From the NCBI GenBank assembly GCA_947623585.1, contig CANQHA010000001.1, positions 124,001 to 188,000 on the forward strand: DNA of 64,000 nt. The letters are read 5' to 3'. This DNA is from an uncultured Clostridia bacterium. Its GTDB lineage: Bacteria; Bacillota; Clostridia; Oscillospirales; Ruminococcaceae. The position numbers were made by a program, and so were the translations under genes. The notes beneath the pieces were generated by a model that saw only the letters and a program-made list of their open reading frames with translations, was not told the DNA's origin and made no database searches. Of this stretch, positions 1 to 64,000 are shown one piece after another (position 1 is the stretch's first letter; every line of letters starts with the position of its first letter).

Positions 1-1252
1 TGAGCATATTCTCGTCAACGACGAAGCAGCCGCGGCGGTTGGTCTCAAGCCCGGGCGTGGTCGAGCGTATCAGCGGGTTCGGAGAGGTCCCTATCGCCAT
101 TATCACGGCGTCAACCTCTATCTCAAACTCCGAGCCCTCGATTGGACGGACGCCTCTTCTGCCGCTTTGATCCGGCTCTGTCAGCTCCATTCTCTGACAT
201 TTTACGGCGCGGACCTTTCCGCCCTCGTCTCCGAGTATCTCGACAGGATTGGTGAGATACTTGAACTCAATCCCCTCCTCCGAGGCGTGATGCACTTCTT
301 CGCGCCTCGCCGGCATTTCCTCAGACGAGCGGCGATAGACGATAAAGACCTTCTCCGCGCCGAGCCTCAGCGCCGAACGCGCGGCGTCCATCGCAACATT
401 GCCGCCGCCGACGACCGCGACCCGGCGGTTTTTGCTTATCGGGGTGTCATAGTCGTCAAGATAGGCTTTCATAAGGTTCGTTCTCGTGAGATATTCGTTT
501 GCCGAGAAGACCCCGACAAGCGATTCACCGCCGATGCCCATGAAGTTTGGAAGCCCCGCGCCTGTGCCGATGAATACGGCCTCGTAGCCCGAAGCGAAAA
601 GCTCATCGACCGAAAGTATCTTTCCGATGACCATGTCGGTCTTTATCTCGACGCCGAGGGCTTTCAAACCGTCTATCTCGCGCTGAACGGTGGCTTTTGG
701 CAGCCTGAATTCGGGTATGCCGTACATCAGAACGCCGCCGGCGGTGTGAAACGCCTCGAAGACAGTTACCGCGTAGCCGAGCTTTGCAAGGTCGGAAGCG
801 CAGCTTAAGCCCGAGGGACCCGATCCTATCACCGCGACCTTGTGACCGTTCGGAGCTGATTTTTCGGGCTTCGGAGCCTTTTCGGCCATATAGTCGGCGC
901 AGTAGCGCTCGAGCCTTCCTATACCGACCGGCTCGCCTTTTATTCCCCTTACGCACTTTGATTCGCACTGACTCTCCTGCGGGCAAACCCTGCCGCAGAC
1001 CGCCGGAAGACCGTTAGTAGTCTTGATGACGTCGTAAGCCGCCGCAACGTCGCCCTCGCGTATTTTGGCGATGAACTCGGGTATTCTCACCCCGACGGGA
1101 CAGCCGCCGACGCAGGGACTGTTTTTGCAGTTTAAGCAGCGCTCGGCTTCGTTTTTAGCCTCGGCGTCAGTATAGCACGAGGAGACCTCTTCAAAATTTC
1201 TCGCCCTGACCTTCGGGTCCTGCTCGCGGACGGGCGTTTTTTCGGCTTGCAT
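1..1252 (-). CDS. nfnB: NADP-reducing transhydrogenase large subunit NfnB (GltD-like), 3' end beyond window
   Basis: NfnB is the large FAD and Fe-S subunit of the NADH-dependent ferredoxin:NADP+ oxidoreductase, a cytoplasmic electron-bifurcating transhydrogenase of anaerobes. I translated it by hand from an ATG at 1252, one base after the nfnA stop. About 417 residues are visible and the C-terminus is cut off by the window. The N-terminus has two Cys groups, C39/42/47/51 and C86/90/96/100, as in the [4Fe-4S] domain of glutamate synthase small subunits. These are followed by an FAD-binding GSGPSG motif near residue 143 and a second dinucleotide motif, VVGGGNVAMDAAR. Alone it could be called glutamate synthase small chain (gltD/gltA). 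The adjacent NfnA-type subunit makes NfnB the better name. Confidence 0.9.
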   Translation of the reverse strand, partial: MQAEKTPVREQDPKVRARNFEEVSSCYTDAEAKNEAERCLNCKNSPCVGGCPVGVRIPEFIAKIREGDVAAAYDVIKTTNGLPAVCGRVCPQESQCESKCVRGIKGEPVGIGRLERYCADYMAEKAPKPEKSAPNGHKVAVIGSGPSGLSCASDLAKLGYAVTVFEAFHTAGGVLMYGIPEFRLPKATVQREIDGLKALGVEIKTDMVIGKILSVDELFASGYEAVFIGTGAGLPNFMGIGGESLVGVFSANEYLTRTNLMKAYLDDYDTPISKNRRVAVVGGGNVAMDAARSALRLGAEKVFIVYRRSSEEMPARREEVHHASEEGIEFKYLTNPVEILGDEGGKVRAVKCQRMELTEPDQSGRRGVRPIEGSEFEIEVDAVIMAIGTSPNPLIRSTTPGLETNRRGCFVVDENML

Positions 1253-1253
1253 A

Positions 1254-2102
1254 TTAGGCATTTCGCACACCTCCCGTAAGTCTGCAAATGTGTTCGCGGT
1301 CGTGCTGCTCGATATCTCTGTAAGCGGAATTGCGATGCATGAGCTCGTCGAAATCGACCTCGTGACCGTCAAAATCGGGGCCGTCAACGCAGGCGTATTT
1401 TATCTTTCCGCCGACCCTGACCCTGCACCCGCCGCACATTCCGGTGCCGTCGATCATTATCGGGTTGAGAGAGACTATCGTTTTGATACCGTAGGGCTTA
1501 GTCACCGCGCAGACGAATTTCATCATCGGCACGGGGCCAATCGCGATAACGCAGTCGTATTTGTTACCCGCGTCGATGAGTTCTTTGAGCTTATCGGTCA
1601 CAAAGCCTTTCATGCCGTAGCTTCCGTCGTCGGTCGTGATGTAAAAATCAGTGCTGACCGCCCGCATTTCGTCCTCCAAAATGACGATATCGCGGTTTCT
1701 GAAGCCGGCGATGACATCGACCTCGACGCCCGAATTGTAAAGCGCCTTGGCCTGCGGATAGGCTATTGCGCATCCGACGCCGCCGCCTATCACGGCGACC
1801 TTTTTTGCGCCCTCGGGAATTTCGGTGGGTATTCCGAGAGGGCCGACGACGTCAAGGATAAAGTCGCCCTCGTTAAGCTGACCGAGCATCATTGTTGAGC
1901 GGCCGACCTTTTGGAAAATAATGGTTATTGTGCCTTTTTCGCGGTCATAATCGGCGATGGTGAGCGGAACGCGCTCGCCCTTTTCGTCGATCCTGAATAT
2001 GATGAACTGACCCGCCAAAGCCTTTGCGGCGATAAGCGGAGCGTCGAGCACCATCAGGGTGACCTGATCGTTCAATTCGCGTTTTTCAAGAATTTTATAC
2101 AC
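1254..2102 (-). CDS. nfnA: NADP-reducing transhydrogenase small subunit NfnA (ferredoxin-NADP reductase type)
   Basis: This 282-residue protein is the small subunit that pairs with NfnB. It carries FAD, binds NAD(H) and holds a [2Fe-2S] cluster. The sequence shows the FNR-like layout: an N-terminal beta-barrel, a nucleotide-binding part with GGGVGCAIAYP near residue 107, and a C-terminal cluster motif with C223, C226 and C238. The same family is also annotated as sulfide dehydrogenase subunit or dihydroorotate dehydrogenase electron-transfer subunit (PyrK-like). No pyrD or pyr gene is near, and the gene sits one base before nfnB, so a bifurcating Nfn complex is the best reading. It follows the amidase gene by 12 bases and is probably co-transcribed with it. 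Confidence 0.88.
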   Translation of the reverse strand: MYKILEKRELNDQVTLMVLDAPLIAAKALAGQFIIFRIDEKGERVPLTIADYDREKGTITIIFQKVGRSTMMLGQLNEGDFILDVVGPLGIPTEIPEGAKKVAVIGGGVGCAIAYPQAKALYNSGVEVDVIAGFRNRDIVILEDEMRAVSTDFYITTDDGSYGMKGFVTDKLKELIDAGNKYDCVIAIGPVPMMKFVCAVTKPYGIKTIVSLNPIMIDGTGMCGGCRVRVGGKIKYACVDGPDFDGHEVDFDELMHRNSAYRDIEQHDREHICRLTGGVRNA

Positions 2103-2114
2103 CGGTTTTCCTCC

Positions 2115-5030
2115 TTATCTTCCCCTCGCAAGATATTCCGATACCGCCTCGACTATCGCGTTGGCAAGGCCGCTTTGGTGCGACGAGTTGTTTAGCGCCA
2201 TAGCCTCCTGATAGTCGGTGACGAAACCGCATTCGACGAGTATCGAAGCGAATTCCTGCTCGAGAGTAACTGCGAAGTAGTTATATTTTGCGCCGCGGTC
2301 ACGGTTTTTGCCGTCGCCGTAGACGTTTCTTTCATAATATCTCGCCATTTTTGAGCTGACGAGCTCGGCAAGAGGCTGGCTGAACGGCGTGAAGTAATAA
2401 GCCTCGACGCCGCGAACGCCCTCGCCGTTTTCTACCGAGTTGCAGTGCACCGCGATATAGATATCTGGGTCGTAGCGGCGGGCGTATTCCGAGCGGTCGT
2501 ATACGCTGATATAGGTGGTGTCGGACGGCAGCATATAGACGTTTGCGCCCGCGCTTTGAAGCGCCGCGGTCAGCTTTCTTGCTATTTCAAGATTTATCTT
2601 CTGCTCGACGACATGACCGACCGCGCCGGGGTCGATATCGTTGGGAGATGTGTTATAACCGTGGCCAGGGTCAACGACTATCGTTGTGCCGTAAAGGCTC
2701 TGGTTATAGCCGTTGAAGGTTATAGTCAGTCCGCCCGCGCCGTCATAGCTCGAGGAATATCCCATAAACGCTCCCGAGCGCCTCAGCCTCAGCTTGAGCT
2801 GGGCTTTTTGCTCGCCGTTCACATAGGCGTACTGCCATTCGCCCTCGGAGAACAGACTGTCGCCCGCAAACGAGGGATATCCGGCGTAGTTTGAAACGTG
2901 GTCGAAGGTTATCAAAACGTAGTCGGGGTTGAACCGCTCAACGAGATATGAGCCTCGGTCGGGGTTGTCATAGCTCAGCGGAGAATAGGATATCGTAAAC
3001 GGCGTCTGATAGTTCAGCTTGAGGCTTAAAACGGTGTCTCCCCCGCTTGAATAGGAGCCGTTGAACATCGCCGTGTTGTCGACAACGGTATAGCCGTCGA
3101 TGAGCTCGCAGTCGCTTGCCCTGAGCCTTAAGCCCGATTCGGTCAGATAGTAGTTTATGCTCTGAGTTACGCCCTCGGAGGTGGTGTTGTAGGTCACGGT
3201 GTTCACATAAACGTCTATCGTTCCGGCGGGAAGTCTCGGAGAGGTCGGGTTGGCGATACTGTCGGTAGTGTAGTAATCGTATGTCAGCGTGTTGTCGTTT
3301 TTGACCCTGACGAGCTGCGCCGCCTGAGCGTGCTCGGGCACGGCGTTGACGATGACGCGGGCGCAGGTGACCGTCTCTCGGCTGTATTCGTCATAGGTTC
3401 CGGTGACGACGATCTGCCCGAGATCCTGCTCCTCGCCGATAATGCCCTCGGGCGCGGTGAAGTAGCCGGTGAAGTGGATATAGTTGGTGTTTGAATCGAG
3501 GTCGTCGGAGCGTATCTCCTCCTCGGAAAGACGTATCGTCTCGCCGTTTAAAGTCGCGGTCAGCTTTGAGCCTTTATATGCGACGGCGTTGACGGCGATC
3601 CTCGTCGTTCCCTCGACGTTCATGGTCGAGCCCTCGCGCGGCTCGACGCTCTTTAAGATCTGTACCTTTCGTGTGATTCGGTATCTTACCGTTTTAGACT
3701 TGTTTTTGAAGGTGAAGGTGTTCACACCGACCTTCAGCTCCTCCTCGAAGAAGAAGTTTCCGGCTTCGTTGAGGGTTATCGGCTCACCGTTGAAGTAAAC
3801 GTCGAAGTTATAGTCGAAGGAGCCTTGGAAGATGACCGTCGGCTCATAGGTGGTGAAGTCGGTCTTTGTCGGCAATACCATTTTGAGCTCGCGGTAAAGG
3901 GAGTTGGTGTCTATCTGGCCGGCATAGTAGCGGACGAGCGCGTCGGTGCTTACTTCGTTCGAGCGAAGCTGCTCGTAAGATTCAAAGACGCTTCCGCGAT
4001 ATGACGAATAGTCGGCGCACTCCTCGAGCTGCTTTAATATCTGCGCTACGTCCCAGCTTTGGTCAGAGGCGCTTATGCGCGAATTTGCGTGCTTTATGAA
4101 CATCGGTATCCCGGCGGCGCCGGCAACGTCGTTCCACCATGAGACGACGCTCTCAAATTTCAGCTCGACGCTTTCAAGCCCGCCGTAGCAGTAAACTATC
4201 ATGAAATCGACAAGCCCGTCAAGGATATAGCCCCGAGTGTCGGAAAATCCGTCGTTAAGCGCCTCGAAATCGTCCTTGGTGTCCGAGCCGGAGGGGTCGC
4301 TTTCGGAATTTTGCCACGCGTTGTCGATAGAGATTCCCACCGCCATCGAGCTGTTCGTTGCGCGAATGGCGCGGCTCGCAAGGCCGAAGATATAGGCGTT
4401 GGTCTCTAAAAGCCAGTTTTCATAGCCTATGCCCGAGCCGCTTTCGCGATAGTCGCGATAGCTCTGCTCGGTTTTTTCGCGGTAATAATCCTGCAAAATT
4501 ATTCCGTCGATGAGATATTTATCGCTTATTCTGTGAACGCAATAGCTGAGATAATCTATCCTCTCGCCGATGTCGGAAAAACCGCTTCCGCTGAGCGCGG
4601 CGTTGAGATCAAAGGTGATGTAAATGAAGAAATTGTGCGATACCGCGGCTTCTATCATCATCGAAAGCGGAGAGACGTTTGAAAAAAGCTGACCGTCGGT
4701 CTCGTAATAGGTAACGCCGTTATATGATGTCTCGATGATTATTGTGTTGAGCCCGAATTCTTCAAAATCGGAGATTATGCCGTTTATTTCCTCGGCGGTC
4801 TCGGAAGCCTGCTGCGAGGGGTCGGAAAAGAAATCCTTGCCGACGGTGACGACGGAAGCCCGCATATCGTCGGGAAAAGCCAAAAAGCCCTCGTCCGAAT
4901 ATACGTCGGGCGCCGAGGGCTCAGGCTCGGACTCATCGGCATGAGCTCTGAGCGAAAATGCTCCGAAAAGCTCCGCCGCCGGCGCAAGCATCATCATGAA
5001 CGCAAGAAAGACCGCAATAATTCTCTTCAT
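2115..5030 (-). CDS. Secreted cell-wall protein: glycoside-hydrolase-like N-terminal domain plus C-terminal N-acetylmuramoyl-L-alanine amidase
   Basis: This 971-residue exported protein begins with a basic, hydrophobic signal peptide (residues 1-31). Residues about 50-400 resemble the GHL10/DUF187 family of putative glycoside hydrolases (TIM-barrel type). The middle (about 400-780) is beta-rich and unrecognised. The last 190 residues are an Amidase_3 domain: VVDPGHG with H790, a likely zinc Glu near 809, VHCN with H862, and the catalytic-type LVECGF with E933. The expected role is cleavage of the amide bond between MurNAc and the stem peptide, with the N-terminal domain perhaps binding or cutting glycan. 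It sits 15 bases after the SH3/GHL lipoprotein gene, which has the same N-terminal type of domain, so the two probably work on the same wall polymer. The exact substrate is not shown. Confidence 0.85.
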   Translation of the reverse strand: MKRIIAVFLAFMMMLAPAAELFGAFSLRAHADESEPEPSAPDVYSDEGFLAFPDDMRASVVTVGKDFFSDPSQQASETAEEINGIISDFEEFGLNTIIIETSYNGVTYYETDGQLFSNVSPLSMMIEAAVSHNFFIYITFDLNAALSGSGFSDIGERIDYLSYCVHRISDKYLIDGIILQDYYREKTEQSYRDYRESGSGIGYENWLLETNAYIFGLASRAIRATNSSMAVGISIDNAWQNSESDPSGSDTKDDFEALNDGFSDTRGYILDGLVDFMIVYCYGGLESVELKFESVVSWWNDVAGAAGIPMFIKHANSRISASDQSWDVAQILKQLEECADYSSYRGSVFESYEQLRSNEVSTDALVRYYAGQIDTNSLYRELKMVLPTKTDFTTYEPTVIFQGSFDYNFDVYFNGEPITLNEAGNFFFEEELKVGVNTFTFKNKSKTVRYRITRKVQILKSVEPREGSTMNVEGTTRIAVNAVAYKGSKLTATLNGETIRLSEEEIRSDDLDSNTNYIHFTGYFTAPEGIIGEEQDLGQIVVTGTYDEYSRETVTCARVIVNAVPEHAQAAQLVRVKNDNTLTYDYYTTDSIANPTSPRLPAGTIDVYVNTVTYNTTSEGVTQSINYYLTESGLRLRASDCELIDGYTVVDNTAMFNGSYSSGGDTVLSLKLNYQTPFTISYSPLSYDNPDRGSYLVERFNPDYVLITFDHVSNYAGYPSFAGDSLFSEGEWQYAYVNGEQKAQLKLRLRRSGAFMGYSSSYDGAGGLTITFNGYNQSLYGTTIVVDPGHGYNTSPNDIDPGAVGHVVEQKINLEIARKLTAALQSAGANVYMLPSDTTYISVYDRSEYARRYDPDIYIAVHCNSVENGEGVRGVEAYYFTPFSQPLAELVSSKMARYYERNVYGDGKNRDRGAKYNYFAVTLEQEFASILVECGFVTDYQEAMALNNSSHQSGLANAIVEAVSEYLARGR

Positions 5031-5045
5031 AAAATTCCTCTGTTA

Positions 5046-7061
5046 TCAAAATAAAGCAACGGAGCCTTTGAGCGCCGTAAGCTCGCTCTGCATAAGCCTT
5101 TGCGACGAGCTTGCCGTGCCGAAAAGCGAACCGTAACGGTAATATGCGACGCCGTCGAAAACGCTTGACTGAGCGATATGATCGGTCTGCTTTTTGAGTA
5201 TCGAACCGCTCGACCACTCGCTGTTCACGCCGACCTTATAAGCCGCTATGCCGCAGACGAGCGAAACGTTCGCCAGGGCGACGATATCCTCCCACTGCTT
5301 TGCGGCGGTATCAAAGGGCAGCTTGTCGTTAAAGCCGTAGTATATCTGCGGGACGACATAGTCGAGATAACCGTAGCTTGAACACCATGTCTCAACGTCG
5401 GCGTAAAGGCGGTCGCGGTTGTTTTCGATGTTTCCCTGCGGAGAAACTCCGAACAAAACGTTTGAATTGCAGGACTTAACCGTCGAATAGATCTCTTTGA
5501 CAAGGGTGTTGACGACCTCTCTGCGCCATGAATCGCGGTCGCTTCGGCCCGAAGCCTCGAAAGCCGCCCTATCAAACGACGAGGAGGTGGTCGGGTAAAA
5601 ATAGTCGTCGATATGTATGGCGTCAACGTTATAGTGCGAGACTATCTCGGCGACGCCGCTGCAAATAAGCTGCCTTACAGCCGTGTAAGCCGGACTGAGC
5701 CAGTAATATCCGCTCTCGGAATCATAGACAAGAAAGGTGCCGTTGGTCTCGGAGGAATTATACCACTGCTTGAGCGCGCAGCCCTCGGGCATTTGCTGAA
5801 AACGCTCCTTGGTAGTCGTGCGCATGGGGTTTATCCACGCGTGAAAGGACAGCCCTCGCGAATGAGCCTCGGAAACCATTATCTCGAGAGGGTCAAAATC
5901 GGGTGCGGAACCCAAAACGTCGCAATAAGCCGCAGTGAACGGATAATAGGCCGAGTAATAGTATGCGTCTCCGAAAGAACGGACGTGAACATAAACGGTG
6001 TTGCAGCCCAATGAAACGACCTCGTCGAAGGCGTTTGAGACCGAGCGCGTAAAGGAAGCGCGGTCGGCGTTTTTGAGCATTTCGTCTATGTCGAGATAAG
6101 CAAACCAGACCGCCTTTTGCTTTGAGTAATTAACGGTCTGATAGTTATTGGTTCCGCCGATGAAGCCCGAGAGATTGCCCGGGTTCTGCGACTGCTGCTG
6201 CGTGTTTTCGGCGGGGCGGAGATATTCTCCGCTGACGAAATATTCGCCGCCGTTATATATTATTCTGAACCAGCCGTTCGAGACGATGCCGGTCACGGTG
6301 ACCCTTTCGCCGAGCGCAAGAGTGCCGACCTTTTCGGAGGACGCGTCGGGCTCTTTGCGGACGTTTAAAACGTCGGTAGTCACCATAGTTCCCTGAGCGT
6401 TTGCTATTTCATATTCGCCGCCGCTGAAAACATCTTGCGGCTCGCTTGCGGAGGTGGTATCCGAGACGACCTCTGAAGCCTGCGAATCGGCGGTAGTCGT
6501 TGCGGGAGGGGCCGCGGTGGTAGAGGGCGGCGCTGTTTCGGTCACCGGCTCGAGGCGGCTGAGATAGCTGCCGTTCACAAAATATTCCCCGCCGTCGAAC
6601 TTTATCCGCACCCAGCCGTTTGAGACAAGGCCGGTGACGGTAACCTCTTCGTTTTCTTTTAGCGCTCCTACCCTTTTGCTGTCGGCGTCGGGCTTTTCGC
6701 GGACGTTGACGCTCGAGGTGGCATACATCGAACCGCTTGAGGGCGTGATTATATAGTCGCTTTCGCCGGAGGTCTTTTCGGGCTTGGGCTCGGTGGCTTT
6801 CGGCGCGGTGGTGGTGGTCTGAGAGTGCCTGCTCTGAGAGGAAGACGCAGATTCGGTCTCGCTCTGAGTCAGCTTTTCGGTGTTTAAGGTCTCGGCTGTG
6901 GTGACGGCTTCGGTCTCGACCGAGGCGCCGTGAGTTTGTATCGCTACCGACGGTTCGGTGCCGCCGGTGATGTCCGCTTCTTTGCTTCCGGCGCAGGACG
7001 ACAGCAGCAGCGCGCATATCGCCGCGCAAAGCAGCTTTTTAAGAACTCTCAGCAAAAACAC
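5046..7061 (-). CDS. Lipoprotein with two bacterial SH3 domains and a GHL10-type glycoside-hydrolase-like domain
   Basis: This 671-residue protein starts with a lipoprotein signal ending in LLSSC, so Cys23 is the likely lipidated residue. A Ser/Thr-rich linker follows. Two SH3b domains come next at about 112-170 and 225-283, with matching segments SVNVREKPDA and VLNVRKEPDA, separated by a Thr/Ala/Pro linker. Residues about 315-660 form a GHL10-like domain (AVWFAYLDIDEML, NTVYVHVRSFGD, FHAWINPMR). SH3b domains commonly bind peptidoglycan, so this is probably a membrane-anchored wall-associated enzyme or binding protein. It is the first gene behind the promoter at 7102-7130 and is followed by the amidase fusion and nfnAB. 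Catalytic activity is inferred only from family resemblance. Confidence 0.85.
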   Translation of the reverse strand: MFLLRVLKKLLCAAICALLLSSCAGSKEADITGGTEPSVAIQTHGASVETEAVTTAETLNTEKLTQSETESASSSQSRHSQTTTTAPKATEPKPEKTSGESDYIITPSSGSMYATSSVNVREKPDADSKRVGALKENEEVTVTGLVSNGWVRIKFDGGEYFVNGSYLSRLEPVTETAPPSTTAAPPATTTADSQASEVVSDTTSASEPQDVFSGGEYEIANAQGTMVTTDVLNVRKEPDASSEKVGTLALGERVTVTGIVSNGWFRIIYNGGEYFVSGEYLRPAENTQQQSQNPGNLSGFIGGTNNYQTVNYSKQKAVWFAYLDIDEMLKNADRASFTRSVSNAFDEVVSLGCNTVYVHVRSFGDAYYYSAYYPFTAAYCDVLGSAPDFDPLEIMVSEAHSRGLSFHAWINPMRTTTKERFQQMPEGCALKQWYNSSETNGTFLVYDSESGYYWLSPAYTAVRQLICSGVAEIVSHYNVDAIHIDDYFYPTTSSSFDRAAFEASGRSDRDSWRREVVNTLVKEIYSTVKSCNSNVLFGVSPQGNIENNRDRLYADVETWCSSYGYLDYVVPQIYYGFNDKLPFDTAAKQWEDIVALANVSLVCGIAAYKVGVNSEWSSGSILKKQTDHIAQSSVFDGVAYYRYGSLFGTASSSQRLMQSELTALKGSVALF

Positions 7062-7101
7062 CTCCCCTTTCGCGGTCTGTTCGACCGGTCATACAATTTA
7101 T

Positions 7102-7130
7102 AATATAGCACATTATGCTCTGCATTTCAA
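7102..7130 (-). promoter_or_regulatory. Sigma-A promoter for the SH3 lipoprotein operon
   Basis: On the minus strand TTGAAA (7130-7125), a 17-base spacer and TATATT (7107-7102) lie about 40 bases upstream of the ATG at 7061. No other promoter was seen before nfnA and nfnB, so it may drive all four genes. Confidence 0.7.
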
Positions 7131-7183
7131 GAGAAAATTACGGCATATCGGCAATTTGCGGAAAATTTAATAATTTCACCGCG

Positions 7184-7212
7184 AAAACGGCAGGGACGAG
7201 CCGTGCCGTTTT
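7184..7212 (-). terminator. Probable terminator after tyrS
   Basis: A 9-bp stem (AAAACGGCA / TGCCGTTTT, 7184-7192 with 7204-7212) with an 11-base loop starts 9 bases after the tyrS stop. The T-run is part of the stem, so the same hairpin could also work on the plus strand. Confidence 0.5.
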
Positions 7213-7220
7213 TGCAAAAA

Positions 7221-8420
7221 TCACTTGGATATAAGCCTTACAAACTGTTTTTTGCCCTTTTTGAGGACGACCCCGCCGCCTATCTTTACGACATGGTTGA
7301 CGTCGGATATCTTAACGTCGTCAACGCTGACGCCGCCCTGCTGAACGAGCCTTCTCGCCTCGCCCTTTGAGGGGGCCAGCTTGGAAGTTACAAGCGCGTC
7401 AAGAACGCCTATCGTATCGCCCTCTATCTCGACGGTGGGCATATTTTCGCTTGAACCCGAGCCGCCGAAAACCGCTCTTGCGGCCTCAAGCGCCTTTTGA
7501 GCCTCCTCCTCGCCGTGGACCAGCTTTGTAAGCTCGAAAGCGAGTATCTCTTTCGCCTTGTTGAGGTCGCTGCCCTCCCACTTCTCCATTTTGTGAATTT
7601 CGTCAAGAGGCAGGAAGGTGAGCATTTTTATGCACTTGATTACGTCGGCGTCGGCGACGTTTCTCCAATACTGGAAGAAATCGTAGGGCGGGGTCTTCTC
7701 GGGGTCGAGCCAGACCGCGTTGCCGGCGGTTTTTCCCATTTTCATTCCGTTTGAATCGGTGAGGAGCGTTATGGTCATCGCCGAAGCGTCTTTTCCGAGC
7801 TTTCGCCTGATAAGCTCGGTGCCGCCGAGCATATTCGACCACTGATCGTCGCCGCCGAACTGGAGATTGCAGTTATAGTTCTTGAAGAGATAATAAAAAT
7901 CGTAGGACTGCATTATCATGTAGTTGAATTCGAGGAAAGAAAGTCCCTTTTCCATTCTCTGCTTATAGCACTCGGCTCTGAGCATATTGTTTACCGAGAA
8001 GCACGCCCCGACCTCTCTTAAAAGGTCAACATAATTCAGGTTAAGAAGCCAGTCGGCGTTGTTCACCATTATCGCCTTGCCCTCGCCGAATTCGATGAAG
8101 CGGGACATCTGCTTTTTGAAGCACTCGGCGTTGTGGTCGATGTCCTCGCGGGTGAGCATTTTTCGCATATCGCTTCGTCCCGAGGGGTCGCCTATCATCG
8201 TCGTTCCGCCGCCGATGAGCGCAATGGGCTTGTTTCCCGCCATTTGCAGGCGCTTCATGAGCGTCAGGGCCATAAAGTGTCCGGCAGTGAGACTGTCGGC
8301 CGTGCAGTCAAAGCCGATGTAAAACGTCGCCTTTCCGCTGTTGACAAGCTCGCGTATAAGCGCTTCATCGGTCACCTGCGCAATAAGCCCGCGCTCTTTA
8401 AGTTCTTCGTAAACTCCCAT
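7221..8420 (-). CDS. tyrS: Tyrosyl-tRNA synthetase
   Basis: TyrRS charges tRNA-Tyr with tyrosine in the cytoplasm. The 399-residue product has the class I HIGH-equivalent TAGHF near residue 49, a KMSKS-type KMGKT loop in the middle, and a C-terminal S4 RNA-binding domain (APSKGEARRLVQQGG). The frame stays open 60 codons further upstream, but that stretch is the T-box leader. The ATG at 8420 follows GAAAAAGGAGAAGTAAC, a strong ribosome binding site, and matches the family N-terminus (MGVYEELKERG). It is a single-gene unit with its own promoter, T-box and probable terminator. Confidence 0.97.
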   Translation of the reverse strand: MGVYEELKERGLIAQVTDEALIRELVNSGKATFYIGFDCTADSLTAGHFMALTLMKRLQMAGNKPIALIGGGTTMIGDPSGRSDMRKMLTREDIDHNAECFKKQMSRFIEFGEGKAIMVNNADWLLNLNYVDLLREVGACFSVNNMLRAECYKQRMEKGLSFLEFNYMIMQSYDFYYLFKNYNCNLQFGGDDQWSNMLGGTELIRRKLGKDASAMTITLLTDSNGMKMGKTAGNAVWLDPEKTPPYDFFQYWRNVADADVIKCIKMLTFLPLDEIHKMEKWEGSDLNKAKEILAFELTKLVHGEEEAQKALEAARAVFGGSGSSENMPTVEIEGDTIGVLDALVTSKLAPSKGEARRLVQQGGVSVDDVKISDVNHVVKIGGGVVLKKGKKQFVRLISK

Positions 8421-8440
8421 GTTACTTCTCCTTTTTCTAA

Positions 8441-8695
8441 AATAAAAACCCTCCGACGAAAGCCGGAGGGCGATCTTTAACCGCGGTACCACCTCAGTTC
8501 GCAAACGCAAAGCGCTTGCCTCTTGGCGCTGTAACGTGCGCAAAACGCATATCCCTAATAGAAAATCGTTCGGGATACGGACTCGGGGACGTATTCGCAC
8601 AGGGGCGCCGCGCTTTCTCGCACCATCCGAAAGCTCTCTTTATCGGAAACCCGGGGCTACTTGCTCCCGTCACAGTCTGTAAAATTTTCGGTTTT
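8441..8695 (-). promoter_or_regulatory. T-box riboswitch (tRNA-Tyr) in the tyrS leader
   Basis: The leader between the promoter and tyrS has the T-box signature AGGTGGTACCGCGG at 8494-8481. It is followed by a terminator hairpin (8470-8449, CCCTCCG/CGGAGGG) and a T-run to 8441. Upstream, an AGAGAGC element lies near 8640, and a GAATAC specifier-loop sequence (8596-8591) holds a TAC tyrosine codon. In this class uncharged tRNA pairs with the specifier and the T-box bulge, stabilises an antiterminator and switches tyrS on. The specifier assignment rests on position and sequence, not on a computed fold. Confidence 0.93.
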
Positions 8696-8699
8696 CAGT

Positions 8700-8728
8700 A
8701 TACTACCACAGTTTTTTCGGTTTGTCAA
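8700..8728 (-). promoter_or_regulatory. Sigma-A promoter of tyrS
   Basis: A consensus TTGACA (8728-8723), a 17-base spacer and TAGTAT (8705-8700) place transcription start near 8693, just ahead of the T-box leader. Confidence 0.85.
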
Positions 8729-8789
8729 GAGCTGAAAATTTGGAAGAGTACAAACAGGGAATGTTTTTAAGAGGAGCCGGCAGTATTTT

Positions 8790-8990
8790 TTACCTCGCTC
8801 ACCGCTCGGCAAATGGGAAACCCCCGGCGAGGGTTCCCCATGTCGCAACCGTCCACTGGACGGATTGCTCCGTCCCCTCCTGCGCTTCGCTTCGCAGGGA
8901 TTTCGCAGCCTGCGGGCTGCGACGAGGGGCTTCGCCCCTCGACCCGACAAGCCTTTTGAAAAAGGCTTGAGCGAAAACTTTTAATTTTTG
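8790..8990 (-). repeat. Dispersed hairpin repeat REP-C, copy 1
   Basis: This non-coding stretch is a string of hairpins: GCAGCC/GGCTGC (8905-8920), GAGGGGC/GCCCCTC (8924-8940) and AAGCCTTTT/AAAAGGCTT (8949-8968). A GGGAACCCTCGCC-type palindrome lies near 8817-8845. Read on the minus strand, the order and linkers match the plus strand at 46629-46880. It ends 2 bases before the stop of the lipoprotein gene and may act as its transcript end. The short open frames here are not genes. Confidence 0.75.
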
Positions 8991-8991
8991 C

Positions 8992-9597
8992 TCAAGAAAA
9001 CATTCCTTCAACGGTCTCGAGCGGTGTTCCGTCCATTATCGTGACGGTCAGGTTGACTACGACTCCCTTTTCAACGGCGATATAGCAGCACTGCTCGAAA
9101 ATAACGCCCTCGTACTCGGTCGTTGCGTTAAGCGCGTGAAACTTTATGCCGCAAAGCTCTTTTGAATCGGCGTCGGAAAAAGTGTATTTGAACCCGATAG
9201 CGTCGCCGTATTCGACTATCGACGCCTTGATGTCGTCAAGAACGGAATCGTAATCGACTACGCCGGTGTTTCCGACTATCTGAAGCATACAGTTGACATT
9301 GTTGCCGGTCACGGGGTCGATGACGAACATATCATAGAACTCGTCGCCCTCCTCGACCTCTACCCCGCCCTCTTCGATAAGGTCGGCAGTGGTAGACATC
9401 AGACCAGCAAGGTCCTCGTCGCTGTAATACTCCCAGCCCGAGGGCTTGGTGAACGTGAGGCCGAGATAGTCGTTTGTGTAAACATCGCCCGATACTTCGC
9501 CCCTGAGCTCGTCATAAGTCGGCAGCTTTGAGGCCGAGCAGCCCGCGAGCGAAAAGATAAGCGCCGCCGCAAAAAGAAGCGATAAAAGTTTTTTCAT
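8992..9597 (-). CDS. Small lipoprotein of unknown function
   Basis: The 201-residue product has a classic lipoprotein signal with lipobox LAGC (Cys20), so it should be anchored outside the membrane. The mature part is acidic, with a segment reading YLGLTFTKPSGWEYYS near residue 45 that recalls small extracytoplasmic PsbP-like folds. I do not recognise a family with certainty. The start is clear: ATG at 9597 follows GGGGGAATAAAT. It has its own promoter and stands alone, flanked by REP-C on one side and REP-B/REP-A on the other. Confidence 0.75.
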   Translation of the reverse strand: MKKLLSLLFAAALIFSLAGCSASKLPTYDELRGEVSGDVYTNDYLGLTFTKPSGWEYYSDEDLAGLMSTTADLIEEGGVEVEEGDEFYDMFVIDPVTGNNVNCMLQIVGNTGVVDYDSVLDDIKASIVEYGDAIGFKYTFSDADSKELCGIKFHALNATTEYEGVIFEQCCYIAVEKGVVVNLTVTIMDGTPLETVEGMFS

Positions 9598-9627
9598 ATT
9601 TATTCCCCCAGCATTAAAAGATAATTT

Positions 9628-9656
9628 ATTTTAACACCGGAGGAGGAGTTTGTCAA
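9628..9656 (-). promoter_or_regulatory. Sigma-A promoter of the small lipoprotein gene
   Basis: TTGACA (9656-9651), a 17-base spacer and TAAAAT (9633-9628) on the minus strand, about 30 bases before the ATG at 9597. Confidence 0.8.
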
Positions 9657-9680
9657 CTGATAGATGGGCCCCCGCCCCTC

Positions 9681-9831
9681 GAGGGAACATAAGCGGGTTT
9701 TGCAGCCAATCGAACTTCGCCGCCATGCCGAATCGGCGTCTCGTCCTCTTGGACAAAACCCGCTTCTGTGGCACAACGCCCCTGCGGGGCTTTTGTGCGC
9801 ATGGAGCGTTCAGGAACATAGCGCGGAAGAA
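9681..9831. repeat. Dispersed repeat REP-B, copy 1
   Basis: This 151-bp unit recurs at 42710-42860 in the same orientation with roughly nine of ten bases matching by eye. It contains a 12-bp inverted repeat AAGCGGGTTTTG (9691-9702) / CAAAACCCGCTT (9754-9765) with an inner CGCCG/CGGCG hairpin. A second hairpin, GCACAA...TTGTGC, surrounds CCCCTGCGGGG. It joins REP-A directly. No credible gene lies inside. Confidence 0.85.
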
Positions 9832-9832
9832 G

Positions 9833-10057
9833 AAAAGGAATTCAATATTTTCCTCTTTCGAGGAAAATATTTCATGCTATTTTAAGCCACCCCACCCCCG
9901 CCGAGGTTTTGTAACGAAGCACTACATGGCAACGCCCCCGCCCCTTGAGGGGCGGGGGCGGCTCAATTTTTCCGCTCAGTAGGAAGCGCGGTGGGGGTGG
10001 GGTGATAAACGATAGCATTCTTCTTCCCCTCGCGCACGGGGAAGATGAATACCTTTT
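9833..10057. repeat. Dispersed nested-palindrome repeat REP-A, copy 1
   Basis: The 225-bp element begins AAAAGGAATTC and ends GAATACCTTTT, which are inverted repeats apart from one base. Inside are a 12-bp left hairpin (9844-9871), a long arm CACCCCACCCCC pairing with GGGGGTGGGGTG, a central GC hairpin (CGCCCCCGCCCC with GGGGCGGGGGCG) and a 13-bp right hairpin with one mismatch (10017-10050). An element of identical length is at 42927-43151. It ends 6 bases before the sigG stop codon. Confidence 0.85.
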
Positions 10058-10063
10058 TACCCC

Positions 10064-10834
10064 CTAAACCTTTGATTTTATCCTGTTCAGCGCGCTTTTT
10101 TCAAGGCGCGAGACCTGAGCCTGAGAAATGCCGATCTCCTTTGCGACCTCGACCTGCGTTTTGCCCTGATAAAATCTCAGATAAAGTATGTTTTTCTCGC
10201 GCTCGGAAAGCATCAAGATCGCTTCGCGGAGCATAAGCTCGTCGATCCAGCCCTCGTCGCTCGAAGAATCGCCCAACTGGTCGAGCATATAAAGAACGTC
10301 GCCGGAATTGGAATAGACAGGCTCGTATATTGAGACGGGGTCGCTTATAGATTCGAGCGCAAAAACTATCTCCGACTTCGGAACGCCGATGACCTTTGCT
10401 ATTTCCTCGGCGGTTGGTTCGCGATCCTTTCCGCTCATCAGCGATTCCTTGACCTGCATCGCTCGGTAGGCAAGATCGCGGGTCGAGCGGCTCACGCGGA
10501 TAGAGTTGTTGTCTCTTAAATATCTTCTCAGCTCGCCGCTTATCATCGGCACGGCATATGTCGAAAACCTGACGTCGAGCGAAAGATCAAAGTTATCTAT
10601 CGCCTTGATGAGCCCTACCACTCCGACCTGAAAGAGGTCGTCGGGCTGAGCGCCGCGGTTCATGAATTTTTGAATAACGCTTAAAACCAGCCTGAGATTC
10701 CCCTCGATAAGCTCTTCGCGGGCGGCTCGGTCGCCGTTTCTTGCTTTTTTAAGAAGCTCTGTCTTTTCGTCCTCGGTCAGCAATTTCAGCTTAGAGGTGT
10801 TCACCCCGCTGATCTCAACCTTATTGTACTGCAT
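10064..10834 (-). CDS. sigG: Forespore sigma factor SigG
   Basis: Sigma-G directs late gene expression in the forespore. The 256-residue protein has the characteristic N-terminus MQYNKVEISGVNTSKLKLL, sigma region 2 (DDLFQVGVVGLIKAIDNFD and FSTYAVPMISGELRRYLRD), region 3 and a region 4 helix-turn-helix (TQVEVAKEIGISQAQVSRLE). The start ATG at 10834 follows GGGAGATTGCC. It lies 87 bases after sigE in the same direction, the arrangement known from Bacillus (spoIIGA-sigE-sigG). The gap contains a forespore-type promoter candidate, which would give the delayed expression expected for sigG. Confidence 0.97.
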   Translation of the reverse strand: MQYNKVEISGVNTSKLKLLTEDEKTELLKKARNGDRAAREELIEGNLRLVLSVIQKFMNRGAQPDDLFQVGVVGLIKAIDNFDLSLDVRFSTYAVPMISGELRRYLRDNNSIRVSRSTRDLAYRAMQVKESLMSGKDREPTAEEIAKVIGVPKSEIVFALESISDPVSIYEPVYSNSGDVLYMLDQLGDSSSDEGWIDELMLREAILMLSEREKNILYLRFYQGKTQVEVAKEIGISQAQVSRLEKSALNRIKSKV

Positions 10835-10864
10835 GGCAATCTCCCAAAACAGAAGTTTTGAGAT

Positions 10865-10895
10865 AATTATTGCCAGCGCCGCGCCCGGCTATTCA
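10865..10895 (-). promoter_or_regulatory. Candidate sigma-F/sigma-G promoter of sigG
   Basis: On the minus strand TGAATA (10895-10890), 15 bases and GGCAATAATT (10874-10865) fit the known sigma-F pattern (GYATA, about 15 bases, GGnnAnAnTR) apart from single mismatches. The -35 also fits sigma-G. It lies 30 bases before the sigG ATG. Confidence 0.5.
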
Positions 10896-10921
10896 GTTTT
10901 TGCTAAGGCATTATTTGGCAG

Positions 10922-11638
10922 TCAGCAGATAGCTTCCAGCTCTTTTTTCAGCTCTTTGAGAATTCTTTTTTCGAGCCGGGAAATATAAGACTGCGATATC
11001 CCTATCACGTCGGCGACCTCTTTTTGAGTCATTTCACGTCCGCCCAAAAGCCCGAAGCGCATCTGCATTATAAAGCGCTCTCTGCCGTCGAGGCGCTCGA
11101 CCGCTTCGATGAGCAGCCGCCTTTCGGTCTCGCTTTCAAGCCGGCTGCCGACCTCGTCGGCGTCGGTGCCGATAACGTCGGACAAAAGCAGCTCGTTGCC
11201 GTCCCAGTCGATGTTCAGCGGCTCGTCGATGGATATCTCGTTGCGCTGTTGGCTTGTTTTGCGAAGATACATAAGTATCTCGTTCTCGATACATCTTGAG
11301 GCGTAAGTCGCCAGCTTGATGTTTTTCTCGGGGTTGAAGGTGTTGACCGCCTTTATAAGCCCTATCGTTCCTATCGAAACAAGGTCCTCGACGCCTATTC
11401 CCGTCGATTCAAATTTCTTGGATATGTAGACCACAAGCCTTAAATTGTGGATTATCAGCTTCTCCCGCGCCTTTTTCGGCTCGGTTTTTAATAGCTCGAA
11501 AACCCGCTTTTCCTCCTCGAGTTTAAGAGGCGGCGGCAGGGTGTCGGGGCCGTTTATATAATCGACCGCTCCCCTGACCTTAAAAATAGACCTCAAAAAG
11601 CCTGTTATCGCCGAAAAAACTGCCTTCAAATTGATCAT
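10922..11638 (-). CDS. sigE: Mother-cell sigma factor SigE (made as pro-protein)
   Basis: Sigma-E is the first mother-cell sigma factor of sporulation and is activated by cleavage of an N-terminal pro-region by SpoIIGA. The 238-residue product has a hydrophobic/basic pro-segment ([19 protein letters not shown]), region 2 ([37 protein letters not shown]) and a region 4 helix-turn-helix ([19 protein letters not shown]). The frame is open upstream, but ATG 11638 gives the family N-terminus. Its GAAAGGG is very close to the ATG, so TTG 11629 is a possible alternative. It begins 16 bases after spoIIGA. Confidence 0.95.
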
Positions 11639-11654
11639 TCCCTTTCGTTTGATT

Positions 11655-12455
11655 TCATCTGAGAATATCCGGGTCGAACACCGCTCGCTTCTCGCTGCCC
11701 GGGGCCGAGGCCACAAGCGCGCTGACGCTTTTGGTCCTCCCCTTTTCGTCCCGAAAAGTCACGCTTCCGGGGTTTACGGCATAAAGAACGCCCTCGCCAG
11801 ATATCGTTTGATACGGCACGGCGCGAAAGCCCCTGCCGCCGTCGATGTTTATTCCGGTGCAGATTATCACCGGAAGCCCCGAAAATAGATCCCTCGCTTT
11901 GTTTCCGGTGTCGGCAACTCCGTCAAGTGAAAATGCTTTACAGCCTATTCTGAACTCAACTCGGTAGGAATTAAGCCTTCCGAGGCAAAAGGAGCGCATC
12001 GCCGAAAACCTGCACAGCAAAAAATATATCGCGGCGGTCGAAAGTATCAGAGCAAGCGGCGATATGTCAAGATAGACAAACCCGCCCGTGAGCGCGATCT
12101 TTGGCGCTCCCAAAAGATTTTCGACAAGGCTTAGCGCGGAAAACAAAAGCATATTCGAGCCGATGAACGAAGCCGTCAGCATGAGGTATTTTTTAAGCCC
12201 GACGCCGAAAAAAGCGACGCCGGTTATTAAAAAACATGAAGCCGCTTTCAGGCAAAGCACTGTAAAGGTCATCAGCTTTCCACTTATCGGGAGCAAAATT
12301 ATCAGCGACGACGCTCCGCCAGAAAAAGCCGCAAGCGCTCTTCTTATAGGCTTTGAATACGTGTGGGTCAGCGCGGCGGTGAGGCTTAAAAGTATCCACG
12401 TCATGTAGGTGTTTAAAACGACGAGAACGTCTATGTAAATGTCCACTTCTATCAC
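11655..12455 (-). CDS. spoIIGA: Sporulation sigma-E processing protease SpoIIGA
   Basis: SpoIIGA is the septal membrane aspartic protease that removes the pro-sequence of sigma-E. The 266-residue sequence has about five membrane helices in residues 1-150 and a soluble C-terminal domain with the catalytic motif ADTGN (Asp182). Later motifs include LPVIICTG and [13 protein letters not shown]. It is followed by sigE at 16 bases, the conserved pairing. A promoter candidate with unusually long spacing and a Spo0A-box-like site lies directly upstream. Confidence 0.93.
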
Positions 12456-12462
12456 CGAGATA

Positions 12463-12498
12463 ATTTTAGCCCCAAAAAGATGTAAAAACTGTCGATTT
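12463..12498 (-). promoter_or_regulatory. Candidate Spo0A-dependent promoter of spoIIGA-sigE
   Basis: On the minus strand TCGACA (12495-12490), 21 bases and TAAAAT (12468-12463) precede the spoIIGA ATG by 8 bases, so the transcript leader would be very short or the gene leaderless. TGTCGATTT on the plus strand (12490-12498) is one base off the Spo0A box TGTCGAA and overlaps the -35. The Bacillus spoIIG promoter is known for a 22-base spacer and overlapping 0A boxes. Confidence 0.45.
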
Positions 12499-12511
12499 CG
12501 GCGGGCAAAAG

Positions 12512-12542
12512 AAAAAGCCCCTGTTTTTCACAGAGGCTTTTT
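12512..12542 (-). terminator. Terminator after the M18 aminopeptidase gene
   Basis: A 13-bp stem with one G-T pair (12512-12524 with 12530-12542) has a loop of five and a T-rich 3' arm. It separates the prfA operon from spoIIGA. Confidence 0.75.
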
Positions 12543-12551
12543 GCGCAAAAA

Positions 12552-13955
12552 TTATTTTATGAACGCCGAGAATCCTTTGTAGGCCATATAGACGTCCAGC
12601 TTGGAGGTGACCTCGAACGGAGAATGCATACAAAGCACCGGAACTCCGACGTCTACGACCTCGATATCCATGTTGCCGATATATGCCGCGACCGTTCCAC
12701 CGCCGCCGAGATCGACCCTGCCGAGCTCGGTGGTCTGCCAGAGGACCTTGTTCTCGTCGAAGACGTTTCTCACATAGGAGACGAATTCGGCGCTTGAGTC
12801 GTTGCAGCCGCTCTTTCCGCGCGAGCCGGTGAATTTGGACATCGCAAGACCGTAGTTGCAGTAGCTTGCGTTGCGCGGGTCGTGAACGTCGGTGAAGGTG
12901 GGGTCGAACGCCGCGGAAACGTCGGCCGAAAGGCACTTTGAGTTTCTAATTACGCTGTAAGCCGGAACGTCGGCCATGTCGGCCAGAGATTCGAGGAAGT
13001 GACGAAGATAATCGCTGTTGAGGCCGGTCGGTCCGACGCTGCCTATCTCCTCTTTATCGGTCAGAACGGCGACGGCGGTGTCGTCGGGGTTGTCGCAGTC
13101 AAGAATGGCTTCGAGCGCTGGATATGCGCAGACGCGGTCGTCCTGTCCGTAAGCGCCGATAAGTCCGCAGTCGAGGCCGACGTTTTTAGCCTTGAACGCC
13201 GGAACGACCTCGAGCTCGGCCGAGATGAAATCGCTTTCGATGATTCCGTATTTTTCGTTGAGCAGCTTCATTACGTTGAGTTTGATCTTTTCGGATACGT
13301 TGTCGTCCTTGAACGGGCGGCTGCCGATCATGACGTTGAGCTCTTCGCCCTTGATGCCCTCGGCAAGAGTGCGCTTGGACTGCTCCTGCGCAAGGTGCGG
13401 CAAAAGGTCGGTTATGGTGAAAACGGGGTCGTTTTCGTCCTCGCCGATGTTCACAGTTACGCCCGAACCGTCGGCCTTGAAGATAACGCCGTGGAGCGCA
13501 AGGGGAATCGTCACCCATTGATATTTTCTCACGCCGCCGTAATAGTGGGTCTTGAGAAGGCAGAAATCGGAGGTCTCATAAAGCGGGTGCTGCTTAAGGT
13601 CGAGCCTCGGAGAGTCGATGTGCGCCGCGACGATCTTTACGCCGTTTGCGACGGAATTTTTGCCGATGACGCAGAGAATGAGGCTTTTGTTGCGAACGTT
13701 GCAATAGACCTTCTCGCCGGGCTTATAGACCTTTCCGAACTCGTAGGGCGTGAAGCCGTTGGCCTCGGCAAGCGCTATCGAAGCGGTGACCGCCTCGCGC
13801 TCGGTCTTGGCGTCGTCAAGGAACTTCATATAGCCCTCGCAGAAAGCGTCGGCGCGCTCGATCTCGGCCTCGTCGACCTCAAGAAGCCCGTTTTTTCTCT
13901 TTGTCAGCAGCTTTTCCTCCAAAGCCTGACCGACGGATTTTTCTTCATTTGACAT
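12552..13955 (-). CDS. M18 family metal aminopeptidase
   Basis: This cytoplasmic zinc aminopeptidase of the M18 family (aspartyl aminopeptidase / aminopeptidase I type) removes N-terminal residues from peptides. The 467-residue product shows the metal and catalytic signatures AAHIDSPRLDLKQHP, DKEEIGSVGPTGLNSDYL and a C-terminal CMHSPFEVTSK. The open frame runs 71 codons further upstream, but that overlaps the transglycosylase gene. ATG 13955 has GAAAGGAATGATTTTA in front of it and gives the usual N-terminus. It overlaps the upstream gene by 11 bases, so it is probably translationally coupled and last in the DUF951-prfA operon. Confidence 0.92.
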   Translation of the reverse strand: MSNEEKSVGQALEEKLLTKRKNGLLEVDEAEIERADAFCEGYMKFLDDAKTEREAVTASIALAEANGFTPYEFGKVYKPGEKVYCNVRNKSLILCVIGKNSVANGVKIVAAHIDSPRLDLKQHPLYETSDFCLLKTHYYGGVRKYQWVTIPLALHGVIFKADGSGVTVNIGEDENDPVFTITDLLPHLAQEQSKRTLAEGIKGEELNVMIGSRPFKDDNVSEKIKLNVMKLLNEKYGIIESDFISAELEVVPAFKAKNVGLDCGLIGAYGQDDRVCAYPALEAILDCDNPDDTAVAVLTDKEEIGSVGPTGLNSDYLRHFLESLADMADVPAYSVIRNSKCLSADVSAAFDPTFTDVHDPRNASYCNYGLAMSKFTGSRGKSGCNDSSAEFVSYVRNVFDENKVLWQTTELGRVDLGGGGTVAAYIGNMDIEVVDVGVPVLCMHSPFEVTSKLDVYMAYKGFSAFIK

Positions 13956-14535
13956 TAAAATCATTCCTTTCTCGGTTGTTGATGATATTTGAATATTTTT
14001 TGTATGCTTTGACGATCTTTTTCGCGTAGTGGCGGGTCGAGCTTCCGGGGATATCGTCCGTCGAGACGTTCTCGGGGTCGATCTCTCCGCTCTCGATCCA
14101 GCCGTCAACGGTGCCGATGCCCGCGTGATATGCCGCCGCGGCAAGCTCGACGCTGCCGTATCGGTCATATAAAAAGCCTATCATATAGGTCCCGAACATG
14201 ACGCTGTACTCGGGGGTGTACATATCCTCGAAGGAAAGATCGCTCTTTTTGAGCCGCCACGCTACCCACTCGAAAGAATCCTCGATTATCTGCATAAGCC
14301 CTATCGCGCCGACGTCGGATCTCGCGTCGGGATTGAAATTCGACTCGACCTTTATGACAGAATAGACGAGCGCGGGATCGACCGAAAACTCGCGGCACCA
14401 ACGCTCGACCTCGTCCTCGTAAGCGGTTCTGTAAGACAGGTCGGCCAGCTTTGAGGGCAGATAATCAAAAAGCAGAAACATCGCGGAAAGCGTCAGCGCA
14501 ACCGCTATGACAAACGCAAAGGCTTTTTTAATCAT
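13945..14535 (-). CDS. Membrane-anchored lytic transglycosylase (SLT domain)
   Basis: The 196-residue protein has one N-terminal membrane segment (residues 4-24) and a Slt70-type lysozyme-like domain. Its catalytic Glu lies in YSVIKVESNFNPDARS, followed by GAIGLMQI, VMFGTYMIGFL and AAAAYHAGIGTVDGW. Such enzymes cleave peptidoglycan strands with formation of 1,6-anhydro-MurNAc. Its place immediately after coaE with an 8-base overlap is seen in other Clostridia and suggests co-transcription rather than shared function. Confidence 0.9.
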   Translation of the reverse strand: MIKKAFAFVIAVALTLSAMFLLFDYLPSKLADLSYRTAYEDEVERWCREFSVDPALVYSVIKVESNFNPDARSDVGAIGLMQIIEDSFEWVAWRLKKSDLSFEDMYTPEYSVMFGTYMIGFLYDRYGSVELAAAAYHAGIGTVDGWIESGEIDPENVSTDDIPGSSTRHYAKKIVKAYKKYSNIINNRERNDFNVK

Positions 14536-15142
14536 CGAATCGCTCCCTGAGCTTGCGGGAAATATCGGCAGCGGCGGCTTTTAAGTCGCTTATGTCGCCG
14601 TCGTTTTTTATGAGATAGTCGGAGCGAGCCGCGAAGAAATCCTCGGAAAACTGGCTCGAAAGCCTTGATTTTGCAAACTCGACCGGCACGCCGTCGCGCT
14701 CGAGTATTCTTTTCAGCTTTAAATCAAACGGTGCGACGACGCTTATCACCGCCGAGCAGATGTCCGCAAGACCGCTTTCGAAAAGGGTCGGCGCGTCAAG
14801 GATAACGATTTTTTCCCCTAAGTCGCGAAGCTCGCGAATGAGCCTGAATATCTCGGCGGTGATATAGGGAAAAATTATCCCGCCGTAGCGCCGCAGCTTT
14901 TCGGCGTCGTTAAAAACTATCGCGCCGAGCTTTTGCCTTAAAAGGCCGCTTTCGTCAACGCAGTCGGGAAAAACCTCTTTCATTTCGGCTAAAAACTCGG
15001 GGAAATCGGCAACGCGCCGCGAAACGGCGTCACAATTTATCACCGAGAAGCCGAGCGAACGAAAAATCTCCGAAACCGAGGTCTTTCCGGCGCCGCTCTG
15101 ACCCGTCAGACCTATGACCTTAACATTGTCAAGCGTATTCAT
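14528..15142 (-). CDS. coaE: Dephospho-CoA kinase
   Basis: CoaE performs the last step of coenzyme A synthesis, phosphorylating dephospho-CoA at the 3'-hydroxyl with ATP. The 204-residue protein starts with the P-loop GLTGQSGAGKTSVSEIF and has the family segments INCDAVSR and FIL-like IVILDAPTLFESGL. Length is normal. It begins 1 base after the tsaC stop. Confidence 0.93.
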   Translation of the reverse strand: MNTLDNVKVIGLTGQSGAGKTSVSEIFRSLGFSVINCDAVSRRVADFPEFLAEMKEVFPDCVDESGLLRQKLGAIVFNDAEKLRRYGGIIFPYITAEIFRLIRELRDLGEKIVILDAPTLFESGLADICSAVISVVAPFDLKLKRILERDGVPVEFAKSRLSSQFSEDFFAARSDYLIKNDGDISDLKAAAADISRKLRERFDD

Positions 15143-15143
15143 T

Positions 15144-16157
15144 TCAGCACTCCAAATCAGTCACGTTAAAGCCCGCCGCGCGAAGAATTCTGTTATAGAC
15201 CGCAAGACCTATCCCCGAAGCCTCGGGGCAGCGCGCAAAGACCCTTTTTGCGCCCTTTTCGTCGAGCACCCGAAGCGCCTCGAAAAGCGCGTGAGCCTGA
15301 ACGGCGGGATCGTCGCCATAGCAGATAAAAGGTATCTCGGGGACAGCCTCCTGCTCGGAAAAAACAAGGCAGAAATCGCCGCTCTCGGCGTTCTTTAATA
15401 CGTATTCGCGGTATTTTTCAAGGCTGCCGCGAATTATCCTTACGTCGGCTTTCGGGGCGTAGTGCCTGTATTTCATGCCCGGAGAACGCGCGACCGCGCC
15501 GGATTCGAGCTTTTCAAGAACGCCGCCGTCAACGGTGACTTTGCAAACCTCGGAAAGCATCTCGGCGGTAACTCCGCCCGGGCGCAATATCCTTACGCCG
15601 CCGTTTTCGGGGATTATGACCGTCGATTCTACGCCGACCGAGGACTCTCCGCCGTCGATTATCGCGGGGATCCTTCCGCTCATGTCCTCGAAAACGCGCC
15701 TTGCGTTGGTGGGGCTGGGGCTCCCCGAAAGGTTTGCAGACGGCGCCGCAAGCGGAAACCCGCAAAGCTCGATGAGCCTTTTTGCGGCGGGGTGCGAGGG
15801 AAACCTTATGCCGACGGTGTCAAGCCCTCCGCTCGTTACCGAGGGGATTTTTTCGGACTTCGGCATGATGACAGTCAGCGGCCCGGGCCAGAAGCGCTCG
15901 GACAGCGAATATAGGATATCGGGCACGTTCGAGGCGATATCGGAAATCATCTCGACGCCCGAGATGTGAACTATAAGCGGGTTGTCGGCGGGTCTTCCTT
16001 TTGCGGCGAAAATTTTTCGGACGGCTTTTTCGTCAAAGGCGTTCGCCGCAAGACCGTAGACCGTTTCGGTCGGAAAGCCGACGACCTCGCCCTTTTTGAG
16101 AAGCTCCGCCGCCTTTTTCAGGCTTTTTTCGGTGCAATCAAGAATCTCGGTATTCAT
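15144..16157 (-). CDS. tsaC: L-threonylcarbamoyladenylate synthase (Sua5 type)
   Basis: This enzyme makes threonylcarbamoyl-AMP from threonine, bicarbonate and ATP for the t6A37 modification of ANN-decoding tRNAs. The 337-residue product is the long Sua5 form: the YrdC domain (VVGFPTETVYGLAANAFD, KGRPADNPLIVHI, GPLTVIMPKS, SAPSANLSGSPSPT) plus a C-terminal Sua5 domain after a linker with RSPGMKYRHYAPKA. It is the equivalent of ywlC, which also follows prfA in Bacillus. Its start overlaps the end of prfA by 4 bases. Confidence 0.95.
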   Translation of the reverse strand: MNTEILDCTEKSLKKAAELLKKGEVVGFPTETVYGLAANAFDEKAVRKIFAAKGRPADNPLIVHISGVEMISDIASNVPDILYSLSERFWPGPLTVIMPKSEKIPSVTSGGLDTVGIRFPSHPAAKRLIELCGFPLAAPSANLSGSPSPTNARRVFEDMSGRIPAIIDGGESSVGVESTVIIPENGGVRILRPGGVTAEMLSEVCKVTVDGGVLEKLESGAVARSPGMKYRHYAPKADVRIIRGSLEKYREYVLKNAESGDFCLVFSEQEAVPEIPFICYGDDPAVQAHALFEALRVLDEKGAKRVFARCPEASGIGLAVYNRILRAAGFNVTDLEC

Positions 16158-17227
16158 TCTTGTCCCTCTGCGGCGAGCTTTGCCGCCTGATCGGCGGTCG
16201 CAAGCGCGTCTATGACCTCGTCGAGATTGCCGTTCAAAACGGAATCCAGCTTGTAAAGCGTAAGCCCGATGCGATGATCGGAAAGGCGGTTCTCGGGGAA
16301 ATTATAGGTCCTTATCCGCTCAGAGCGGTCGCCCGTGCCTATCTGGGACCTGCGCTCGCTCGCATATGCGGCGTCAAGCTCGGCCTGCTTTTTCTCAAGA
16401 AGCCGCGAGCAGAGGACCTTCATTGCGCGGTCGCGGTTTTTTTGCTGGCTTCTCTCGTCCTGACACTCGACGACGAGCCCCGTCGGGAGATGGGTTATTC
16501 TGACAGCGGACTCGGTTTTGTTTATATGCTGCCCGCCCGCGCCGGAGGCTCTGAAAACGTCGATTTTAAGGTCTTTGTCGTCGATGTCGAGCTCGGCGTT
16601 CTCGGCTTCGGGCAAAACCGCAACGGTCGCAGTCGAGGTCTGTATACGCCCCTGAGACTCGGTCTCGGGCACTCGCTGAACGCGGTGTACTCCCCTCTCG
16701 TATTTTAAACGAGAAAAAGCACCCGCGCCCTCGACCGAAAATTCGGCCTCCTTAACGCCGCCGAGCTCGGTCTCGTTGAGATTTAATATCTCGACCTTCC
16801 AGCGCTTTGAATCGGCATAAAGCGTGTACATTCTCATAAGAGAATGAGCAAAAAGCGCGGCTTCCTCGCCGCCGGCGCCTGCGCGTATCTCAAGGATAAC
16901 GCTTCGGTTGTCGTTCGGGTCTTTCGGCAGGAGCAGAATTTTTAGCTCCTCGGAAAGCCTTGAAATATCTTCTTTTGCCGAGCTGTACTGCTCGTTTATC
17001 ATCTCTAAAAAGTCCCTGTCGCTCTCGGATCGCCTGAGCTCTTCGGCCTCGGAAAGTGATTTTTCGGCCGCAAGATATTCGCGGTATTTTTCGACGATGG
17101 GAGTCAGCGAGGAGTATTCCTTCATGAGGTTGCGGTAAAGCGCAGGGTCGTTGAGCGTCTCGGGCTGAGAGAGGCGCTCGCTTATCTCGGCGTATTTTTC
17201 ATTAAGCGCTTTAAGTTTATCAAACAT
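16154..17227 (-). CDS. prfA: Peptide chain release factor 1
   Basis: RF1 reads UAA and UAG stop codons and triggers peptidyl-tRNA hydrolysis. The product has the GGQ catalytic loop (SGAGGQHINKTESAVRI, near residue 230) and domain I with the segment IRAGAGGEEAALFAHSL. The open frame begins with GTG 17242, but ATG 17227 gives the family start MFDKLKALNEKY and a normal length of 357 residues. The ribosome binding site AAAGGTG is 12 bases away, so the TTG at 17233 is an alternative. The start overlaps the DUF951 gene. Confidence 0.96.
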   Translation of the reverse strand: MFDKLKALNEKYAEISERLSQPETLNDPALYRNLMKEYSSLTPIVEKYREYLAAEKSLSEAEELRRSESDRDFLEMINEQYSSAKEDISRLSEELKILLLPKDPNDNRSVILEIRAGAGGEEAALFAHSLMRMYTLYADSKRWKVEILNLNETELGGVKEAEFSVEGAGAFSRLKYERGVHRVQRVPETESQGRIQTSTATVAVLPEAENAELDIDDKDLKIDVFRASGAGGQHINKTESAVRITHLPTGLVVECQDERSQQKNRDRAMKVLCSRLLEKKQAELDAAYASERRSQIGTGDRSERIRTYNFPENRLSDHRIGLTLYKLDSVLNGNLDEVIDALATADQAAKLAAEGQE

Positions 17228-17441
17228 AGCCAATACCGTCACCTTTATCCTCGGCCGGCCTGTTTGAGGTATCGACCGATTTTACGTTCTTTTCGGCTTT
17301 CGAGCGAGGGATCATAAACTCTCTCGCACAGGTCGTGCAGCGCAGCTTGAAATCCATTCCCGAGCGCAGAACAAGCATTTTGTCGCCTCCGCAGGGGTGC
17401 TTTTTTTTCATCAAAAGAACGTCGCCTTTTCGGATATCCAT
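17220..17441 (-). CDS. DUF951 family small protein
   Basis: This 73-residue protein has the family pattern RKGDVLLMKKKHPCGG, then LRC-TTC, suggesting a small metal-binding or nucleic-acid-related fold; its function is unknown. Two in-frame ATGs exist. The second (17441) has AAGGGTGAAGAA at correct spacing and is preferred over 17462. It is the first gene behind the promoter at 17486-17514 and overlaps prfA by 8 bases, which suggests a housekeeping link to translation. Confidence 0.85.
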   Translation of the reverse strand: MDIRKGDVLLMKKKHPCGGDKMLVLRSGMDFKLRCTTCAREFMIPRSKAEKNVKSVDTSNRPAEDKGDGIGYV

Positions 17442-17485
17442 TTCTTCACCCTTAATTTTCATATCGTTAGGTACATATCAAAAGC

Positions 17486-17514
17486 ATTGTATCACTTTCG
17501 TCTTTAAAATGCAA
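17486..17514 (-). promoter_or_regulatory. Sigma-A promoter of the DUF951-prfA-tsaC-coaE operon
   Basis: TTGCAT (17514-17509), a 17-base spacer and TACAAT (17491-17486) on the minus strand. No terminator is seen before 12542, so it probably drives six genes. Confidence 0.75.
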
Positions 17515-17542
17515 CCTTTTTGCGAAGTTTTTTGACCCGAGG

Positions 17543-17571
17543 GCATATCGGCGCGGGCAAAAACATAGTAT
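17543..17571 (+). promoter_or_regulatory. Candidate sporulation (sigma-E-like) promoter of the S1-domain gene
   Basis: GCATA (17543-17547), 16 bases and CATAGTAT (17564-17571) resemble the sigma-E pattern ATA-N16-18-CATACAnT. The -10 also resembles sigma-G. No good sigma-A promoter was seen in the 90 bases before the gene. Confidence 0.3.
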
Positions 17572-17604
17572 TTACAAACTCCCGAAACGAAAGGAAAGAT
17601 GTTG

Positions 17605-18519
17605 ATGAGAAGCTATGTTCCCGAGGGCGGGATTATAAATACCGGAGAAAATATCGGATATATTCAGGACGTCGCGGGGCTTTATGAAGCAAAAAGGCGC
17701 GGAGCGATACTTGAGGCCCGCGCGGAAAGCTGCACTCTTTCGCACGATCTGACTTTGAGCCTTCCGGCTTGCAGAGGATTTATTCCGCGGGAAGAATGCG
17801 CCTTGGGCATTAAAGAGGGAAAAACAAAAGATATCGCGATAATCTCGCGAGTGGGAAAACCGGTCGCCTTTACGGTGAGCGACATTGTTGACGAGGGCGG
17901 CTCGCCCTTGGCTATACTTTCTCGGGCGGAGGCGCAGCGGCTTTGCGCCGAGGAATATCTTTTGAAGCTGAGCCCCGGAAGCGTCATAAACGCTTCGGTG
18001 ACGCATATCGAACAGTTCGGCTGCTTTGTGGATATCGGCTGCGGGATAAGCTCGATGATACCCATCGACGCGATATCGGTATCGAGAATTAGTCACCCCT
18101 CGGACAGATTTTCGGTCGGAGATAAGGTGAAAGCAGTTTTTAAGGGCTTTGACGGCGAAAAATTTTATCTCTCGCACAAAGAGCTTTTGGGCACTTGGGA
18201 GGAAAACGCCGCGATGTTCAAGGCCGGAGAGACCGTCAGAGGGATAGTTCGGAGCATCGAGCCCTACGGAATTTTTATCGAGCTTGCGCCGAACCTTGCA
18301 GGGCTCGCCGAGCCTCGCGGAGACGTTTTTGCCGGACAGACCGCAAGCGTTTACGTCAAATCCATAAATCCCGAAAAAATGAAGATCAAGCTGATAATCG
18401 TCGATACATACGACTATGCGCCCGAGAAAAAGTGCGAATATTTCATCACTTCGGGCGTTATACATAACTGGCTTTACTCGCCGCCTCAGTGTCAGAAAGT
18501 TATTGAAAGCTCGTTTTAA
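17605..18519 (+). CDS. S1 RNA-binding-domain protein
   Basis: The 304-residue protein has two S1/OB-fold domains: about 127-195 (GSVINASVTHIEQFGCFVDI) and 207-265 (GETVRGIVRSIEPYGIFIEL). The 120-residue N-terminal part resembles no domain I know. It is a shorter relative of ribosomal protein S1 found in Clostridia and is expected to bind RNA. GAAAGGAAAG suits ATG 17605 better than ATG 17599. It is alone on the plus strand, divergent from the prfA operon. A long minus-strand frame across the same DNA was rejected because only this frame gives recognisable domains and a ribosome binding site. Confidence 0.85.
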   Translation: MRSYVPEGGIINTGENIGYIQDVAGLYEAKRRGAILEARAESCTLSHDLTLSLPACRGFIPREECALGIKEGKTKDIAIISRVGKPVAFTVSDIVDEGGSPLAILSRAEAQRLCAEEYLLKLSPGSVINASVTHIEQFGCFVDIGCGISSMIPIDAISVSRISHPSDRFSVGDKVKAVFKGFDGEKFYLSHKELLGTWEENAAMFKAGETVRGIVRSIEPYGIFIELAPNLAGLAEPRGDVFAGQTASVYVKSINPEKMKIKLIIVDTYDYAPEKKCEYFITSGVIHNWLYSPPQCQKVIESSF

Positions 18520-18530
18520 ATCAAAAAATC

Positions 18531-18569
18531 TCGGCGCAGAGCGTATGGTTCTCATAAACTCTGCGCCGA
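18531..18569 (-). terminator. Terminator after rarA
   Basis: An 11-bp perfect stem (TCGGCGCAGAG, 18531-18541, with 18559-18569) has a T-run on the minus strand at 18528-18523. It lies between the convergent S1 and rarA genes. Confidence 0.75.
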
Positions 18570-18613
18570 TTACCGTCTGAAAATTCGGCTTCTGTGTTTT
18601 CAAGAAAAACAGG

Positions 18614-19897
18614 CTATTTTTTACTCTCGGAATTCATCTTTTTTATCTGCTCCCAATAAGCCTTTGCGGACTGCTCGGCTCGATTTTCGCCGTATTCGTA
18701 ATATACGCGGTCTTTAAGCGCGTCGGGCAGATATTGCTGCTCGACCCAATGATTGGGAAAATCGTGCGGATATAAGTAGTGCTGACCCTTGATAGCGGCT
18801 CCCTCGCCGTCAAGGTGCTTGTTTTGCAGATGCCTTGGAAATTCGGGGCTGCCGACCTCTCGTATGTCGGCAATGGCGGCGTCAACGGCAAGATAAGCGC
18901 TGTTTGATTTCGGAGAGGTCGCCAAAAGAACGACCGCGTCGCCAAGGGGTATTCTCGCCTCGGGCAGACCGAGCTGCAAAGCGCTGTCAACGCAGGCTTT
19001 CACAATCGGTATCGCAAGAGGATACGCAAGCCCGACATCCTCGGCTGCGATGACCAAAAGCCTTCGGCAAAGCGAGATTATATCTCCGCTTTCAAGAAGC
19101 CTTGCGGCATAGTGAAGCGCGGCGTTTTCGTCCGAGCCGCGAATGGATTTCTGAAGCGCTGAAAGGGTGTCGTAATGCTCGTCGCCGGCGCGGTCATAAC
19201 GCATATTCGAGCGCTGGGTGAGCAGCTTTGCGGTCTCAAGGCTGACTTTCATGGCTCCGTTCTCGACCGAAGAAGAAAGCGAGCAAAGCTCGACCGTGTT
19301 TATCGACTTTCTGACGTCGCCGCCGCAGCCCCTTGCGATATGCTCGACAACGCCGTCCTCGATTTCTGCCCTGAGACCCATTTCCTCCGCGGCAATGCGA
19401 AACGCTCGCTCGACAGCGGGCTTTATCTCATCGGCCGAGACCGGCAGGAACTCAAAGACCGTCGAGCGGCTGATTATCGCGTTATAGACGTAAAAATAGG
19501 GGTTCTCGGTCGTCGAGGATATAAGCGTTATCTTTCCGTTTTCGATGTGCTCCAAAAGGGACTGCTGCTGCTTTTTGTTGAGATACTGTATCTCGTCGAG
19601 ATAGAGGAGAATGCCGTTATAGCCCTCGAGCGTTTCGGTGTCGGCGATTATATCCTTGATGTCCTGAACCGAGGCCGAGGTGCCGTTCAGCTTATACATC
19701 TTCATTTTGGTGTTCTCGGCGATGATCCGGGCGACCGTCGTTTTTCCGACGCCCGACGAACCGTAAAAGATCATGTTCGGGATACGCCCGCTCTCGATTA
19801 TTCTTCTGAGCGGCTTGCCCGCCCCGAGAATATGCGTCTGCCCGACGATATCGTCGAGCGTTTTGGGCCTTATTCTGTCGGCAAGAGGCGCAAGCAT
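18614..19897 (-). CDS. rarA: Replication-associated recombination protein A (AAA+ ATPase)
   Basis: RarA (MgsA) is a clamp-loader-like AAA+ ATPase acting at stalled replication forks. The 427-residue protein has Walker A GSSGVGKTTVARI, Walker B ILLYLDEIQYLNKKQQ, sensor segment LISSTTENPYF and the C-terminal RarA domain (KSNSAYLAVDAAI, PRHLQNKH). ATG 19897 is chosen because GGGGAGGATAGA, its ribosome binding site, lies inside the longer open frame. It follows clpX in the same direction. Confidence 0.93.
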   Translation of the reverse strand: MLAPLADRIRPKTLDDIVGQTHILGAGKPLRRIIESGRIPNMIFYGSSGVGKTTVARIIAENTKMKMYKLNGTSASVQDIKDIIADTETLEGYNGILLYLDEIQYLNKKQQQSLLEHIENGKITLISSTTENPYFYVYNAIISRSTVFEFLPVSADEIKPAVERAFRIAAEEMGLRAEIEDGVVEHIARGCGGDVRKSINTVELCSLSSSVENGAMKVSLETAKLLTQRSNMRYDRAGDEHYDTLSALQKSIRGSDENAALHYAARLLESGDIISLCRRLLVIAAEDVGLAYPLAIPIVKACVDSALQLGLPEARIPLGDAVVLLATSPKSNSAYLAVDAAIADIREVGSPEFPRHLQNKHLDGEGAAIKGQHYLYPHDFPNHWVEQQYLPDALKDRVYYEYGENRAEQSAKAYWEQIKKMNSESKK

Positions 19898-19953
19898 TCT
19901 ATCCTCCCCTTTCAATGAAATTTGAGGAGCAGTCGCCCGCCCCTCAAAAAATA

Positions 19954-21213
19954 TTACTTCTTTTTGGCTTTTCCGCCGCGCTCAACGGTGACGTCGGCGC
20001 CGTCGCGAATAGTCTCCTCGGTGACGATGACCTTTGAAACGTCGTCCATCGCCGGAGTTTCAAACATGGGCTTCAAAAGCGCGCCCTCGACAATGGAACG
20101 AAGTCCCCTTGCGCCGGTTTTCTGAGCGAGCGCTTTTTTTGCTATCTCGTGCTTTGCGCCCTCGGTTATCTCAAGCTCGATGCCGTCATAGCCGAACAGC
20201 GCTTTATACTGCTTCTCAAGCGAGTTTTTCGGCTCGGAGAGAATGGACATCAGCGCGTTTTCGTCAAGCGGAGAAAGCACCGTTATCACCGGCAAACGCC
20301 CGATAAGCTCGGGTATCATGCCGTATCTGACAAGATCCTGCGGAACGACCTTTTTTAAGACCTCCTCGGCGCTGACCTTCTCTTTCAAGTTTCCGCCGAA
20401 GCCGACGGTCGAGGTGTCGGTCCTTCTGCGGATAATGTCTTCAAGGCCGTCAAAAGCGCCGCCGCAGATGAAGAGTATGTTCTTGGTGTCAATCTGAATG
20501 AATTCCTGAGCGGGGTGCTTTCGGCCGCCCTGCGGAGGAACGTTTGACACCGTGCCCTCAATTATCTTCAAAAGCGCCTGCTGAACGCCCTCGCCGCTTA
20601 CGTCGCGGGTTATTGAGACGTTCTCGGATTTTCTCGCTATCTTGTCGATCTCGTCGATATAGATAATTCCGTGCTCGGCCTTTTCAATGTCGTAATCCGA
20701 AGCCTGAATCAGCCTTAAAAGCACGTTTTCAACATCGTCGCCGACATAGCCGGCCTCGGTGAGCGTGGTAGCGTCGGCTATTGCGAACGGAACGTTCAAT
20801 ATCTTTGCGAGCGTCTGCGCAAGGTGGGTCTTTCCGACGCCGGTGGGTCCCAAAAGCAGAACGTTGGACTTTTGAATTTCAACGTCCTCGCCGTCTTTCG
20901 AGGGCTGCGAGGTTATTCTTTTATAGTGGTTGTAAACCGCGACTGCAAGAGATATCTTTGCGTCCTCCTGGCCGATGACATACTCGTCGAGTATCTTTTT
21001 TATCTCGGAAGGCTTTGTGACGTTGATCTCGTCGGGCGCGGCGTTTTTTTGAGGTCTGCCGGAAAAATATCCTTTTTCTTCCAAAAGGTCATAGCAGAAA
21101 AGCACACATTCGTCGCAGATGTGAACGTCGCCCGCGGAGAACATATTGCTCACGCGGTTTTCGGTCTTTCCGCAAAAATTGCAGCGCTTGAGAGTGTTTT
21201 CGTTGCCTGCCAT
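19954..21213 (-). CDS. clpX: ATP-dependent Clp protease ATP-binding subunit ClpX
   Basis: ClpX is the AAA+ unfoldase that feeds substrates to ClpP. The 419-residue protein has the N-terminal zinc-binding domain (CNFCGK and HICDEC), Walker [17 protein letters not shown], Walker [17 protein letters not shown], the pore loop GYVGDDVEN-type segment and the sensor part [16 protein letters not shown]. Order and direction tig-clpP-clpX match the usual operon. The ribosome binding site is AAAGGAGGGGTCGT before ATG 21213. Confidence 0.97.
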
Positions 21214-21242
21214 ACGACCCCTCCTTTAAAATGCGCGGCGGG

Positions 21243-21842
21243 TCATTCGCCCGTCTTTGCGCTTGTGATGATTTTGTCGATAAGTCCGTACTCCTTGGCT
21301 TCCTCGGCGGTCATATAGTGATCGCGCTCGGTGTCTCGCTCGATCTCCTCGACGCTTCTTCCGGTGTTCTCGGAAAGCAGCTTGTTGAGGGTCTCGCGGG
21401 TCTTTACGAGCTGATCGGCATGGATCTTAATGTCGCTGCACTGACCCGAAAGCCCACCGCCGATGAGCGGCTGGTGTATGAGTATCTGACTGTGAGGCAA
21501 AGCTATCCTCTTTCCCTTTGCGCCTCCGGCAAGGAGAAACGCTCCCATTGAAGCCGCCATGCCGACGCAAATCGTCGAGACATCGGCCTTGACATACTGC
21601 ATGGTGTCATAGATAGCAAGGCCCGAGGTTATCGAGCCACCGGGGCTGTTGATATAAAGGAAAATGTCCTTCTCGGAATCCTGACTGTCAAGGAAAAGAA
21701 GCTGGGCGACGACTATCGACGCCGTCGCGTCGTTCACCTCGTCGGATAAAACGATAATCCTGTCGTTTAAAAGCCGTGAAAAGATATCGTAAAATCTCTC
21801 TCCGTGACCGGTCTGTTCAATTACGTTGGGTACTAATGCCAT
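21243..21842 (-). CDS. clpP: ATP-dependent Clp protease proteolytic subunit ClpP
   Basis: ClpP is the serine peptidase that forms the 14-mer chamber of ClpXP. The 199-residue product has Ser98 in GMAASMGAF, His123 in LIHQPL, and the acidic third residue near 172. The N-terminus ([20 protein letters not shown]) and length are standard. ATG 21842 follows AAGGAGGCAGCACA. It is 29 bases before clpX and 32 bases after tig. Confidence 0.98.
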
Positions 21843-21874
21843 TGTGCTGCCTCCTTATTAAAATCGGAAAACTA

Positions 21875-23158
21875 TCAGGCGTTTTCAATGACCGCGGCGG
21901 CCTTGATCTCATCGACGGCCTTTGAGACCGCAACGTCAAGACCGAGATCCTCTTTGCGAATGTACTTTTTGACGTCGTCGGCGGGCATATTGTACTGCTC
22001 GCCTATCTTTTTGTACTCCTCCTCGATCTCGTCGTCGGTGGCGGCGACGCCGTTGTCGGCGACATATTGCTCGAGCGCGAGGCGCAGCTTGACCTGCTTC
22101 TCGGCCTGAGCGCGATAAGTCTCGCGGAGGCTCTCTTCGGTCATTCCGGTGAACTGAAGATAGGTGTTGAGGTCGAGACCCTGATGAGAGAGCCTGTGAG
22201 CGAGGTCCTCTATCATCTCGTTCACCTTGTTTTCATACATGACCTCGGGTATCTCTCCCTCGAGCTTTTCGATTACGGAGTCAAAAATCGCGCCCTCGAC
22301 CTCCTGCTCGGCGTGCTCCTCGGCGTGCTCCTCAAGGTGCTTCTTAACGTCCTCTTTGAGCTGATCTACGGTCTCGAAATCGGTGGTGTCCTTGACGAAA
22401 TCGTCGTCAAGCTCGGGTATCTCGGTGAGCCTTATCTCGTGCAGCTTGATCTTGAAAACGACCGGAGCGCCGGCAAGCTCTTTTGCATGGTAATCCTCGG
22501 GGAAGGAAACGTTGATGTCGAACTCGTCTCCGACAGAGTGGCCGACGATCTGCTCCTCAAAGCCGGGAATAAACTGGTTTGAGCCGAGCTTTAAGGTGTA
22601 TTTCTCGGCCTTGCCGCCCTCGAACGGAGCGCCGTCCCTGAAGCCCTCGAAGTCGATAACGACGTCGTCGCCGTTCTGAGCGGCGCGGTCGTCAACGTTG
22701 ACGGAACGAGAGTTGCGCTCGCGCATATGGCCTATCTCGTGGTCTATCATCTCGTCGGTAACAGGATTGACGGTTTTTGTGACCTTTATGCCCTTGCAGT
22801 CGCCGATTTTGACGACGGGCTTAGTAATGCATACCGCCTTGAACTTTACGCCGATATCCTTTCCGACGTCGGTGACTTCGACCTCGGGCGGAGCGACAAG
22901 GGTAAGCTCGGCCTCGTGAACGGCTTCCTCGATAGTCTCGCCGTAGATCGAGTTGACCGCCTCCTCATAGAAAACGCCCTCGCCGTATTGAGTCTCGATC
23001 ATCTTTCTCGGGGCTTTTCCGGGGCGGAAACCGGGTATCGTGATCTTGGATTTCTGCTTTAAGTAAGCCTTCTGAACGGCTTCTTCAAACACTTCGGGAG
23101 AAACTTCTATCTCCAGCTCGTATTTGTTGGTTTCGACCTGATTTTTTGACTTCAGCAT
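21875..23158 (-). CDS. tig: Trigger factor
   Basis: Trigger factor is the ribosome-bound chaperone and peptidyl-prolyl isomerase that receives nascent chains. The 427-residue protein shows the ribosome-binding signature GFRPGKAPRKMIE near residue 45, a central FKBP domain (DVVIDFEGFRDGAPFEGGKA, QFIPGFEEQIVG) and a helical C-terminal chaperone domain. It is first in the tig-clpP-clpX set. ATG 23158 follows CAGGAGGCAACATTT. Confidence 0.97.
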   Translation of the reverse strand: MLKSKNQVETNKYELEIEVSPEVFEEAVQKAYLKQKSKITIPGFRPGKAPRKMIETQYGEGVFYEEAVNSIYGETIEEAVHEAELTLVAPPEVEVTDVGKDIGVKFKAVCITKPVVKIGDCKGIKVTKTVNPVTDEMIDHEIGHMRERNSRSVNVDDRAAQNGDDVVIDFEGFRDGAPFEGGKAEKYTLKLGSNQFIPGFEEQIVGHSVGDEFDINVSFPEDYHAKELAGAPVVFKIKLHEIRLTEIPELDDDFVKDTTDFETVDQLKEDVKKHLEEHAEEHAEQEVEGAIFDSVIEKLEGEIPEVMYENKVNEMIEDLAHRLSHQGLDLNTYLQFTGMTEESLRETYRAQAEKQVKLRLALEQYVADNGVAATDDEIEEEYKKIGEQYNMPADDVKKYIRKEDLGLDVAVSKAVDEIKAAAVIENA

Positions 23159-23210
23159 AAATGTTGCCTCCTGTTATTTATCTTTTATTAACTTTATTCG
23201 CGTGTTCATA

Positions 23211-23219
23211 AGTATAACA
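23211..23219 (-). promoter_or_regulatory. Extended -10 promoter of tig
   Basis: TGTTATACT (23219-23211) is an extended -10 element about 55 bases before the tig ATG. No good -35 is present at 16-18 bases. Confidence 0.4.
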
Positions 23220-23258
23220 TATGACCGCAATTATTTCCACCGAAAAATTTTATCGGAA

Positions 23259-23969
23259 TCATTTTTCAGCACTATTAACAATATTTGTTATTTCATAAGG
23301 CGAAAAATGTAAAAAATCACCGGATATAAGCCGGAATTCGATGCCCTCGCGCTGACCTATGACCGCGTTTCTGTGGGCATAGCCGTGAAGATGACCGTAA
23401 AAACAGTGCTTCACGCCGTATTTTTTCAGCACCTCCATTATCTCCTCGTTGACCTCGGAGCCGTAGACCGGAGGATAGTGAATGAACGCCGCCGGCTCGA
23501 GCCCCGCCTCGACCGCGCCCGCGACCGACCTTTCAAGGCGCTGAGCCTCTCTTAAAATCAGCTTTTTGTCCCTCGGCTCGCTGCCGTCGTTTATCCAGCC
23601 GCGAGTGCCGCAAATGCCGACGTTTTCATAGCGGTAAAAATTATTGTGCAAAACGCTTACCGTCGAGATACCGTTCTCCGAGAAAAATTTTTCGGCCTTG
23701 GTCTTTGTTGACCACCAATAATCGTGGTTGCCCTTTAAGATTATCTTTTTGCCGTTTAAAGAGTCTATGAACCGAAAATCAGAAAGCGCTTCTTCAAGGC
23801 TCATCGCCCACGAAACGTCGCCCGGAACGACGACGGTGTCTTCGGGTCTTACCCTGCCCTGCCAGTTCACAAAAAGACGGTCCACATAATTGTCCCATCC
23901 GCTGAAAACGTCCATCGGCTTGTTTGAGGAAAGCGAAAGATGCAGGTCTGCGATAACAAATAACGACAA
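23259..23969 (-). CDS. Metallophosphoesterase, YkuE/YfcE-like calcineurin fold
   Basis: The 236-residue cytoplasmic protein has the full set of dinuclear-metal motifs: IADLHLS, VVPGDVSW, LKGNHDYWW, then IHYPPVY and FYGHLHGY. The substrate is unknown; members act on phosphodiesters or phosphomonoesters. The open frame starts further up, but TTG 23969 has GGAGGTGAAACG in front and gives the family start (M)SLFVIADLHL. The divergent DUF1540 gene starts 86 bases away, and its promoter candidate lies between them. Confidence 0.85.
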   Translation of the reverse strand: MSLFVIADLHLSLSSNKPMDVFSGWDNYVDRLFVNWQGRVRPEDTVVVPGDVSWAMSLEEALSDFRFIDSLNGKKIILKGNHDYWWSTKTKAEKFFSENGISTVSVLHNNFYRYENVGICGTRGWINDGSEPRDKKLILREAQRLERSVAGAVEAGLEPAAFIHYPPVYGSEVNEEIMEVLKKYGVKHCFYGHLHGYAHRNAVIGQREGIEFRLISGDFLHFSPYEITNIVNSAEK

Positions 23970-23981
23970 CGTTTCACCTCC

Positions 23982-24011
23982 AGAATAATGCCGAAAAACC
24001 GGCGCATAATA
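23982..24011 (+). promoter_or_regulatory. Candidate sigma-G promoter of the DUF1540 gene
   Basis: AGAATA (23982-23987), 17 bases and CATAATA (24005-24011) match the forespore sigma-G consensus TGmATA-N17/18-CATAmTA except for one base. It is 43 bases before the ATG at 24055. Confidence 0.55.
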
Positions 24012-24054
24012 TTTTTGCAAGAGATTGCAAATGCATTGAAACGGAGATATCGCT

Positions 24055-24222
24055 ATGGAAAAAGAAAGAATCTACGGGATCAAGTGCGGCGTATCGAGCT
24101 GCGAGTATAACCGCGACGACTGCGAGTGCGTTGCGGGAAAAATCGACGTCTGCTGCTGCGGATGCCAAAACCCCGAGTGCTCGGCGCAGACCGAATGCAA
24201 GACCTTTAAGCCGAGACACTGA
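24055..24222 (+). CDS. DUF1540 small Cys-rich protein
   Basis: This 55-codon gene has GGAGATATCGCT before ATG 24055 and its own terminator. The peptide begins MEKERIYGIKCGVSSCEYN and holds eleven cysteines, including VCCCGCQ, in the spacing of DUF1540 proteins. These are small putative metal-binding proteins of unknown function in spore-forming Clostridia. The upstream sigma-G-like promoter suggests expression in the forespore. It is convergent with thrC, and the terminator overlaps the thrC stop codon. Confidence 0.8.
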   Translation: MEKERIYGIKCGVSSCEYNRDDCECVAGKIDVCCCGCQNPECSAQTECKTFKPRH

Positions 24223-24226
24223 GCGC

Positions 24227-24254
24227 AGTCCCCTCCTTTGCGAGGGGACTATTT
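24227..24254 (+). terminator. Terminator of the DUF1540 gene
   Basis: AGTCCCCTC (24227-24235) pairs with GAGGGGACT (24242-24250) and is followed by ATTTTATTTT. The 3' arm covers the thrC stop codon. Confidence 0.8.
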
Positions 24255-25745
24255 TATTTTCAGAAGCGAATAGACCGCTTCGAGCATAGCTTCCTTTTCG
24301 ACCGAGCCCATAAAGCGGCGCGGCTTGTTTTTGAGCTGAGAAAGAGACTTGGGGATATCGAGCCCGCTTATTTTATAAAGCCTGTCGGCCATTTCAAATT
24401 CGTCTGAGCAGCGCTCGGTATCGCCGAGGGCTTCCAAAACCGCCGCGGGGAATTTATAGGGGCTTGCGGTCGAGGCGATGATGACGGGCGAACGGTCTTC
24501 GGTCGCGGCGGCGTATTTTCCGTATACCCCGACGGCGACCGCAGTGTGAGTGTCAACGGTATAGCCGAAGCTGTCGAAAACCGCCTTTATCGCGCACTTG
24601 GTCTCGGAATCGGTGCAAAAATCTGCGCTGAAAAGCTCGGCGAGGGATTTTTTTATATCATCTCTGACCTCGAACCTGCCGGTCGCGGAAAGCTCTGCGA
24701 AAATCTCTTTGATATAGGCGTCGTCCTCTCCGCTGAGGTGATATAAAAGCCGCTCAAGGTTTGAGGAGATGAGAATGTCCATCGACGGAGAGATGGTTGT
24801 GTAAAACTTTCTGTTGCGGTCGTAAACGCCGGTCCTGAGAAAATCGGTGAGAACGTTGTTTGAATTCGAGGCGCAGATCAGCTTTCCGATAGGCGCGCCC
24901 ATCAGCTTGGCATAATAGGCAGCGAGAATGTTTCCGAAGTTGCCTGTCGGAACGACGACGGCGACCTTTTCGCCATCGGGCAGGCTGCCGTTTTTCATCA
25001 GCTTTGCGCAGGAGACTACATAGTAGACGATCTGAGGGGCGAGGCGTCCCCAGTTTATAGAGTTTGCGCTTGAGAACATTATGCCGTTTTCGGCGAGCTT
25101 TTCGGCGACGTCGGGATCGGTGAAGATTTTCTTCACGCCGGTCTGAGCGTCGTCAAAGTTGCCCTTTATCGCGCATACGCCGACGTTTTCGCCCTCCTGA
25201 GTGGTCATCTGGAGCTTTTGCATTGCGCTGACGCCGTTTTCGGGATAAAATACGAGTATCTCGGTTCCCGGGGCGTCTTTAAAGCCCTCGAGGGCGGCTT
25301 TTCCGGTGTCTCCCGAGGTTGCGACCAAAATGCATACCTTTTTATCGACGCCGAGCTTTTTTACCGAGGTCGTGAGAAGGTGCGGAAGTATCTGGAGCGC
25401 CATGTCTTTAAAAGCGCAGGTCGGGCCGTGCCACAGCTCCAAAATATTCAGACCCTTGCGAAGCTCTTTGAGCTCGATGACGTTTTCGGTCTCGAAGCCG
25501 CAGGAAGAGTATGCGCTTTTGACGCAGTTTTTAATCTCCTCGTCCGAAAAGTCGGTGAGATATTTCGCAAATACCCTCTCGGCAGCCTCGGGATAGTCAA
25601 GATCTCCGAGCGCTTTTATCTCGGAAAGAGACATTTTCGGGATCTCGTTCGGAACAAAAAGTCCGCCGTCGCGGCTGATGCCGGTTACTATTGCCTCGGC
25701 CGACGAAATTTTTATTTCGCTGTTTCTTGTGCTCTTGTAATACAT
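24249..25745 (-). CDS. thrC: Threonine synthase
   Basis: ThrC converts O-phosphohomoserine to threonine with pyridoxal phosphate. The 498-residue protein is the long class: N-terminal YKSTRN, PLP-lysine motif HGPTCAFKDMALQ, phosphate-binding SGDTGKAALEGF and PTGNFGNILAAYY. It is the last gene of the rplS/lepB-rbgA-rnhB-yraN run, 24 bases after yraN. No threonine attenuator or T-box was seen in front. Confidence 0.95.
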   Translation of the reverse strand: MYYKSTRNSEIKISSAEAIVTGISRDGGLFVPNEIPKMSLSEIKALGDLDYPEAAERVFAKYLTDFSDEEIKNCVKSAYSSCGFETENVIELKELRKGLNILELWHGPTCAFKDMALQILPHLLTTSVKKLGVDKKVCILVATSGDTGKAALEGFKDAPGTEILVFYPENGVSAMQKLQMTTQEGENVGVCAIKGNFDDAQTGVKKIFTDPDVAEKLAENGIMFSSANSINWGRLAPQIVYYVVSCAKLMKNGSLPDGEKVAVVVPTGNFGNILAAYYAKLMGAPIGKLICASNSNNVLTDFLRTGVYDRNRKFYTTISPSMDILISSNLERLLYHLSGEDDAYIKEIFAELSATGRFEVRDDIKKSLAELFSADFCTDSETKCAIKAVFDSFGYTVDTHTAVAVGVYGKYAAATEDRSPVIIASTASPYKFPAAVLEALGDTERCSDEFEMADRLYKISGLDIPKSLSQLKNKPRRFMGSVEKEAMLEAVYSLLKIK

Positions 25746-25769
25746 ACCTTTTACCCTCCGGTTTTAAAT

Positions 25770-26126
25770 TTAAGCGGTGAATGCCCGCTGGATATACTTG
25801 AAATCGGTGACCCCGCCGTTTTGAACCTCTACGACGGCAACGTCGAAAACGCAGCTCAGCTCAGAATCCAACGTTCTCATGAACGCCTCGGCGGCCTTGA
25901 CTATATGCGAGATTTTTCGGGGCGTGAGGGCCTGCTCTCCGCCCGAAAGAGGGTCGGGGCGGCGCGTTTTGACCTCGACGATATGAATGAGCCCGCCCTT
26001 TTTCGCAACGATGTCAAGCTCTCCGCCTCGTATGCAAAAATTTCTCGCAAGTATCTCGCAGCCCTTTTCTTCAAGAAACCGCGCGGTGAAGTCTTCGCCG
26101 ATGTTTCCTATCTCGCGTGAGGTCAT
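25770..26126 (-). CDS. YraN/UPF0102 family protein (endonuclease-like)
   Basis: The 118-residue protein has the family pattern GEDFTARFLEEKGCEILARN, the nuclease-like GGELDIVAKKGG and VEVKTRR. The PD-(D/E)XK-like core suggests DNA processing, possibly repair or recombination; the true role is unknown. It follows rnhB by 12 bases, the usual neighbour in many bacteria. Confidence 0.9.
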   Translation of the reverse strand: MTSREIGNIGEDFTARFLEEKGCEILARNFCIRGGELDIVAKKGGLIHIVEVKTRRPDPLSGGEQALTPRKISHIVKAAEAFMRTLDSELSCVFDVAVVEVQNGGVTDFKYIQRAFTA

Positions 26127-26138
26127 TTTTATACCCTT

Positions 26139-26732
26139 TCAGTGCATTTTTTTGAGAAAGCTGGGGCGGTGCACCGGGCTCGGGCCGTATTTTCTCAGCA
26201 TCTCATAGTGCTGCCTTGTGCCGTAGCCCTTGTGCTTTGCAAAAAGATATTCGGGATACTCTTCGTCGAGCTTTTGCATATATCTGTCCCTCGCGACCTT
26301 TGCAAGCACCGAGGCCGCCGCGATTGACTGGCTTGAAGCGTCGCCCTTGACTATCGCCCTAACCTCGCCCTTAACGTCGGGGGTCTTGTTTCCGTCGATA
26401 AGCGCGATATCATAGTCGGCTCCGAGACCCTCTATCGCGCGCTTCATCGCAAGCATGGCGGCGTTAAGAATGTTTAAGCGCTCTATCTCCTCTACGCTCG
26501 CGGTGGAAATGCAGTAAGCCTCGGCCTTTAAGATTATCTCGTCAAAAAGCAGCTCGCGTTTTTTCGCGGTAAGTTTTTTGGAATCGTTCACGCCCTCGAT
26601 AACACAGTCGGGCGGAAGTATCACCGCCGCCGCGAAAACATCGCCGGCAAGAGGACCCCTGCCCGCTTCATCGACCCCGGCGACGACAGGATAGCTCTCG
26701 CGAACGGCATTGTCAAATTCAAAAAGCGTCAT
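26139..26732 (-). CDS. rnhB: Ribonuclease HII
   Basis: RNase HII removes ribonucleotides and RNA primers from DNA. The 197-residue product shows the catalytic DEAGRGPLAGDVFAAAV start, the later ALIDGNK Asp, and ASVLAKVARDRYM. ATG 26732 is preferred because GGAGGCAGAAT lies just before it. The gene overlaps the end of rbgA by 14 bases. Confidence 0.95.
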   Translation of the reverse strand: MTLFEFDNAVRESYPVVAGVDEAGRGPLAGDVFAAAVILPPDCVIEGVNDSKKLTAKKRELLFDEIILKAEAYCISTASVEEIERLNILNAAMLAMKRAIEGLGADYDIALIDGNKTPDVKGEVRAIVKGDASSQSIAAASVLAKVARDRYMQKLDEEYPEYLFAKHKGYGTRQHYEMLRKYGPSPVHRPSFLKKMH

Positions 26733-27582
26733 ATTCTGCCTCCGCAGGTTCAAGGGTTATCCGCCCGAGCTTCTGAGAACGGAATTCGTCAAGAAGCATA
26801 ACGGCGGTGCGCTCGTAATTTATCTCTCCCCCCGAGACGAGGAAGCCGCGCTTTTTGCCTATCGCTTCAAAGACCTCGAGGTCGGAAAGCTCATCGCATT
26901 CGACGCCGTAGCGCAAAAAGATCGCCGACGGACAGACGCTTCTCAGCTTTTGGATAAACATCAAAGCAAGCGTCTCGACGTCAAGGATATCGTCCTTTAT
27001 GGCGCCGGTGAACGCAAGCGAAAGACCGGTGCTCTTGCTCTCGAATTTTGGCGCCAAGACGCCCGGCGTGTCCAAAAGCTCGAAGCTCTCGCTCAGCTTT
27101 ATCCACTGCTTTCCTCGGGTGACTCCGGGGCGATCCTCGACCTTTGCCCTCTTTGAACCGGCAAGCCTGTTTATCAGCGCGGATTTTCCGACGTTCGGTA
27201 TGCCGACGATCATAAGCCTTATAGGTCTGCCGGTCATGCCGCGCTGCTCCCAAACCGAAATACGGTCTTTAAGAGATTCTTTTATCAGCGGCAGCACCTT
27301 TGAGACATTTTTTCCGCTCTTGCAGTCGGTATCGACGGCGCCGAGCCCCCTCTTTCGGTAGACCTCGAGCCACCTGCGGGTCTCGGCTTCGTCGGCGGCG
27401 TCGCATTTATTCAGAAGCAGCACCGAGGGCTTTCCGGCAATCAGCTTTCCGAGCTCGGGGTTTTTGCTCGAAAAGGGGATCCTTGCGTCGGTGACCTCGA
27501 TGACGGCGTCAACAAGCCCGAGATTTTCCGAGATGAGCCGTCGGGTTTTTGCCATGTGGCCCGGGAACCATTGAATGTTTAT
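26719..27582 (-). CDS. rbgA: Ribosome biogenesis GTPase RbgA (YlqF); start codon non-canonical
   Basis: RbgA assists late 50S subunit assembly. The GTPase motifs are circularly permuted: G4 NKCD, then G1 GIPNVGKSALINRL, then G3 DTPG. The first canonical start is ATG 27555 (MAKTRRLI), but the codons just upstream read I-N-I-Q-W-F-P-G-H. This matches the invariant N-terminus of the family (MTIQWFPGHMAK in Bacillus). No ATG, GTG or TTG lies in frame between that segment and the lepB stop. By alignment the start would be ATA 27582; CTG 27603 is another choice. The coordinates given use ATA. Confidence 0.9.
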   Translation of the reverse strand: MNIQWFPGHMAKTRRLISENLGLVDAVIEVTDARIPFSSKNPELGKLIAGKPSVLLLNKCDAADEAETRRWLEVYRKRGLGAVDTDCKSGKNVSKVLPLIKESLKDRISVWEQRGMTGRPIRLMIVGIPNVGKSALINRLAGSKRAKVEDRPGVTRGKQWIKLSESFELLDTPGVLAPKFESKSTGLSLAFTGAIKDDILDVETLALMFIQKLRSVCPSAIFLRYGVECDELSDLEVFEAIGKKRGFLVSGGEINYERTAVMLLDEFRSQKLGRITLEPAEAEYDAF

Positions 27583-27599
27583 ATCGTTATCTATTTCTA

Positions 27600-28172
27600 T
27601 CAGTCCTCGTCTTTGGGATAAAGAGTGCCGAAGCTGCCGAACGGATATACCCGCAAAACGGCTTTTCCTAAAATGTCGTCGGAATCGACAAAGCCGACGT
27701 AGGCGCTGCGAGAATCGGTCGAATGCTGGCGGTTGTCTCCCATCACGAAATATTTGCCCTCTGGAACGGTCAGCGGATATAAATAATTCGATTCGCGGTC
27801 TGTGGTGATGTTCTCGATACCGCTGACCTCGAACAGCTCGCCGTCAACATATACCTTTCCGGCTTCAAAGTCGATGTTTACCTCCTGACCTCCGACCGCG
27901 ACTATCCTTTTGACGATGATCTTTCCGAGACCCTCGCAGTTGCAGGCGACGATATCGCCCTGAGCGGGGTGATAAAACAGCGACCAAAGTATCAGAAAAT
28001 CGTGGTCTTTAAGGGTCGGCATCATCGACTCGCCGTCAACCCATGCCGATTTTGCGACAAAGGTGAACAGCAAAATGACGATTATAAGCGCCGTGCATAT
28101 CGACTTGAGCCAGTCAAGAAGCTCGTCGATAAAATTCAGCTTTTCTTTTTCGGTTTTTGTTTCTTGAGCCAT
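27600..28172 (-). CDS. lepB: Signal peptidase I
   Basis: LepB removes signal peptides from exported proteins at the outer face of the membrane. The 190-residue protein has one N-terminal membrane helix (about 29-50), the catalytic serine in DGESMMPTL, the general-base lysine in IVKRIVAVGG, and the later GDNRQHSTDSR. Upstream in-frame residues are excluded: ATG 28172 follows AAGGTGAGGACGAAATT and starts MAQETKTEKEK. It has its own promoter behind the rplS terminator and is followed by rbgA. Confidence 0.95.
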   Translation of the reverse strand: MAQETKTEKEKLNFIDELLDWLKSICTALIIVILLFTFVAKSAWVDGESMMPTLKDHDFLILWSLFYHPAQGDIVACNCEGLGKIIVKRIVAVGGQEVNIDFEAGKVYVDGELFEVSGIENITTDRESNYLYPLTVPEGKYFVMGDNRQHSTDSRSAYVGFVDSDDILGKAVLRVYPFGSFGTLYPKDED

Positions 28173-28212
28173 AATTTCGTCCTCACCTTTTTGCGATTTT
28201 ACATACGATTTG

Positions 28213-28241
28213 ATTATAGCAAATTTAAAGCCGAATTGCAA
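28213..28241 (-). promoter_or_regulatory. Sigma-A promoter of lepB
   Basis: TTGCAA (28241-28236), a 17-base spacer and a perfect TATAAT (28218-28213) on the minus strand. Confidence 0.8.
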
Positions 28242-28320
28242 GAGATATGCGCAAAAAAATGCGCCGCCGCAAAAAAGCAGCGCCGGTTCGATAACACGCA
28301 CAGTACGGCTTTGCGAACAA

Positions 28321-28353
28321 AAAATACAGGAACCGCAAAGATTCCTGTATTTT
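28321..28353 (-). terminator. Terminator of rplS
   Basis: A 12-bp stem AAAATACAGGAA (28321-28332) / TTCCTGTATTTT (28342-28353), with the T-rich arm continuing into TTGTT on the minus strand, begins 16 bases after the rplS stop. Confidence 0.8.
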
Positions 28354-28369
28354 AAGAGGCGCCTTGATC

Positions 28370-28714
28370 TTAGCGAATGGCTTCCTTGGTCTTTGCAGCC
28401 TTTCCGACGCGGTCGCGCAGGTAGTAGAGCTTCGCCCTTCTGACCTTTGCGGGTCTGATGACCTCGACCTTCTCGACAACGGGAGAATGGAGCGGGAAAA
28501 CGCGCTCGCAGCCGCAGCCGTGCGCAACTCTGCGGACGGTGAAGGTCTCGCTTACGCCGCCGTGCTTGCGGGCGATAACGGTGCCCTCAAAGGCCTGGAT
28601 CCTCGACTTGTCGCCCTCCTGAATTCTGACGGAAACACGAACGGTGTCTCCTACTCCGAACTCGGGTGCTTTTTCTTTAAGACTTGAATTGGCAATGATT
28701 TTCAATGCGTCCAT
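28370..28714 (-). CDS. rplS: Large ribosomal subunit protein bL19
   Basis: bL19 sits at the 30S-50S interface. The 114-residue product has the standard motifs [52 protein letters not shown] and the basic tail [18 protein letters not shown] 28714 follows AAGGAGGATTTTCTCA. It has its own strong promoter, a structured leader and a terminator, so it is a single-gene unit ahead of lepB. Confidence 0.98.
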
Positions 28715-28856
28715 TGAGAAAATCCTCCTTGATTTTTCAGACGTTCATACGCTCCAGCCGGCCGCATAAGGGCCGCTTTATAACAGAGCCAGAGGACTAT
28801 CCGCTTTAGTATTGCAACTAAACCCTGCCGCATAAAAACGCGGCTGACTCAAATGC
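28715..28856 (-). ncRNA. Structured rplS leader, possible bL19 autoregulatory element
   Basis: The 142-base leader holds hairpins GCCGCG...TGCGGC (near 28850-28833), TTTAGT...ACTAAA (about 28828-28811) and CGGCC...GGCCG (about 28776-28760). Leaders that control rplS are known in Firmicutes (Rfam L19 leader). I could not match the consensus exactly. Confidence 0.35.
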
Positions 28857-28862
28857 TCAAAT

Positions 28863-28891
28863 ATTATATCACATCGGGGCTTGTGAATCAA
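28863..28891 (-). promoter_or_regulatory. Sigma-A promoter of rplS
   Basis: TTGATT (28891-28886), a 17-base spacer and a perfect TATAAT (28868-28863) on the minus strand. Confidence 0.8.
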
Positions 28892-28951
28892 TAGTGCAAA
28901 AAGCAAAATTTAGTGGGAAAATTTAGTGAGAGATTGTAAAAAATGCACATA

Positions 28952-29503
28952 TCAGCCGTCAAGAATTCTCGAAAGCAGAATGAAGCCGAGCGAAACCGCC
29001 GAAGAACCGAGACCTGCCCATCCGGCATAGACAGCCGCCGCAAAGACCAAGGCCGCCGCCAAAGCCGAAAATCCGAACGATATTACCCGAAGCGCCCTGC
29101 TTTTTTCTCCCAAAAAAAGCGCGAGCAGCTTTCCGCCGTCAAAATACTCTACCGGCAAAAGGTTGAAAAGCGCAAGGCTTAAATTTATCAGCGAAGCCTC
29201 GCCGGAAAGCGCCGCCGCCAAAATCAGATTTGAAAGAGGCCCCGAAAGATAGACTGTCAGCCTTTTTGGGCGGGAAAGCTCGGAAACTCCGCCAGATGAT
29301 ATGCAAACGCCCGCGCCGTAGAATTTAATCTCCTCGGGAAAAACGCCGAAAACAGCCATCGCCGCAAGATGAGAAAGCTCGTGAACGGCGCAGAACAAAA
29401 GCGAGGCCGAAGCTGCTCCGCCGGACAGAGAGGAGACCGAAAGAATGAAAAAGAAGCCGAAGGTAAGGCTTATCCCGATGTTTTTGCAGGAAAATGTTAT
29501 CAT
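28952..29503 (-). CDS. Site-2 protease family (M50) membrane metalloprotease
   Basis: The 183-residue multi-pass membrane protein has the zinc motif HELSH near residue 41 and the second-helix motif NLLPVEYFDGG near 113, the signature of intramembrane site-2 proteases. It resembles the SpoIVFB/YydH-like small forms. Its position just after spoVM hints at a sporulation role, but that is inference. No Shine-Dalgarno sequence lies before ATG 29503, only GAATATCATGTAAT, so the message may be leaderless or the true start may be internal. Confidence 0.8.
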   Translation of the reverse strand: MITFSCKNIGISLTFGFFFILSVSSLSGGAASASLLFCAVHELSHLAAMAVFGVFPEEIKFYGAGVCISSGGVSELSRPKRLTVYLSGPLSNLILAAALSGEASLINLSLALFNLLPVEYFDGGKLLALFLGEKSRALRVISFGFSALAAALVFAAAVYAGWAGLGSSAVSLGFILLSRILDG

Positions 29504-29526
29504 ATTACATGATATTCAAAAAGCGC

Positions 29527-29557
29527 AAAAAAATGCGGGCACAAAGCCGTGCCCGCA
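29527..29557 (-). terminator. Terminator after spoVM
   Basis: TGCGGGCAC (29534-29542) pairs with GTGCCCGCA (29549-29557) and is followed on the minus strand by seven T (29533-29527). It starts 10 bases after the spoVM stop. Confidence 0.85.
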
Positions 29558-29567
29558 GCCTTGGCGC

Positions 29568-29657
29568 TCAGCAGGACCTCGGGTCCTTTGAGACGCCGAA
29601 CAAAAGCCTTAAAATTCCCGCGACAAAACGGCAGGGCTTTTTGACGATAACTTTCAT
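29568..29657 (-). CDS. spoVM: Stage V sporulation protein SpoVM (29 residues)
   Basis: SpoVM is a tiny amphipathic-helix peptide that recognises the convex forespore membrane and anchors the SpoIVA coat base. The frame reads MKVIVKKPCRFVAGILR, then LLFGVSKDPRSC. It has GGAGG seven bases before the ATG and a strong terminator after the stop. The pattern (short basic start, Pro near position 8, GIL/GIV-R, then LFG/MLG and a charged tail) matches the Bacillus peptide MKFYTIKLPKFLGGIVR. In Bacillus spoVM is also downstream of prpC-prkC-rsgA. The C-terminal Cys is unusual. Confidence 0.85.
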   Translation of the reverse strand: MKVIVKKPCRFVAGILRLLFGVSKDPRSC

Positions 29658-29729
29658 GCTGTTTCCTCCGATATATGTAACTAAACGTGCAAGCCGTTCT
29701 TTACATAATATTCACGGCGGAAAAAAATG

Positions 29730-30611
29730 TTAGCGCGAACCTTTGTGCTCCCACGGCTTGAGCTTCTGCGCTTCGGCATACATCTCGCAATAGCTTTTGT
29801 GCCGCGAAAGTGAGATTTTTCCCTCCGAGACCGCCTCGATGACCGCGCAGCCCTGCTCTTTTGTGTGCGAGCAGTCTATAAAGCGGCAGCCGCCGATATA
29901 CTCGGAAAACTCGGGGAAGCACCCCGCGAGGTCTTCTTTGAAAATGATGTCGTAGCGGTCGGTCGAAAATGCCGCGAAGCCCGGAGTGTCGGCTATATAT
30001 CCCCCGCCCGGAAGCGTGAAGATATCGGTCCTGCGGGTGGTGTGCTTTCCCCTGCCGAGCTTTCGGCTTATCTCGCCGGTCTTGGCCTTGATGTCGGGGC
30101 AGAGGTTGTTTAAAAGCGAGGATTTTCCGACGCCCGAGTTTCCGGTCAGCGCGGAGAATTTGCCCCGAAGCGCCTCGGAAAGCTCATCGACGCCGCTTTT
30201 TGTTACGTTATCGACCGAAAAGGTCGGGAAAATGCCCGAGTAAAGCTCGCAGAGACCGTCGGCGCCGCTCATGTCGGTCTTTGTGAAAACGATGACCGGC
30301 TCGATGCCTTTATAGACGGATACCGCGGTGAATTTGTCCAAAAGCCTAAGATTCGGCGCGGGCTCGACCGTTGAGCATACGAAAACAAGGCAGTCAAGGT
30401 TTGCGAGCGGCGGGCGGATTATCTCGTTTTTTCGGGGAAGAACCGAGGTTATCACCGCTTCGTCTCCGCTTTTTTCAAGGGCGACGAAATCGCCGCAGAC
30501 AGGCGAGATCTCTTTTGTGCGAAGCGTTCCCCTTGCGCGGCAGATATATTCCTCCCCCTCGGCGAAGACCCGAAAGGTCCCGCCGAAGGAGCTCAGTATC
30601 ATTCCCGTCAT
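29730..30611 (-). CDS. rsgA: Small ribosomal subunit biogenesis GTPase RsgA
   Basis: RsgA (YloQ) checks and helps mature the 30S subunit. The 293-residue protein has an N-terminal OB fold, then permuted GTPase motifs G4 FTKTDMSG, G1 GNSGVGKSSLLNNL and G3 DTPGFAAF. A C-terminal zinc knuckle follows (CRFIDCSHTKEQGCAV). It overlaps the end of prkC by 4 bases, and in many Firmicutes it is a PrkC target. Length is normal. Confidence 0.95.
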   Translation of the reverse strand: MTGMILSSFGGTFRVFAEGEEYICRARGTLRTKEISPVCGDFVALEKSGDEAVITSVLPRKNEIIRPPLANLDCLVFVCSTVEPAPNLRLLDKFTAVSVYKGIEPVIVFTKTDMSGADGLCELYSGIFPTFSVDNVTKSGVDELSEALRGKFSALTGNSGVGKSSLLNNLCPDIKAKTGEISRKLGRGKHTTRRTDIFTLPGGGYIADTPGFAAFSTDRYDIIFKEDLAGCFPEFSEYIGGCRFIDCSHTKEQGCAVIEAVSEGKISLSRHKSYCEMYAEAQKLKPWEHKGSR

Positions 30612-32779
30612 AAGAACAGATTGTAGTTATCGACGGTCCTAAACGCGCTTTCCTGATACTCGTCTACCGTGTAGGTCCCCTCGTCGAAGTTGACGGTATA
30701 GGTCGAGAGGTTGACTTTGAGCCCGCCGTATCTTATATCCGCCCGAAGCGTTACCGTTCCGGTGCCGGATATCGTGACGGGATAGCTTGAACCCGCGTAT
30801 TCGGAGGCGTAGACGGTGAACTGCGGAACGATATATTCCTTTGTGTCGGCGTAATAAAGCGTCACATAGTAGTAATTCTTGGCGGTCGCCGGAATGTCAA
30901 TATAAAGGGTAACTTCCTTTGAGACTGTCGGCGTTCCGAACGGGTCGGAGTTATCGACGCCCGGTAAAACTCCCCAAGGATAGACGTTTTCGGGGACGTT
31001 CGGGTCTTCGACTATCTCCTCCTCGCCCGAGCCGTCGGAGACAGAAAGGGTTATGACGGTATCGCGCGGGACGTTTGAGCCGCCCTCGATGTTCTGACCG
31101 ATAACGGTGTCTTTGGGCTCGGTGCTCGCGCTGTATTGCACCTTTGCGACAAGATGAGCGTCCTCAAGGGCATACTGAGCGGTGAGAAGATCCTCGCCGA
31201 CGACATAAGGCACCATGGTGTCCTCGGTCATCGGGCCGAGACTTACGAACACCCTTATCTCGGTGCCTTCCTCAACCTCGGAGCCCGCCGCGGGATCGGT
31301 CTGAACGATATATCCGTTGGCGATATCGTCGCTGTCCATCTGAACGATGACATATTTTAGGCCGTAGTCCTCGAGCGCTTTTATCGCCGACGACTGATAG
31401 TAGTTTCTGATGTCCGGAACGGTGACGATTCGGGTGCCCTTGCTGACGGTGACCCTTATGGCGTCGCCTATCTTGACTATTCTGCCCTTTGCCTTCTCCT
31501 GATAAATAATGGTACCCGCTTCGTGCTCGCTGTTGTATTCCTCGGTCGCGACGAGCTGGATATCGGGATAAAGCGCCCTTGCGTCATAGAAATTCTGACC
31601 GATGAGGTCGGGCATGGTATAGTCGTTTATCGACGACGGCGTTGACTTGAACGCCCGAAGAATTACGTTTGAGACAAAAAGCGTAGCGACGATTATAACC
31701 GTGCAGGCGACCGCCGCAAGGATAGGCAGCGCATAGTTGTGCCTCACCTCGTCCTCATCGTCGTCGTAATAGTCGTCGTAATACTCCTCCTCGGCGATCG
31801 GCTCGGCAATTCTGACCGGCTTCTCTTTTTTCGGCTTTTTCGAGGGCTTCATCGAGGATATCGCGGCGACGAGTTTTTCTTTCATCTCCGAGCCCTGGCT
31901 GTTTTCCGAGCGGCGCTCGGAACGCTTGTCCGCGTATCCGAAGGTTATGCTCTGATCTATCTTGAAAGCCTCGATGTCCCTTATCATTCCCGAGGCGGAC
32001 TGATAGCGCTTGTTCGGGTCTTTTTCCATGGCGTGAAGAATTATCTCCTCAAGCCCGGGATATATCGACGAGACGTACTGAGAGGGCGGCACAGGCGCGT
32101 CGTGCATATGCTTTAGCGCGACCTCTACCGGAGTGTCGCCGTTAAAGGGCTTTCTTCCGGTCAGCATCTCATACATCATCACGCCAACCGAATAAATGTC
32201 GCTTCGCTCGTCGGTCCGTGCTCCCCCCGCCTGCTCGGGCGAAACGTAATGCACCGAGCCCATGGTCTTCTCGGAGGCGTTTTTCTCGACCTCGCGGCTG
32301 AACCTTGCGATGCCGAAATCCATTACCTTTATGCTTCCGTCGGAAAGAAGCATGACGTTTTGGGGCTTGATGTCGCGGTGGACTATTCCCCTGTCGTGGG
32401 CAAGCTGGAGCGCTCTGAGAATTTGTATCGTGAAGTGAACGCAGTCGCGCCATTTGAGCATTCCCTGCTGCTCGATATACTCTTTCAGGGTTATGCCGTC
32501 GATATATTCCATGACGATATACTGCATATTGTTCTCATAGCCGACGTCGTATATTTTAACGATGTTAGGGTGAGAAAGCACCGCTATCGCTTTGCTTTCG
32601 TTTCTGAATCGGCGGACGAATTCTTCGTTCTCCGAGTATTCGCTGCGAAGGATTTTTACCGCGACGACGCGGTTTTCCATTATATCCTTTCCGCGATAGA
32701 CGTTGGCCATTCCGCCGACGCCGATAAGCTCGGTTATCTCGTATCTTCCGTCCAGCTTCAGACCGACAAATCTGTCCAT
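30608..32779 (-). CDS. prkC: PASTA-domain Ser/Thr protein kinase PrkC
   Basis: PrkC is a membrane kinase that senses peptidoglycan fragments or lipid II and governs growth and spore germination. The 723-residue protein has a kinase domain at 10-270 (GVGGMANVYRG, VAVKIL, IVHRDIKPQNVML, DFGIAR, MGSVHYVSPEQ), a juxtamembrane segment with the acidic run EEEYYDDYYDDDEDE, and one membrane helix near 347-370. Three PASTA domains follow between about 393 and 600, then a beta-rich C-terminal domain of about 115 residues. Its phosphatase lies just upstream. Confidence 0.96.
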   Translation of the reverse strand: MDRFVGLKLDGRYEITELIGVGGMANVYRGKDIMENRVVAVKILRSEYSENEEFVRRFRNESKAIAVLSHPNIVKIYDVGYENNMQYIVMEYIDGITLKEYIEQQGMLKWRDCVHFTIQILRALQLAHDRGIVHRDIKPQNVMLLSDGSIKVMDFGIARFSREVEKNASEKTMGSVHYVSPEQAGGARTDERSDIYSVGVMMYEMLTGRKPFNGDTPVEVALKHMHDAPVPPSQYVSSIYPGLEEIILHAMEKDPNKRYQSASGMIRDIEAFKIDQSITFGYADKRSERRSENSQGSEMKEKLVAAISSMKPSKKPKKEKPVRIAEPIAEEEYYDDYYDDDEDEVRHNYALPILAAVACTVIIVATLFVSNVILRAFKSTPSSINDYTMPDLIGQNFYDARALYPDIQLVATEEYNSEHEAGTIIYQEKAKGRIVKIGDAIRVTVSKGTRIVTVPDIRNYYQSSAIKALEDYGLKYVIVQMDSDDIANGYIVQTDPAAGSEVEEGTEIRVFVSLGPMTEDTMVPYVVGEDLLTAQYALEDAHLVAKVQYSASTEPKDTVIGQNIEGGSNVPRDTVITLSVSDGSGEEEIVEDPNVPENVYPWGVLPGVDNSDPFGTPTVSKEVTLYIDIPATAKNYYYVTLYYADTKEYIVPQFTVYASEYAGSSYPVTISGTGTVTLRADIRYGGLKVNLSTYTVNFDEGTYTVDEYQESAFRTVDNYNLFL

Positions 32780-32796
32780 ATAAACTGCTCCTTTCT

Positions 32797-33525
32797 TTAA
32801 ATTCCCATCAGCGCGACGGTGATGTTATCCTTTCCGCCGCACCCGTTGGCGTAATCTATAAGATCGGCCGCCGCTTCGTCGAGCGGTCTTCTGAACGCCT
32901 TTGAATAGATAAGCTCGTCGGAACAATAATTGGTCAGCCCGTCGGTGCAGATCAAAAGCACCGAGCCGGGGCTTGCGCTGAGCTCGAAATAATCGACCTC
33001 GATATTCGGCTCGACCCCGACCGCCCGGGTTATAACGTTTTTCATGTTCATCACCCTCGGCTCGTCGGAATCTATCATTCCGTGCGCTTTAAGATATTGA
33101 ATTACGGTGTGATCGTTGGTTATCTGAGTGATACCGCTCTCGCTGAGAAGATATGCCCTCGAATCGCCTACGCTTGCGACATAAACGCTGCCGTTATGTA
33201 CCAGCGCGGCGACGCAGGTGGTCCCCATTCCGCGGTTCTCCTCGTCTTCGCGGCTCTTGTCAAAAACTATCGTGTTGGCGGCGGTGACTGCCGAAATGAG
33301 CATTGATTTTATCGCCCTCGGCTCCATGCCGTCGCGATAGCTCAGGCAAAGCCGCTCATAGACCGCGTTTGAAGCTATGTCGCTCGCAAGCCCCCCTCCG
33401 CGGGTGCCTCCCATTCCGTCGCAAACGACGGCGGCGCTCGTCGCGGCGTCAAGCTCGCAGACGCGGAACCTGTCCTGATTTTCGGCGCGCACCTTTCCGA
33501 TATCGGTTTTGGCAGAAATCAGCAT
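32797..33525 (-). CDS. prpC: PP2C-family Ser/Thr phosphatase PrpC
   Basis: PrpC (Stp) reverses phosphorylation by PrkC. The 242-residue product has the PP2C metal motifs AENQDRFRV, VVCDGMGGTRGG, VGDSRAYLL, CTDGLTNY and GGKDNITV. It lies 17 bases before prkC and 29 bases after rlmN, the usual order in Gram-positive bacteria. Confidence 0.95.
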   Translation of the reverse strand: MLISAKTDIGKVRAENQDRFRVCELDAATSAAVVCDGMGGTRGGGLASDIASNAVYERLCLSYRDGMEPRAIKSMLISAVTAANTIVFDKSREDEENRGMGTTCVAALVHNGSVYVASVGDSRAYLLSESGITQITNDHTVIQYLKAHGMIDSDEPRVMNMKNVITRAVGVEPNIEVDYFELSASPGSVLLICTDGLTNYCSDELIYSKAFRRPLDEAAADLIDYANGCGGKDNITVALMGI

Positions 33526-33554
33526 TTGCCTTTACCTCCGTTTAAAAATAAATG

Positions 33555-34586
33555 TCAGTTCTCATATTCCCGCCTGAGCTGTCCGCAGGCGGCGTCAATG
33601 TCGGCTCCGAGCGTTCTTCTTACGGTCGCGTTCGCGCCGAGCTCGCACAGCATATTGCAAAATCTCATCGCCGAGGCCCTGTCGGACCGGTAGCTGCGCT
33701 CTTTTATCTTGTTGACCGGAATTATGTTTATGTGCGAGGGCATTCCGGCGACGAGCCCGCAAAGGGCTTTCGCGTCCTCGGGCGAATCGTTCTCGCCCTC
33801 GATAAGCGCGTACTCGAAAGATATCCTCCGGCCGGTTTTTGCGAAATAGTCGCGGCAGGCGGCCATAAGCTCGGATATGCAGTATTTTTTGTTAATCGGC
33901 ATAAGCTCGGAGCGCTTTTCGTCATATGGGCTGTGAAGCGATATCGAAAGCGTCAGCCCAAGGTCGAGCTCGGAAAGGTCGTAAATTCGGTCAACAAGCC
34001 CGCAGGTCGAAAGAGAAACGTGCCGAAGGCTCATGTTCGTGCCCTCCGGGGCCGAGAGTATCCTCAAAAAAGAGACGACGTTATCAAAATTGTCAAGCGG
34101 CTCGCCGATGCCCATTAAAACGACGCTCGAAACGTGCCTGCCGGTGACCCGCTCGGTCTCGTAAAGCTGGCCCAAAATCTCGTTCGGCTCAAGGCTTCGC
34201 TTAAAGCCCGCGATGGTCGAGGCGCAGAAGCGGCAGCCCATTTTGCAGCCCGCCTGAGTTGAAACGCAAAGCGAATCGCCGTGCTCATAGCTCATCAAAA
34301 CCGTCTCGATGTGGTTGCCGTCCGAAAGCTCGTAAAGCAGCTTGACAGTGCCGTCGTTTTTCGATTCGAGGAGCCTTACCGGCTTTATATGCTCAAAGGT
34401 GAAATTTTCGGAAAGTTTTTTCCTCAGCGAGAGGGAAACGTCCGACATTTCGTCAAACGACACCGCGCGCTTTTCGTGGAGCCATTTGAATATCTGAACG
34501 GCTCGAAAAGGCTTTTCGCCGAGCTTTTCAACGCTCTCGCGGAGCTGAGGAAGCGTCAGTGAAAGTATGTCGGTCAATCGGCTCAC
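33555..34586 (-). CDS. rlmN: 23S rRNA (A2503-C2)/tRNA (A37-C2) methyltransferase RlmN
   Basis: RlmN is a radical-SAM enzyme that methylates A2503 of 23S rRNA. The 343-residue protein has the cluster motif CKMGCRFC near residue 113, GIGEPLDN, NIIPVNK and the C-terminal acceptor Cys in DIDAACGQL. Length is standard. It overlaps the end of rsmB by 4 bases. Confidence 0.96.
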   Translation of the reverse strand: MSRLTDILSLTLPQLRESVEKLGEKPFRAVQIFKWLHEKRAVSFDEMSDVSLSLRKKLSENFTFEHIKPVRLLESKNDGTVKLLYELSDGNHIETVLMSYEHGDSLCVSTQAGCKMGCRFCASTIAGFKRSLEPNEILGQLYETERVTGRHVSSVVLMGIGEPLDNFDNVVSFLRILSAPEGTNMSLRHVSLSTCGLVDRIYDLSELDLGLTLSISLHSPYDEKRSELMPINKKYCISELMAACRDYFAKTGRRISFEYALIEGENDSPEDAKALCGLVAGMPSHINIIPVNKIKERSYRSDRASAMRFCNMLCELGANATVRRTLGADIDAACGQLRREYEN

Positions 34587-35887
34587 CGCTTTCGTGTCAG
34601 TTTTGCAATGAAAAATCCGTCGCTGCCGTAAATGTCCGGCGTTATCGTTGTTTTGAAGTCTGTAAAGCCGCTCAGCTTTACGGGCTCGAAGTCATTATTC
34701 TCGGCGAGAAACCGCTCGACGATATCGTCGTTTTCGGCTTTTCTCAGCGTGCAGGTGGAATAGACGAGCATTCCGCCCGGCTTTAAGTATTTCGCGGAGG
34801 TCTCAAGGACCTTGAACTGCGCCTCGGGCAGGCCAGAAAGCTCGTCCTCGGGGCGATATTTTATCTCGGGCTTTCGCCTCATGACCCCGAGACCCGAGCA
34901 GGGAACGTCGCACAAGACCCTGTCGGCAAGCGGGATTTCGGGGTTAAAGCGCTTTGCGTCGTTTACCTCGGCTCGAACCGAAACGAGCCCGAGGCGTTCG
35001 GCGCCCGAAGCGATGAGCCTTGCGCGGTTTTGGTGAAGATCATACGCGAAAATTTTTGCCCTGTCGTCCGACATCTCGGCAAGGGTGAAGGTCTTTCCGC
35101 CCGGGGCGGCGCACATATCGAGAATAACGGAATCGGGCTGAGGCTTAAGCTCGCGGCAGCAAAGCTGGCAGGAAAGGTCCTGAACGTGAAACATACCCTT
35201 TTTGTATGCCGAAAGCGCCTCGACCGACCTTGCGCCGTATATCTCGGCGCAGGAATCTGTAAAGTCTATATGCTTTACAGATATGCCGTCAGCCGAAAAT
35301 TCGGCGAGGATATCTTCTTCGGAAAACTTGCAAGTGTTGAGCCTTATTGTCATCGGAGCGCGTTTTAGCGAGCATTCAAGGATTTTCAGCGCAGCATTCT
35401 CGCCGTAATCTTTTATGAACGACGAAATTATCCACTCGGGGCAGGAAAATTCTATTGACAAGTCTTTCAGCTTTACATTTGTTTTAGGCAACATTTTGCC
35501 GTCGCGGATAAATCCTCGCAAAAGCGCGTTCACAAACCCCGCCGCTCCCTTATTTTTGAGCAGCTTCGCCAGCTTTACGCTCTCATCGACCGCCGCGCTG
35601 TCGGGAACAGTATCCATGTAAAGTATCTGATAAAGCCCCATTCGCAAAATCTCGCGAAGCTCGCCCGAAAGCCTCTCGGAGGGGTGCGAGGAACGCTCGG
35701 AGATTATCGCGTCGAGCGTCAGCTTTCGCTCCAAAACGCCGTAGTAAAGCGCCGCGACGAATCTTCTGTCAACGTCTTTAAGCTCGGGGTATCTTTTCAG
35801 CGCGGCGTCGAGCGCGAGGTTCGAGTATTCGCGGCCGCGCTCGGTCAAAACCAAAAGCTCTGAACATATCTGCCTTGCAGACTGCAT
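34583..35887 (-). CDS. rsmB: 16S rRNA (cytosine-967-C5)-methyltransferase RsmB
   Basis: RsmB methylates C967 of 16S rRNA. The 434-residue protein has an N-terminal NusB-like helical domain (1-140) and a C-terminal Rossmann methyltransferase with LDMCAAPGGKTFTLAE, the catalytic DVPCSGLGVMRRKPE and STCTLRKAEND. It shares one base with the metallopeptidase stop upstream and overlaps rlmN by 4 bases. Confidence 0.96.
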   Translation of the reverse strand: MQSARQICSELLVLTERGREYSNLALDAALKRYPELKDVDRRFVAALYYGVLERKLTLDAIISERSSHPSERLSGELREILRMGLYQILYMDTVPDSAAVDESVKLAKLLKNKGAAGFVNALLRGFIRDGKMLPKTNVKLKDLSIEFSCPEWIISSFIKDYGENAALKILECSLKRAPMTIRLNTCKFSEEDILAEFSADGISVKHIDFTDSCAEIYGARSVEALSAYKKGMFHVQDLSCQLCCRELKPQPDSVILDMCAAPGGKTFTLAEMSDDRAKIFAYDLHQNRARLIASGAERLGLVSVRAEVNDAKRFNPEIPLADRVLCDVPCSGLGVMRRKPEIKYRPEDELSGLPEAQFKVLETSAKYLKPGGMLVYSTCTLRKAENDDIVERFLAENNDFEPVKLSGFTDFKTTITPDIYGSDGFFIAKLTRKR

Positions 35888-36582
35888 CAGTTCCTCCTCC
35901 GGCTGTTATTGATTATGAGAAGAAGCCTGAATATCTCGGCGATTGACGAGACGAGCGCGGCGACATATGTCATCGCGGCTGCCGAGAGGACCTTTTTGGC
36001 GTAGGGCAGCTCGTCGTCGTCCAAAATGTTGTCTATCCTCAGAGTTTCGAGCGCGCGGTTAGAGGCGTTAAACTCGACCGGAAGCGTTACGAACTGAAAC
36101 ACCGCGATAAGAGAATAAAGCGCAAGACCGATGAGCGCAAGGTTCGGCGTTGAGAAAATAAGACCTATAAGAATCAGAATGAAGCCGGCCTTTGTTCCGA
36201 GCGGCGTTATTGCGACGAGCGCCGACCTTATCTTTATCGGCAGATATCCGGTTGCGTGCTGAACGGCGTGTCCGCACTCGTGAGCTGCAACGCCGAGAGC
36301 GGCGACGGAAGTCGAGGAATAGGTGCTGTCGGACAGCGAAACGACGTTGGTCTGGGGGTTATAATTGTCGGTCAGCTTGCCAGAGATGTGCTGTATCTTA
36401 ACGTCCCAAAGGCCGTTCGCGTCAAGAATCATTCGAGCGACATCGGCGCCGGTCAGCCCGCGGGAATTTCCTATCTTAGAGTATTTGTTATAGGTCGAGC
36501 TCAGCTTTATCTGTGCGTAAAGCGCAAGGATTATCGCGGGGATCAGCACTATATATGTGTAATCAAAATAAACAAAAGGCAT
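35887..36582 (-). CDS. Membrane zinc metallopeptidase, YugP type
   Basis: The 231-residue protein begins with a membrane helix (YTYIVLIPAIILALYA), has the zinc motif AAHECGHAVQH near residue 111 and two further hydrophobic segments. After these comes LPVEFNASNRAL, the signature of the YugP/Zn_peptidase_2 family. The substrate is unknown. It often lies between fmt and rsmB in Clostridia, as here. Confidence 0.9.
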   Translation of the reverse strand: MPFVYFDYTYIVLIPAIILALYAQIKLSSTYNKYSKIGNSRGLTGADVARMILDANGLWDVKIQHISGKLTDNYNPQTNVVSLSDSTYSSTSVAALGVAAHECGHAVQHATGYLPIKIRSALVAITPLGTKAGFILILIGLIFSTPNLALIGLALYSLIAVFQFVTLPVEFNASNRALETLRIDNILDDDELPYAKKVLSAAAMTYVAALVSSIAEIFRLLLIINNSRRRN

Positions 36583-36597
36583 TTTAATTTCCTTTCT

Positions 36598-37533
36598 TCA
36601 CTCCGCGCTTAAAACCGCGCCCTTTTTGAGCGGTCTTCCGCGGAGGTAATCTTTTGCCGACATTCTTTTTGAGCCATCGGCCTGAACTTCAAGCAGCCTG
36701 ACGGCCCCCGACTTGCAGCCGATTATAAACTCGTTCGGATCGAGCACTTCGCCGGGGCGATATTCTCCCGAAAGTGAAAACACGGCGGCGCGGTAGATTT
36801 TTAAGCGCTTCCCCTCGACTGCGACCGTCGCGCAGGGCCAGTCGGAAAGCCCGTTTATCCGCGAGCATATCGCTTTTGCCGAGCCGTTGAAATCAAGCGG
36901 AGACATCTCCTTTGAAAGCATCGGCGCCAAGGTCGCCTTGCTGCCGTCCTGAGGCGTCGGCGTTATTTTTTTCTCCTCAAGACCTTTGAGCGTGTCTATC
37001 AAAAGCTCGGCGCCGACCTCGGAAAGCCGGTCGTAAAGCTCATAGGCGGTCTCGTTTTCAAGAAGCGACACGCTTTTTTTTAGAAGAATGTCGCCGGCGT
37101 CCATTTCCTCGGCCATGAGCATCGTCGTAACTCCGCCGACCTCGTCGCCGTTTATTACCGTCCACTGGATAGGTGCTGCTCCGCGATATTTCGGCAAAAG
37201 CGAGCCGTGAACGTTTATGCAGCCGAAGCGGGGTATCTCAAGGATCTCGGGCGGAAGCAGCTTGCCGTATGCCGCGACGACTATAAAATCGGGCTCAAAC
37301 GAGCGTATAAGCGGCGTAACGGTCTCGCTCTCGCGCTTTAACGACTGAGGCTGAAAGACCTCTATCCCCTGCCCGAGCGCATATTCTTTGACCGGCGGAG
37401 GTGTCAGCTTCATTCCCCTGCCCCTCGGTCTGTCGGGCTGAGTGAAAACCGCAGAAACGGCGTATCCGTTCTCGACAAGGGCTTTGAGCGACGGCACCGC
37501 AAACTCGGGCGTGCCCATGAAAACTACATTCAT
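36598..37533 (-). CDS. fmt: Methionyl-tRNA formyltransferase
   Basis: Fmt formylates Met-tRNAi using 10-formyl-THF. The 311-residue protein has VVFMGTPEFAVPSL, the catalytic GCINVHGSLLPKYRGAAPI and a C-terminal OB-like domain. It pairs with def immediately upstream, so formylation and deformylation are encoded together. Confidence 0.97.
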   Translation of the reverse strand: MNVVFMGTPEFAVPSLKALVENGYAVSAVFTQPDRPRGRGMKLTPPPVKEYALGQGIEVFQPQSLKRESETVTPLIRSFEPDFIVVAAYGKLLPPEILEIPRFGCINVHGSLLPKYRGAAPIQWTVINGDEVGGVTTMLMAEEMDAGDILLKKSVSLLENETAYELYDRLSEVGAELLIDTLKGLEEKKITPTPQDGSKATLAPMLSKEMSPLDFNGSAKAICSRINGLSDWPCATVAVEGKRLKIYRAAVFSLSGEYRPGEVLDPNEFIIGCKSGAVRLLEVQADGSKRMSAKDYLRGRPLKKGAVLSAE

Positions 37534-37562
37534 ATGATATCAAACTTTCCTTTGAAATATTC

Positions 37563-38039
37563 TCATTCGCTCTCGTCGGCTTCATAGGGCGCTTCGATGT
37601 AGGTCGGCAGCACCCTGCCGTCGAGGTGGTCGAGCTCGTGGCAGACCGCCCGCGCAAAAAGGTCGGAGACCTCTTTTTCATATTCGTTTCCGAAACGGTC
37701 CTGAGCGCGGAATTTCACCGTTTTCGGTCGGGTGACATATCCGTACATCTCGGGGAAGGAAAGGCAGCCTTCGGTGCCGTACTGACTTTCGTCGGATCTC
37801 TCGATGATGACCGGATTTACAAGCTCGATAAGCCCCGAGCGGTCCTGACTTACGTCGATGACTACCGCGCGGCGGATTATTCCGACCTGCGGCGCGGCGA
37901 GCCCGAGACCCTCGGCGTTATACATAGTGTCCGCCATGTCGTCAAGAAGCTGAGCGAGGCGGGAATCGAATTTCTCGACCGGCTTGCAGTTTTTCAGAAG
38001 AACGGGGTCGCCGTCCTTAACGATGTTTCTGAGTGCCAT
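37563..38039 (-). CDS. def: Peptide deformylase
   Basis: Def removes the N-formyl group from new proteins with a bound metal. The 158-residue product shows motif 1 GLGLAAPQVG, motif 2 EGCLSFPEM and motif 3 CHELDHLDG. It is the short type-1 form and lies between priA and fmt. Confidence 0.97.
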   Translation of the reverse strand: MALRNIVKDGDPVLLKNCKPVEKFDSRLAQLLDDMADTMYNAEGLGLAAPQVGIIRRAVVIDVSQDRSGLIELVNPVIIERSDESQYGTEGCLSFPEMYGYVTRPKTVKFRAQDRFGNEYEKEVSDLFARAVCHELDHLDGRVLPTYIEAPYEADESE

Positions 38040-38060
38040 ATATTTGCATATCCTTTCAGA

Positions 38061-40499
38061 TTATAGATTTTCGGGGTTGAAATCGGCCGCTATGCGAACG
38101 TTTGCAAAGGCCTTGTCCTTTGAAGCGGCGATAAGAAGCTCGGACAAAAACGCTCTGAAAGCCGAGTTGTTTTTGCATTTGACGGTGAGCGCGTAGCGAT
38201 ATCGCCGGTTGGCCCTGCCCTGACCCGATTTTGCAGGGCCCAAGACCCTCAGCGGAAATTTGCCGACCTCGCCCAACTTCTCTCGCATAAGACCGACGAA
38301 AGCGTTCGCCGAGCGCACAGCGTCGGATTCTAACGACGAGCTGAAGGTTATTGCGCAGATGTCGCAAAAAGGAGGATAGATGAGCTCGCGGCGAAGCGAT
38401 ATCTCCTGCTCGTAGAATTCTTTATAATCCTGCCGCGAGGCAAGCTCGATTATGTGGTGGTCGGGCAGAAAGGTCTGAATATAGGCTAAGCCGCGCCGAC
38501 TGCCACGCCCTCCTCGGCCGACGACCTGAGTCAAAAGCGAGAAGGTGCGCTCAAAGCTCTTATAGCTCCCCGCAAAAAGCGAGCTGTCAAGCGATATCAC
38601 CCCGACGACGGTGACCTTCGGAAAATCAAGACCCTTGGCGATCATCTGGGTGCCGATCATTATGTCGTATTTTCCCTCCTCGAAATCGCGGAATTTTTCT
38701 TCGTACTGTATCCGCGAGGAGGTCGTGTCGGCGTCCATTCTGAGTATCCTGGCGTCGGGGAAAAGCTCGGAAAGCTGCTCCTCGATAAGCTGAGTTCCGG
38801 CGCCCGAGGTCCTAACGTTGTCGCCTCCGCAGACCGGGCATCTGCCGTCGAAAGCGGAGGAATATCCGCAGACGTGGCACATCAGCCGGCCGTTTTGCTT
38901 GTGATATGTCAGCGGCAAAAGGCAGTTGGGGCATTTTATCGCGCCTCGGCAGCTTCCGCAGACGGCAAAGGTGTTATATCCCCGCCGGTTGAGAAGAAGT
39001 ATCGCCTGTTCGCCGTTTTTAACGCTTTCGTTGACCGCTCTGATGAGGTCTTCGCAAAAGGGCGTTTCGTTGCCGTTTTCGGCTTCCGTCATCATGTCGG
39101 CTACCACTACCTGCGGCAGCGGCGCTTCGTTGTATCTTTTTTTAAGCTCAAAGAGGCTGTAACGCCCCGACTTCGCATAGTAATAGCTTTCGAGCGAGGG
39201 TGTCGCGGAAGCCATTAAAAGCACGCAGGAATGGGTTCCGCAGCGGGCTATGGCAACGTCGCGAGCGTGATATCTCGGCGAGGACTCGGATTTATAGGAG
39301 CTTTCGCCCTCCTCGTCCATGATTATTATGCCGATGTCGGAAAGCGGCGCGAAAACCGCGCTTCGGGTGCCTATCACGATTTTTGCGGCGCCCGATCTCG
39401 CCCTTTTGAACTCGTCCATTCTCTGCCCCAAGGAAAGCGCCGAATGTATCACGGCGACGGAATCTCCGAAAGCGGCCTTGAATCTTCCGACGAGCTGGGG
39501 CGTAAGCGATATCTCGGGCACAAGCATCAGCGCCGATCTTCCGCGCTCGGTAACGGCCTCTATCAGCTTGATGAAAACGGCGGTCTTTCCGCTTCCGGTA
39601 ACGCCGTGAAGCAGCGCGCCCGCGGGCTTTTTTGCGTCTATTAAAGAAAGTATGCCCCTGTAAGCGCTCTCCTGCTCGGCGGAAAGAACTACCTCCGAGG
39701 CTTTTCCTCCGCGAAGGGACGATATCTCGGGGGTTCTGAAGGTCTCGTACTTGTACTCCTCCAAAACGCCTTTTTTCACCATCGACGAGATTATAGTTCT
39801 CGTTACGCCGACGAAATATATGACCTCTTTGACGGAGGCGGCGGTGTTCTCGGAAAGAAACTGCTCGACGAGGCGCTGCTTAGGGGTGAGGTTTGCGCTA
39901 AGCTCGCCCGAAAGATATTCGCCCGAAAGCCGAACCATCGAAACGGTCTCGTCACCAACGCGGCGGCGAATTTCGTCTCCGCGCTCTAACAGCCCCTTGT
40001 CGGCAAGCGAGCTTAAAAGCTCGGGCGAAGCCTCCGAGACTATGCGCTCGAAATGCTTTTCGTCGGGCGCTTCAAGAAGCCTCGAATAAAGCTCGGATTC
40101 CAAAAGGTCGAGCTCGTCGCCCCTTTGCGGGCGCTGCGCCGAAAGAGAATAGCTCTCGCCTACCGAGACTGAATAGCCTGACGGCACGATGGTGCGAAAA
40201 GCCTCGAAAAAGGTGCAGAAGGTGTGCTCTTTGAGCCACCTGACGAGCCCCATGAGCTCGTCGCCGATGAGCGGCGAACGGTCTATCAAGGACAGAATGG
40301 GTTTTATCCCGCTTTCGTCCTCGCGCTCATAGACCCGCATCACAAGCCCAACGCGCTTTGAGTTTCCCCTGCCGAACGGCACCAAGACCCTCATTCCCTC
40401 GCAAAGCGAAGATTTTAATATCTCGGGGCAGCGATAGGTATATTCGGCGTCGAACCCGTAAGCCGTGCCGGAAAGCGCGACCTTTGCGGCTGTTATCAT
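38061..40499 (-). CDS. priA: Primosomal protein N' (replication restart helicase PriA)
   Basis: PriA reloads the replisome at stalled forks. The 812-residue protein has an N-terminal DNA-binding domain, Walker A HGVTGSGKTAVF, DEEG box IIMDEEGESSYKSE, and a zinc-binding insert with paired Cys (CGSCRGAIKCPNC, CHVCG, CPVCGG). Helicase motifs V-VI include IGTQMIAKGLDFPKV and QVVGRGGRGSRRG. It overlaps rpoZ by 4 bases. The usual neighbour coaBC is absent between rpoZ and priA. Confidence 0.96.
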   Translation of the reverse strand: MITAAKVALSGTAYGFDAEYTYRCPEILKSSLCEGMRVLVPFGRGNSKRVGLVMRVYEREDESGIKPILSLIDRSPLIGDELMGLVRWLKEHTFCTFFEAFRTIVPSGYSVSVGESYSLSAQRPQRGDELDLLESELYSRLLEAPDEKHFERIVSEASPELLSSLADKGLLERGDEIRRRVGDETVSMVRLSGEYLSGELSANLTPKQRLVEQFLSENTAASVKEVIYFVGVTRTIISSMVKKGVLEEYKYETFRTPEISSLRGGKASEVVLSAEQESAYRGILSLIDAKKPAGALLHGVTGSGKTAVFIKLIEAVTERGRSALMLVPEISLTPQLVGRFKAAFGDSVAVIHSALSLGQRMDEFKRARSGAAKIVIGTRSAVFAPLSDIGIIIMDEEGESSYKSESSPRYHARDVAIARCGTHSCVLLMASATPSLESYYYAKSGRYSLFELKKRYNEAPLPQVVVADMMTEAENGNETPFCEDLIRAVNESVKNGEQAILLLNRRGYNTFAVCGSCRGAIKCPNCLLPLTYHKQNGRLMCHVCGYSSAFDGRCPVCGGDNVRTSGAGTQLIEEQLSELFPDARILRMDADTTSSRIQYEEKFRDFEEGKYDIMIGTQMIAKGLDFPKVTVVGVISLDSSLFAGSYKSFERTFSLLTQVVGRGGRGSRRGLAYIQTFLPDHHIIELASRQDYKEFYEQEISLRRELIYPPFCDICAITFSSSLESDAVRSANAFVGLMREKLGEVGKFPLRVLGPAKSGQGRANRRYRYALTVKCKNNSAFRAFLSELLIAASKDKAFANVRIAADFNPENL

Positions 40500-40705
40500 T
40501 TTTTCTTGAGCGAGGGATCCTCGACGAGCCTGTACTCGCCCCTTGCAAACTGCTCGACGGCGGTTTTGACGGGCTTTTCGTCGATTATGGCCTTTTCTTC
40601 AAAGGCTTCGTCGATGATATCCCTTGCGCGGTGAGCCACCGCGATGACGAGAGAATAGTTGCTCTCGCCGTTTTTGAGGATCTGTGAGCTTGACGGTCTC
40701 AGCAT
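40496..40705 (-). CDS. rpoZ: RNA polymerase omega subunit
   Basis: Omega binds and stabilises the beta-prime subunit. The 69-residue product matches the Firmicute form: MLRPSSSQILKNGESNYSLV, then VAHRARDI and the later KPVKTAVEQFARGEYRL. AAGGAGTG precedes the ATG by eight bases. It overlaps gmk by 7 bases and priA by 4. Confidence 0.92.
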   Translation of the reverse strand: MLRPSSSQILKNGESNYSLVIAVAHRARDIIDEAFEEKAIIDEKPVKTAVEQFARGEYRLVEDPSLKKK

Positions 40706-41307
40706 TGTTTAAGCACTCCTTCAATCATTTCGTTTTTTGTATTTTTCATTTTTTTGGCGAATTTCATCAGCGCCCTGACGTCCTCGACGGCCTTGTCGAG
40801 ATCGTCGTTTATGACGGCGTAGTCGTATCTGAACGCTTTTTTTATCTCTCCCTCGGCCTCGGCGACCCGCCGCTCGATGACCTCGGGCGTTTCGGTGCCC
40901 CGCTTTTCAAGGCGGTGCCTGAGCGCTTTGAGCGACGGCGGAAGAATGAATATCGAAACGGCGTCGGGGCAAGCCTCCATGACCTTATAGGCGCCGACCG
41001 TCTCTATCTCCAAAATAACGTCGTGGCCCTCATTGAGCTTATCGTAAACCGGCTTTTTCGGCGTTCCGTAAAGGTTTCCGCAAAACTCGGCGTATTCAAG
41101 CATACCTCCGTTTTCAATAAGCTCCGAAAACTCATTGCGGTCGATAAAATAATAGTTCACGCCGTTTTGCTCGCCCTCTCGGGGCAAGCGGGTCGTCGCC
41201 GACACCGAGAAGTGAATGTTCGGGTCGGCCTTTAAAAGCTCGGCGACAATGGTGCCTTTACCCGTTCCCGACGGCGCCGAGATTATATAAAGCGTGCCTT
41301 TAGTCAT
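40699..41307 (-). CDS. gmk: Guanylate kinase
   Basis: Gmk converts GMP to GDP. The 202-residue protein has P-loop SAPSGTGKGTIVAEL, the GMP-binding TTRLPREGEQNGVNYYF and YGTPKKP. Two ATGs are possible; 41307 is preferred because GGAGG lies eight bases before it. Gmk overlaps the DUF370 gene by 8 bases. Confidence 0.96.
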   Translation of the reverse strand: MTKGTLYIISAPSGTGKGTIVAELLKADPNIHFSVSATTRLPREGEQNGVNYYFIDRNEFSELIENGGMLEYAEFCGNLYGTPKKPVYDKLNEGHDVILEIETVGAYKVMEACPDAVSIFILPPSLKALRHRLEKRGTETPEVIERRVAEAEGEIKKAFRYDYAVINDDLDKAVEDVRALMKFAKKMKNTKNEMIEGVLKQC

Positions 41308-41542
41308 TTTCATCGCCTCCGGCTTTTAAAAGATATTCCGGCTCTCGCGAGGAAAGGATAACGTGGTCGCTGTCCATAACTATCACCGACTTTGTTTTCT
41401 TTCCGTAGGTGGCGTCGATGAGGGCGCCTTTGTCGCGGGCGTCCTGAACGAGCCTTTTTATCGGCGAGCTCGAGGGCTCTACCACGGCGATTATCCTGTT
41501 TTTGAGAACATAGCAGGAGTAGCCGATATTTATAACGTCCAT
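41300..41542 (-). CDS. remA: DUF370/RemA-family regulator
   Basis: RemA-family proteins are small DNA-binding regulators; in Bacillus RemA activates matrix genes. The 80-residue product matches strongly: VINIGYSCYVLKNRIIAVV, SSPIKRLVQDARDKG, LIDATYG and VIVMDSDHVILSS. The position between yicC and gmk is the classical one for RemA. GGAGGGAAT precedes ATG 41542. The regulatory role here is by homology. Confidence 0.88.
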   Translation of the reverse strand: MDVINIGYSCYVLKNRIIAVVEPSSSPIKRLVQDARDKGALIDATYGKKTKSVIVMDSDHVILSSREPEYLLKAGGDEND

Positions 41543-41552
41543 ATTCCCTCCG

Positions 41553-42431
41553 TCACTCGATGTTTTGTATCTGCTCGCGTATCTTCTCGACGGCGTTTTT
41601 CATTCCGAGGACCAGCTTGGTTATCTCAAGGTCGTTGCACTTTGAACCTATCGTGTTCACCTCGCGGTTGAATTCCTGAATCAGAAAATCGAGGCGCTTT
41701 CCGATGGGCTCGTTCTCGCAAAGAATATCGCGGCACTGGCCGATGTGGCTGCGAAGCCGCACGGTCTCTTCATCGACGGCGGTTTTGTCGGCAAATATCG
41801 CCGCCTCCGTTAAAATCCTCTGCTCGTCGATGTTTTTATCATGCAATATCTCGCTCAGCTTTGAATAAAGCCTCTCGCGGTATTGAGCGGTGACCTCGGG
41901 CGAGCGCTTTTCAATCGTTTCAACGCTCTTTTCAATTTCCTCGAGCTTAAGCAAAATATCGCTTCGCAGCTTTTCGCCCTCGACTTCTCGCATTGAAACA
42001 AAGGCTTTCAGCGCTTCGTCGGCGGTCGCCTTCACCTCGCTCCAAAGGGCCTCCTCGTCGTCCTCGCGCTTGGTGACGCTGAACGCGTCGGGAATTCTTA
42101 AAACGTGAGAAAGAGAAATGTCGTCGGGTATCAAAAGCCGGTTTCCGACGTCGTGAAGCGCGGTTACATAGCTTTTGATGACGTCAAGGTTAGGCGAGAC
42201 CGTCTCCTCGGGGACGCCGACCGCCGTTACCGAGACGTAAGCCTCGACCTTTCCGCGGTTTATCTCGGAGGAAAACAGCTTTTTCAGCCGTTCCTCCAAA
42301 AAAGCGTACTGGCGCGGGGTTTTTGCGAAAAATTCAAAGAACCTGTGGTTTACTGATTTGAGCTCGACGGTTATTTCAAAGTCGTCAAAGACTTTTACCG
42401 CCCTGCCGTAGCCCGTCATACTTCTCGGCAT
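41553..42431 (-). CDS. YicC/YloC family endoribonuclease
   Basis: The 292-residue protein has the YicC N-terminal domain (MPRSMTGYGRAV, ELKSVNHRFFEF) and the DUF1732 C-terminus (KRLDFLIQEFNREVNTIGSK). Members have been shown to act as endoribonucleases in some bacteria. It is the first gene behind the promoter at 42475-42503 and leads the long cluster down to spoVM. Confidence 0.93.
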   Translation of the reverse strand: MPRSMTGYGRAVKVFDDFEITVELKSVNHRFFEFFAKTPRQYAFLEERLKKLFSSEINRGKVEAYVSVTAVGVPEETVSPNLDVIKSYVTALHDVGNRLLIPDDISLSHVLRIPDAFSVTKREDDEEALWSEVKATADEALKAFVSMREVEGEKLRSDILLKLEEIEKSVETIEKRSPEVTAQYRERLYSKLSEILHDKNIDEQRILTEAAIFADKTAVDEETVRLRSHIGQCRDILCENEPIGKRLDFLIQEFNREVNTIGSKCNDLEITKLVLGMKNAVEKIREQIQNIE

Positions 42432-42474
42432 ATCAAAATTCCTTTCATTGCATAGTTATCCATAATCGTATTAC

Positions 42475-42503
42475 AGTATAGCACAGTCGGCGAAAGAAAG
42501 CAA
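42475..42503 (-). promoter_or_regulatory. Sigma-A promoter of the yicC-remA-gmk-rpoZ-priA cluster
   Basis: TTGCTT (42503-42498), a 17-base spacer and TATACT (42480-42475) on the minus strand, about 44 bases before the yicC ATG. Confidence 0.75.
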
Positions 42504-42545
42504 GTTTTTCCTGCAAATTTAACTATTAAAATTCTGTAACAGCTT

Positions 42546-42709
42546 TTGCGCCATGAGCGGAGCCGCCGAAACCGCGAAGCGGTTTTGCCTCCCCCAAGCG
42601 CCCGAGGCGCCGAAAAAGGAGGGAGCGGAGGGCGGAGGGTGAGGTGGAAATCGCGGGGGGTGACGGAGCGGGGGGCGCGGAGAAAAGGTATTAAATCTTT
42701 CCCTCTTAC
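42546..42709. repeat. GC-rich repeat flank with a partial REP-A left end
   Basis: This non-coding stretch holds an AACCGC/GCGGTT hairpin near 42570-42585 and purine-rich G-tracts (42619-42680). At 42683-42709 it carries AAAAGGTATT plus a CCCTC-TTAC-GAGGG hairpin (ending at 42714 in REP-B), which looks like the left end of a REP-A element interrupted by REP-B. Open frames on both strands here are low-complexity and not believed to be genes. Confidence 0.5.
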
Positions 42710-42860
42710 GAGGGCAACAGAAGCGGGTTTTGCAGCCAATCGGGCTTCGCCGCCATGCCGAATCGGCGGCTCGTTCTCTTGGACAAAACCCGCTTCTGTG
42801 GCACAAATCCCCTGCGGGGCTTTGTGCGCAAGGAGCGCTTGGGGACATAGCGCGGAAGAA
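42710..42860. repeat. Dispersed repeat REP-B, copy 2
   Basis: The second copy of the 151-bp unit at 9681-9831. The 12-bp inverted repeat AAGCGGGTTTTG / CAAAACCCGCTT and the GCACAAA...TTTGTGC hairpin are kept. Differences are scattered substitutions and two single-base indels. Unlike copy 1 it is separated from REP-A by 66 bases. Confidence 0.85.
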
Positions 42861-42926
42861 AAGGTGTTCATCATTGCCGGCTTGCTGCATTATACATACT
42901 TCCTGCGGGCGACGAACCAAGCTGTT

Positions 42927-43151
42927 AAAAGGTATTCAATCACTCCCTCTTGCGAGGGAGTGATTTCATGCTATTTTTAGTCACCCCACCCCCGTCAAAA
43001 GTTTGTAATGAAGCACTACATGGCAAAGCCCCCCGCCCCTCGAGGGGCGGGGGCGGCTCAAACTTAGCCGTTCCGCAGGCAGCATAGCGGGGGTGGGGTG
43101 ATTAGCGATAGCATCCATATTTTCCGGCAGAGGAAAATATGGATACCTTTT
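42927..43151. repeat. Dispersed nested-palindrome repeat REP-A, copy 2
   Basis: A 225-bp copy, same length as 9833-10057. Ends are AAAAGGTAT and ATACCTTTT. The left hairpin is AATCACTCCCTC / GAGGGAGTGATT (42938-42965, 12 bp, 4-base loop). The right hairpin is a perfect 13-bp stem (43113-43125 with 43132-43144). The long CACCCCACCCCC / GGGGGTGGGGTG arm and the central GC hairpin are retained. Both side stems differ in sequence from copy 1 yet still pair. Confidence 0.85.
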
Positions 43152-43243
43152 ACCCCTTCTCCCGCACTTCCCCGCTAAACAGTCCATGGCTCGAAGCGCT
43201 TTGCCCCAATTAACGCCCGCCAAGGCGCATTTTTTGATTGTGC

Positions 43244-43272
43244 TTTACATTTTCGCGCTTTTGTGGTAATAT
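43244..43272 (+). promoter_or_regulatory. Sigma-A promoter of the HD-domain gene
   Basis: TTTACA (43244-43249), a 17-base spacer and TAATAT (43267-43272) lie 32 bases before the GTG start. Confidence 0.7.
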
Positions 43273-43304
43273 GTATCTATCCCCACAAAAAAGGAGCGTT
43301 TGCC

Positions 43305-43904
43305 GTGAGTGACGAGCTTAAACAGCGTTTTATAGAAGTTTACAGGCAGAATATCAAGCGCGAGGGCGCGGATAAGCTGCTCGATTATTTGCAGTCAAAG
43401 GGCTGCGATTTTTTCACCGCCCCCGCCTCGACAAAATTTCATTGCTCATATGAGGGCGGCCTCTGCGAGCACAGCCTTAACGTCTATGACTGCCTTAAAT
43501 CATACCTTGAGACCGAACGCGCAAAAAACTTCGGGCTGGAATTTTCAGACGAATCAACAGCGATAGTCGCGCTTTTGCATGACCTCTGCAAAATAAACAC
43601 CTATAAGACCTCTATGAGAAACGTCAAGGACGACAAGACCGGCGTATGGTCGAAGGTGCCGTATTACGAATATAACGACACCCTGCCCTACGGACACGGC
43701 GAGAAGTCGGTCTACATAATCTCGGGGTTCATGAAGCTGTCGCGTGAGGAGGCTATGGCTATTCGCTGGCACATGGGCTTTTCGGGCACAGAGGATCAGA
43801 AGCTCATCGGAAACGCGCTGAGAATGTATCCTCTTGCGATGGCGCTTATGATCGCCGACTGCGAGGCTTCGAGCTTTGTCGAGGAAAGAAAGGACAAAAA
43901 ATGA
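43305..43904 (+). CDS. HD-domain phosphohydrolase
   Basis: The 199-residue protein has the HD superfamily metal motif: His in CEHSLNVYD, the HD pair in ALLHDLCKIN, and a late Asp in MIADCEASS. Such proteins hydrolyse nucleotides, cyclic dinucleotides or RNA ends; the substrate here is unknown. The start is GTG 43305 with AAAGGAGCG before it. The longer ATG frame begins inside the promoter. It is the first plus-strand gene after the repeats and is followed by a broken histidine-phosphatase start that overlaps its stop. Confidence 0.8.
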   Translation: MSDELKQRFIEVYRQNIKREGADKLLDYLQSKGCDFFTAPASTKFHCSYEGGLCEHSLNVYDCLKSYLETERAKNFGLEFSDESTAIVALLHDLCKINTYKTSMRNVKDDKTGVWSKVPYYEYNDTLPYGHGEKSVYIISGFMKLSREEAMAIRWHMGFSGTEDQKLIGNALRMYPLAMALMIADCEASSFVEERKDKK

Positions 43905-43978
43905 CGCTGCTTGTTATCCGTCACGGCGAAGCGGCAGGTCATCTTCTCGAACATGATAGTAAAAGCCTGAATGCTTAG
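43901..43978 (+). pseudogene. Remnant of a histidine-phosphatase (phosphoglycerate mutase-like) gene
   Basis: ATG 43901 overlaps the HD-gene stop as ATGA and reads MTLLVIRHGEAAGHLLEHD, then stops after 25 codons. The LLVIRHGE segment is the N-terminal active-site motif of the histidine phosphatase superfamily, normally about 200 residues long. Nothing of the rest of the family is seen downstream before the GNAT gene. A small functional peptide is possible but less likely. Confidence 0.5.
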
Positions 43979-43996
43979 CTTTTAAGAGGTGAAAAA

Positions 43997-44500
43997 ATGA
44001 ACGTAGCTTCGCTTTCAAGGCAGTTTTCGGCGAGGCGTCTTTTTGAAAGCGACGTCGGCAAAATCCTTGCGCTTTGCGAAGGCAACCCGCAGTATTACCT
44101 CTTCTGCCCGCCCTTTGTCACAAAAGAAAGCGTTTTAAAGGACATGAGCGCGCTTCCGCCGAGGACGACCTATGACGACAAATACTACATCGGATTTTTC
44201 GACGGCGAAAAGCTCGTCGCGGTCATGGATCTGATCTTAAACTACCCGAACGGAAAAACCGCCTTTATCGGCTTTTTCATGCTTGATTACGAGGAGCAGG
44301 GAAAGGGCCTTGGGAGCAAAATAGTTTCGGAGTGCTTTGACGAGCTAAAACGCCTCGGATATGAATACGTCCGCCTCGGGTTTGCAAAGGGCAACCCGCA
44401 AAGCGAGGGATTTTGGCGAAAAAACGGCTTTTTTCCGACCGGCGCGGAATACGACGGCGGAGGGTATAAGGTCGTGGTGATGGAAAGGAAAATAAGTTGA
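43997..44500 (+). CDS. GNAT family N-acetyltransferase
   Basis: The 167-residue protein has a GNAT core: FIGFFMLDYEEQGKGLGSKI is motif A for acetyl-CoA binding, followed by YEYVRLGFAKGNPQSEGFWRK. The acceptor is unknown; similar proteins act on amino acids, small amines or drugs. AAGAGGTGAAAAA precedes ATG 43997. It is tail-to-tail with a second GNAT gene across a shared hairpin terminator. Confidence 0.85.
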   Translation: MNVASLSRQFSARRLFESDVGKILALCEGNPQYYLFCPPFVTKESVLKDMSALPPRTTYDDKYYIGFFDGEKLVAVMDLILNYPNGKTAFIGFFMLDYEEQGKGLGSKIVSECFDELKRLGYEYVRLGFAKGNPQSEGFWRKNGFFPTGAEYDGGGYKVVVMERKIS

Positions 44501-44529
44501 GCCGAGGGGCTTATCAAAAAAAATAAAAA

Positions 44530-44563
44530 ACCGCCTTTAGCCGGAAAAACCGGCGTATGGCGG
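44530..44563. terminator. Bidirectional terminator between two GNAT genes
   Basis: ACCGCC...GGCGGT with an inner CCGG/CCGG stem is flanked by A-runs on the left and T-runs on the right, so it can end transcription from both sides. Confidence 0.85.
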
Positions 44564-44601
44564 TCATTTTTATGTGCGCCGAGGTTTGCTGGCGCTGCTT
44601 C

Positions 44602-45105
44602 TCAATTAAGAACAAAAACCAAATCGTCGCCGTCAAGCTCGTCTGTTTTTACAAACCCGACGGTTTGATACAGCTTTTGGGCTTTGGTATTGTGAACTTC
44701 CGTAGAAAGTTTGAGCGGCGTTTTCGGGTCGGCGGCTCTCAAAATTTTTATCGCCAGCTTCGCGGCGGCCTTTCCGTAGCCCATGCCCTGAAATTTTTTG
44801 TCAATAAAATAGCTCCAGTTGAAAGCCGGGGCGGCGCCGCTCCATTTTCTGAAAACGATAAACCCTATCCGCTCGCCGTCGGCTTTGCAGATAACGCAGG
44901 GAACATTGTCGCTCGGAGAGAGATACGCCCTGCCGATCGAAAAGCCGGCGGGGTTGACAAAATCTTCCTGCTCCGGGACGAGGCTGCACTCCGCGACGGC
45001 GTACCAAAGGTCGTCGTCGTTTTCGATTTTTCTGATACCCACGGTCTCGGAGCGCCAAGTATCGCTCGGAAGATTTTTGAGCAGCTCCGAAAGTGAATTT
45101 TTCAT
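44602..45105 (-). CDS. GNAT family N-acetyltransferase
   Basis: The 167-residue protein shows GNAT motif A near residue 110 (NWSYFIDKKFQGMGYGKAA) and the C-terminal motif EVHNTKAQKLYQTVGF. The N-terminal half binds the unknown acceptor. It lies 36 bases after asnS and may be read from the asnS promoter. It is not closely similar to the plus-strand GNAT. Confidence 0.85.
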   Translation of the reverse strand: MKNSLSELLKNLPSDTWRSETVGIRKIENDDDLWYAVAECSLVPEQEDFVNPAGFSIGRAYLSPSDNVPCVICKADGERIGFIVFRKWSGAAPAFNWSYFIDKKFQGMGYGKAAAKLAIKILRAADPKTPLKLSTEVHNTKAQKLYQTVGFVKTDELDGDDLVFVLN

Positions 45106-45140
45106 AATGTCTCCCCTTGCGGCGATTTTATGCCGAATTC

Positions 45141-46529
45141 TCAGAATTTGAGATTTTTCGGCGTTCTCGAATAAGCCTGAACGTCGCGGATATTCGCAAC
45201 GCCGGTGACGTACATCAGAAGCCTTTCAAGACCGAGACCGAAGCCGGAATGGGTAACGCCGCCGTATCTTCTCAGGTCGAGATACCAGTCGAGGGTCTCC
45301 TTCTCCATTTTCAGCTCGTCCATTCTTTTATCCAAAAGCTCGAAATTCTCCTCGCGCTGAGAACCGCCTATAAGCTCTCCGACCCCCGGGACAAGCAGGT
45401 CGCAGGCGGCGACCGTTTTTCCGTCGGGGTTGAGCTTCATATAAAACGCCTTGATGTCCTTCGGGAAATCAATCAGGAAAACCGGCCCTTTTGCTATTTT
45501 CTCGCAGATATAGACCTCGTGCTCCTTGTTGAAATCCATTCCCCATGATACGGGGTTTTCAAACTTTTCTCCGCTCTTAAGAAGCGCGTCTACCGCCTCG
45601 GTGTAGGTTATGACCTTGAAGTCGGAATTTACGACGTTTTCGAGCTTCTCGATGAGGTCGTGCTTCTCGACGACGAAATTATTTAAGAAATCAAGCTCGT
45701 CGTGGCAGGTCGTCAAAACGTCGGATATGACGAATTTGAGCATAGCCTCCATGACCGCCATGTCGCCCTTAAGGTCGCAAAACGCCATCTCGGGCTCGAT
45801 CATCCAGAATTCCGAGGCGTGATAAGGCGTGTTTGAATTCTCGGCGCGGAAAGTCGGCCCGAAGGTATAGACCTTTCCGAAAGCGAGCGCGAACGGCTCG
45901 ACATGAAGCTGCCCCGAAACCGTCAGGCAGGCGTGCTTGCCGAAGAAATCCTCGGAATAATTTCCGTCGTCGCGGGTAGTTACGGTGAAGCACTCGCCCG
46001 CGCCCTCGGCGTCGTTTCCGGTGATTATCGGTGTGTGGATGTAGGTGAAGCCGTTTTCGCGGAAGAATTCGTGGAGCGACTGAGATATCACCGAGCGGAT
46101 CTTGAAAACAGCCATAAAGGTGTTGGTACGGGGTCTGAGATGAGGTATCTCGCGCAAAAATTCAAGGCCATGGCGCTTTTTCTGCAAGGGATAGGACGCG
46201 TCGCAGTCGCCCAAAAGCTCGATCTCGGAGGCGTTGACCTCAAAGGGCTGCTTTGCCCCCTCGGTTATTATCAGCTTTCCGCTGACCCTCACCGAGCAGC
46301 CGGTGAGCAGCTTTGAGACCTCGGCGAAGTTTTGCAGCTTATCCTCTTCGTATACTATCTGGCAGTTGTTGAAGCAGGAGCCGTCGCTTAAAGCGATGAA
46401 GCCTATTTTATTCGACGAGCGGTTAGTTCTTATCCACCCCTCGAGAGTAACGTCAGCGCCGGTAACGAGCCCGTCGTTCGGCGCCATTTTGCGAACGCTC
46501 TTATATATTTCGTCAATCAAATATTTCAT
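45141..46529 (-). CDS. asnS: Asparaginyl-tRNA synthetase
   Basis: AsnRS charges tRNA-Asn. The 462-residue product has an N-terminal OB anticodon-binding domain (VTLEGWIRTNRSSNKIGFI) and a class II core with motif 2 FGPTFRAENSNTPYHASEF and motif 3 GFGLGLERLLMYVTG. ATG 46529 is chosen because GAAAGGAGCGTTTCAA precedes it; the open frame runs 20 codons further into the promoter. No T-box is present in its short leader. Confidence 0.96.
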   Translation of the reverse strand: MKYLIDEIYKSVRKMAPNDGLVTGADVTLEGWIRTNRSSNKIGFIALSDGSCFNNCQIVYEEDKLQNFAEVSKLLTGCSVRVSGKLIITEGAKQPFEVNASEIELLGDCDASYPLQKKRHGLEFLREIPHLRPRTNTFMAVFKIRSVISQSLHEFFRENGFTYIHTPIITGNDAEGAGECFTVTTRDDGNYSEDFFGKHACLTVSGQLHVEPFALAFGKVYTFGPTFRAENSNTPYHASEFWMIEPEMAFCDLKGDMAVMEAMLKFVISDVLTTCHDELDFLNNFVVEKHDLIEKLENVVNSDFKVITYTEAVDALLKSGEKFENPVSWGMDFNKEHEVYICEKIAKGPVFLIDFPKDIKAFYMKLNPDGKTVAACDLLVPGVGELIGGSQREENFELLDKRMDELKMEKETLDWYLDLRRYGGVTHSGFGLGLERLLMYVTGVANIRDVQAYSRTPKNLKF

Positions 46530-46560
46530 TTGAAACGCTCCTTTCAAAAACGTACAGCTA

Positions 46561-46589
46561 ATTATAGACCCGAAAAAGTCAGTTGTCAA
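46561..46589 (-). promoter_or_regulatory. Sigma-A promoter of asnS
   Basis: A perfect consensus: TTGACA (46589-46584), 17 bases and TATAAT (46566-46561) on the minus strand. Confidence 0.9.
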
Positions 46590-46628
46590 GTGCGAGTTGG
46601 CTAAGATGTGCGTTCGCTCGGAGCGGAA

Positions 46629-46880
46629 ATATTAAAAGTTTTCGGTCAAGCCTTTTTCTAAAAGGCTTGCGAGAGTCCGGAGGCGAGCAGCCTCCGGTCG
46701 CGGCCCGCAGGCCGCGAAAGCCTTTACAGCGTGCGCTCCGCAAGGGGTGAATTAAAAAAACAATCCGGTGGATTGTTTTTTTAAGAGGGGACGACCTGCA
46801 AGAGAGGGCGTCCCCTCTTTGCCTCGCTCGCCGCTCGGCAAATGGGGAACCCTCGCCGGGTGTTCCCCCTTTGCCGAGCG
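46629..46880 (+). repeat. Dispersed hairpin repeat REP-C, copy 2, expanded
   Basis: This non-coding string of hairpins begins with TTAAAAGTTTTCGGTCAAGCC and includes AAGCCTTTT/AAAAGGCTT (46648-46668), CCGGAGGC/GCCTCCGG (46677-46697) and GCGGCC/GGCCGC (46700-46715). The order matches copy 1 read on the other strand. It then adds AAAAAAACAATCC/GGATTGTTTTTTT (46754-46782), an 11-bp stem (46783-46793 with 46809-46819) and an 18-bp interrupted palindrome (46833-46880). The last ends 2 bases before the HD-gene stop. Confidence 0.75.
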
Positions 46881-46881
46881 T

Positions 46882-47454
46882 TTATTCTTTTTTACCCTCG
46901 CTCTCAATTTTTCTCAGCGTGTCTCGGTCAATCTCGGCCTTTAGCTCGGTGAGCCATTCGCTCCAGCCGACCCTGTCGGCGCCGTGGCGAAGCTGGAGCG
47001 CATATTCGTGCGGCTCCCATGTCGAGATGTCCGCCTCGTTGTGAGAGATCACCGCTTCAAGGCTGTCAAGCGCCTTGAACAGCTTCGCCTCGGGGGTTCG
47101 GCACTCCTCGATCTCAAGATAAAGCGCTCTGAAATTTTCGCGGACGTCCTCGGGAAGACGCGACAAAAGCCCCTCGACGGCGAGCCTTTCGGTCTGCTCG
47201 TCAGATTCGGTCTTTGAAAAACAGGGAATGTCGCCGGTCACCGCCTCGCCGAGGTCGTGAATCAGGCACATTTTTATTACCTTTCCGATGTCGAGCTCCG
47301 GAAATTCTCCCTCCAAAAGCATCGGCGCGAGCGCGAGCCTGAAACAGTGGTCGGCGACGCTTTCACGCCGCCCGGGCTCCGTCCAGTTATGCCGAGGCGT
47401 TGTTTTGAGCGGGCTTATCAGCCCCAAAAAGTCGATGAATTCACGCGGAGTCAT
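46882..47454 (-). CDS. HD-domain hydrolase, YfbR-like 5'-nucleotidase type
   Basis: The 190-residue protein has the HD pattern of the YfbR/HDDC2 group: ESVADHCFRLALAP, IHDLGEAVTGDIP and a late Asp in FKALDSLEAVISH. Relatives cleave dNMPs or nucleotides. AAAGGGTGAGGCT precedes ATG 47454, 4 bases after the rsmA stop, so it is co-transcribed with rsmA. Confidence 0.85.
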   Translation of the reverse strand: MTPREFIDFLGLISPLKTTPRHNWTEPGRRESVADHCFRLALAPMLLEGEFPELDIGKVIKMCLIHDLGEAVTGDIPCFSKTESDEQTERLAVEGLLSRLPEDVRENFRALYLEIEECRTPEAKLFKALDSLEAVISHNEADISTWEPHEYALQLRHGADRVGWSEWLTELKAEIDRDTLRKIESEGKKE

Positions 47455-47458
47455 AGCC

Positions 47459-48322
47459 TCACCCTTTAAAATAGTCTGAATATTTTTCGCAGAGATCCGT
47501 AAGATTTTTCATGTCGAGCCGCTCCGGTCGGCAATCGGGGGATATCCCCGCGGCTGAGATTATCTCGGCGGCGGCGGACTTTTCGATTCCCATCGAGCCG
47601 GAAAGCGCATTGAGAAGCGTTTTTCTTCGCATAGTGAAAATTCCTCTGACTATCGAGAAAAACAGCTTTTCGTCCCCAACCTCGGGGGTACGCTCTCTTA
47701 TATCGAGCTTTATCACCGTACTGTCAACCTGCGGAGAGGGCATAAAGCTGCTCCTTGAAACATCAAAAAGCCGCTCGGCCTTGCTGTAAAAATCAACCGC
47801 AACGGTCACCGCGCCCGCTTCTCGTGTGCCGGGCTTGGCGCAAAGGCGCTCGGCGGCCTCTTTTTGCACCATCGTCGTCACCGAGGTTATCGGCAGCCGG
47901 TCCTCGAGCAGCTTCATGACTATCGGCGAGGTTATATAATAGGGAAGATTCGCGCAGACCGCCGTCGAAAGCCCCGAAAACTCCTCGGCAATCAGCTTTT
48001 TGAGATCGACCTTCATGACGTCGGCGCTTATGATCTTTAAGTTTTTGTGCTCCGAAAGCGTTTCGGAGAGTATCGGCAAAAGCCTTTCGTCAAGCTCGAT
48101 CGCGACGACCTTTTCGGCCCGAAGGCAAAGCTCGTTCGTTAAAACGCCTATCCCGGGGCCTATCTCGATTATCCCGAAACCCTTTTTTGCGTTGCCGAGC
48201 TCGGCGATTTTCGGGCAGACCGAGGGGTTTATCAGAAAATTCTGCCCGAGCCGCTTTGAAAAGGTAAAGCCGTGTCGGGAAAGTAGCGATTTTATAACCG
48301 CAGGGTCGTATAGATTATCCAT
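47459..48322 (-). CDS. rsmA: 16S rRNA (adenine1518/1519-N6)-dimethyltransferase RsmA
   Basis: RsmA (KsgA) dimethylates two adenines in helix 45 of 16S rRNA. The 287-residue product has KRLGQNFLIN, SAM motif IIEIGPGIGVLTNEL and catalytic NLPYYITSPIV. ATG 48322 has AAAGGAGCCCGAT before it; the frame upstream is promoter. Its -35 box is fused to that of the divergent methyltransferase gene. Confidence 0.95.
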   Translation of the reverse strand: MDNLYDPAVIKSLLSRHGFTFSKRLGQNFLINPSVCPKIAELGNAKKGFGIIEIGPGIGVLTNELCLRAEKVVAIELDERLLPILSETLSEHKNLKIISADVMKVDLKKLIAEEFSGLSTAVCANLPYYITSPIVMKLLEDRLPITSVTTMVQKEAAERLCAKPGTREAGAVTVAVDFYSKAERLFDVSRSSFMPSPQVDSTVIKLDIRERTPEVGDEKLFFSIVRGIFTMRRKTLLNALSGSMGIEKSAAAEIISAAGISPDCRPERLDMKNLTDLCEKYSDYFKG

Positions 48323-48349
48323 ATCGGGCTCCTTTTTTGAATTTGTAAT

Positions 48350-48378
48350 ATTATACCACACCGCTTTTTTCGAGTCAA
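48350..48378 (-). promoter_or_regulatory. Sigma-A promoter of rsmA
   Basis: TTGACT (48378-48373), a 17-base spacer and TATAAT (48355-48350). One base separates this -35 from the divergent promoter. Confidence 0.85.
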
Positions 48379-48379
48379 G

Positions 48380-48408
48380 TTGACTTGGGCGGAGCTTTAT
48401 GCTAAAAT
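48380..48408 (+). promoter_or_regulatory. Sigma-A promoter of the plus-strand methyltransferase
   Basis: TTGACT (48380-48385), a 17-base spacer and TAAAAT (48403-48408), back to back with the rsmA promoter. Confidence 0.8.
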
Positions 48409-48429
48409 GACGGAAAAGGAGGGAAAGCC

Positions 48430-49179
48430 ATGAATTATCAGGATATCAACGCCGAAACGATCGACCGCTGGATAGCCGAGGGCTGGGAATGGGGCGTGCC
48501 GGTCTCTCACGATGTCTGCGAGGAGGCGCGGCGCGGGAATTGGAACGTTTTGCTTACACCGACAAAGCCGGTGCCTCACAGCTGGTTCGGCGAGCTTCGC
48601 GGCAAAAAAATTCTCGGCCTTGCCTCGGGCGGAGGGCAGCAGATACCGATTTTTTCTCTGCTCGGCGCGGAATGCACCGTGCTTGACTACTCGCAAAAAC
48701 AGCTCGAATCGGAAAGGCTTGTCGCCAAGCGCGAGGGATACTGCGTGAAAATTATCCGCGCGGATATGGCAAAGCCGCTTCCGTTTTCGGACTGCGAATT
48801 TGATATTGTTTTTCACCCGGTCTCAAACTGCTATGTCGAGGACGTAAAGCCTATTTTCAGGGAGTGTTTTCGGGTGCTGAAAAGCGGCGGCGCGCTTCTT
48901 TCGGGGCTTGACAACGGCATTAACTATATCGTGAGCGAGGACGAAACAAAAATCGTGAACACGCTCCCCTTCAACCCGCTGAAAAACCCCGGGCAGATGA
49001 AGGCGCTTGCCGACGACGACAGCGGCGTGCAGTTTTCTCACACCGCCGAGGAGCAGATAGGCGGGCAGCTTGAAGCGGGATTTATCCTCACGGACATCTA
49101 TGAGGACACAAACGGAATTGGGTTTTTGCATGAGCACAATATCCCCTGCTTTTACGCAACGAGAGCGATAAAGCCCTGA
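48430..49179 (+). CDS. SAM-dependent class I methyltransferase
   Basis: The 249-residue protein begins MNYQDINAETIDRWIAEGW and has SAM motif I KILGLASGGGQQIPIFSLLG, motif II Asp in TVLDYSQKQL, RADMAKPLPF and a motif IV-like FDIVFHPVSNCYV. The substrate is unknown; small-molecule methyltransferases of the UbiE type are nearest. AAAAGGAGGGAAAGCC precedes ATG 48430. It is divergent from rsmA. Confidence 0.85.
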   Translation: MNYQDINAETIDRWIAEGWEWGVPVSHDVCEEARRGNWNVLLTPTKPVPHSWFGELRGKKILGLASGGGQQIPIFSLLGAECTVLDYSQKQLESERLVAKREGYCVKIIRADMAKPLPFSDCEFDIVFHPVSNCYVEDVKPIFRECFRVLKSGGALLSGLDNGINYIVSEDETKIVNTLPFNPLKNPGQMKALADDDSGVQFSHTAEEQIGGQLEAGFILTDIYEDTNGIGFLHEHNIPCFYATRAIKP

Positions 49180-49234
49180 AAAACGAATAAACCGCCCGAC
49201 GGTGCAGATAATATCGCCGAAGGGCGGTGTTTTA

Positions 49235-49375
49235 ATGGACAGGCGCGTTTGGTATGAATATATGGCGGCCGCCGACGCCGCGGCGCTTCTTGACCCGAGG
49301 CAGCTTCGGGACTATCTCGAAAAAAGGCACCCTCTCGGGAGAAAGCCGCACAGGCAAAGTCGGGAGATAGCCTGA
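49235..49375 (+). CDS. Possible small hypothetical protein (46 residues)
   Basis: An open frame starts at ATG 49235 with GGGCGGTG five bases before it and reads MDRRVWYEYMAAADAAALL, then a charged helix-like tail. The composition looks like a real amphipathic peptide, but the ribosome binding site overlaps a hairpin (ACCGCCC...GGGCGGT, 49190-49229) that may be the terminator of the methyltransferase gene. I know no family. Confidence 0.3.
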   Translation: MDRRVWYEYMAAADAAALLDPRQLRDYLEKRHPLGRKPHRQSREIA

Positions 49376-49418
49376 AAAAAGCGGCTCGTTGAAAACCGCC
49401 GCTCAATGAATAAAAAAT

Positions 49419-49441
49419 GGGGAGTCCGCTTAGGACTCCCC
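49419..49441 (-). terminator. Terminator after tsf
   Basis: GGGGAGTCC (49419-49427) pairs with GGACTCCCC (49433-49441). Minus-strand transcription runs into ATTTTTTA. It begins 12 bases after the tsf stop. Confidence 0.85.
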
Positions 49442-49453
49442 CGATTTTTGATA

Positions 49454-50365
49454 TTACTTTATCATCGAAGCGACTTCGTCGGCGAAGTTGTCTTCTCTCT
49501 TAGCGATGCCCTCGCCGCGCTCATAGCGGACATAATCGGCGATCTTTATCGAGCCGCCGAGCTCTTTGGCGCACTTATCGACATATTTGCCGACCGTGAG
49601 GTCGCCGTCCTTGATGAATTCCTGATCGACAAGGCAGTTCTCGCTGTAATACTTGCCGATCTTGCCCTCGACGATCTTTGCGAGCACCTGCTCGGGCTTG
49701 TTCTTCATCTTCGGGTCCTCAGACATCTGCGCGAGCATTATCTTCTTCTCGCCGTCCAAAACTTCGGCCGGAACATGGTCTCTGTCAAGATAGGACGCGT
49801 TCATCGAAGCAACCTGAAGCGCAACGTCCTTTCCGCAGACCAGCGCCTTTTCGCCGAGATCGGTGTCGAGCTTTACAAGAACGCCGATCCTTCCGCCGCC
49901 GTGAACATAGGAAACAAGAGTTCCCTCGAGGCGGGCAAATCTGCGGATCTGAATGTTTTCGCGGATCTTGAGGAAGAGTTCCTGAAGCTCTTCTTCAACG
50001 GTCCTCGAAGAACCGCTCGCTTTTGCGGCTTTAAGGGCCTCAACGTCGGCGGGATTCGCCTCGATAACGGTTTTGCAGACGCAGTTTACAAAGTTCTTGA
50101 AATCGTCGGTGTTGGCGACAAAGTCGGTCTCGGAGTTTACCTCGACGATAGCGCCGACATTTCCCTCGACCATCGCTATTACAAGTCCCTCGGCGGCGAC
50201 TCTGCCGGCCTTTTTGGCCTGAGTGGCAAGTCCCTTCTCGCGGAGGATAACTATTGCTTTTTCAAAATCGCCGTCGGCCTCAACGAGCGCCTTCTTGCAG
50301 TCCATCATTCCGACACCGGTCCTCTCGCGCAGGGCCGAAACGTCCTTAGCGGTAATATTTGCCAT
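49454..50365 (-). CDS. tsf: Elongation factor Ts
   Basis: EF-Ts exchanges GDP for GTP on EF-Tu. The 303-residue protein has the N-terminal UBA-like domain (KDVSALRERTGVGMMDCKKA), the signature EVNSETDFVANTDDFKNFV and two dimerisation-type domains. It follows rpsB at 74 bases; the gap has a GGGGCAGG/CCTGCCCC hairpin that may adjust tsf expression. Confidence 0.97.
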   Translation of the reverse strand: MANITAKDVSALRERTGVGMMDCKKALVEADGDFEKAIVILREKGLATQAKKAGRVAAEGLVIAMVEGNVGAIVEVNSETDFVANTDDFKNFVNCVCKTVIEANPADVEALKAAKASGSSRTVEEELQELFLKIRENIQIRRFARLEGTLVSYVHGGGRIGVLVKLDTDLGEKALVCGKDVALQVASMNASYLDRDHVPAEVLDGEKKIMLAQMSEDPKMKNKPEQVLAKIVEGKIGKYYSENCLVDQEFIKDGDLTVGKYVDKCAKELGGSIKIADYVRYERGEGIAKREDNFADEVASMIK

Positions 50366-50439
50366 AAAATAAACTTCCTTTCAAAACAAAAAATTCCGAT
50401 ATGGGGCAGGTGTTGCCCTGCCCCGTAAAGCCTTGATAA

Positions 50440-51174
50440 TTATTCTTCGCTCTCCGAAACCTCTTCGGTCTCCTCTGCAGGAGCGTCAGCCTCGCCCTGA
50501 CGGCCCTCGATAATGGCGTCGGCGATAGCGCCGGAGATCAGCTTGACGGCTCTGATAGCGTCGTCGTTTCCGGGGATAACGTAATCGACCTCGTCGGGGT
50601 CGCAGTTGGTGTCAACGATAGCGACGATGGGAATACCGAGCTTTCTCGCCTCTGAGACCGCTATCTTCTCCCTCTTGGGATCGACGATGAACAGCGCCGA
50701 GGGCAGCTTCTGCATATTCTTTATGCCGCCGAGATATTTTTCGAGCTTCTCGATCTCAAGCTGGAGCTTGACGACTTCCTTCTTGGGAAGAAGGTCGAAG
50801 GTTCCGTCGGTCTCCATCTTGTGGAGCTGCTCGAGCCTGCGGATACGGGTCTGAATGGTCTTGAAGTTGGTCATCATGCCGCCGAGCCAGCGCGCGTTGA
50901 CATAGTGAGCGTTAGCTCTGAGCGCTTCCTCGCGGATAGAGTCGCCAGCCTGCTTTTTGGTTCCGACGAAAAGGATCTCTCCTCCCTCGGCCGAAATGTC
51001 GCGAACGAACATATAAGCCTCTTCCAGCTTGCGGACCGTTTTCTGAAGGTCGATGATGTAGATGCCGTTTCTTTCGGTGAAGATGTAAGGCGCCATCTTC
51101 GGGTTCCATCTTCTTGTCTGGTGTCCGAAATGGACGCCGGCTTCAAGAAGCTGCTTCATTGATACTACTGCCAT
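50440..51174 (-). CDS. rpsB: Small ribosomal subunit protein uS2
   Basis: uS2 is a late-binding protein of the 30S body. The 244-residue product has [44 protein letters not shown] and [18 protein letters not shown], with an acidic tail. ATG 51174 follows CAGGAGGTTACTACA; upstream in-frame codons belong to the leader. It has its own strong promoter and pairs with tsf. Confidence 0.98.
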
Positions 51175-51286
51175 TGTAGTAACCTCCTGTTTTGGTTTTA
51201 AATTTTTTAACCCTCCGCCCGTCTTGACTTGCATACACCCCTTTCGGGGACCTCTGCAAAAGCTCGGGCGTGCGAATTACCGTGAA

Positions 51287-51315
51287 ATTATATCATACTC
51301 TTTCCAAAAAAGCAA
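51287..51315 (-). promoter_or_regulatory. Sigma-A promoter of rpsB-tsf
   Basis: TTGCTT (51315-51310), a 17-base spacer and TATAAT (51292-51287). The leader of about 105 bases has a CCCCGAAAGGGG hairpin near 51250-51239, which may be a translational control element. Confidence 0.8.
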
Positions 51316-51334
51316 GTCTTTTTTCATAATTTTT

Positions 51335-51631
51335 TCAGAAATTTGCCTCGCTTAACCGCTTTTCCTTTTCGTCCGAGCCGGATTCGGGAAGATAATGCGA
51401 ATCGGTGACCAATATCGCGTCCTTTCCGATGAGCGTTATGTCCTCGAAATTCACCGAAAGGTCGCTGTCTCTTCCCAAAAAGCCGAACAGCTTCGGCCGG
51501 CCGTAAATTATCATCGAGCTGACGCTTGCGGTCTCGCTGTCAAAGCTGATGTCGTCGGCTCTGCCCAAAATAACACCGGTCTTGGTGTCAACTATCTCTT
51601 TTTTTCTGATCTCGGATAAAGTTACCTGCAA
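51335..51631 (-). CDS. YlmC/YmxH family PRC-barrel protein
   Basis: This 98-residue PRC-barrel protein of the sporulation-linked YlmC/YmxH family reads TLSEIRKKEIVDTKTGVIL, then a beta-barrel core with ISFDSETASVSSMII. The function is unknown. The start is TTG 51631 with GGGGGTGATTTT in front; the ATG further up would place the ribosome binding site inside the gene. It is downstream of the Cys-rich unknown gene at 51 bases. Confidence 0.85.
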   Translation of the reverse strand: MQVTLSEIRKKEIVDTKTGVILGRADDISFDSETASVSSMIIYGRPKLFGFLGRDSDLSVNFEDITLIGKDAILVTDSHYLPESGSDEKEKRLSEANF

Positions 51632-51682
51632 AAAATCACCCCCGCCATAATTATATGACAGGGGCGGCAAAAAAATCCCGAA

Positions 51683-52474
51683 TCAATTTGCGCTGTCGCA
51701 GCAGGAATTTGAATTCTGCGAGCAGGCGACGTCCTCAAGGCTCTTGGGATAAAACTCGCTCGTCGGAAAACTGATCCTGTCGAAAAGCTCGCAGGGGCTT
51801 TCGGTCGAAGAGGTGCATTCCTTGGACGGCACCTCATAATCGAACGAGGGTATCATCACGGGGACGCTTCTTGAAAGCGAAACTATTGAGAACATTCCGA
51901 GCGTGACGCAGATCATCTTTCTTGAGGGAACGGTGACCGCAGTCTCGCAGGTAGCGTCGGTGCAGGCGCTGAACGCGGGGATAGTCACGAGCCTGAGACC
52001 CAAAACGATCGGGTCGGCGACGGTGACGCTTGCCCTCGGCGGGTTGTTATAGCAGCAGCCGTTCTGAGATACCGCTCCGTTGTCGTCCGAGCTGAACAGC
52101 TTGGTTCCGCCCTCGCTGCCGTAAAGGATAACCTTTTTGGTGAAGGTCGCGGAGCCGTTCACGATATTTGTCGGGACCGATGCCGAAGCCGAAGAAGAAA
52201 GCTCAACCTCGATGTTAAAGGTGTAAGTAATATCCACCGAATAAAAGCCCTTGTTGAACTGAATGGGCTCGATCGAGAAGTAAGCGCTCGTAACCTCGCA
52301 GCAGCGGGCTTTTGCATAAGCCGCTTCGTTTACAAGCTGATTAGACTCAAAATCGGGAAATACGACCTCTAAATCTTCAAGGCAGTCACGGTCCGAGCAG
52401 CTGTCAAAAATGCGCTCCGCCTGAATCGTTACGGCTTCTTTGAAACCGTAGGGATTGTTAGCAAATTCTGCCAT
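51683..52474 (-). CDS. Conserved Cys-rich protein of unknown function
   Basis: The 263-residue protein has no signal peptide. It begins MAEFANNPYGFKEAVTIQAE and has repeated Cys clusters: DSCSDRDCLEDL, ARCCEV, NGCCYNNP, ACTDATC and a C-terminal ACSQNSNSCC. Its central part looks beta-rich (VDITYTFNIEVELSSSASAS). I have seen similar sequences in many spore-forming Clostridia but know no function; a coat or metal-binding role is a guess. CAGGAGGATCCAT precedes ATG 52474. It lies 94 bases after polC. Confidence 0.7.
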   Translation of the reverse strand: MAEFANNPYGFKEAVTIQAERIFDSCSDRDCLEDLEVVFPDFESNQLVNEAAYAKARCCEVTSAYFSIEPIQFNKGFYSVDITYTFNIEVELSSSASASVPTNIVNGSATFTKKVILYGSEGGTKLFSSDDNGAVSQNGCCYNNPPRASVTVADPIVLGLRLVTIPAFSACTDATCETAVTVPSRKMICVTLGMFSIVSLSRSVPVMIPSFDYEVPSKECTSSTESPCELFDRISFPTSEFYPKSLEDVACSQNSNSCCDSAN

Positions 52475-52568
52475 ATGGATCCTCCTGAATAAGTATTAAA
52501 GTCCGGTGACTTCGATACATAGTATTCAGAAAAATCGAAATTAGTGACAGGCAGCCGCTCGTGAAAAA

Positions 52569-55500
52569 TCAGAAAAGGGTCATCTGCGACGTTTCGGGCA
52601 TATTTCCGAAAGCCCCGAGCGAGGTCAGCTGATCTATCACCGAGCGCGAAACGCCCGATTCGACGGCATATTCCTCGATAGAGACGAACCCGCCCTTTTG
52701 CGCGGCGGCATAAAGCGACTCGGCCGCCTTTTCGCCCACTCCCGAGAGGGATATGAACGGAAGCCTCAGCTTGCCGTCCTCGATCTTATATATCTTTGAA
52801 TGAGACTTGTAAATGTCTATCGGCAAAAATTCATAGCCCCGGCAAAGCATTTCGTTTATAATGAGAAGAGTTTCCATGGTGCCGGTGTCCTTCGCCGAGC
52901 GCTCCTTGCCCATCTGCTTCAGCTCTTCGATCTTATACTGCGTCGCCAGCTTTCCGCGAATGGCGCTTTCGGCGTCGAAATCCTCGCCCCGAACGGTGAA
53001 TATCGCGGCGTAAAATTCGAGCGGATAATAGACCTTGAACCACGCAAGCCTTATCGCGGCGGTGACATATGCCGCGGCATGAGCTTTCGGGAACATATAC
53101 TCGATCTTCATGCAGCTTTCGATGTACCACTCGGGAACGCCGTGGTCGCGCATGGTCTGCTTCATCTCGTCGGTCAGCAGCTTCGGCGCGTTGCCCTTTC
53201 TGACAATCTCCATTATCTTGAACGAAAGCGATTCCTCGACCCCGTGATATATAAGATAGGTCATGATGCTGTCGCGCGTTCCGATGACCTGATCGATGGT
53301 GCAGGTGCCGTTGTTGATGAGATCCCGCGCATTCCCCTGCCAAACGCCTGTTCCGTGAGAAAGCCCAGATATCTGCAAAAGGTCGGCAAAGGTCTTGGGC
53401 TTTGTCTCCATAAGCATATCGCGGGTGTTCGTCGTTCCCATTTCGGGAATCGCAAGGGTGCCGTTTGACCAGCCGAGCTCCTCCTCGGTGACGCCGAGGG
53501 CCTCGGGAGAGGTGAACAGCGAATAGACCTTTTCGTCGCTCATCGGAGTGTCGGTTATCTTTCGGCCGGTCATATCCTCAAGGTATTTATATATGGTCGG
53601 AACATCGTGACCGAGCTCGTCGAGCTTTAAAATGGTATCGTGAAGCGAGTTGAAGTCAAAGTGAGTGGTGATGATGTCGGAATCGGTCTTTTCGGCGGGG
53701 TGCTGGACCGGCGTGAAGTCGTAGACCTCGTATTCCGAGGGTATGACGACCATTCCGCCCGGGTGCTGACCGGTCGTGCGCTTGATGCCGGTGCAGCCCT
53801 TTGTGAGCCTTGCTATCTCGGCGTTGCCGACGGTTTTTCCGCGCTCTTCAAGATATTTCATAACATAGCCGTAAGCCGTTTTATCTGCCACGGTGGAGAT
53901 AGTTCCGGCTTTAAAGACGTTCTCCGCTCCGAAAAGCACCTCGGTGAATTTGTGGGCGCTCGACTGATAGTCGCCCGAGAAGTTGAGGTCGATATCGGGC
54001 GATTTGTCGCCGTGGAAGCCCAAAAACGTCTCGAAAGGTATATCGTGGCCGTCGCGCTTCATGTCGGCTCCGCACTTGGGGCATTTTTTCGGAGGAAGAT
54101 CGAATCCCGAGCCGTATTCGCCCTTGGTGAAGAATTCGCTCTCGTGGCAGTTCGGGCAGACGTAATGAGGCACCAGCGGGTTTACCTCGGAGATGCCGCA
54201 CATCGAAGCGACGAAGCTCGAACCGACGGAACCTCGCGAGCCGACCTGATAGCCGTGCGCTACCGAATCGGCGACAAGGCGCTTTGCGATGACATACAAA
54301 ACCGCAAAGCCGTGCTCGATTATCGAATTCAGCTCCTTTTCGAGCCGGTTGTAAACGATGTCGGGCAGCGGGTCGCCGTAGATTTTTTTTGCGGTGCTCC
54401 AGCATATATCGGTAAGCTCCTCGTCGGCGCCGTCGATGTGCGGGGTGAACGTTCCTTTCGGGAAAGCCCGCAGCTCGGGGTCGGTCATGGAGGCGATGAG
54501 GTTAGAATTCGTCACGACGACCTCATATGCCTTCTCCTCGCCGAGATAGGAAAACTCGTCAAGCATCTCCTTGGTGGTTTTGAGATAAAGCGGCGCCTGA
54601 GTGTCGGAGTCGCTGTACATCACCGAGGTCAGAATGCTTCGGAAAATGCCGTCGTTTTTGTCGAGAAAATGCACGTCCCCGGTCGCGACAACGGGGATCC
54701 CGAGCTCGTCGCCTATCTTGACGATAGTGCGGTTGAGGTCTTTAAGCTGCTCGACCGAGCTTACGCTGCCGTTTCTGAGCATGAACATATTGTTTCCGAG
54801 AGGTTGTATCTCAAGATAGTCGTAAAACCTCGCGATCTCAAGAAGCTCGTCCCAAGGCTTGCCCTGAAAGACCGCTCTGAAAAGCTCTCCGGCTTCGCAC
54901 GCCGAGCCGACGATAAGCCCCTCGCGGTGCTTTATCAGCTCGGATTTCGGTATCCTCGGGTTCTTGTAATAATATTTCAGGTTTGAATACGAGACCAGCT
55001 TGTAAAGGTTTTTCAGGCCGACCTTGTTTTTTGCGATGATGATTTGGTGGAAGGACGGCAGATGATTTATGTCGGTGTTTGCGAGCAAAACGTTGAGGCT
55101 GCCGACGTTGGCGGTTTTATCTCTTTCAAGAAGCCTCTGAGACAAAACGATGAAGATGTTCGCGTTGACCTCGGCGTCGTCGCAGGCGCGGTGATGGTTG
55201 AACGCCCCCAGCCCGAGGGTCTTCGCGACGGCGTCGAGCGTGTGCTTTGCGTTGTTTGGGAGCATCGAGCGGGAAAAAGGCACGGTGTCGATATATGTAA
55301 ACGGAAAAGATTTTTCGCACCTTTCGGCCGCGGCTCGGATAAACGAGGTGTCAAAGCCGGCGTTATGAGCTACGAGCACCGGGGCTTCTCCGCAAAACGC
55401 CATGAACTGTTCAAGCGCTTCTTTTTCTTTGGGAGCGCCCTTTACCATGTCGTCGCGAATTCCGGTAAGCTCGATTATTCGACCCGGGATAGGCTTTTCG

Positions 55501-56885
55501 GGATCGACGAAAATGTTCATTCGGTCAACTATCTCGAAGTCTCTGACCTTTACCGCGCCTATCTCGATTATTTTTTCGGCGGCGGCCGAAAGCCCCGTCG
55601 TTTCAAGGTCGAAAACGACGAATTCTCCGCTTAAAGGTCTCGAATCGGGCCCCACGGTAACGGCGGTCTCGTCGTTGACCTGATAGGCCTCGAGGCCGTA
55701 GATGATTTTGAACTCCCCGCCCTTTTTGCGGATGGAATCGACCTCGTACATCGCGTCGGGGAAGCTCTGCACAACGCCGTGATCGGTTATCGCGAGCGCC
55801 GACATTCCCCAGCCGTAAGCCCTTTTGACGATATCGGTGACCGGCGTTACGCCGTCCATGACCGACATATTGGTGTGGCAGTGAAGCTCGACGCGCTTGA
55901 CCGGAGCGTCATCGACCTGCATTTTTCTCTTGACTATGCTTATATCCCTCGGCTTGAGGTTTATGTCGTTGTCATAGCTGTCAAACTGAATCTCGCCCGA
56001 GACCGCTATCGTCTGACCGACCTTCAAAGCGTCAAGTATTGCCTCGCCCTTGGCTTTCAGCTCGATTATTTTGACCGTCACCGAGCCGCGATGATCGGTT
56101 ATCATTACGGTGATTATAAGCCTCTTGTCGTCTCGGGTCGAGCGCGAATCTATCGAGAAGATATCCCCCACCGCGACGATTTTTCCGCTCTTGTCATTTA
56201 ACTCCGAAAGGTTCGCGGGCGGCTCGTCGGTGCGGATATCCCGCCCCATAACGACGGTCGCCGAGGGCTCGAGCTCGACCTCGGGTATTGAAATCTCGTA
56301 CTCTGCCAAAGCCGGCTGCTCCTGCCCGCGGGGCGAAGAATATGACGGCGGGGGCGGAGGCGGCGGGGTCAGCTTTTCGAGCATTTCGTCGTGAGCCTTA
56401 AAGTGCTCCTCGCTGTCGACCGAGAGGTTTCCGCCGAGCGAGATTTCGACCTTTTTCGAGAAGTGGCTGAAAATTATCTTCGAGAGGGCTTCCTCCATTC
56501 CGGCGCCGCGCAAAAGCGTTACGCCGCCGTTTTTGAGGTCTATCTCCAAAACGTCGCCCGATATCTTAAAGTCGGCGTTATCCAAAAAACCGTTGACCGG
56601 CACCCGCCGTTTAAGCTCGGAAACAAGCGCGGGGACGGCCTCGACGGTGAAAAGCTCAGGCGGGTATTTCGGCACGACGTAAACCTCTCTGAGCGAAAGC
56701 TGGGCGCGAAGCACCTCGGAGAAAGCGCGGATATCCTCGAACGAAACAAGGGACGAAAAATCCACCTCGACAGCAAGCGAAGTCCTGTCTCTCGAGAAAG
56801 CCATGCGGCGGATCACTCCGCTTTTAACGCTTTCGGGCAGCAGGTCCGCATAGGCGTTAAAAAAGCTCAGAACCGTCTTTTCCAA
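52569..56885 (-). CDS. polC: DNA polymerase III PolC-type alpha subunit
   Basis: PolC is the main replicative polymerase of low-GC Gram-positive bacteria. The 1438-residue protein has N-terminal domains, an OB fold (about 230-320), a PHP domain ([17 protein letters not shown]) and an inserted DnaQ-like proofreading exonuclease ([20 protein letters not shown]). Then come the polymerase core with a zinc finger (CPNCHESEF ... CPKCGAD) and [12 protein letters not shown]. The start is TTG 56885 with AAAGGGTGAAAACGG before it. It follows ispG at 19 bases, where Bacillus has proS. Confidence 0.98.
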
Positions 56886-56904
56886 CCGTTTTCACCCTTT
56901 CCGC

Positions 56905-57942
56905 TCAAAGTTTTTCTATCTCGTCAAGAAGCGCCGTCAAAGCGTCGCTCTCGGGGAATTTTCCCAAAATTTTGTCCTTTTTGAAGATGACCGCGCAGCC
57001 GTCCCCTCCCGCAAGGCCGATATCGGCTTCTCTGGCCTCTCCGGGTCCGTTTACGACGCAGCCCATGACCGCGACGGTGATGTTTTTGTCTATCCCCTTA
57101 ACGGCTTTTTCGACCTTCTCGGCAAGCCCGATTAGGTCTATACGCGTTCTGCCGCAGGTCGGGCAGGAGACTATTTTAACGCCGCCGGTCTTTCCTATCG
57201 CCCGAAGAATATCATAACCCGCCTCGACCTCGCGCAGGGGGTCGTCGGTCAAAGATACCCTTATCGTTTCGCCGATACCGTCGCAGAGAAGCGAGCCTAT
57301 CCCTATTGCGGATTTGATCAAACCGGCTTTATATGTACCCGCCTCGGTGACGCCGAGGTGCAAGGGATAGCTTGTCATCTCGCTTATAAGGCGGTATGCC
57401 GAGATGGTTCTCATAACGTCGGAGGATTTCAGCGAAACGACGATATCGTCAAAATCGCAGCGCTCGAGCTCTTTTATCTCGTTCATGGCGCTTTCGCACA
57501 GCGCCTCGGCGGTCGGCGAGCCGTATTTTTCAAGCAAACTCTTTTCAAGCGAGCCGGAATTTACGCCTATCCTTATGGGTATTCCCCTTTTGCGGCACTC
57601 GTCGGCAACCGCCTTGACGCGCTCTCGCGAGCCGATGTTGCCGGGATTTATCCTTATCTTGTCTATGCCGCGCTCCGCTGCTCCCAAAGCAAGACGGTAA
57701 TCAAAGTGGATATCCGCCACCAAGGGAACGGATATCTCGTTTTTTATCGCGGGTATAAGCTCGAGCGCCCTTTTGTCGGGCACCGAGACCCTGATTATCT
57801 CGCAGCCGGCTTTTTCAAGGGCTTTCGCCTGAGAAACGTTGCCCGAAACGTCGGTCGAAACGACGTTCAGCATCGACTGAACATATATGTGCGAGCCGTC
57901 AAGCGTAAAGTCTTTCAGCTTTACAGGTTTTACCTTGCGCAT
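56905..57942 (-). CDS. ispG: 4-hydroxy-3-methylbut-2-en-1-yl diphosphate synthase (flavodoxin)
   Basis: IspG is the [4Fe-4S] enzyme of the sixth MEP-pathway step, making HMBPP. The 345-residue protein has YVQSMLNVVSTDVSGN, INPGNIGSRERVKAV, LHLGVTEAGTYKAGLIKSAI and cluster cysteines in VSCPTCGRTRIDL and VMGCVVNGPGEAREAD. It lies with dxr in the same operon, so two MEP steps are together. Confidence 0.97.
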   Translation of the reverse strand: MRKVKPVKLKDFTLDGSHIYVQSMLNVVSTDVSGNVSQAKALEKAGCEIIRVSVPDKRALELIPAIKNEISVPLVADIHFDYRLALGAAERGIDKIRINPGNIGSRERVKAVADECRKRGIPIRIGVNSGSLEKSLLEKYGSPTAEALCESAMNEIKELERCDFDDIVVSLKSSDVMRTISAYRLISEMTSYPLHLGVTEAGTYKAGLIKSAIGIGSLLCDGIGETIRVSLTDDPLREVEAGYDILRAIGKTGGVKIVSCPTCGRTRIDLIGLAEKVEKAVKGIDKNITVAVMGCVVNGPGEAREADIGLAGGDGCAVIFKKDKILGKFPESDALTALLDEIEKL

Positions 57943-57953
57943 AAAATCACACC

Positions 57954-59009
57954 TCAGAAAAGTTTCATGATATCAAGTACCGTGACGACGATCATCAGCC
58001 CGAAAAGAAGCATCAGCCCGACGAAATGTATCATTCCCTCGTGCTCGGCCTTGATGGGCTTGCGGCGGATCATCTCGATTATGATGAAGAAAGCGCGGGC
58101 GCCGTCAAGCGCGGGTATCGGCAAAAGGTTGAATATTCCGACGTTTATCGTTATGAAAACGACGAAGGACATAAGGTCAAGGAGCATCTCTCCGAAAGAG
58201 ACGCCCTTTGCCGTTGAGCCGACGACGTCGCCGATAGCGCCGACGATCCCGACCGGCCCCGAAAGGTCGTTTATCGAAAATCTGCCGCGGATAAGGTCGT
58301 AAAGCGACAGCCAGATCATTCTCGCGACCGAGACGAATTTTCTCGACGAGTAGCTTATGACTGTCAAGGGATTTACCTTTTCACCCATGACGTAAAAATC
58401 AATGACGAGGTTCGAGGTGCCGTCCTCGGATTTTTCGCCGTCGAACTTAACGGCGGGCAGAATCAGCTTTTGGCCGTCTCTTATGACCGTCATTTCAAAG
58501 ATGCGGTCCTCGTCGAGCTGGAACTGATAGGAAATATCGGTGTCGCAAAGAACGCGGAGACCGTTGACCTTAACTATTTTGTCGCCGGCTTCAAGCCCGC
58601 TGACGTGCGAGGGCGAATCCTCGGAGTAAAACCCCGCGACGGTCGTTGTGGTAATTCCGCCGCTGAGCGAGGTCACGACGATGAGGATAACAAAGCCCAA
58701 GATCAGGTTCATGAAAGCGCCCGCGCAGATTATCAAAAGGCGCTGCCACGCGGGTTTTCGGTTAAAGGCGCGAGGGTCGTGCGACTCCTCGTCCTCGCCC
58801 TCCATTGAAACAAAGCCGCCTATCGGCAAAAGCCTCAGCGAATAGGCGGTGTCGCCCTTGGTTTTGCTGAGCAGCTTCGGACCCATTCCTATCGAAAATT
58901 CATTGACTTTTACTCCGCAGGCTTTTGCGACGGCAAAATGCCCCGCCTCGTGTATCATTATTATGATACCGAAAACCAAAATCGCTACGAGAATATAAAC
59001 TAAGGTCAA
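57954..59009 (-). CDS. rseP: RseP family site-2 intramembrane metalloprotease
   Basis: RseP cleaves anti-sigma factors and signal-peptide remnants in the membrane. The 351-residue protein has the zinc motif MIHEAGHFAVAKACG, one PDZ domain (VSGLEAGDKIVKVNGLRV) and NLLPIPALDGARAFF. The start is TTG 59009 with AAAGGAGAATGTGGT before it; the longer frame starts in the ribosome binding site. Its place between dxr and ispG is the conserved one. Confidence 0.95.
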   Translation of the reverse strand: MTLVYILVAILVFGIIIMIHEAGHFAVAKACGVKVNEFSIGMGPKLLSKTKGDTAYSLRLLPIGGFVSMEGEDEESHDPRAFNRKPAWQRLLIICAGAFMNLILGFVILIVVTSLSGGITTTTVAGFYSEDSPSHVSGLEAGDKIVKVNGLRVLCDTDISYQFQLDEDRIFEMTVIRDGQKLILPAVKFDGEKSEDGTSNLVIDFYVMGEKVNPLTVISYSSRKFVSVARMIWLSLYDLIRGRFSINDLSGPVGIVGAIGDVVGSTAKGVSFGEMLLDLMSFVVFITINVGIFNLLPIPALDGARAFFIIIEMIRRKPIKAEHEGMIHFVGLMLLFGLMIVVTVLDIMKLF

Positions 59010-59039
59010 ACCACATTCTCCTTTTTCAAGCAAAAACGC

Positions 59040-60191
59040 TTATTTCAAGCCGTTTTCGTAGGTTTTGCGAACATACTCCGAAGCCTCGGCGACGGCGTCG
59101 TAAACGTCTTCTGGCGAGCGGAGTTCTTTTGAGCCTATATTTTCAAGCGCGCCCTTTACGAGCTCGCCTATCTGCAAAAATTTGATTTTTCCCGAGATGA
59201 AAAGCCCGACCGCGACCTCATCCGCGCCGCTGACGACCGCCGGAGCGGTTCCGCCGAGCGAAGCTGCTTTGAGAGCGGTTTTTATGCAGTCGAACGCCTC
59301 AAAATCGGGCTTATAAAAGCTGAGCGTGCCGTAATCGGCGAGCGAAAGCGGCTTTGTCGGGCTTTCAAGCCTGTCCGGGCAGGTCAGGGCATACTGGATA
59401 GGTATTCGCATATCGGGGACGCCGAGCTGCGCGATGACTGCGCCGTCGCGGAATTCTACCGCCGAATGTATCACGCTTTCGCGGTGGATAACTATTTCTA
59501 TCTCGTCGGCCGAAACGCCGAAAAGCCGCATAGCTTCGATGAATTCAAGGCCCTTGTTCATCAGCGTCGCCGAATCGACGGTGATTTTTTTGCCCATTTT
59601 CCAAGTCGGGTGCGCAAGCGCCTGCTCGACGGTCACGTTCTCAAGCTGAGAGCGGGTCTTTCCGAAAAACGGCCCGCCCGAAGCAGTCAAAAGGATCTTT
59701 CTGAGGTCTTCTCTTTTTGAGCCGCGAAGGCACTGAAAGATTGCGGAATGCTCGCTGTCAACCGGGTAAAGGTTTACGCCTTTACGCTTTGCCGCGCCGG
59801 TGACGATATCTCCGCCGGCGACGAGCGCCTCTTTGTTTGCCAGCGCAACGTCCTTTCCGGCATTTATCGACGCAAGAGTGGGCTTTAAACCGACCGTTCC
59901 GACAACGCCGTTCAAAACAAGCTCGGCACTGTCAAGCTCTGCGGCTTTACAAAGCCCGTCCATGCCGGTAGCTATCTCGGCGCTGTTTCCTATAAGTCTG
60001 TAAAGCTGCTCGGCTTTACTTTCATTGAAAATGCAGACCAGCCTCGGCGAAAATTCCTTTACCTGCTCGGCCAGAAGCGAAACGTTTGAATTTGCCGTAA
60101 GCGCCTCGACCTTTATTCCGTGCGCCCTCGCAACGTCGAGCGCCTGAACGCCGATGGCTCCGGTCGAGCCCAAAACAGATATCCTTTTCAT
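59040..60191 (-). CDS. dxr: 1-deoxy-D-xylulose 5-phosphate reductoisomerase
   Basis: Dxr makes MEP from DXP with NADPH, the committed step of the isoprenoid pathway. The 383-residue product has NADPH motif GSTGAIGVQALDV, substrate motifs ANKEALVAGGDI and VDSEHSAIFQCL, then TASGGPFF and MGKKITVDSATLMNKGLE. It overlaps cdsA by 4 bases. Confidence 0.97.
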   Translation of the reverse strand: MKRISVLGSTGAIGVQALDVARAHGIKVEALTANSNVSLLAEQVKEFSPRLVCIFNESKAEQLYRLIGNSAEIATGMDGLCKAAELDSAELVLNGVVGTVGLKPTLASINAGKDVALANKEALVAGGDIVTGAAKRKGVNLYPVDSEHSAIFQCLRGSKREDLRKILLTASGGPFFGKTRSQLENVTVEQALAHPTWKMGKKITVDSATLMNKGLEFIEAMRLFGVSADEIEIVIHRESVIHSAVEFRDGAVIAQLGVPDMRIPIQYALTCPDRLESPTKPLSLADYGTLSFYKPDFEAFDCIKTALKAASLGGTAPAVVSGADEVAVGLFISGKIKFLQIGELVKGALENIGSKELRSPEDVYDAVAEASEYVRKTYENGLK

Positions 60192-61015
60192 GCAAGCCCT
60201 CCGAACGCAAACATCATGAACGGCGCGATATAGACCATGCTGTCAAACCTGTCCATGGCGCCGCCGTGTCCCGGCATTATCTTGCCGTAGTCCTTGATGC
60301 CGGCGTGCCGCTTGATTAGCGACGCCGAAAGGTCTCCCAAAAGGCCGAGCAGTGCGCATATAACGCCTATCAGCGCGGCCGGAAGCGGAGAAATGAAGTC
60401 GAAAAATCTCCCTGCAATAAGGGCATAGACGAAGAACACCACGGCGTTCGCCGCCATGCCGCCGATAAGCCCCTCGACGGTTTTTTTAGGGCTTATTTCG
60501 GGGCACAGCTTGTGCTTGCCCAAAAATGTCCCCGCAAAATATGCGCCCGAGTCGGCGACCCATGCTCCCATAAAAGCCAAGATGAGATTCAAAACGCCGA
60601 CAGTGCCGTTTCCGGCCTCGATTTTTGAGATAGAATACATACAAAAGCCTATCAAAAGGCAATATGCCAAACCGATGTAATAGCTTCCGATCTCGAGCTG
60701 CTTGTGCCTGAAAAGCAGATAAAACTGACTGATTACAATATATGCAAATATGGCGGCAATATACAACGCCGCGCCGCCGAGCACGCCGCTCTCTAAAAGG
60801 TCGAGGCGGGGTGAAAAGGCCGCCGCCAAGACATGAAGCGAGGCCGCCGCGATGAGAACATAATCGGTCTTCATTTTAAGCGCGCCGAGCATCTCATATA
60901 CCATGAGAAAGCCGACCAAAAACAGCCCGAGCGGGAAAACAAAGGTCGTGTGGAGCCAGAGGACCGCCGCCAAAATCGCGATGCCGACGGCTCCGGAAAT
61001 TATTCTCGTTTTCAT
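60188..61015 (-). CDS. cdsA: Phosphatidate cytidylyltransferase
   Basis: CdsA makes CDP-diacylglycerol, the precursor of phospholipids. The 275-residue protein has about eight membrane helices and the C-terminal signature LLGDLSASLIKRHAGIKDYG followed by GHGGAMDRFDS. It overlaps uppS and dxr by 4 bases each. Confidence 0.95.
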   Translation of the reverse strand: MKTRIISGAVGIAILAAVLWLHTTFVFPLGLFLVGFLMVYEMLGALKMKTDYVLIAAASLHVLAAAFSPRLDLLESGVLGGAALYIAAIFAYIVISQFYLLFRHKQLEIGSYYIGLAYCLLIGFCMYSISKIEAGNGTVGVLNLILAFMGAWVADSGAYFAGTFLGKHKLCPEISPKKTVEGLIGGMAANAVVFFVYALIAGRFFDFISPLPAALIGVICALLGLLGDLSASLIKRHAGIKDYGKIMPGHGGAMDRFDSMVYIAPFMMFAFGGLA

Positions 61016-61731
61016 TTTGCATCTCCGAATCTGCGGTTTCTTGATGAAAAGCTGTCAACCGCTTTCATAAGGTCGCTTTTTGAAAAATCACACCAAAGCG
61101 TATCGGTGAAGTAAAGCTCGGCATAGGATATCTGCCAGATAAGAAAGTTAGATATTCTCAGCTCGCCGCCTGTTCGCACCATCAAATCTACCGGAGGGAT
61201 ATCCTCGGTCTGAAGCAGCTTTTCAAAGGCGGCCTCGTCAAGATCATCGGGCTTCAGAAAGCCCTCGGAAACAAGCTCGGAGGCTTTTTTAGCGGCTCTT
61301 ACGATATCGTCGCGCCCGCCGTAATTTATCGCGAGGGTGACGGTCATGCCGGTGTGGTCGAGGGATTTTTTCTCGGCGTCCGCCATTTTTTTCTGCAAAA
61401 CCTCCGAAAGCCGCTCTCGCCCTCCGATGAACCGAAGCCTTATGTTCTCTTTTTCATAGTTCACAAGGTCGTCGAGATTGTCCTCGAGCAGCTTCATCAG
61501 CGCCGAGACCTCGTCGTCGGAACGCTTCCAGTTTTCGGTCGAAAAGGCATAGAAGGTCGCGTATTTCACCCCGATATCGTCGAGGTCGCGAATGACCCTC
61601 CGCAAAACCTTTGCGCCCTCTTTATGGCCGGCGGTACGCGGAAGCCCGCGCTTTTTCGCCCATCTTCCGTTGCCGTCCATTATAAAAGCTATGTGCTCCG
61701 GCGGCGGGCCGGAAAAATTGTTCGTCTTCAT
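61012..61731 (-). CDS. uppS: Isoprenyl transferase (undecaprenyl diphosphate synthase)
   Basis: UppS builds the C55 carrier for cell-wall synthesis from FPP and IPP. The 239-residue product has HIAFIMDGNGRWAKKRG, YATFYAFSTENWKR and the C-terminal VDLMVRTGGELRISNFLIWQ. ATG 61731 (MKTNNFSG) is preferred over the TTG at 61746 because GGTGATGAG lies before it. It sits with dxr and ispG, its precursor pathway. Confidence 0.96.
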   Translation of the reverse strand: MKTNNFSGPPPEHIAFIMDGNGRWAKKRGLPRTAGHKEGAKVLRRVIRDLDDIGVKYATFYAFSTENWKRSDDEVSALMKLLEDNLDDLVNYEKENIRLRFIGGRERLSEVLQKKMADAEKKSLDHTGMTVTLAINYGGRDDIVRAAKKASELVSEGFLKPDDLDEAAFEKLLQTEDIPPVDLMVRTGGELRISNFLIWQISYAELYFTDTLWCDFSKSDLMKAVDSFSSRNRRFGDAK

Positions 61732-61750
61732 CTCATCACCGTTCAAATGG

Positions 61751-61785
61751 TATAAAATTCGGGAAGCGGGTTCCCGAATTTTATA
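61751..61785. terminator. Strong hairpin between frr and uppS
   Basis: A perfect 15-bp stem (61751-61765 with 61771-61785) has a five-base loop and an A/T-rich outer part. It may partially terminate transcription after frr or stabilise mRNA. No separate uppS promoter was seen. Confidence 0.5.
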
Positions 61786-61809
61786 AATAATATGCTTTTT
61801 CGCCGGCCG

Positions 61810-62364
61810 TCAGACGGTCATGATCTCCTTCTCTTTTGTCGAGACCATGGTATCGACGTTTTCGATATATTTGTCGGTCAGCTTTTGGATATCCTTGTCG
61901 AACAGCTTGACGTCGTCCTCGGTCAGATCGCCGTTTTTCTTCATGTTTTTGATCTTGTCGTTAGAGTCGCGGCGAATAGCTCTGACTGCGACCTTGGCGT
62001 CCTCTCCGAGCTTTTTGATGTCTTTTCCGAGCTCCTTGCGGCGCTCCTCGGTGAGCTGAGGGAAAGCGAGCCTTATTACGGTGCCGTCGTTAGAGGGGTT
62101 GATGCCGAGATCCGACGCCTGAATGGCCTTTTCGATGGCTTTGAGGGAGGATTTGTCCCACGGCTGAATGACGAGCACTCTCGCGTCGGCGACCGAGACC
62201 GCCGCCATCTGCTGAATAGGCGTCTGTGTGCCGTAATAATCGACCGTTATCCTGTCCAAAACCGCAGGGTTTGCGCGTCCGGCGCGAATGGCCGCAAAAT
62301 CTGAGGCGAGCACCTTCAGGGTCTTTTCCATTCTTTCCTTTGCGTTGTCAAGAACATCTTTCAT
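61810..62364 (-). CDS. frr: Ribosome recycling factor
   Basis: RRF splits the post-termination ribosome with EF-G. The 184-residue protein shows the complete family pattern: [65 protein letters not shown] and [27 protein letters not shown] precedes the ATG. It follows pyrH at 34 bases. Confidence 0.98.
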
Positions 62365-62398
62365 TTTGATATCTCCTTTCAGAATATTATTTTAAAAG

Positions 62399-63478
62399 TT
62401 ACTTTTCGACCAGAGTTCCGACGTTCTCGCCCATGCAGGCTTTGTAAATATTGTCGGGGTCCTCGATGGAGAACACGATGATCGGAATAGCATTGTCGGC
62501 GCACATGGCCGCAGCGGTGGAATCCATAACGCCGAGGTGGTGGGTCAGAACGTCGTCGAGCTTTAAGGTGTCGTATTTAACGGCGTCGTCGTGCTTGTGA
62601 GGGTCTTTGTCGTAAACGCCGTCAACCATAGTCGCCTTGAGCATCACGTTCGCCTCGATCTCGGCGGCGCGGAGGCTTGAAGCTGTATCGGTCGAGAAGA
62701 ACGGGCTTCCGGTGCCGCAGCCGAAGATGACTACTCTGCGCTTTTCAAGGTGCCTTATCGCTCTGTTGCGGATATAAGGCTCGGCTATCTGGGTCATGAA
62801 AATAGAGGTCTGCACTCTGACGTCGATACCCATGGATTCGAGAACGTCCGCAATAGCGAGCGCGTTCATCGCCGTTGCGAGCATTCCGATGTGGTCGGCT
62901 CTGGTCCTGTCCATAGTTCCCGAGGAGCGGCCGCGCCAGAAGTTTCCTCCGCCGACGACTATTCCTATCTCAACGCCGGCGTCATATGCCTTTTTGATGC
63001 CCTTGCAGATGCTGTTTATCCTGTCAAAATCAAGGCCCGAGCCCTTTTTGCCGGCAAGCGATTCTCCGCTTAATTTCAAAAGCACTCTCTTATATTTAAC
63101 GCCGTCGGCAGGAGTGGAGACGGCCTCGGAAACAGGCGCTTTGACCTCGACCTTTCCGTGCTCTTTCTCATAGTCCGAGCGGATCTTATATACATAGTTG
63201 TAGGAAGTCCCGATCTCTTTTGCGATCTCCTTGGTGGTCATTCCCTGATCCATCAGCGCGATGACTTTTTTCTTGATAGATTTCCTCTTTCTGGAAATCC
63301 TTACCTTGCCGCCGGTCTTTCTGACGTGCTTCTGAATGACGTTATAGACGAAAGCATAGCTTACGCCGAGGGTCGAGGCGATATCGCCTATCTCCATTCC
63401 GCCCTCGTAAAGCGCTTTCATCTTTGCGCTCTTGCTGTTCTCGCTTTCGACTATAAGTGCAATATCGCTTTTTTTCAT
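62399..63478 (-). CDS. pyrH: UMP kinase PyrH with a tandem helix-turn-helix N-terminal extension
   Basis: The product has 359 residues, against about 240 for normal PyrH. Residues 128-359 are a complete UMP kinase of the amino acid kinase fold: [55 protein letters not shown] and [12 protein letters not shown]. Residues 18-59 and 70-110 are two similar helix-turn-helix units ([18 protein letters not shown] and [18 protein letters not shown], each then SY-x2-VY and ending GKV), joined by the basic RKRKSIKKK. There is no stop or Shine-Dalgarno before the kinase. TAGGAGGAATTTCAAT precedes ATG 63478. The kinase makes UDP; the extension may bind nucleic acid. Confidence 0.93.
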
Positions 63479-63510
63479 ATTGAAATTCCTCCTAAAGTAT
63501 CTATATAATT

Positions 63511-63539
63511 ATAATACACTAAAAAATATAAAAAGTAAA
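63511..63539 (-). promoter_or_regulatory. Sigma-A promoter of the pyrH-frr-uppS-cdsA-dxr-rseP-ispG-polC run
   Basis: TTTACT (63539-63534), a 17-base spacer and TATTAT (63516-63511) on the minus strand in a very A/T-rich stretch. TATAAT at 63513-63508 would give a 20-base spacer. Confidence 0.65.
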
Positions 63540-63556
63540 GAGCAATTACAAAAAAG

Positions 63557-63576
63557 TCCGCGGAATTTTCCGCGGA
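63557..63576 (-). terminator. Terminator after gpsA
   Basis: TCCGCGGAA / TTCCGCGGA (63557-63565 with 63568-63576) is followed on the minus strand by CTTTTTTG. It begins 15 bases after the gpsA stop. Confidence 0.85.
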
Positions 63577-63590
63577 TTTTTATTGAAAAG

Positions 63591-64000
63591 TCATTCGGCG
63601 CCGATAGGTCTGCTCATTAAATCGCTTATCGCCTGCATTATCGGCTGAGATTTAAAGAGTATCTCGTTTATCTCCTCGGTGATGGGCATTTTGACGTTCA
63701 GCTTTTTCGCAAGGTCGAGCGTCGCTTTTGCGCAGGCATAGCCCTCGACGGTGCCGACCTGACGGACCGCCTCCTCGGGCTTAACGCCCTTTCCTATCAG
63801 CACGCCGGCGCGATAGTTTCGCGAGTGAACGCTTGTGCAGGTGACGACGAGATCGCCGAGCCCCGCAAGCCCAGAAAAGGTCTCTCTTTTTCCTCCGAGA
63901 GCCACGCCGAGACGGGTCATCTCATAAAGACCGCGGGTTATAAGGGCGGCTTTTGTGTTGTCTCCGAGGCCAAGACCGTCGCTTACTCCGCAGCAAAGCG
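63591..64000 (-). CDS. gpsA: NAD(P)H-dependent glycerol-3-phosphate dehydrogenase, C-terminal part
   Basis: GpsA makes sn-glycerol 3-phosphate for phospholipid synthesis. About 136 C-terminal residues are visible; the N-terminus lies beyond the window. I read the frame by hand to the edge: GLGLGDNTKAALITRGLYE, then TFSGLAGLGDLVVTCTS, SRNYRAGVLIGKG and VEGYACAKATLDLAKKLNV, all typical of the substrate-binding domain. It ends in MSRPIGAE. A terminator separates it from pyrH. Confidence 0.95.
   Translation of the reverse strand, partial: LCCGVSDGLGLGDNTKAALITRGLYEMTRLGVALGGKRETFSGLAGLGDLVVTCTSVHSRNYRAGVLIGKGVKPEEAVRQVGTVEGYACAKATLDLAKKLNVKMPITEEINEILFKSQPIMQAISDLMSRPIGAE

Follow-up and report, generated by a model that had tools for sequence, protein, structure and literature searches.

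A UMP kinase gene joined in frame to two predicted helix-turn-helix units in two species of one clostridial genus

Why a UMP kinase, an essential and normally compact enzyme, should carry a large N-terminal extension resembling a pair of helix-turn-helix (HTH) units, and whether that extension ties the enzyme to gene regulation, are the questions raised by the pyrH locus of an uncultured Clostridia bacterium. The locus lies near the end of the 64,000-nucleotide stretch analyzed here (the window), in the order gpsA-pyrH-frr-uppS, as in relatives. A preliminary description had proposed that PyrH is extended by about 125 residues holding two homologous HTH units, in one continuous frame behind a single ribosome-binding site, and that the protein may bind DNA or RNA and so couple the UMP/UTP level to expression of its own operon or of the pyr genes; it also named what would speak against this, namely split genes in close relatives, an internal start ahead of the kinase, or a stretch that does not fold as HTH. 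What was seen in the sequence is confirmed, and the interpretation is supported in part: the 359-codon frame is unbroken, it matches both kinase and HTH profiles, and an AGGAGG read by eye at 63493-63488 precedes the extension. The extension is present at a length of 128 residues, and the two units are indeed homologous, with boundaries at about residues 16-55 and 63-107 rather than 21-59 and 73-110 (Table 1). Profile matches and a structure model thus support a single fused protein carrying two HTH units.

Table 1. Features of the pyrH locus (window positions) and of the pyrC leaders (positions within the named loci)
Feature	Position	Strand	Remark
pyrH-HTH fusion gene	62399..63478	-	359 codons + stop, ATG start, single open frame
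N-terminal extension, residues 1-128	63095..63478	-	missing from 28/30 PyrHs of the genus
HTH unit 1, residues 16-55 (recognition helix 41-55)	63314..63433	-	recognition helix inferred from fold
HTH unit 2, residues 63-107 (recognition helix 93-107)	63158..63292	-	recognition helix inferred from fold
Linker, residues 108-128	63095..63157	-	unstructured in AlphaFold2 model, low confidence in part
UMP kinase domain, residues 129-359	62402..63094	-	TIGR02075 match, uridylate kinase structures and alignment
Ribosome-binding site AGGAGG, ahead of extension	63488..63493	-	read by eye
Promoter-like TTTACT-17-TATTAT upstream of pyrH	63511..63539	-	consensus match
Terminator-like hairpin and T run, gpsA/pyrH intergenic	63557..63576	-	consensus match only
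frr, 3' neighbor of pyrH	61810..62364	-	gene order same in relatives read
gpsA, 5' neighbor of pyrH	63591..63998	-	3' part inside window
pyrC leader, first species	L141:2462-2622	-	
pyrC leader, second species	L142:2526-2682	-	
pyrC leader, third species	L143:2509-2652	-	
pyrC leader, fourth species	L144:3830-3974	+	
pyrC leader, fifth species	L145:2304-2457	-	

The kinase part appears to be a bacterial UMP kinase. Over residues 129-358 it scores 298.9 bits on TIGR02075 (pyrH_bact), above the 243.9 needed for membership, the nearest solved structures are uridylate kinases (PDB 8yh1, 1z9d, and 2bne), and the conserved blocks, including STDT, are intact in an alignment of 28 PyrHs, conservation being judged at the level of blocks. 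The fusion is the sole PyrH match (E 0.001) in the window's genome (G000, 43 contigs), and a fused protein is likewise the only UMP kinase detected in a second species of the same genus (G016), in which the extension sits at the same place and gpsA and frr flank the gene. At residue 247 the window kinase has R (KRR for KGR) where at least 90% of aligned PyrHs, and the second fused protein, have G.

A fused frame does not by itself establish a fused product, and the positions of potential start codons bear directly on this. In the window gene, in-frame ATGs occur within the extension at residues 20, 28, 76, and 80, and from residue 80 there is no further ATG, GTG, or TTG until residue 132, which already belongs to the first strand of the kinase. 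The G016 gene has its last ATG, GTG, or TTG ahead of that strand at residue 20. Unfused relatives begin at M-x-P-x-YKRV or near it, and both fused genes have lost that start, so that all of the PyrH in these species would be made in fused form unless translation re-starts unusually. Neither gene thus has a start codon just ahead of the kinase.

Comparison of the two fused genes shows how far the HTH part has diverged and how far it has been kept. Over 102 ungapped residues, 55 are identical, as against 213 of 231 in the kinase. A wrong start, a frame error, or an assembly chimera of an HTH gene and pyrH would be a trivial explanation for the fusion, and G016 is a metagenome assembly, as the window's genome perhaps is too, with only two cases known; nonetheless, this explanation is highly improbable, as the fusion is observed in two species between the same flanking genes, the extensions differ at 46% of positions yet align without a gap, the other forward frames contain stops, and neither gene offers a start codon just ahead of the kinase. 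The kinase follows in frame behind the extension, so that the lack of stops and frameshifts says nothing about HTH function, and we therefore looked to amino acid conservation. When the same nucleotide changes are placed at random, with codons turned to stop reset to the original codon, identity averages 33.9 (sd 3.5), and none of 2,000 replicates reaches 55. Changes at the three codon positions number 33, 32, and 62 (p 0.001), the third being about twice the first or second. By NG86, dN is 0.45 and dS 2.2 (saturated), and dN/dS is below 1 in 500 of 500 bootstraps, although in 132 of these dS was saturated and the ratio counted as 0; set against the kinase dS of 1.05 the ratio is about 0.43, which makes the constraint moderate. 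The conservation is evidence for constraint on the HTH part above this simple null. Identity is highest in helix 1 of HTH1 (8/10) and in the aligned part of the HTH2 recognition helix (8/10), with 8/15 in the HTH1 recognition helix and 5/15 in helix 1 of HTH2.

The extension is predicted to adopt the HTH fold twice. Pfam HTH_23 matches it in two stretches with 44.5 bits against a cut-off of 24.6, HTH_29, HTH_7, HTH_28, HTH_58, and HTH_Tnp_1 also exceed their Pfam cut-offs, and HTH families pass curated cut-offs in both fused species. Within each protein the two units are homologous, with local scores of 71 in the window protein and 59 in G016, neither reached in 2,000 shuffles. AlphaFold2 predicts two three-helix units, with helices at 16-25, 30-37, and 41-55 and at 63-77, 82-89, and 93-107, preceded by an additional N-terminal helix at 3-12; mean pLDDT is 85 over the whole fusion and 80 over the extension by itself, the latter informed by two sequences only, and residues 113-119 fall below 50 within a linker that is unstructured around them. 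The extension is basic (net charge about +10 to +15, pI 9.7-10.1; the window protein has a pI of 9.7), and, in the window protein, the recognition helices of HTH1 and HTH2 are alike, a hint that the target may consist of two similar half-sites. The pair looks like a bipartite DNA-binding module, the structural scores being weak: tandem-HTH DNA binders occur among the rows of both a PDB profile search and Foldseek, 2lvs in both, and 1u78, 1k78, and 6pax are weakly scoring Foldseek rows for the extension. From these matches and the model, we consider DNA binding by the extension likely. Alternatively, the extension might have nothing to do with DNA and serve instead to contact RNA or a protein partner, or to modify the allostery or stability of the kinase. 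This would suit a basic module whose fold can bind RNA or proteins, and the Foldseek rows include the C-terminal domain of SelB in complex with SECIS RNA; two tandem units and nearest named matches that are mostly DNA binders make such a role rather improbable.

How widely is this architecture distributed? Within the genus, PyrH matches were found in 30 of 31 genomes (the exception, G020, is 76% complete), and the match begins at residue 1 in only two, G000 and G016. The frame ahead of the kinase in the 28 unfused loci has no in-frame extension and no HTH, and when the two HTH parts were searched by tblastn against the 30 pyrH loci, in any frame and at E up to 1, the two fused genes alone were returned; the set includes one short locus at a contig end (L005). 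By this search, the 28 unfused loci have no relative of the HTH part around pyrH, and a stop between HTH and kinase is ruled out for the fused species themselves, as the frame is open in both. The database search for HTH-PyrH proteins proposed in the preliminary description, when run, showed only these two among the matches listed for the samples, which overlap. A profile of the extension gave no further fusion in a family sample of 395 genomes, where the third row (G118, E 3.4e-6) is recombinase-like by eye; in a phylum sample of 398 genomes, other matches were at E 3.1e-6 or weaker, and five loci that were read encode other HTH-containing proteins and no PyrH. With the whole protein as query, 374 of 394 genomes in an order sample and 298 of 299 in a phylum sample were matched, with no further fusion among the matches listed, and 97 of 99 relatives matched at E 0.001, some through other kinases only.

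Fusion candidates were judged from the long open frames examined, which are a part of all long frames. Nine of these (G669, G589, G470, G560, G078, G074, G008, G037, and G061) are stop-free leaders with a start near the kinase and no HTH by eye; the leader in G085 also lacks an HTH by eye, with no Met at the kinase; and in G1064 and G796, tsf and pyrH are separated by a stop and not fused. In these samples the architecture is rare and lineage-specific. Searches for an HTH donor returned only G000 and G016 above chance in the window's own genome and 98 relatives (next E 0.0035), no relatives among 31 and 97 pattern matches in viral contigs, and weak, partial matches in four phage and 22 plasmid records. 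In GTDB contigs, 110 pattern matches reduce to one locus, CANQUJ010000003.1, which corresponds to G016:C3. In a tree of four neighbor proteins the two fused species belong to the same group of seven species (support 62) without being sisters; a single gain followed by several losses, transfer between members of the genus, and two gains are all possible.

The targets suggested in the preliminary description, the pyr genes and the protein's own operon, find no support here. At pyrH, the promoter core TTTAC...TAGTGTA is kept in 13 of 13 aligned subclade species, fused or not, and is thus the genus's ordinary promoter; we saw no gain of an operator-like sequence near pyrH in the fused species, no candidate operator near pyrC in either, and no common 14-mer (up to one mismatch) between the 140 bases upstream of pyrH and the pyrC leader. 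The two fused species and three unfused ones share the genes pyrC-K-D-F-E-B-I (named by eye) together with a conserved leader, and 14 of the 31 genomes of the genus, including G000 and G016, encode a PyrR-family protein over cut-off. A conserved leader together with PyrR points to a pyr operon regulator that is likely independent of the fusion, and because unfused relatives have the same leader and PyrR has been retained, the pyr operon is unlikely to be the main target and was set aside.

In all five species read, the leader itself combines a block resembling GCGGC-GAGGTCG with a hairpin of terminator type, and from its motif we take it to be a probable PyrR-type attenuator. Rfam RF00515 gave no match to the pyrC leader at E 0.1 and was over cut-off in 0 of 31, with weak matches in G026 alone; in the RNAalifold prediction for the pyrC leader, both sides change in 7 of 30 pairs, but the covariation term is +1.4, which makes the fold a tentative one. 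The remaining genus genomes have only weaker PyrR-family matches, so control of pyr genes may differ within the genus. Elsewhere in the window, a T-box leader (8463-8682, minus strand; Rfam RF00230, 121.7 bits) runs into the 5' region of the longest tyrosyl-tRNA-synthetase-like open reading frame (7221-8600), the true start of which is therefore probably further in.

What, then, might the fusion do? One serious answer is that the module binds DNA without regulating genes, either as a tether to the nucleoid or as a mobile-element domain that was captured and then retained once the native start had disappeared. Transposases, resolvases, and phage proteins contribute, with their DNA-binding parts, many of the closest matches to the extension, the distribution is patchy (2 of 30), no new operator is seen near pyrH, and with the native start gone the fusion would be hard to lose. 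The constraint on the HTH part, with its peaks in the first helix of HTH1 and the recognition helix of HTH2, suggests something more than ballast, although folding alone could explain much of it; we regard this answer as somewhat doubtful, while giving it real weight. The reading that we tentatively prefer, at not quite even chances, is that the fusion recognizes a pair of similar half-sites on DNA and works there as a trigger enzyme, tying promoter occupancy to the pyrimidine nucleotide state; the rarity of the architecture is a weak point of this reading. The kinase would supply pyrimidine nucleotides as usual and would form a hexamer, as E. coli PyrH does, which would place six modules and twelve HTHs on each particle, on flexible tethers, with the HTH pair carrying the particle to DNA. 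If the UTP/GTP response of E. coli PyrH exists here and alters the particle, DNA binding may change too, and a covalently attached HTH would bypass the PepA step proposed for the E. coli protein. A stronger version, in which a hexamer with twelve HTHs reads UMP, UTP, and GTP and sets transcription directly, without PepA and alongside PyrR, seems to us unlikely.

The trigger-enzyme reading gives the locus its wider interest, as a natural PyrH with a likely DNA-binding module would offer a ready-made test of a kinase reporting nucleotide state to a promoter. Moreover, two species of a single genus have a large extra N-terminal domain on an essential enzyme, and their unfused relatives can serve as controls. 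We found no description of a PyrH-HTH architecture in the literature as represented mainly by titles and the opening parts of abstracts, subscription papers being mostly beyond reach.

Several known systems share parts of this arrangement. Compared with bacterial PyrH as defined by TIGR02075, the fusion has the same full domain and the same gene order; it differs in the added HTH extension and in lacking the start codon with which the unfused kinase begins. Trigger enzymes that carry a DNA-binding domain, among them BirA, PutA, and NadR, form a known class, and the fusion likewise appears to unite a metabolic enzyme and a fold typical of DNA binders in one polypeptide, as judged from profiles and the model. 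Tc1/IS630-type transposases and Pax proteins (1u78 and 6pax) also have two tandem HTH subdomains, and they appear at Foldseek rows 2, 10, and 18 with weak scores; the fusion has no transposase, and NF033545 (IS630-type transposase) gives 33.2 bits, under its cut-off of 100. The best Foldseek row and the second row of the PDB profile search is 2lvs, presumably Cbp2. The archaeal CRISPR-repeat-binding proteins Cbp1 and Cbp2 have tandem HTHs too, two units in Cbp2 and three in Cbp1, whereas the fusion is bacterial and joined to a kinase; NF040595 (Cbp1/Cbp2) gives 37.6 bits, under a cut-off of 140, and the likeness is probably one of general HTH similarity. A functional parallel is E. coli PyrH, which takes part in pyrimidine control of carAB by a mode of action that is described as unsettled: in pyrH mutants, pyrimidine control of the carAB promoter P1 is lost, the purified protein shows no direct binding to the carAB site, and attraction via PepA has been proposed without validation (PMC6245113). 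Thus, whereas E. coli PyrH is reported to show no direct DNA binding (PMC6245113), the protein described here carries a predicted DNA-binding domain covalently.
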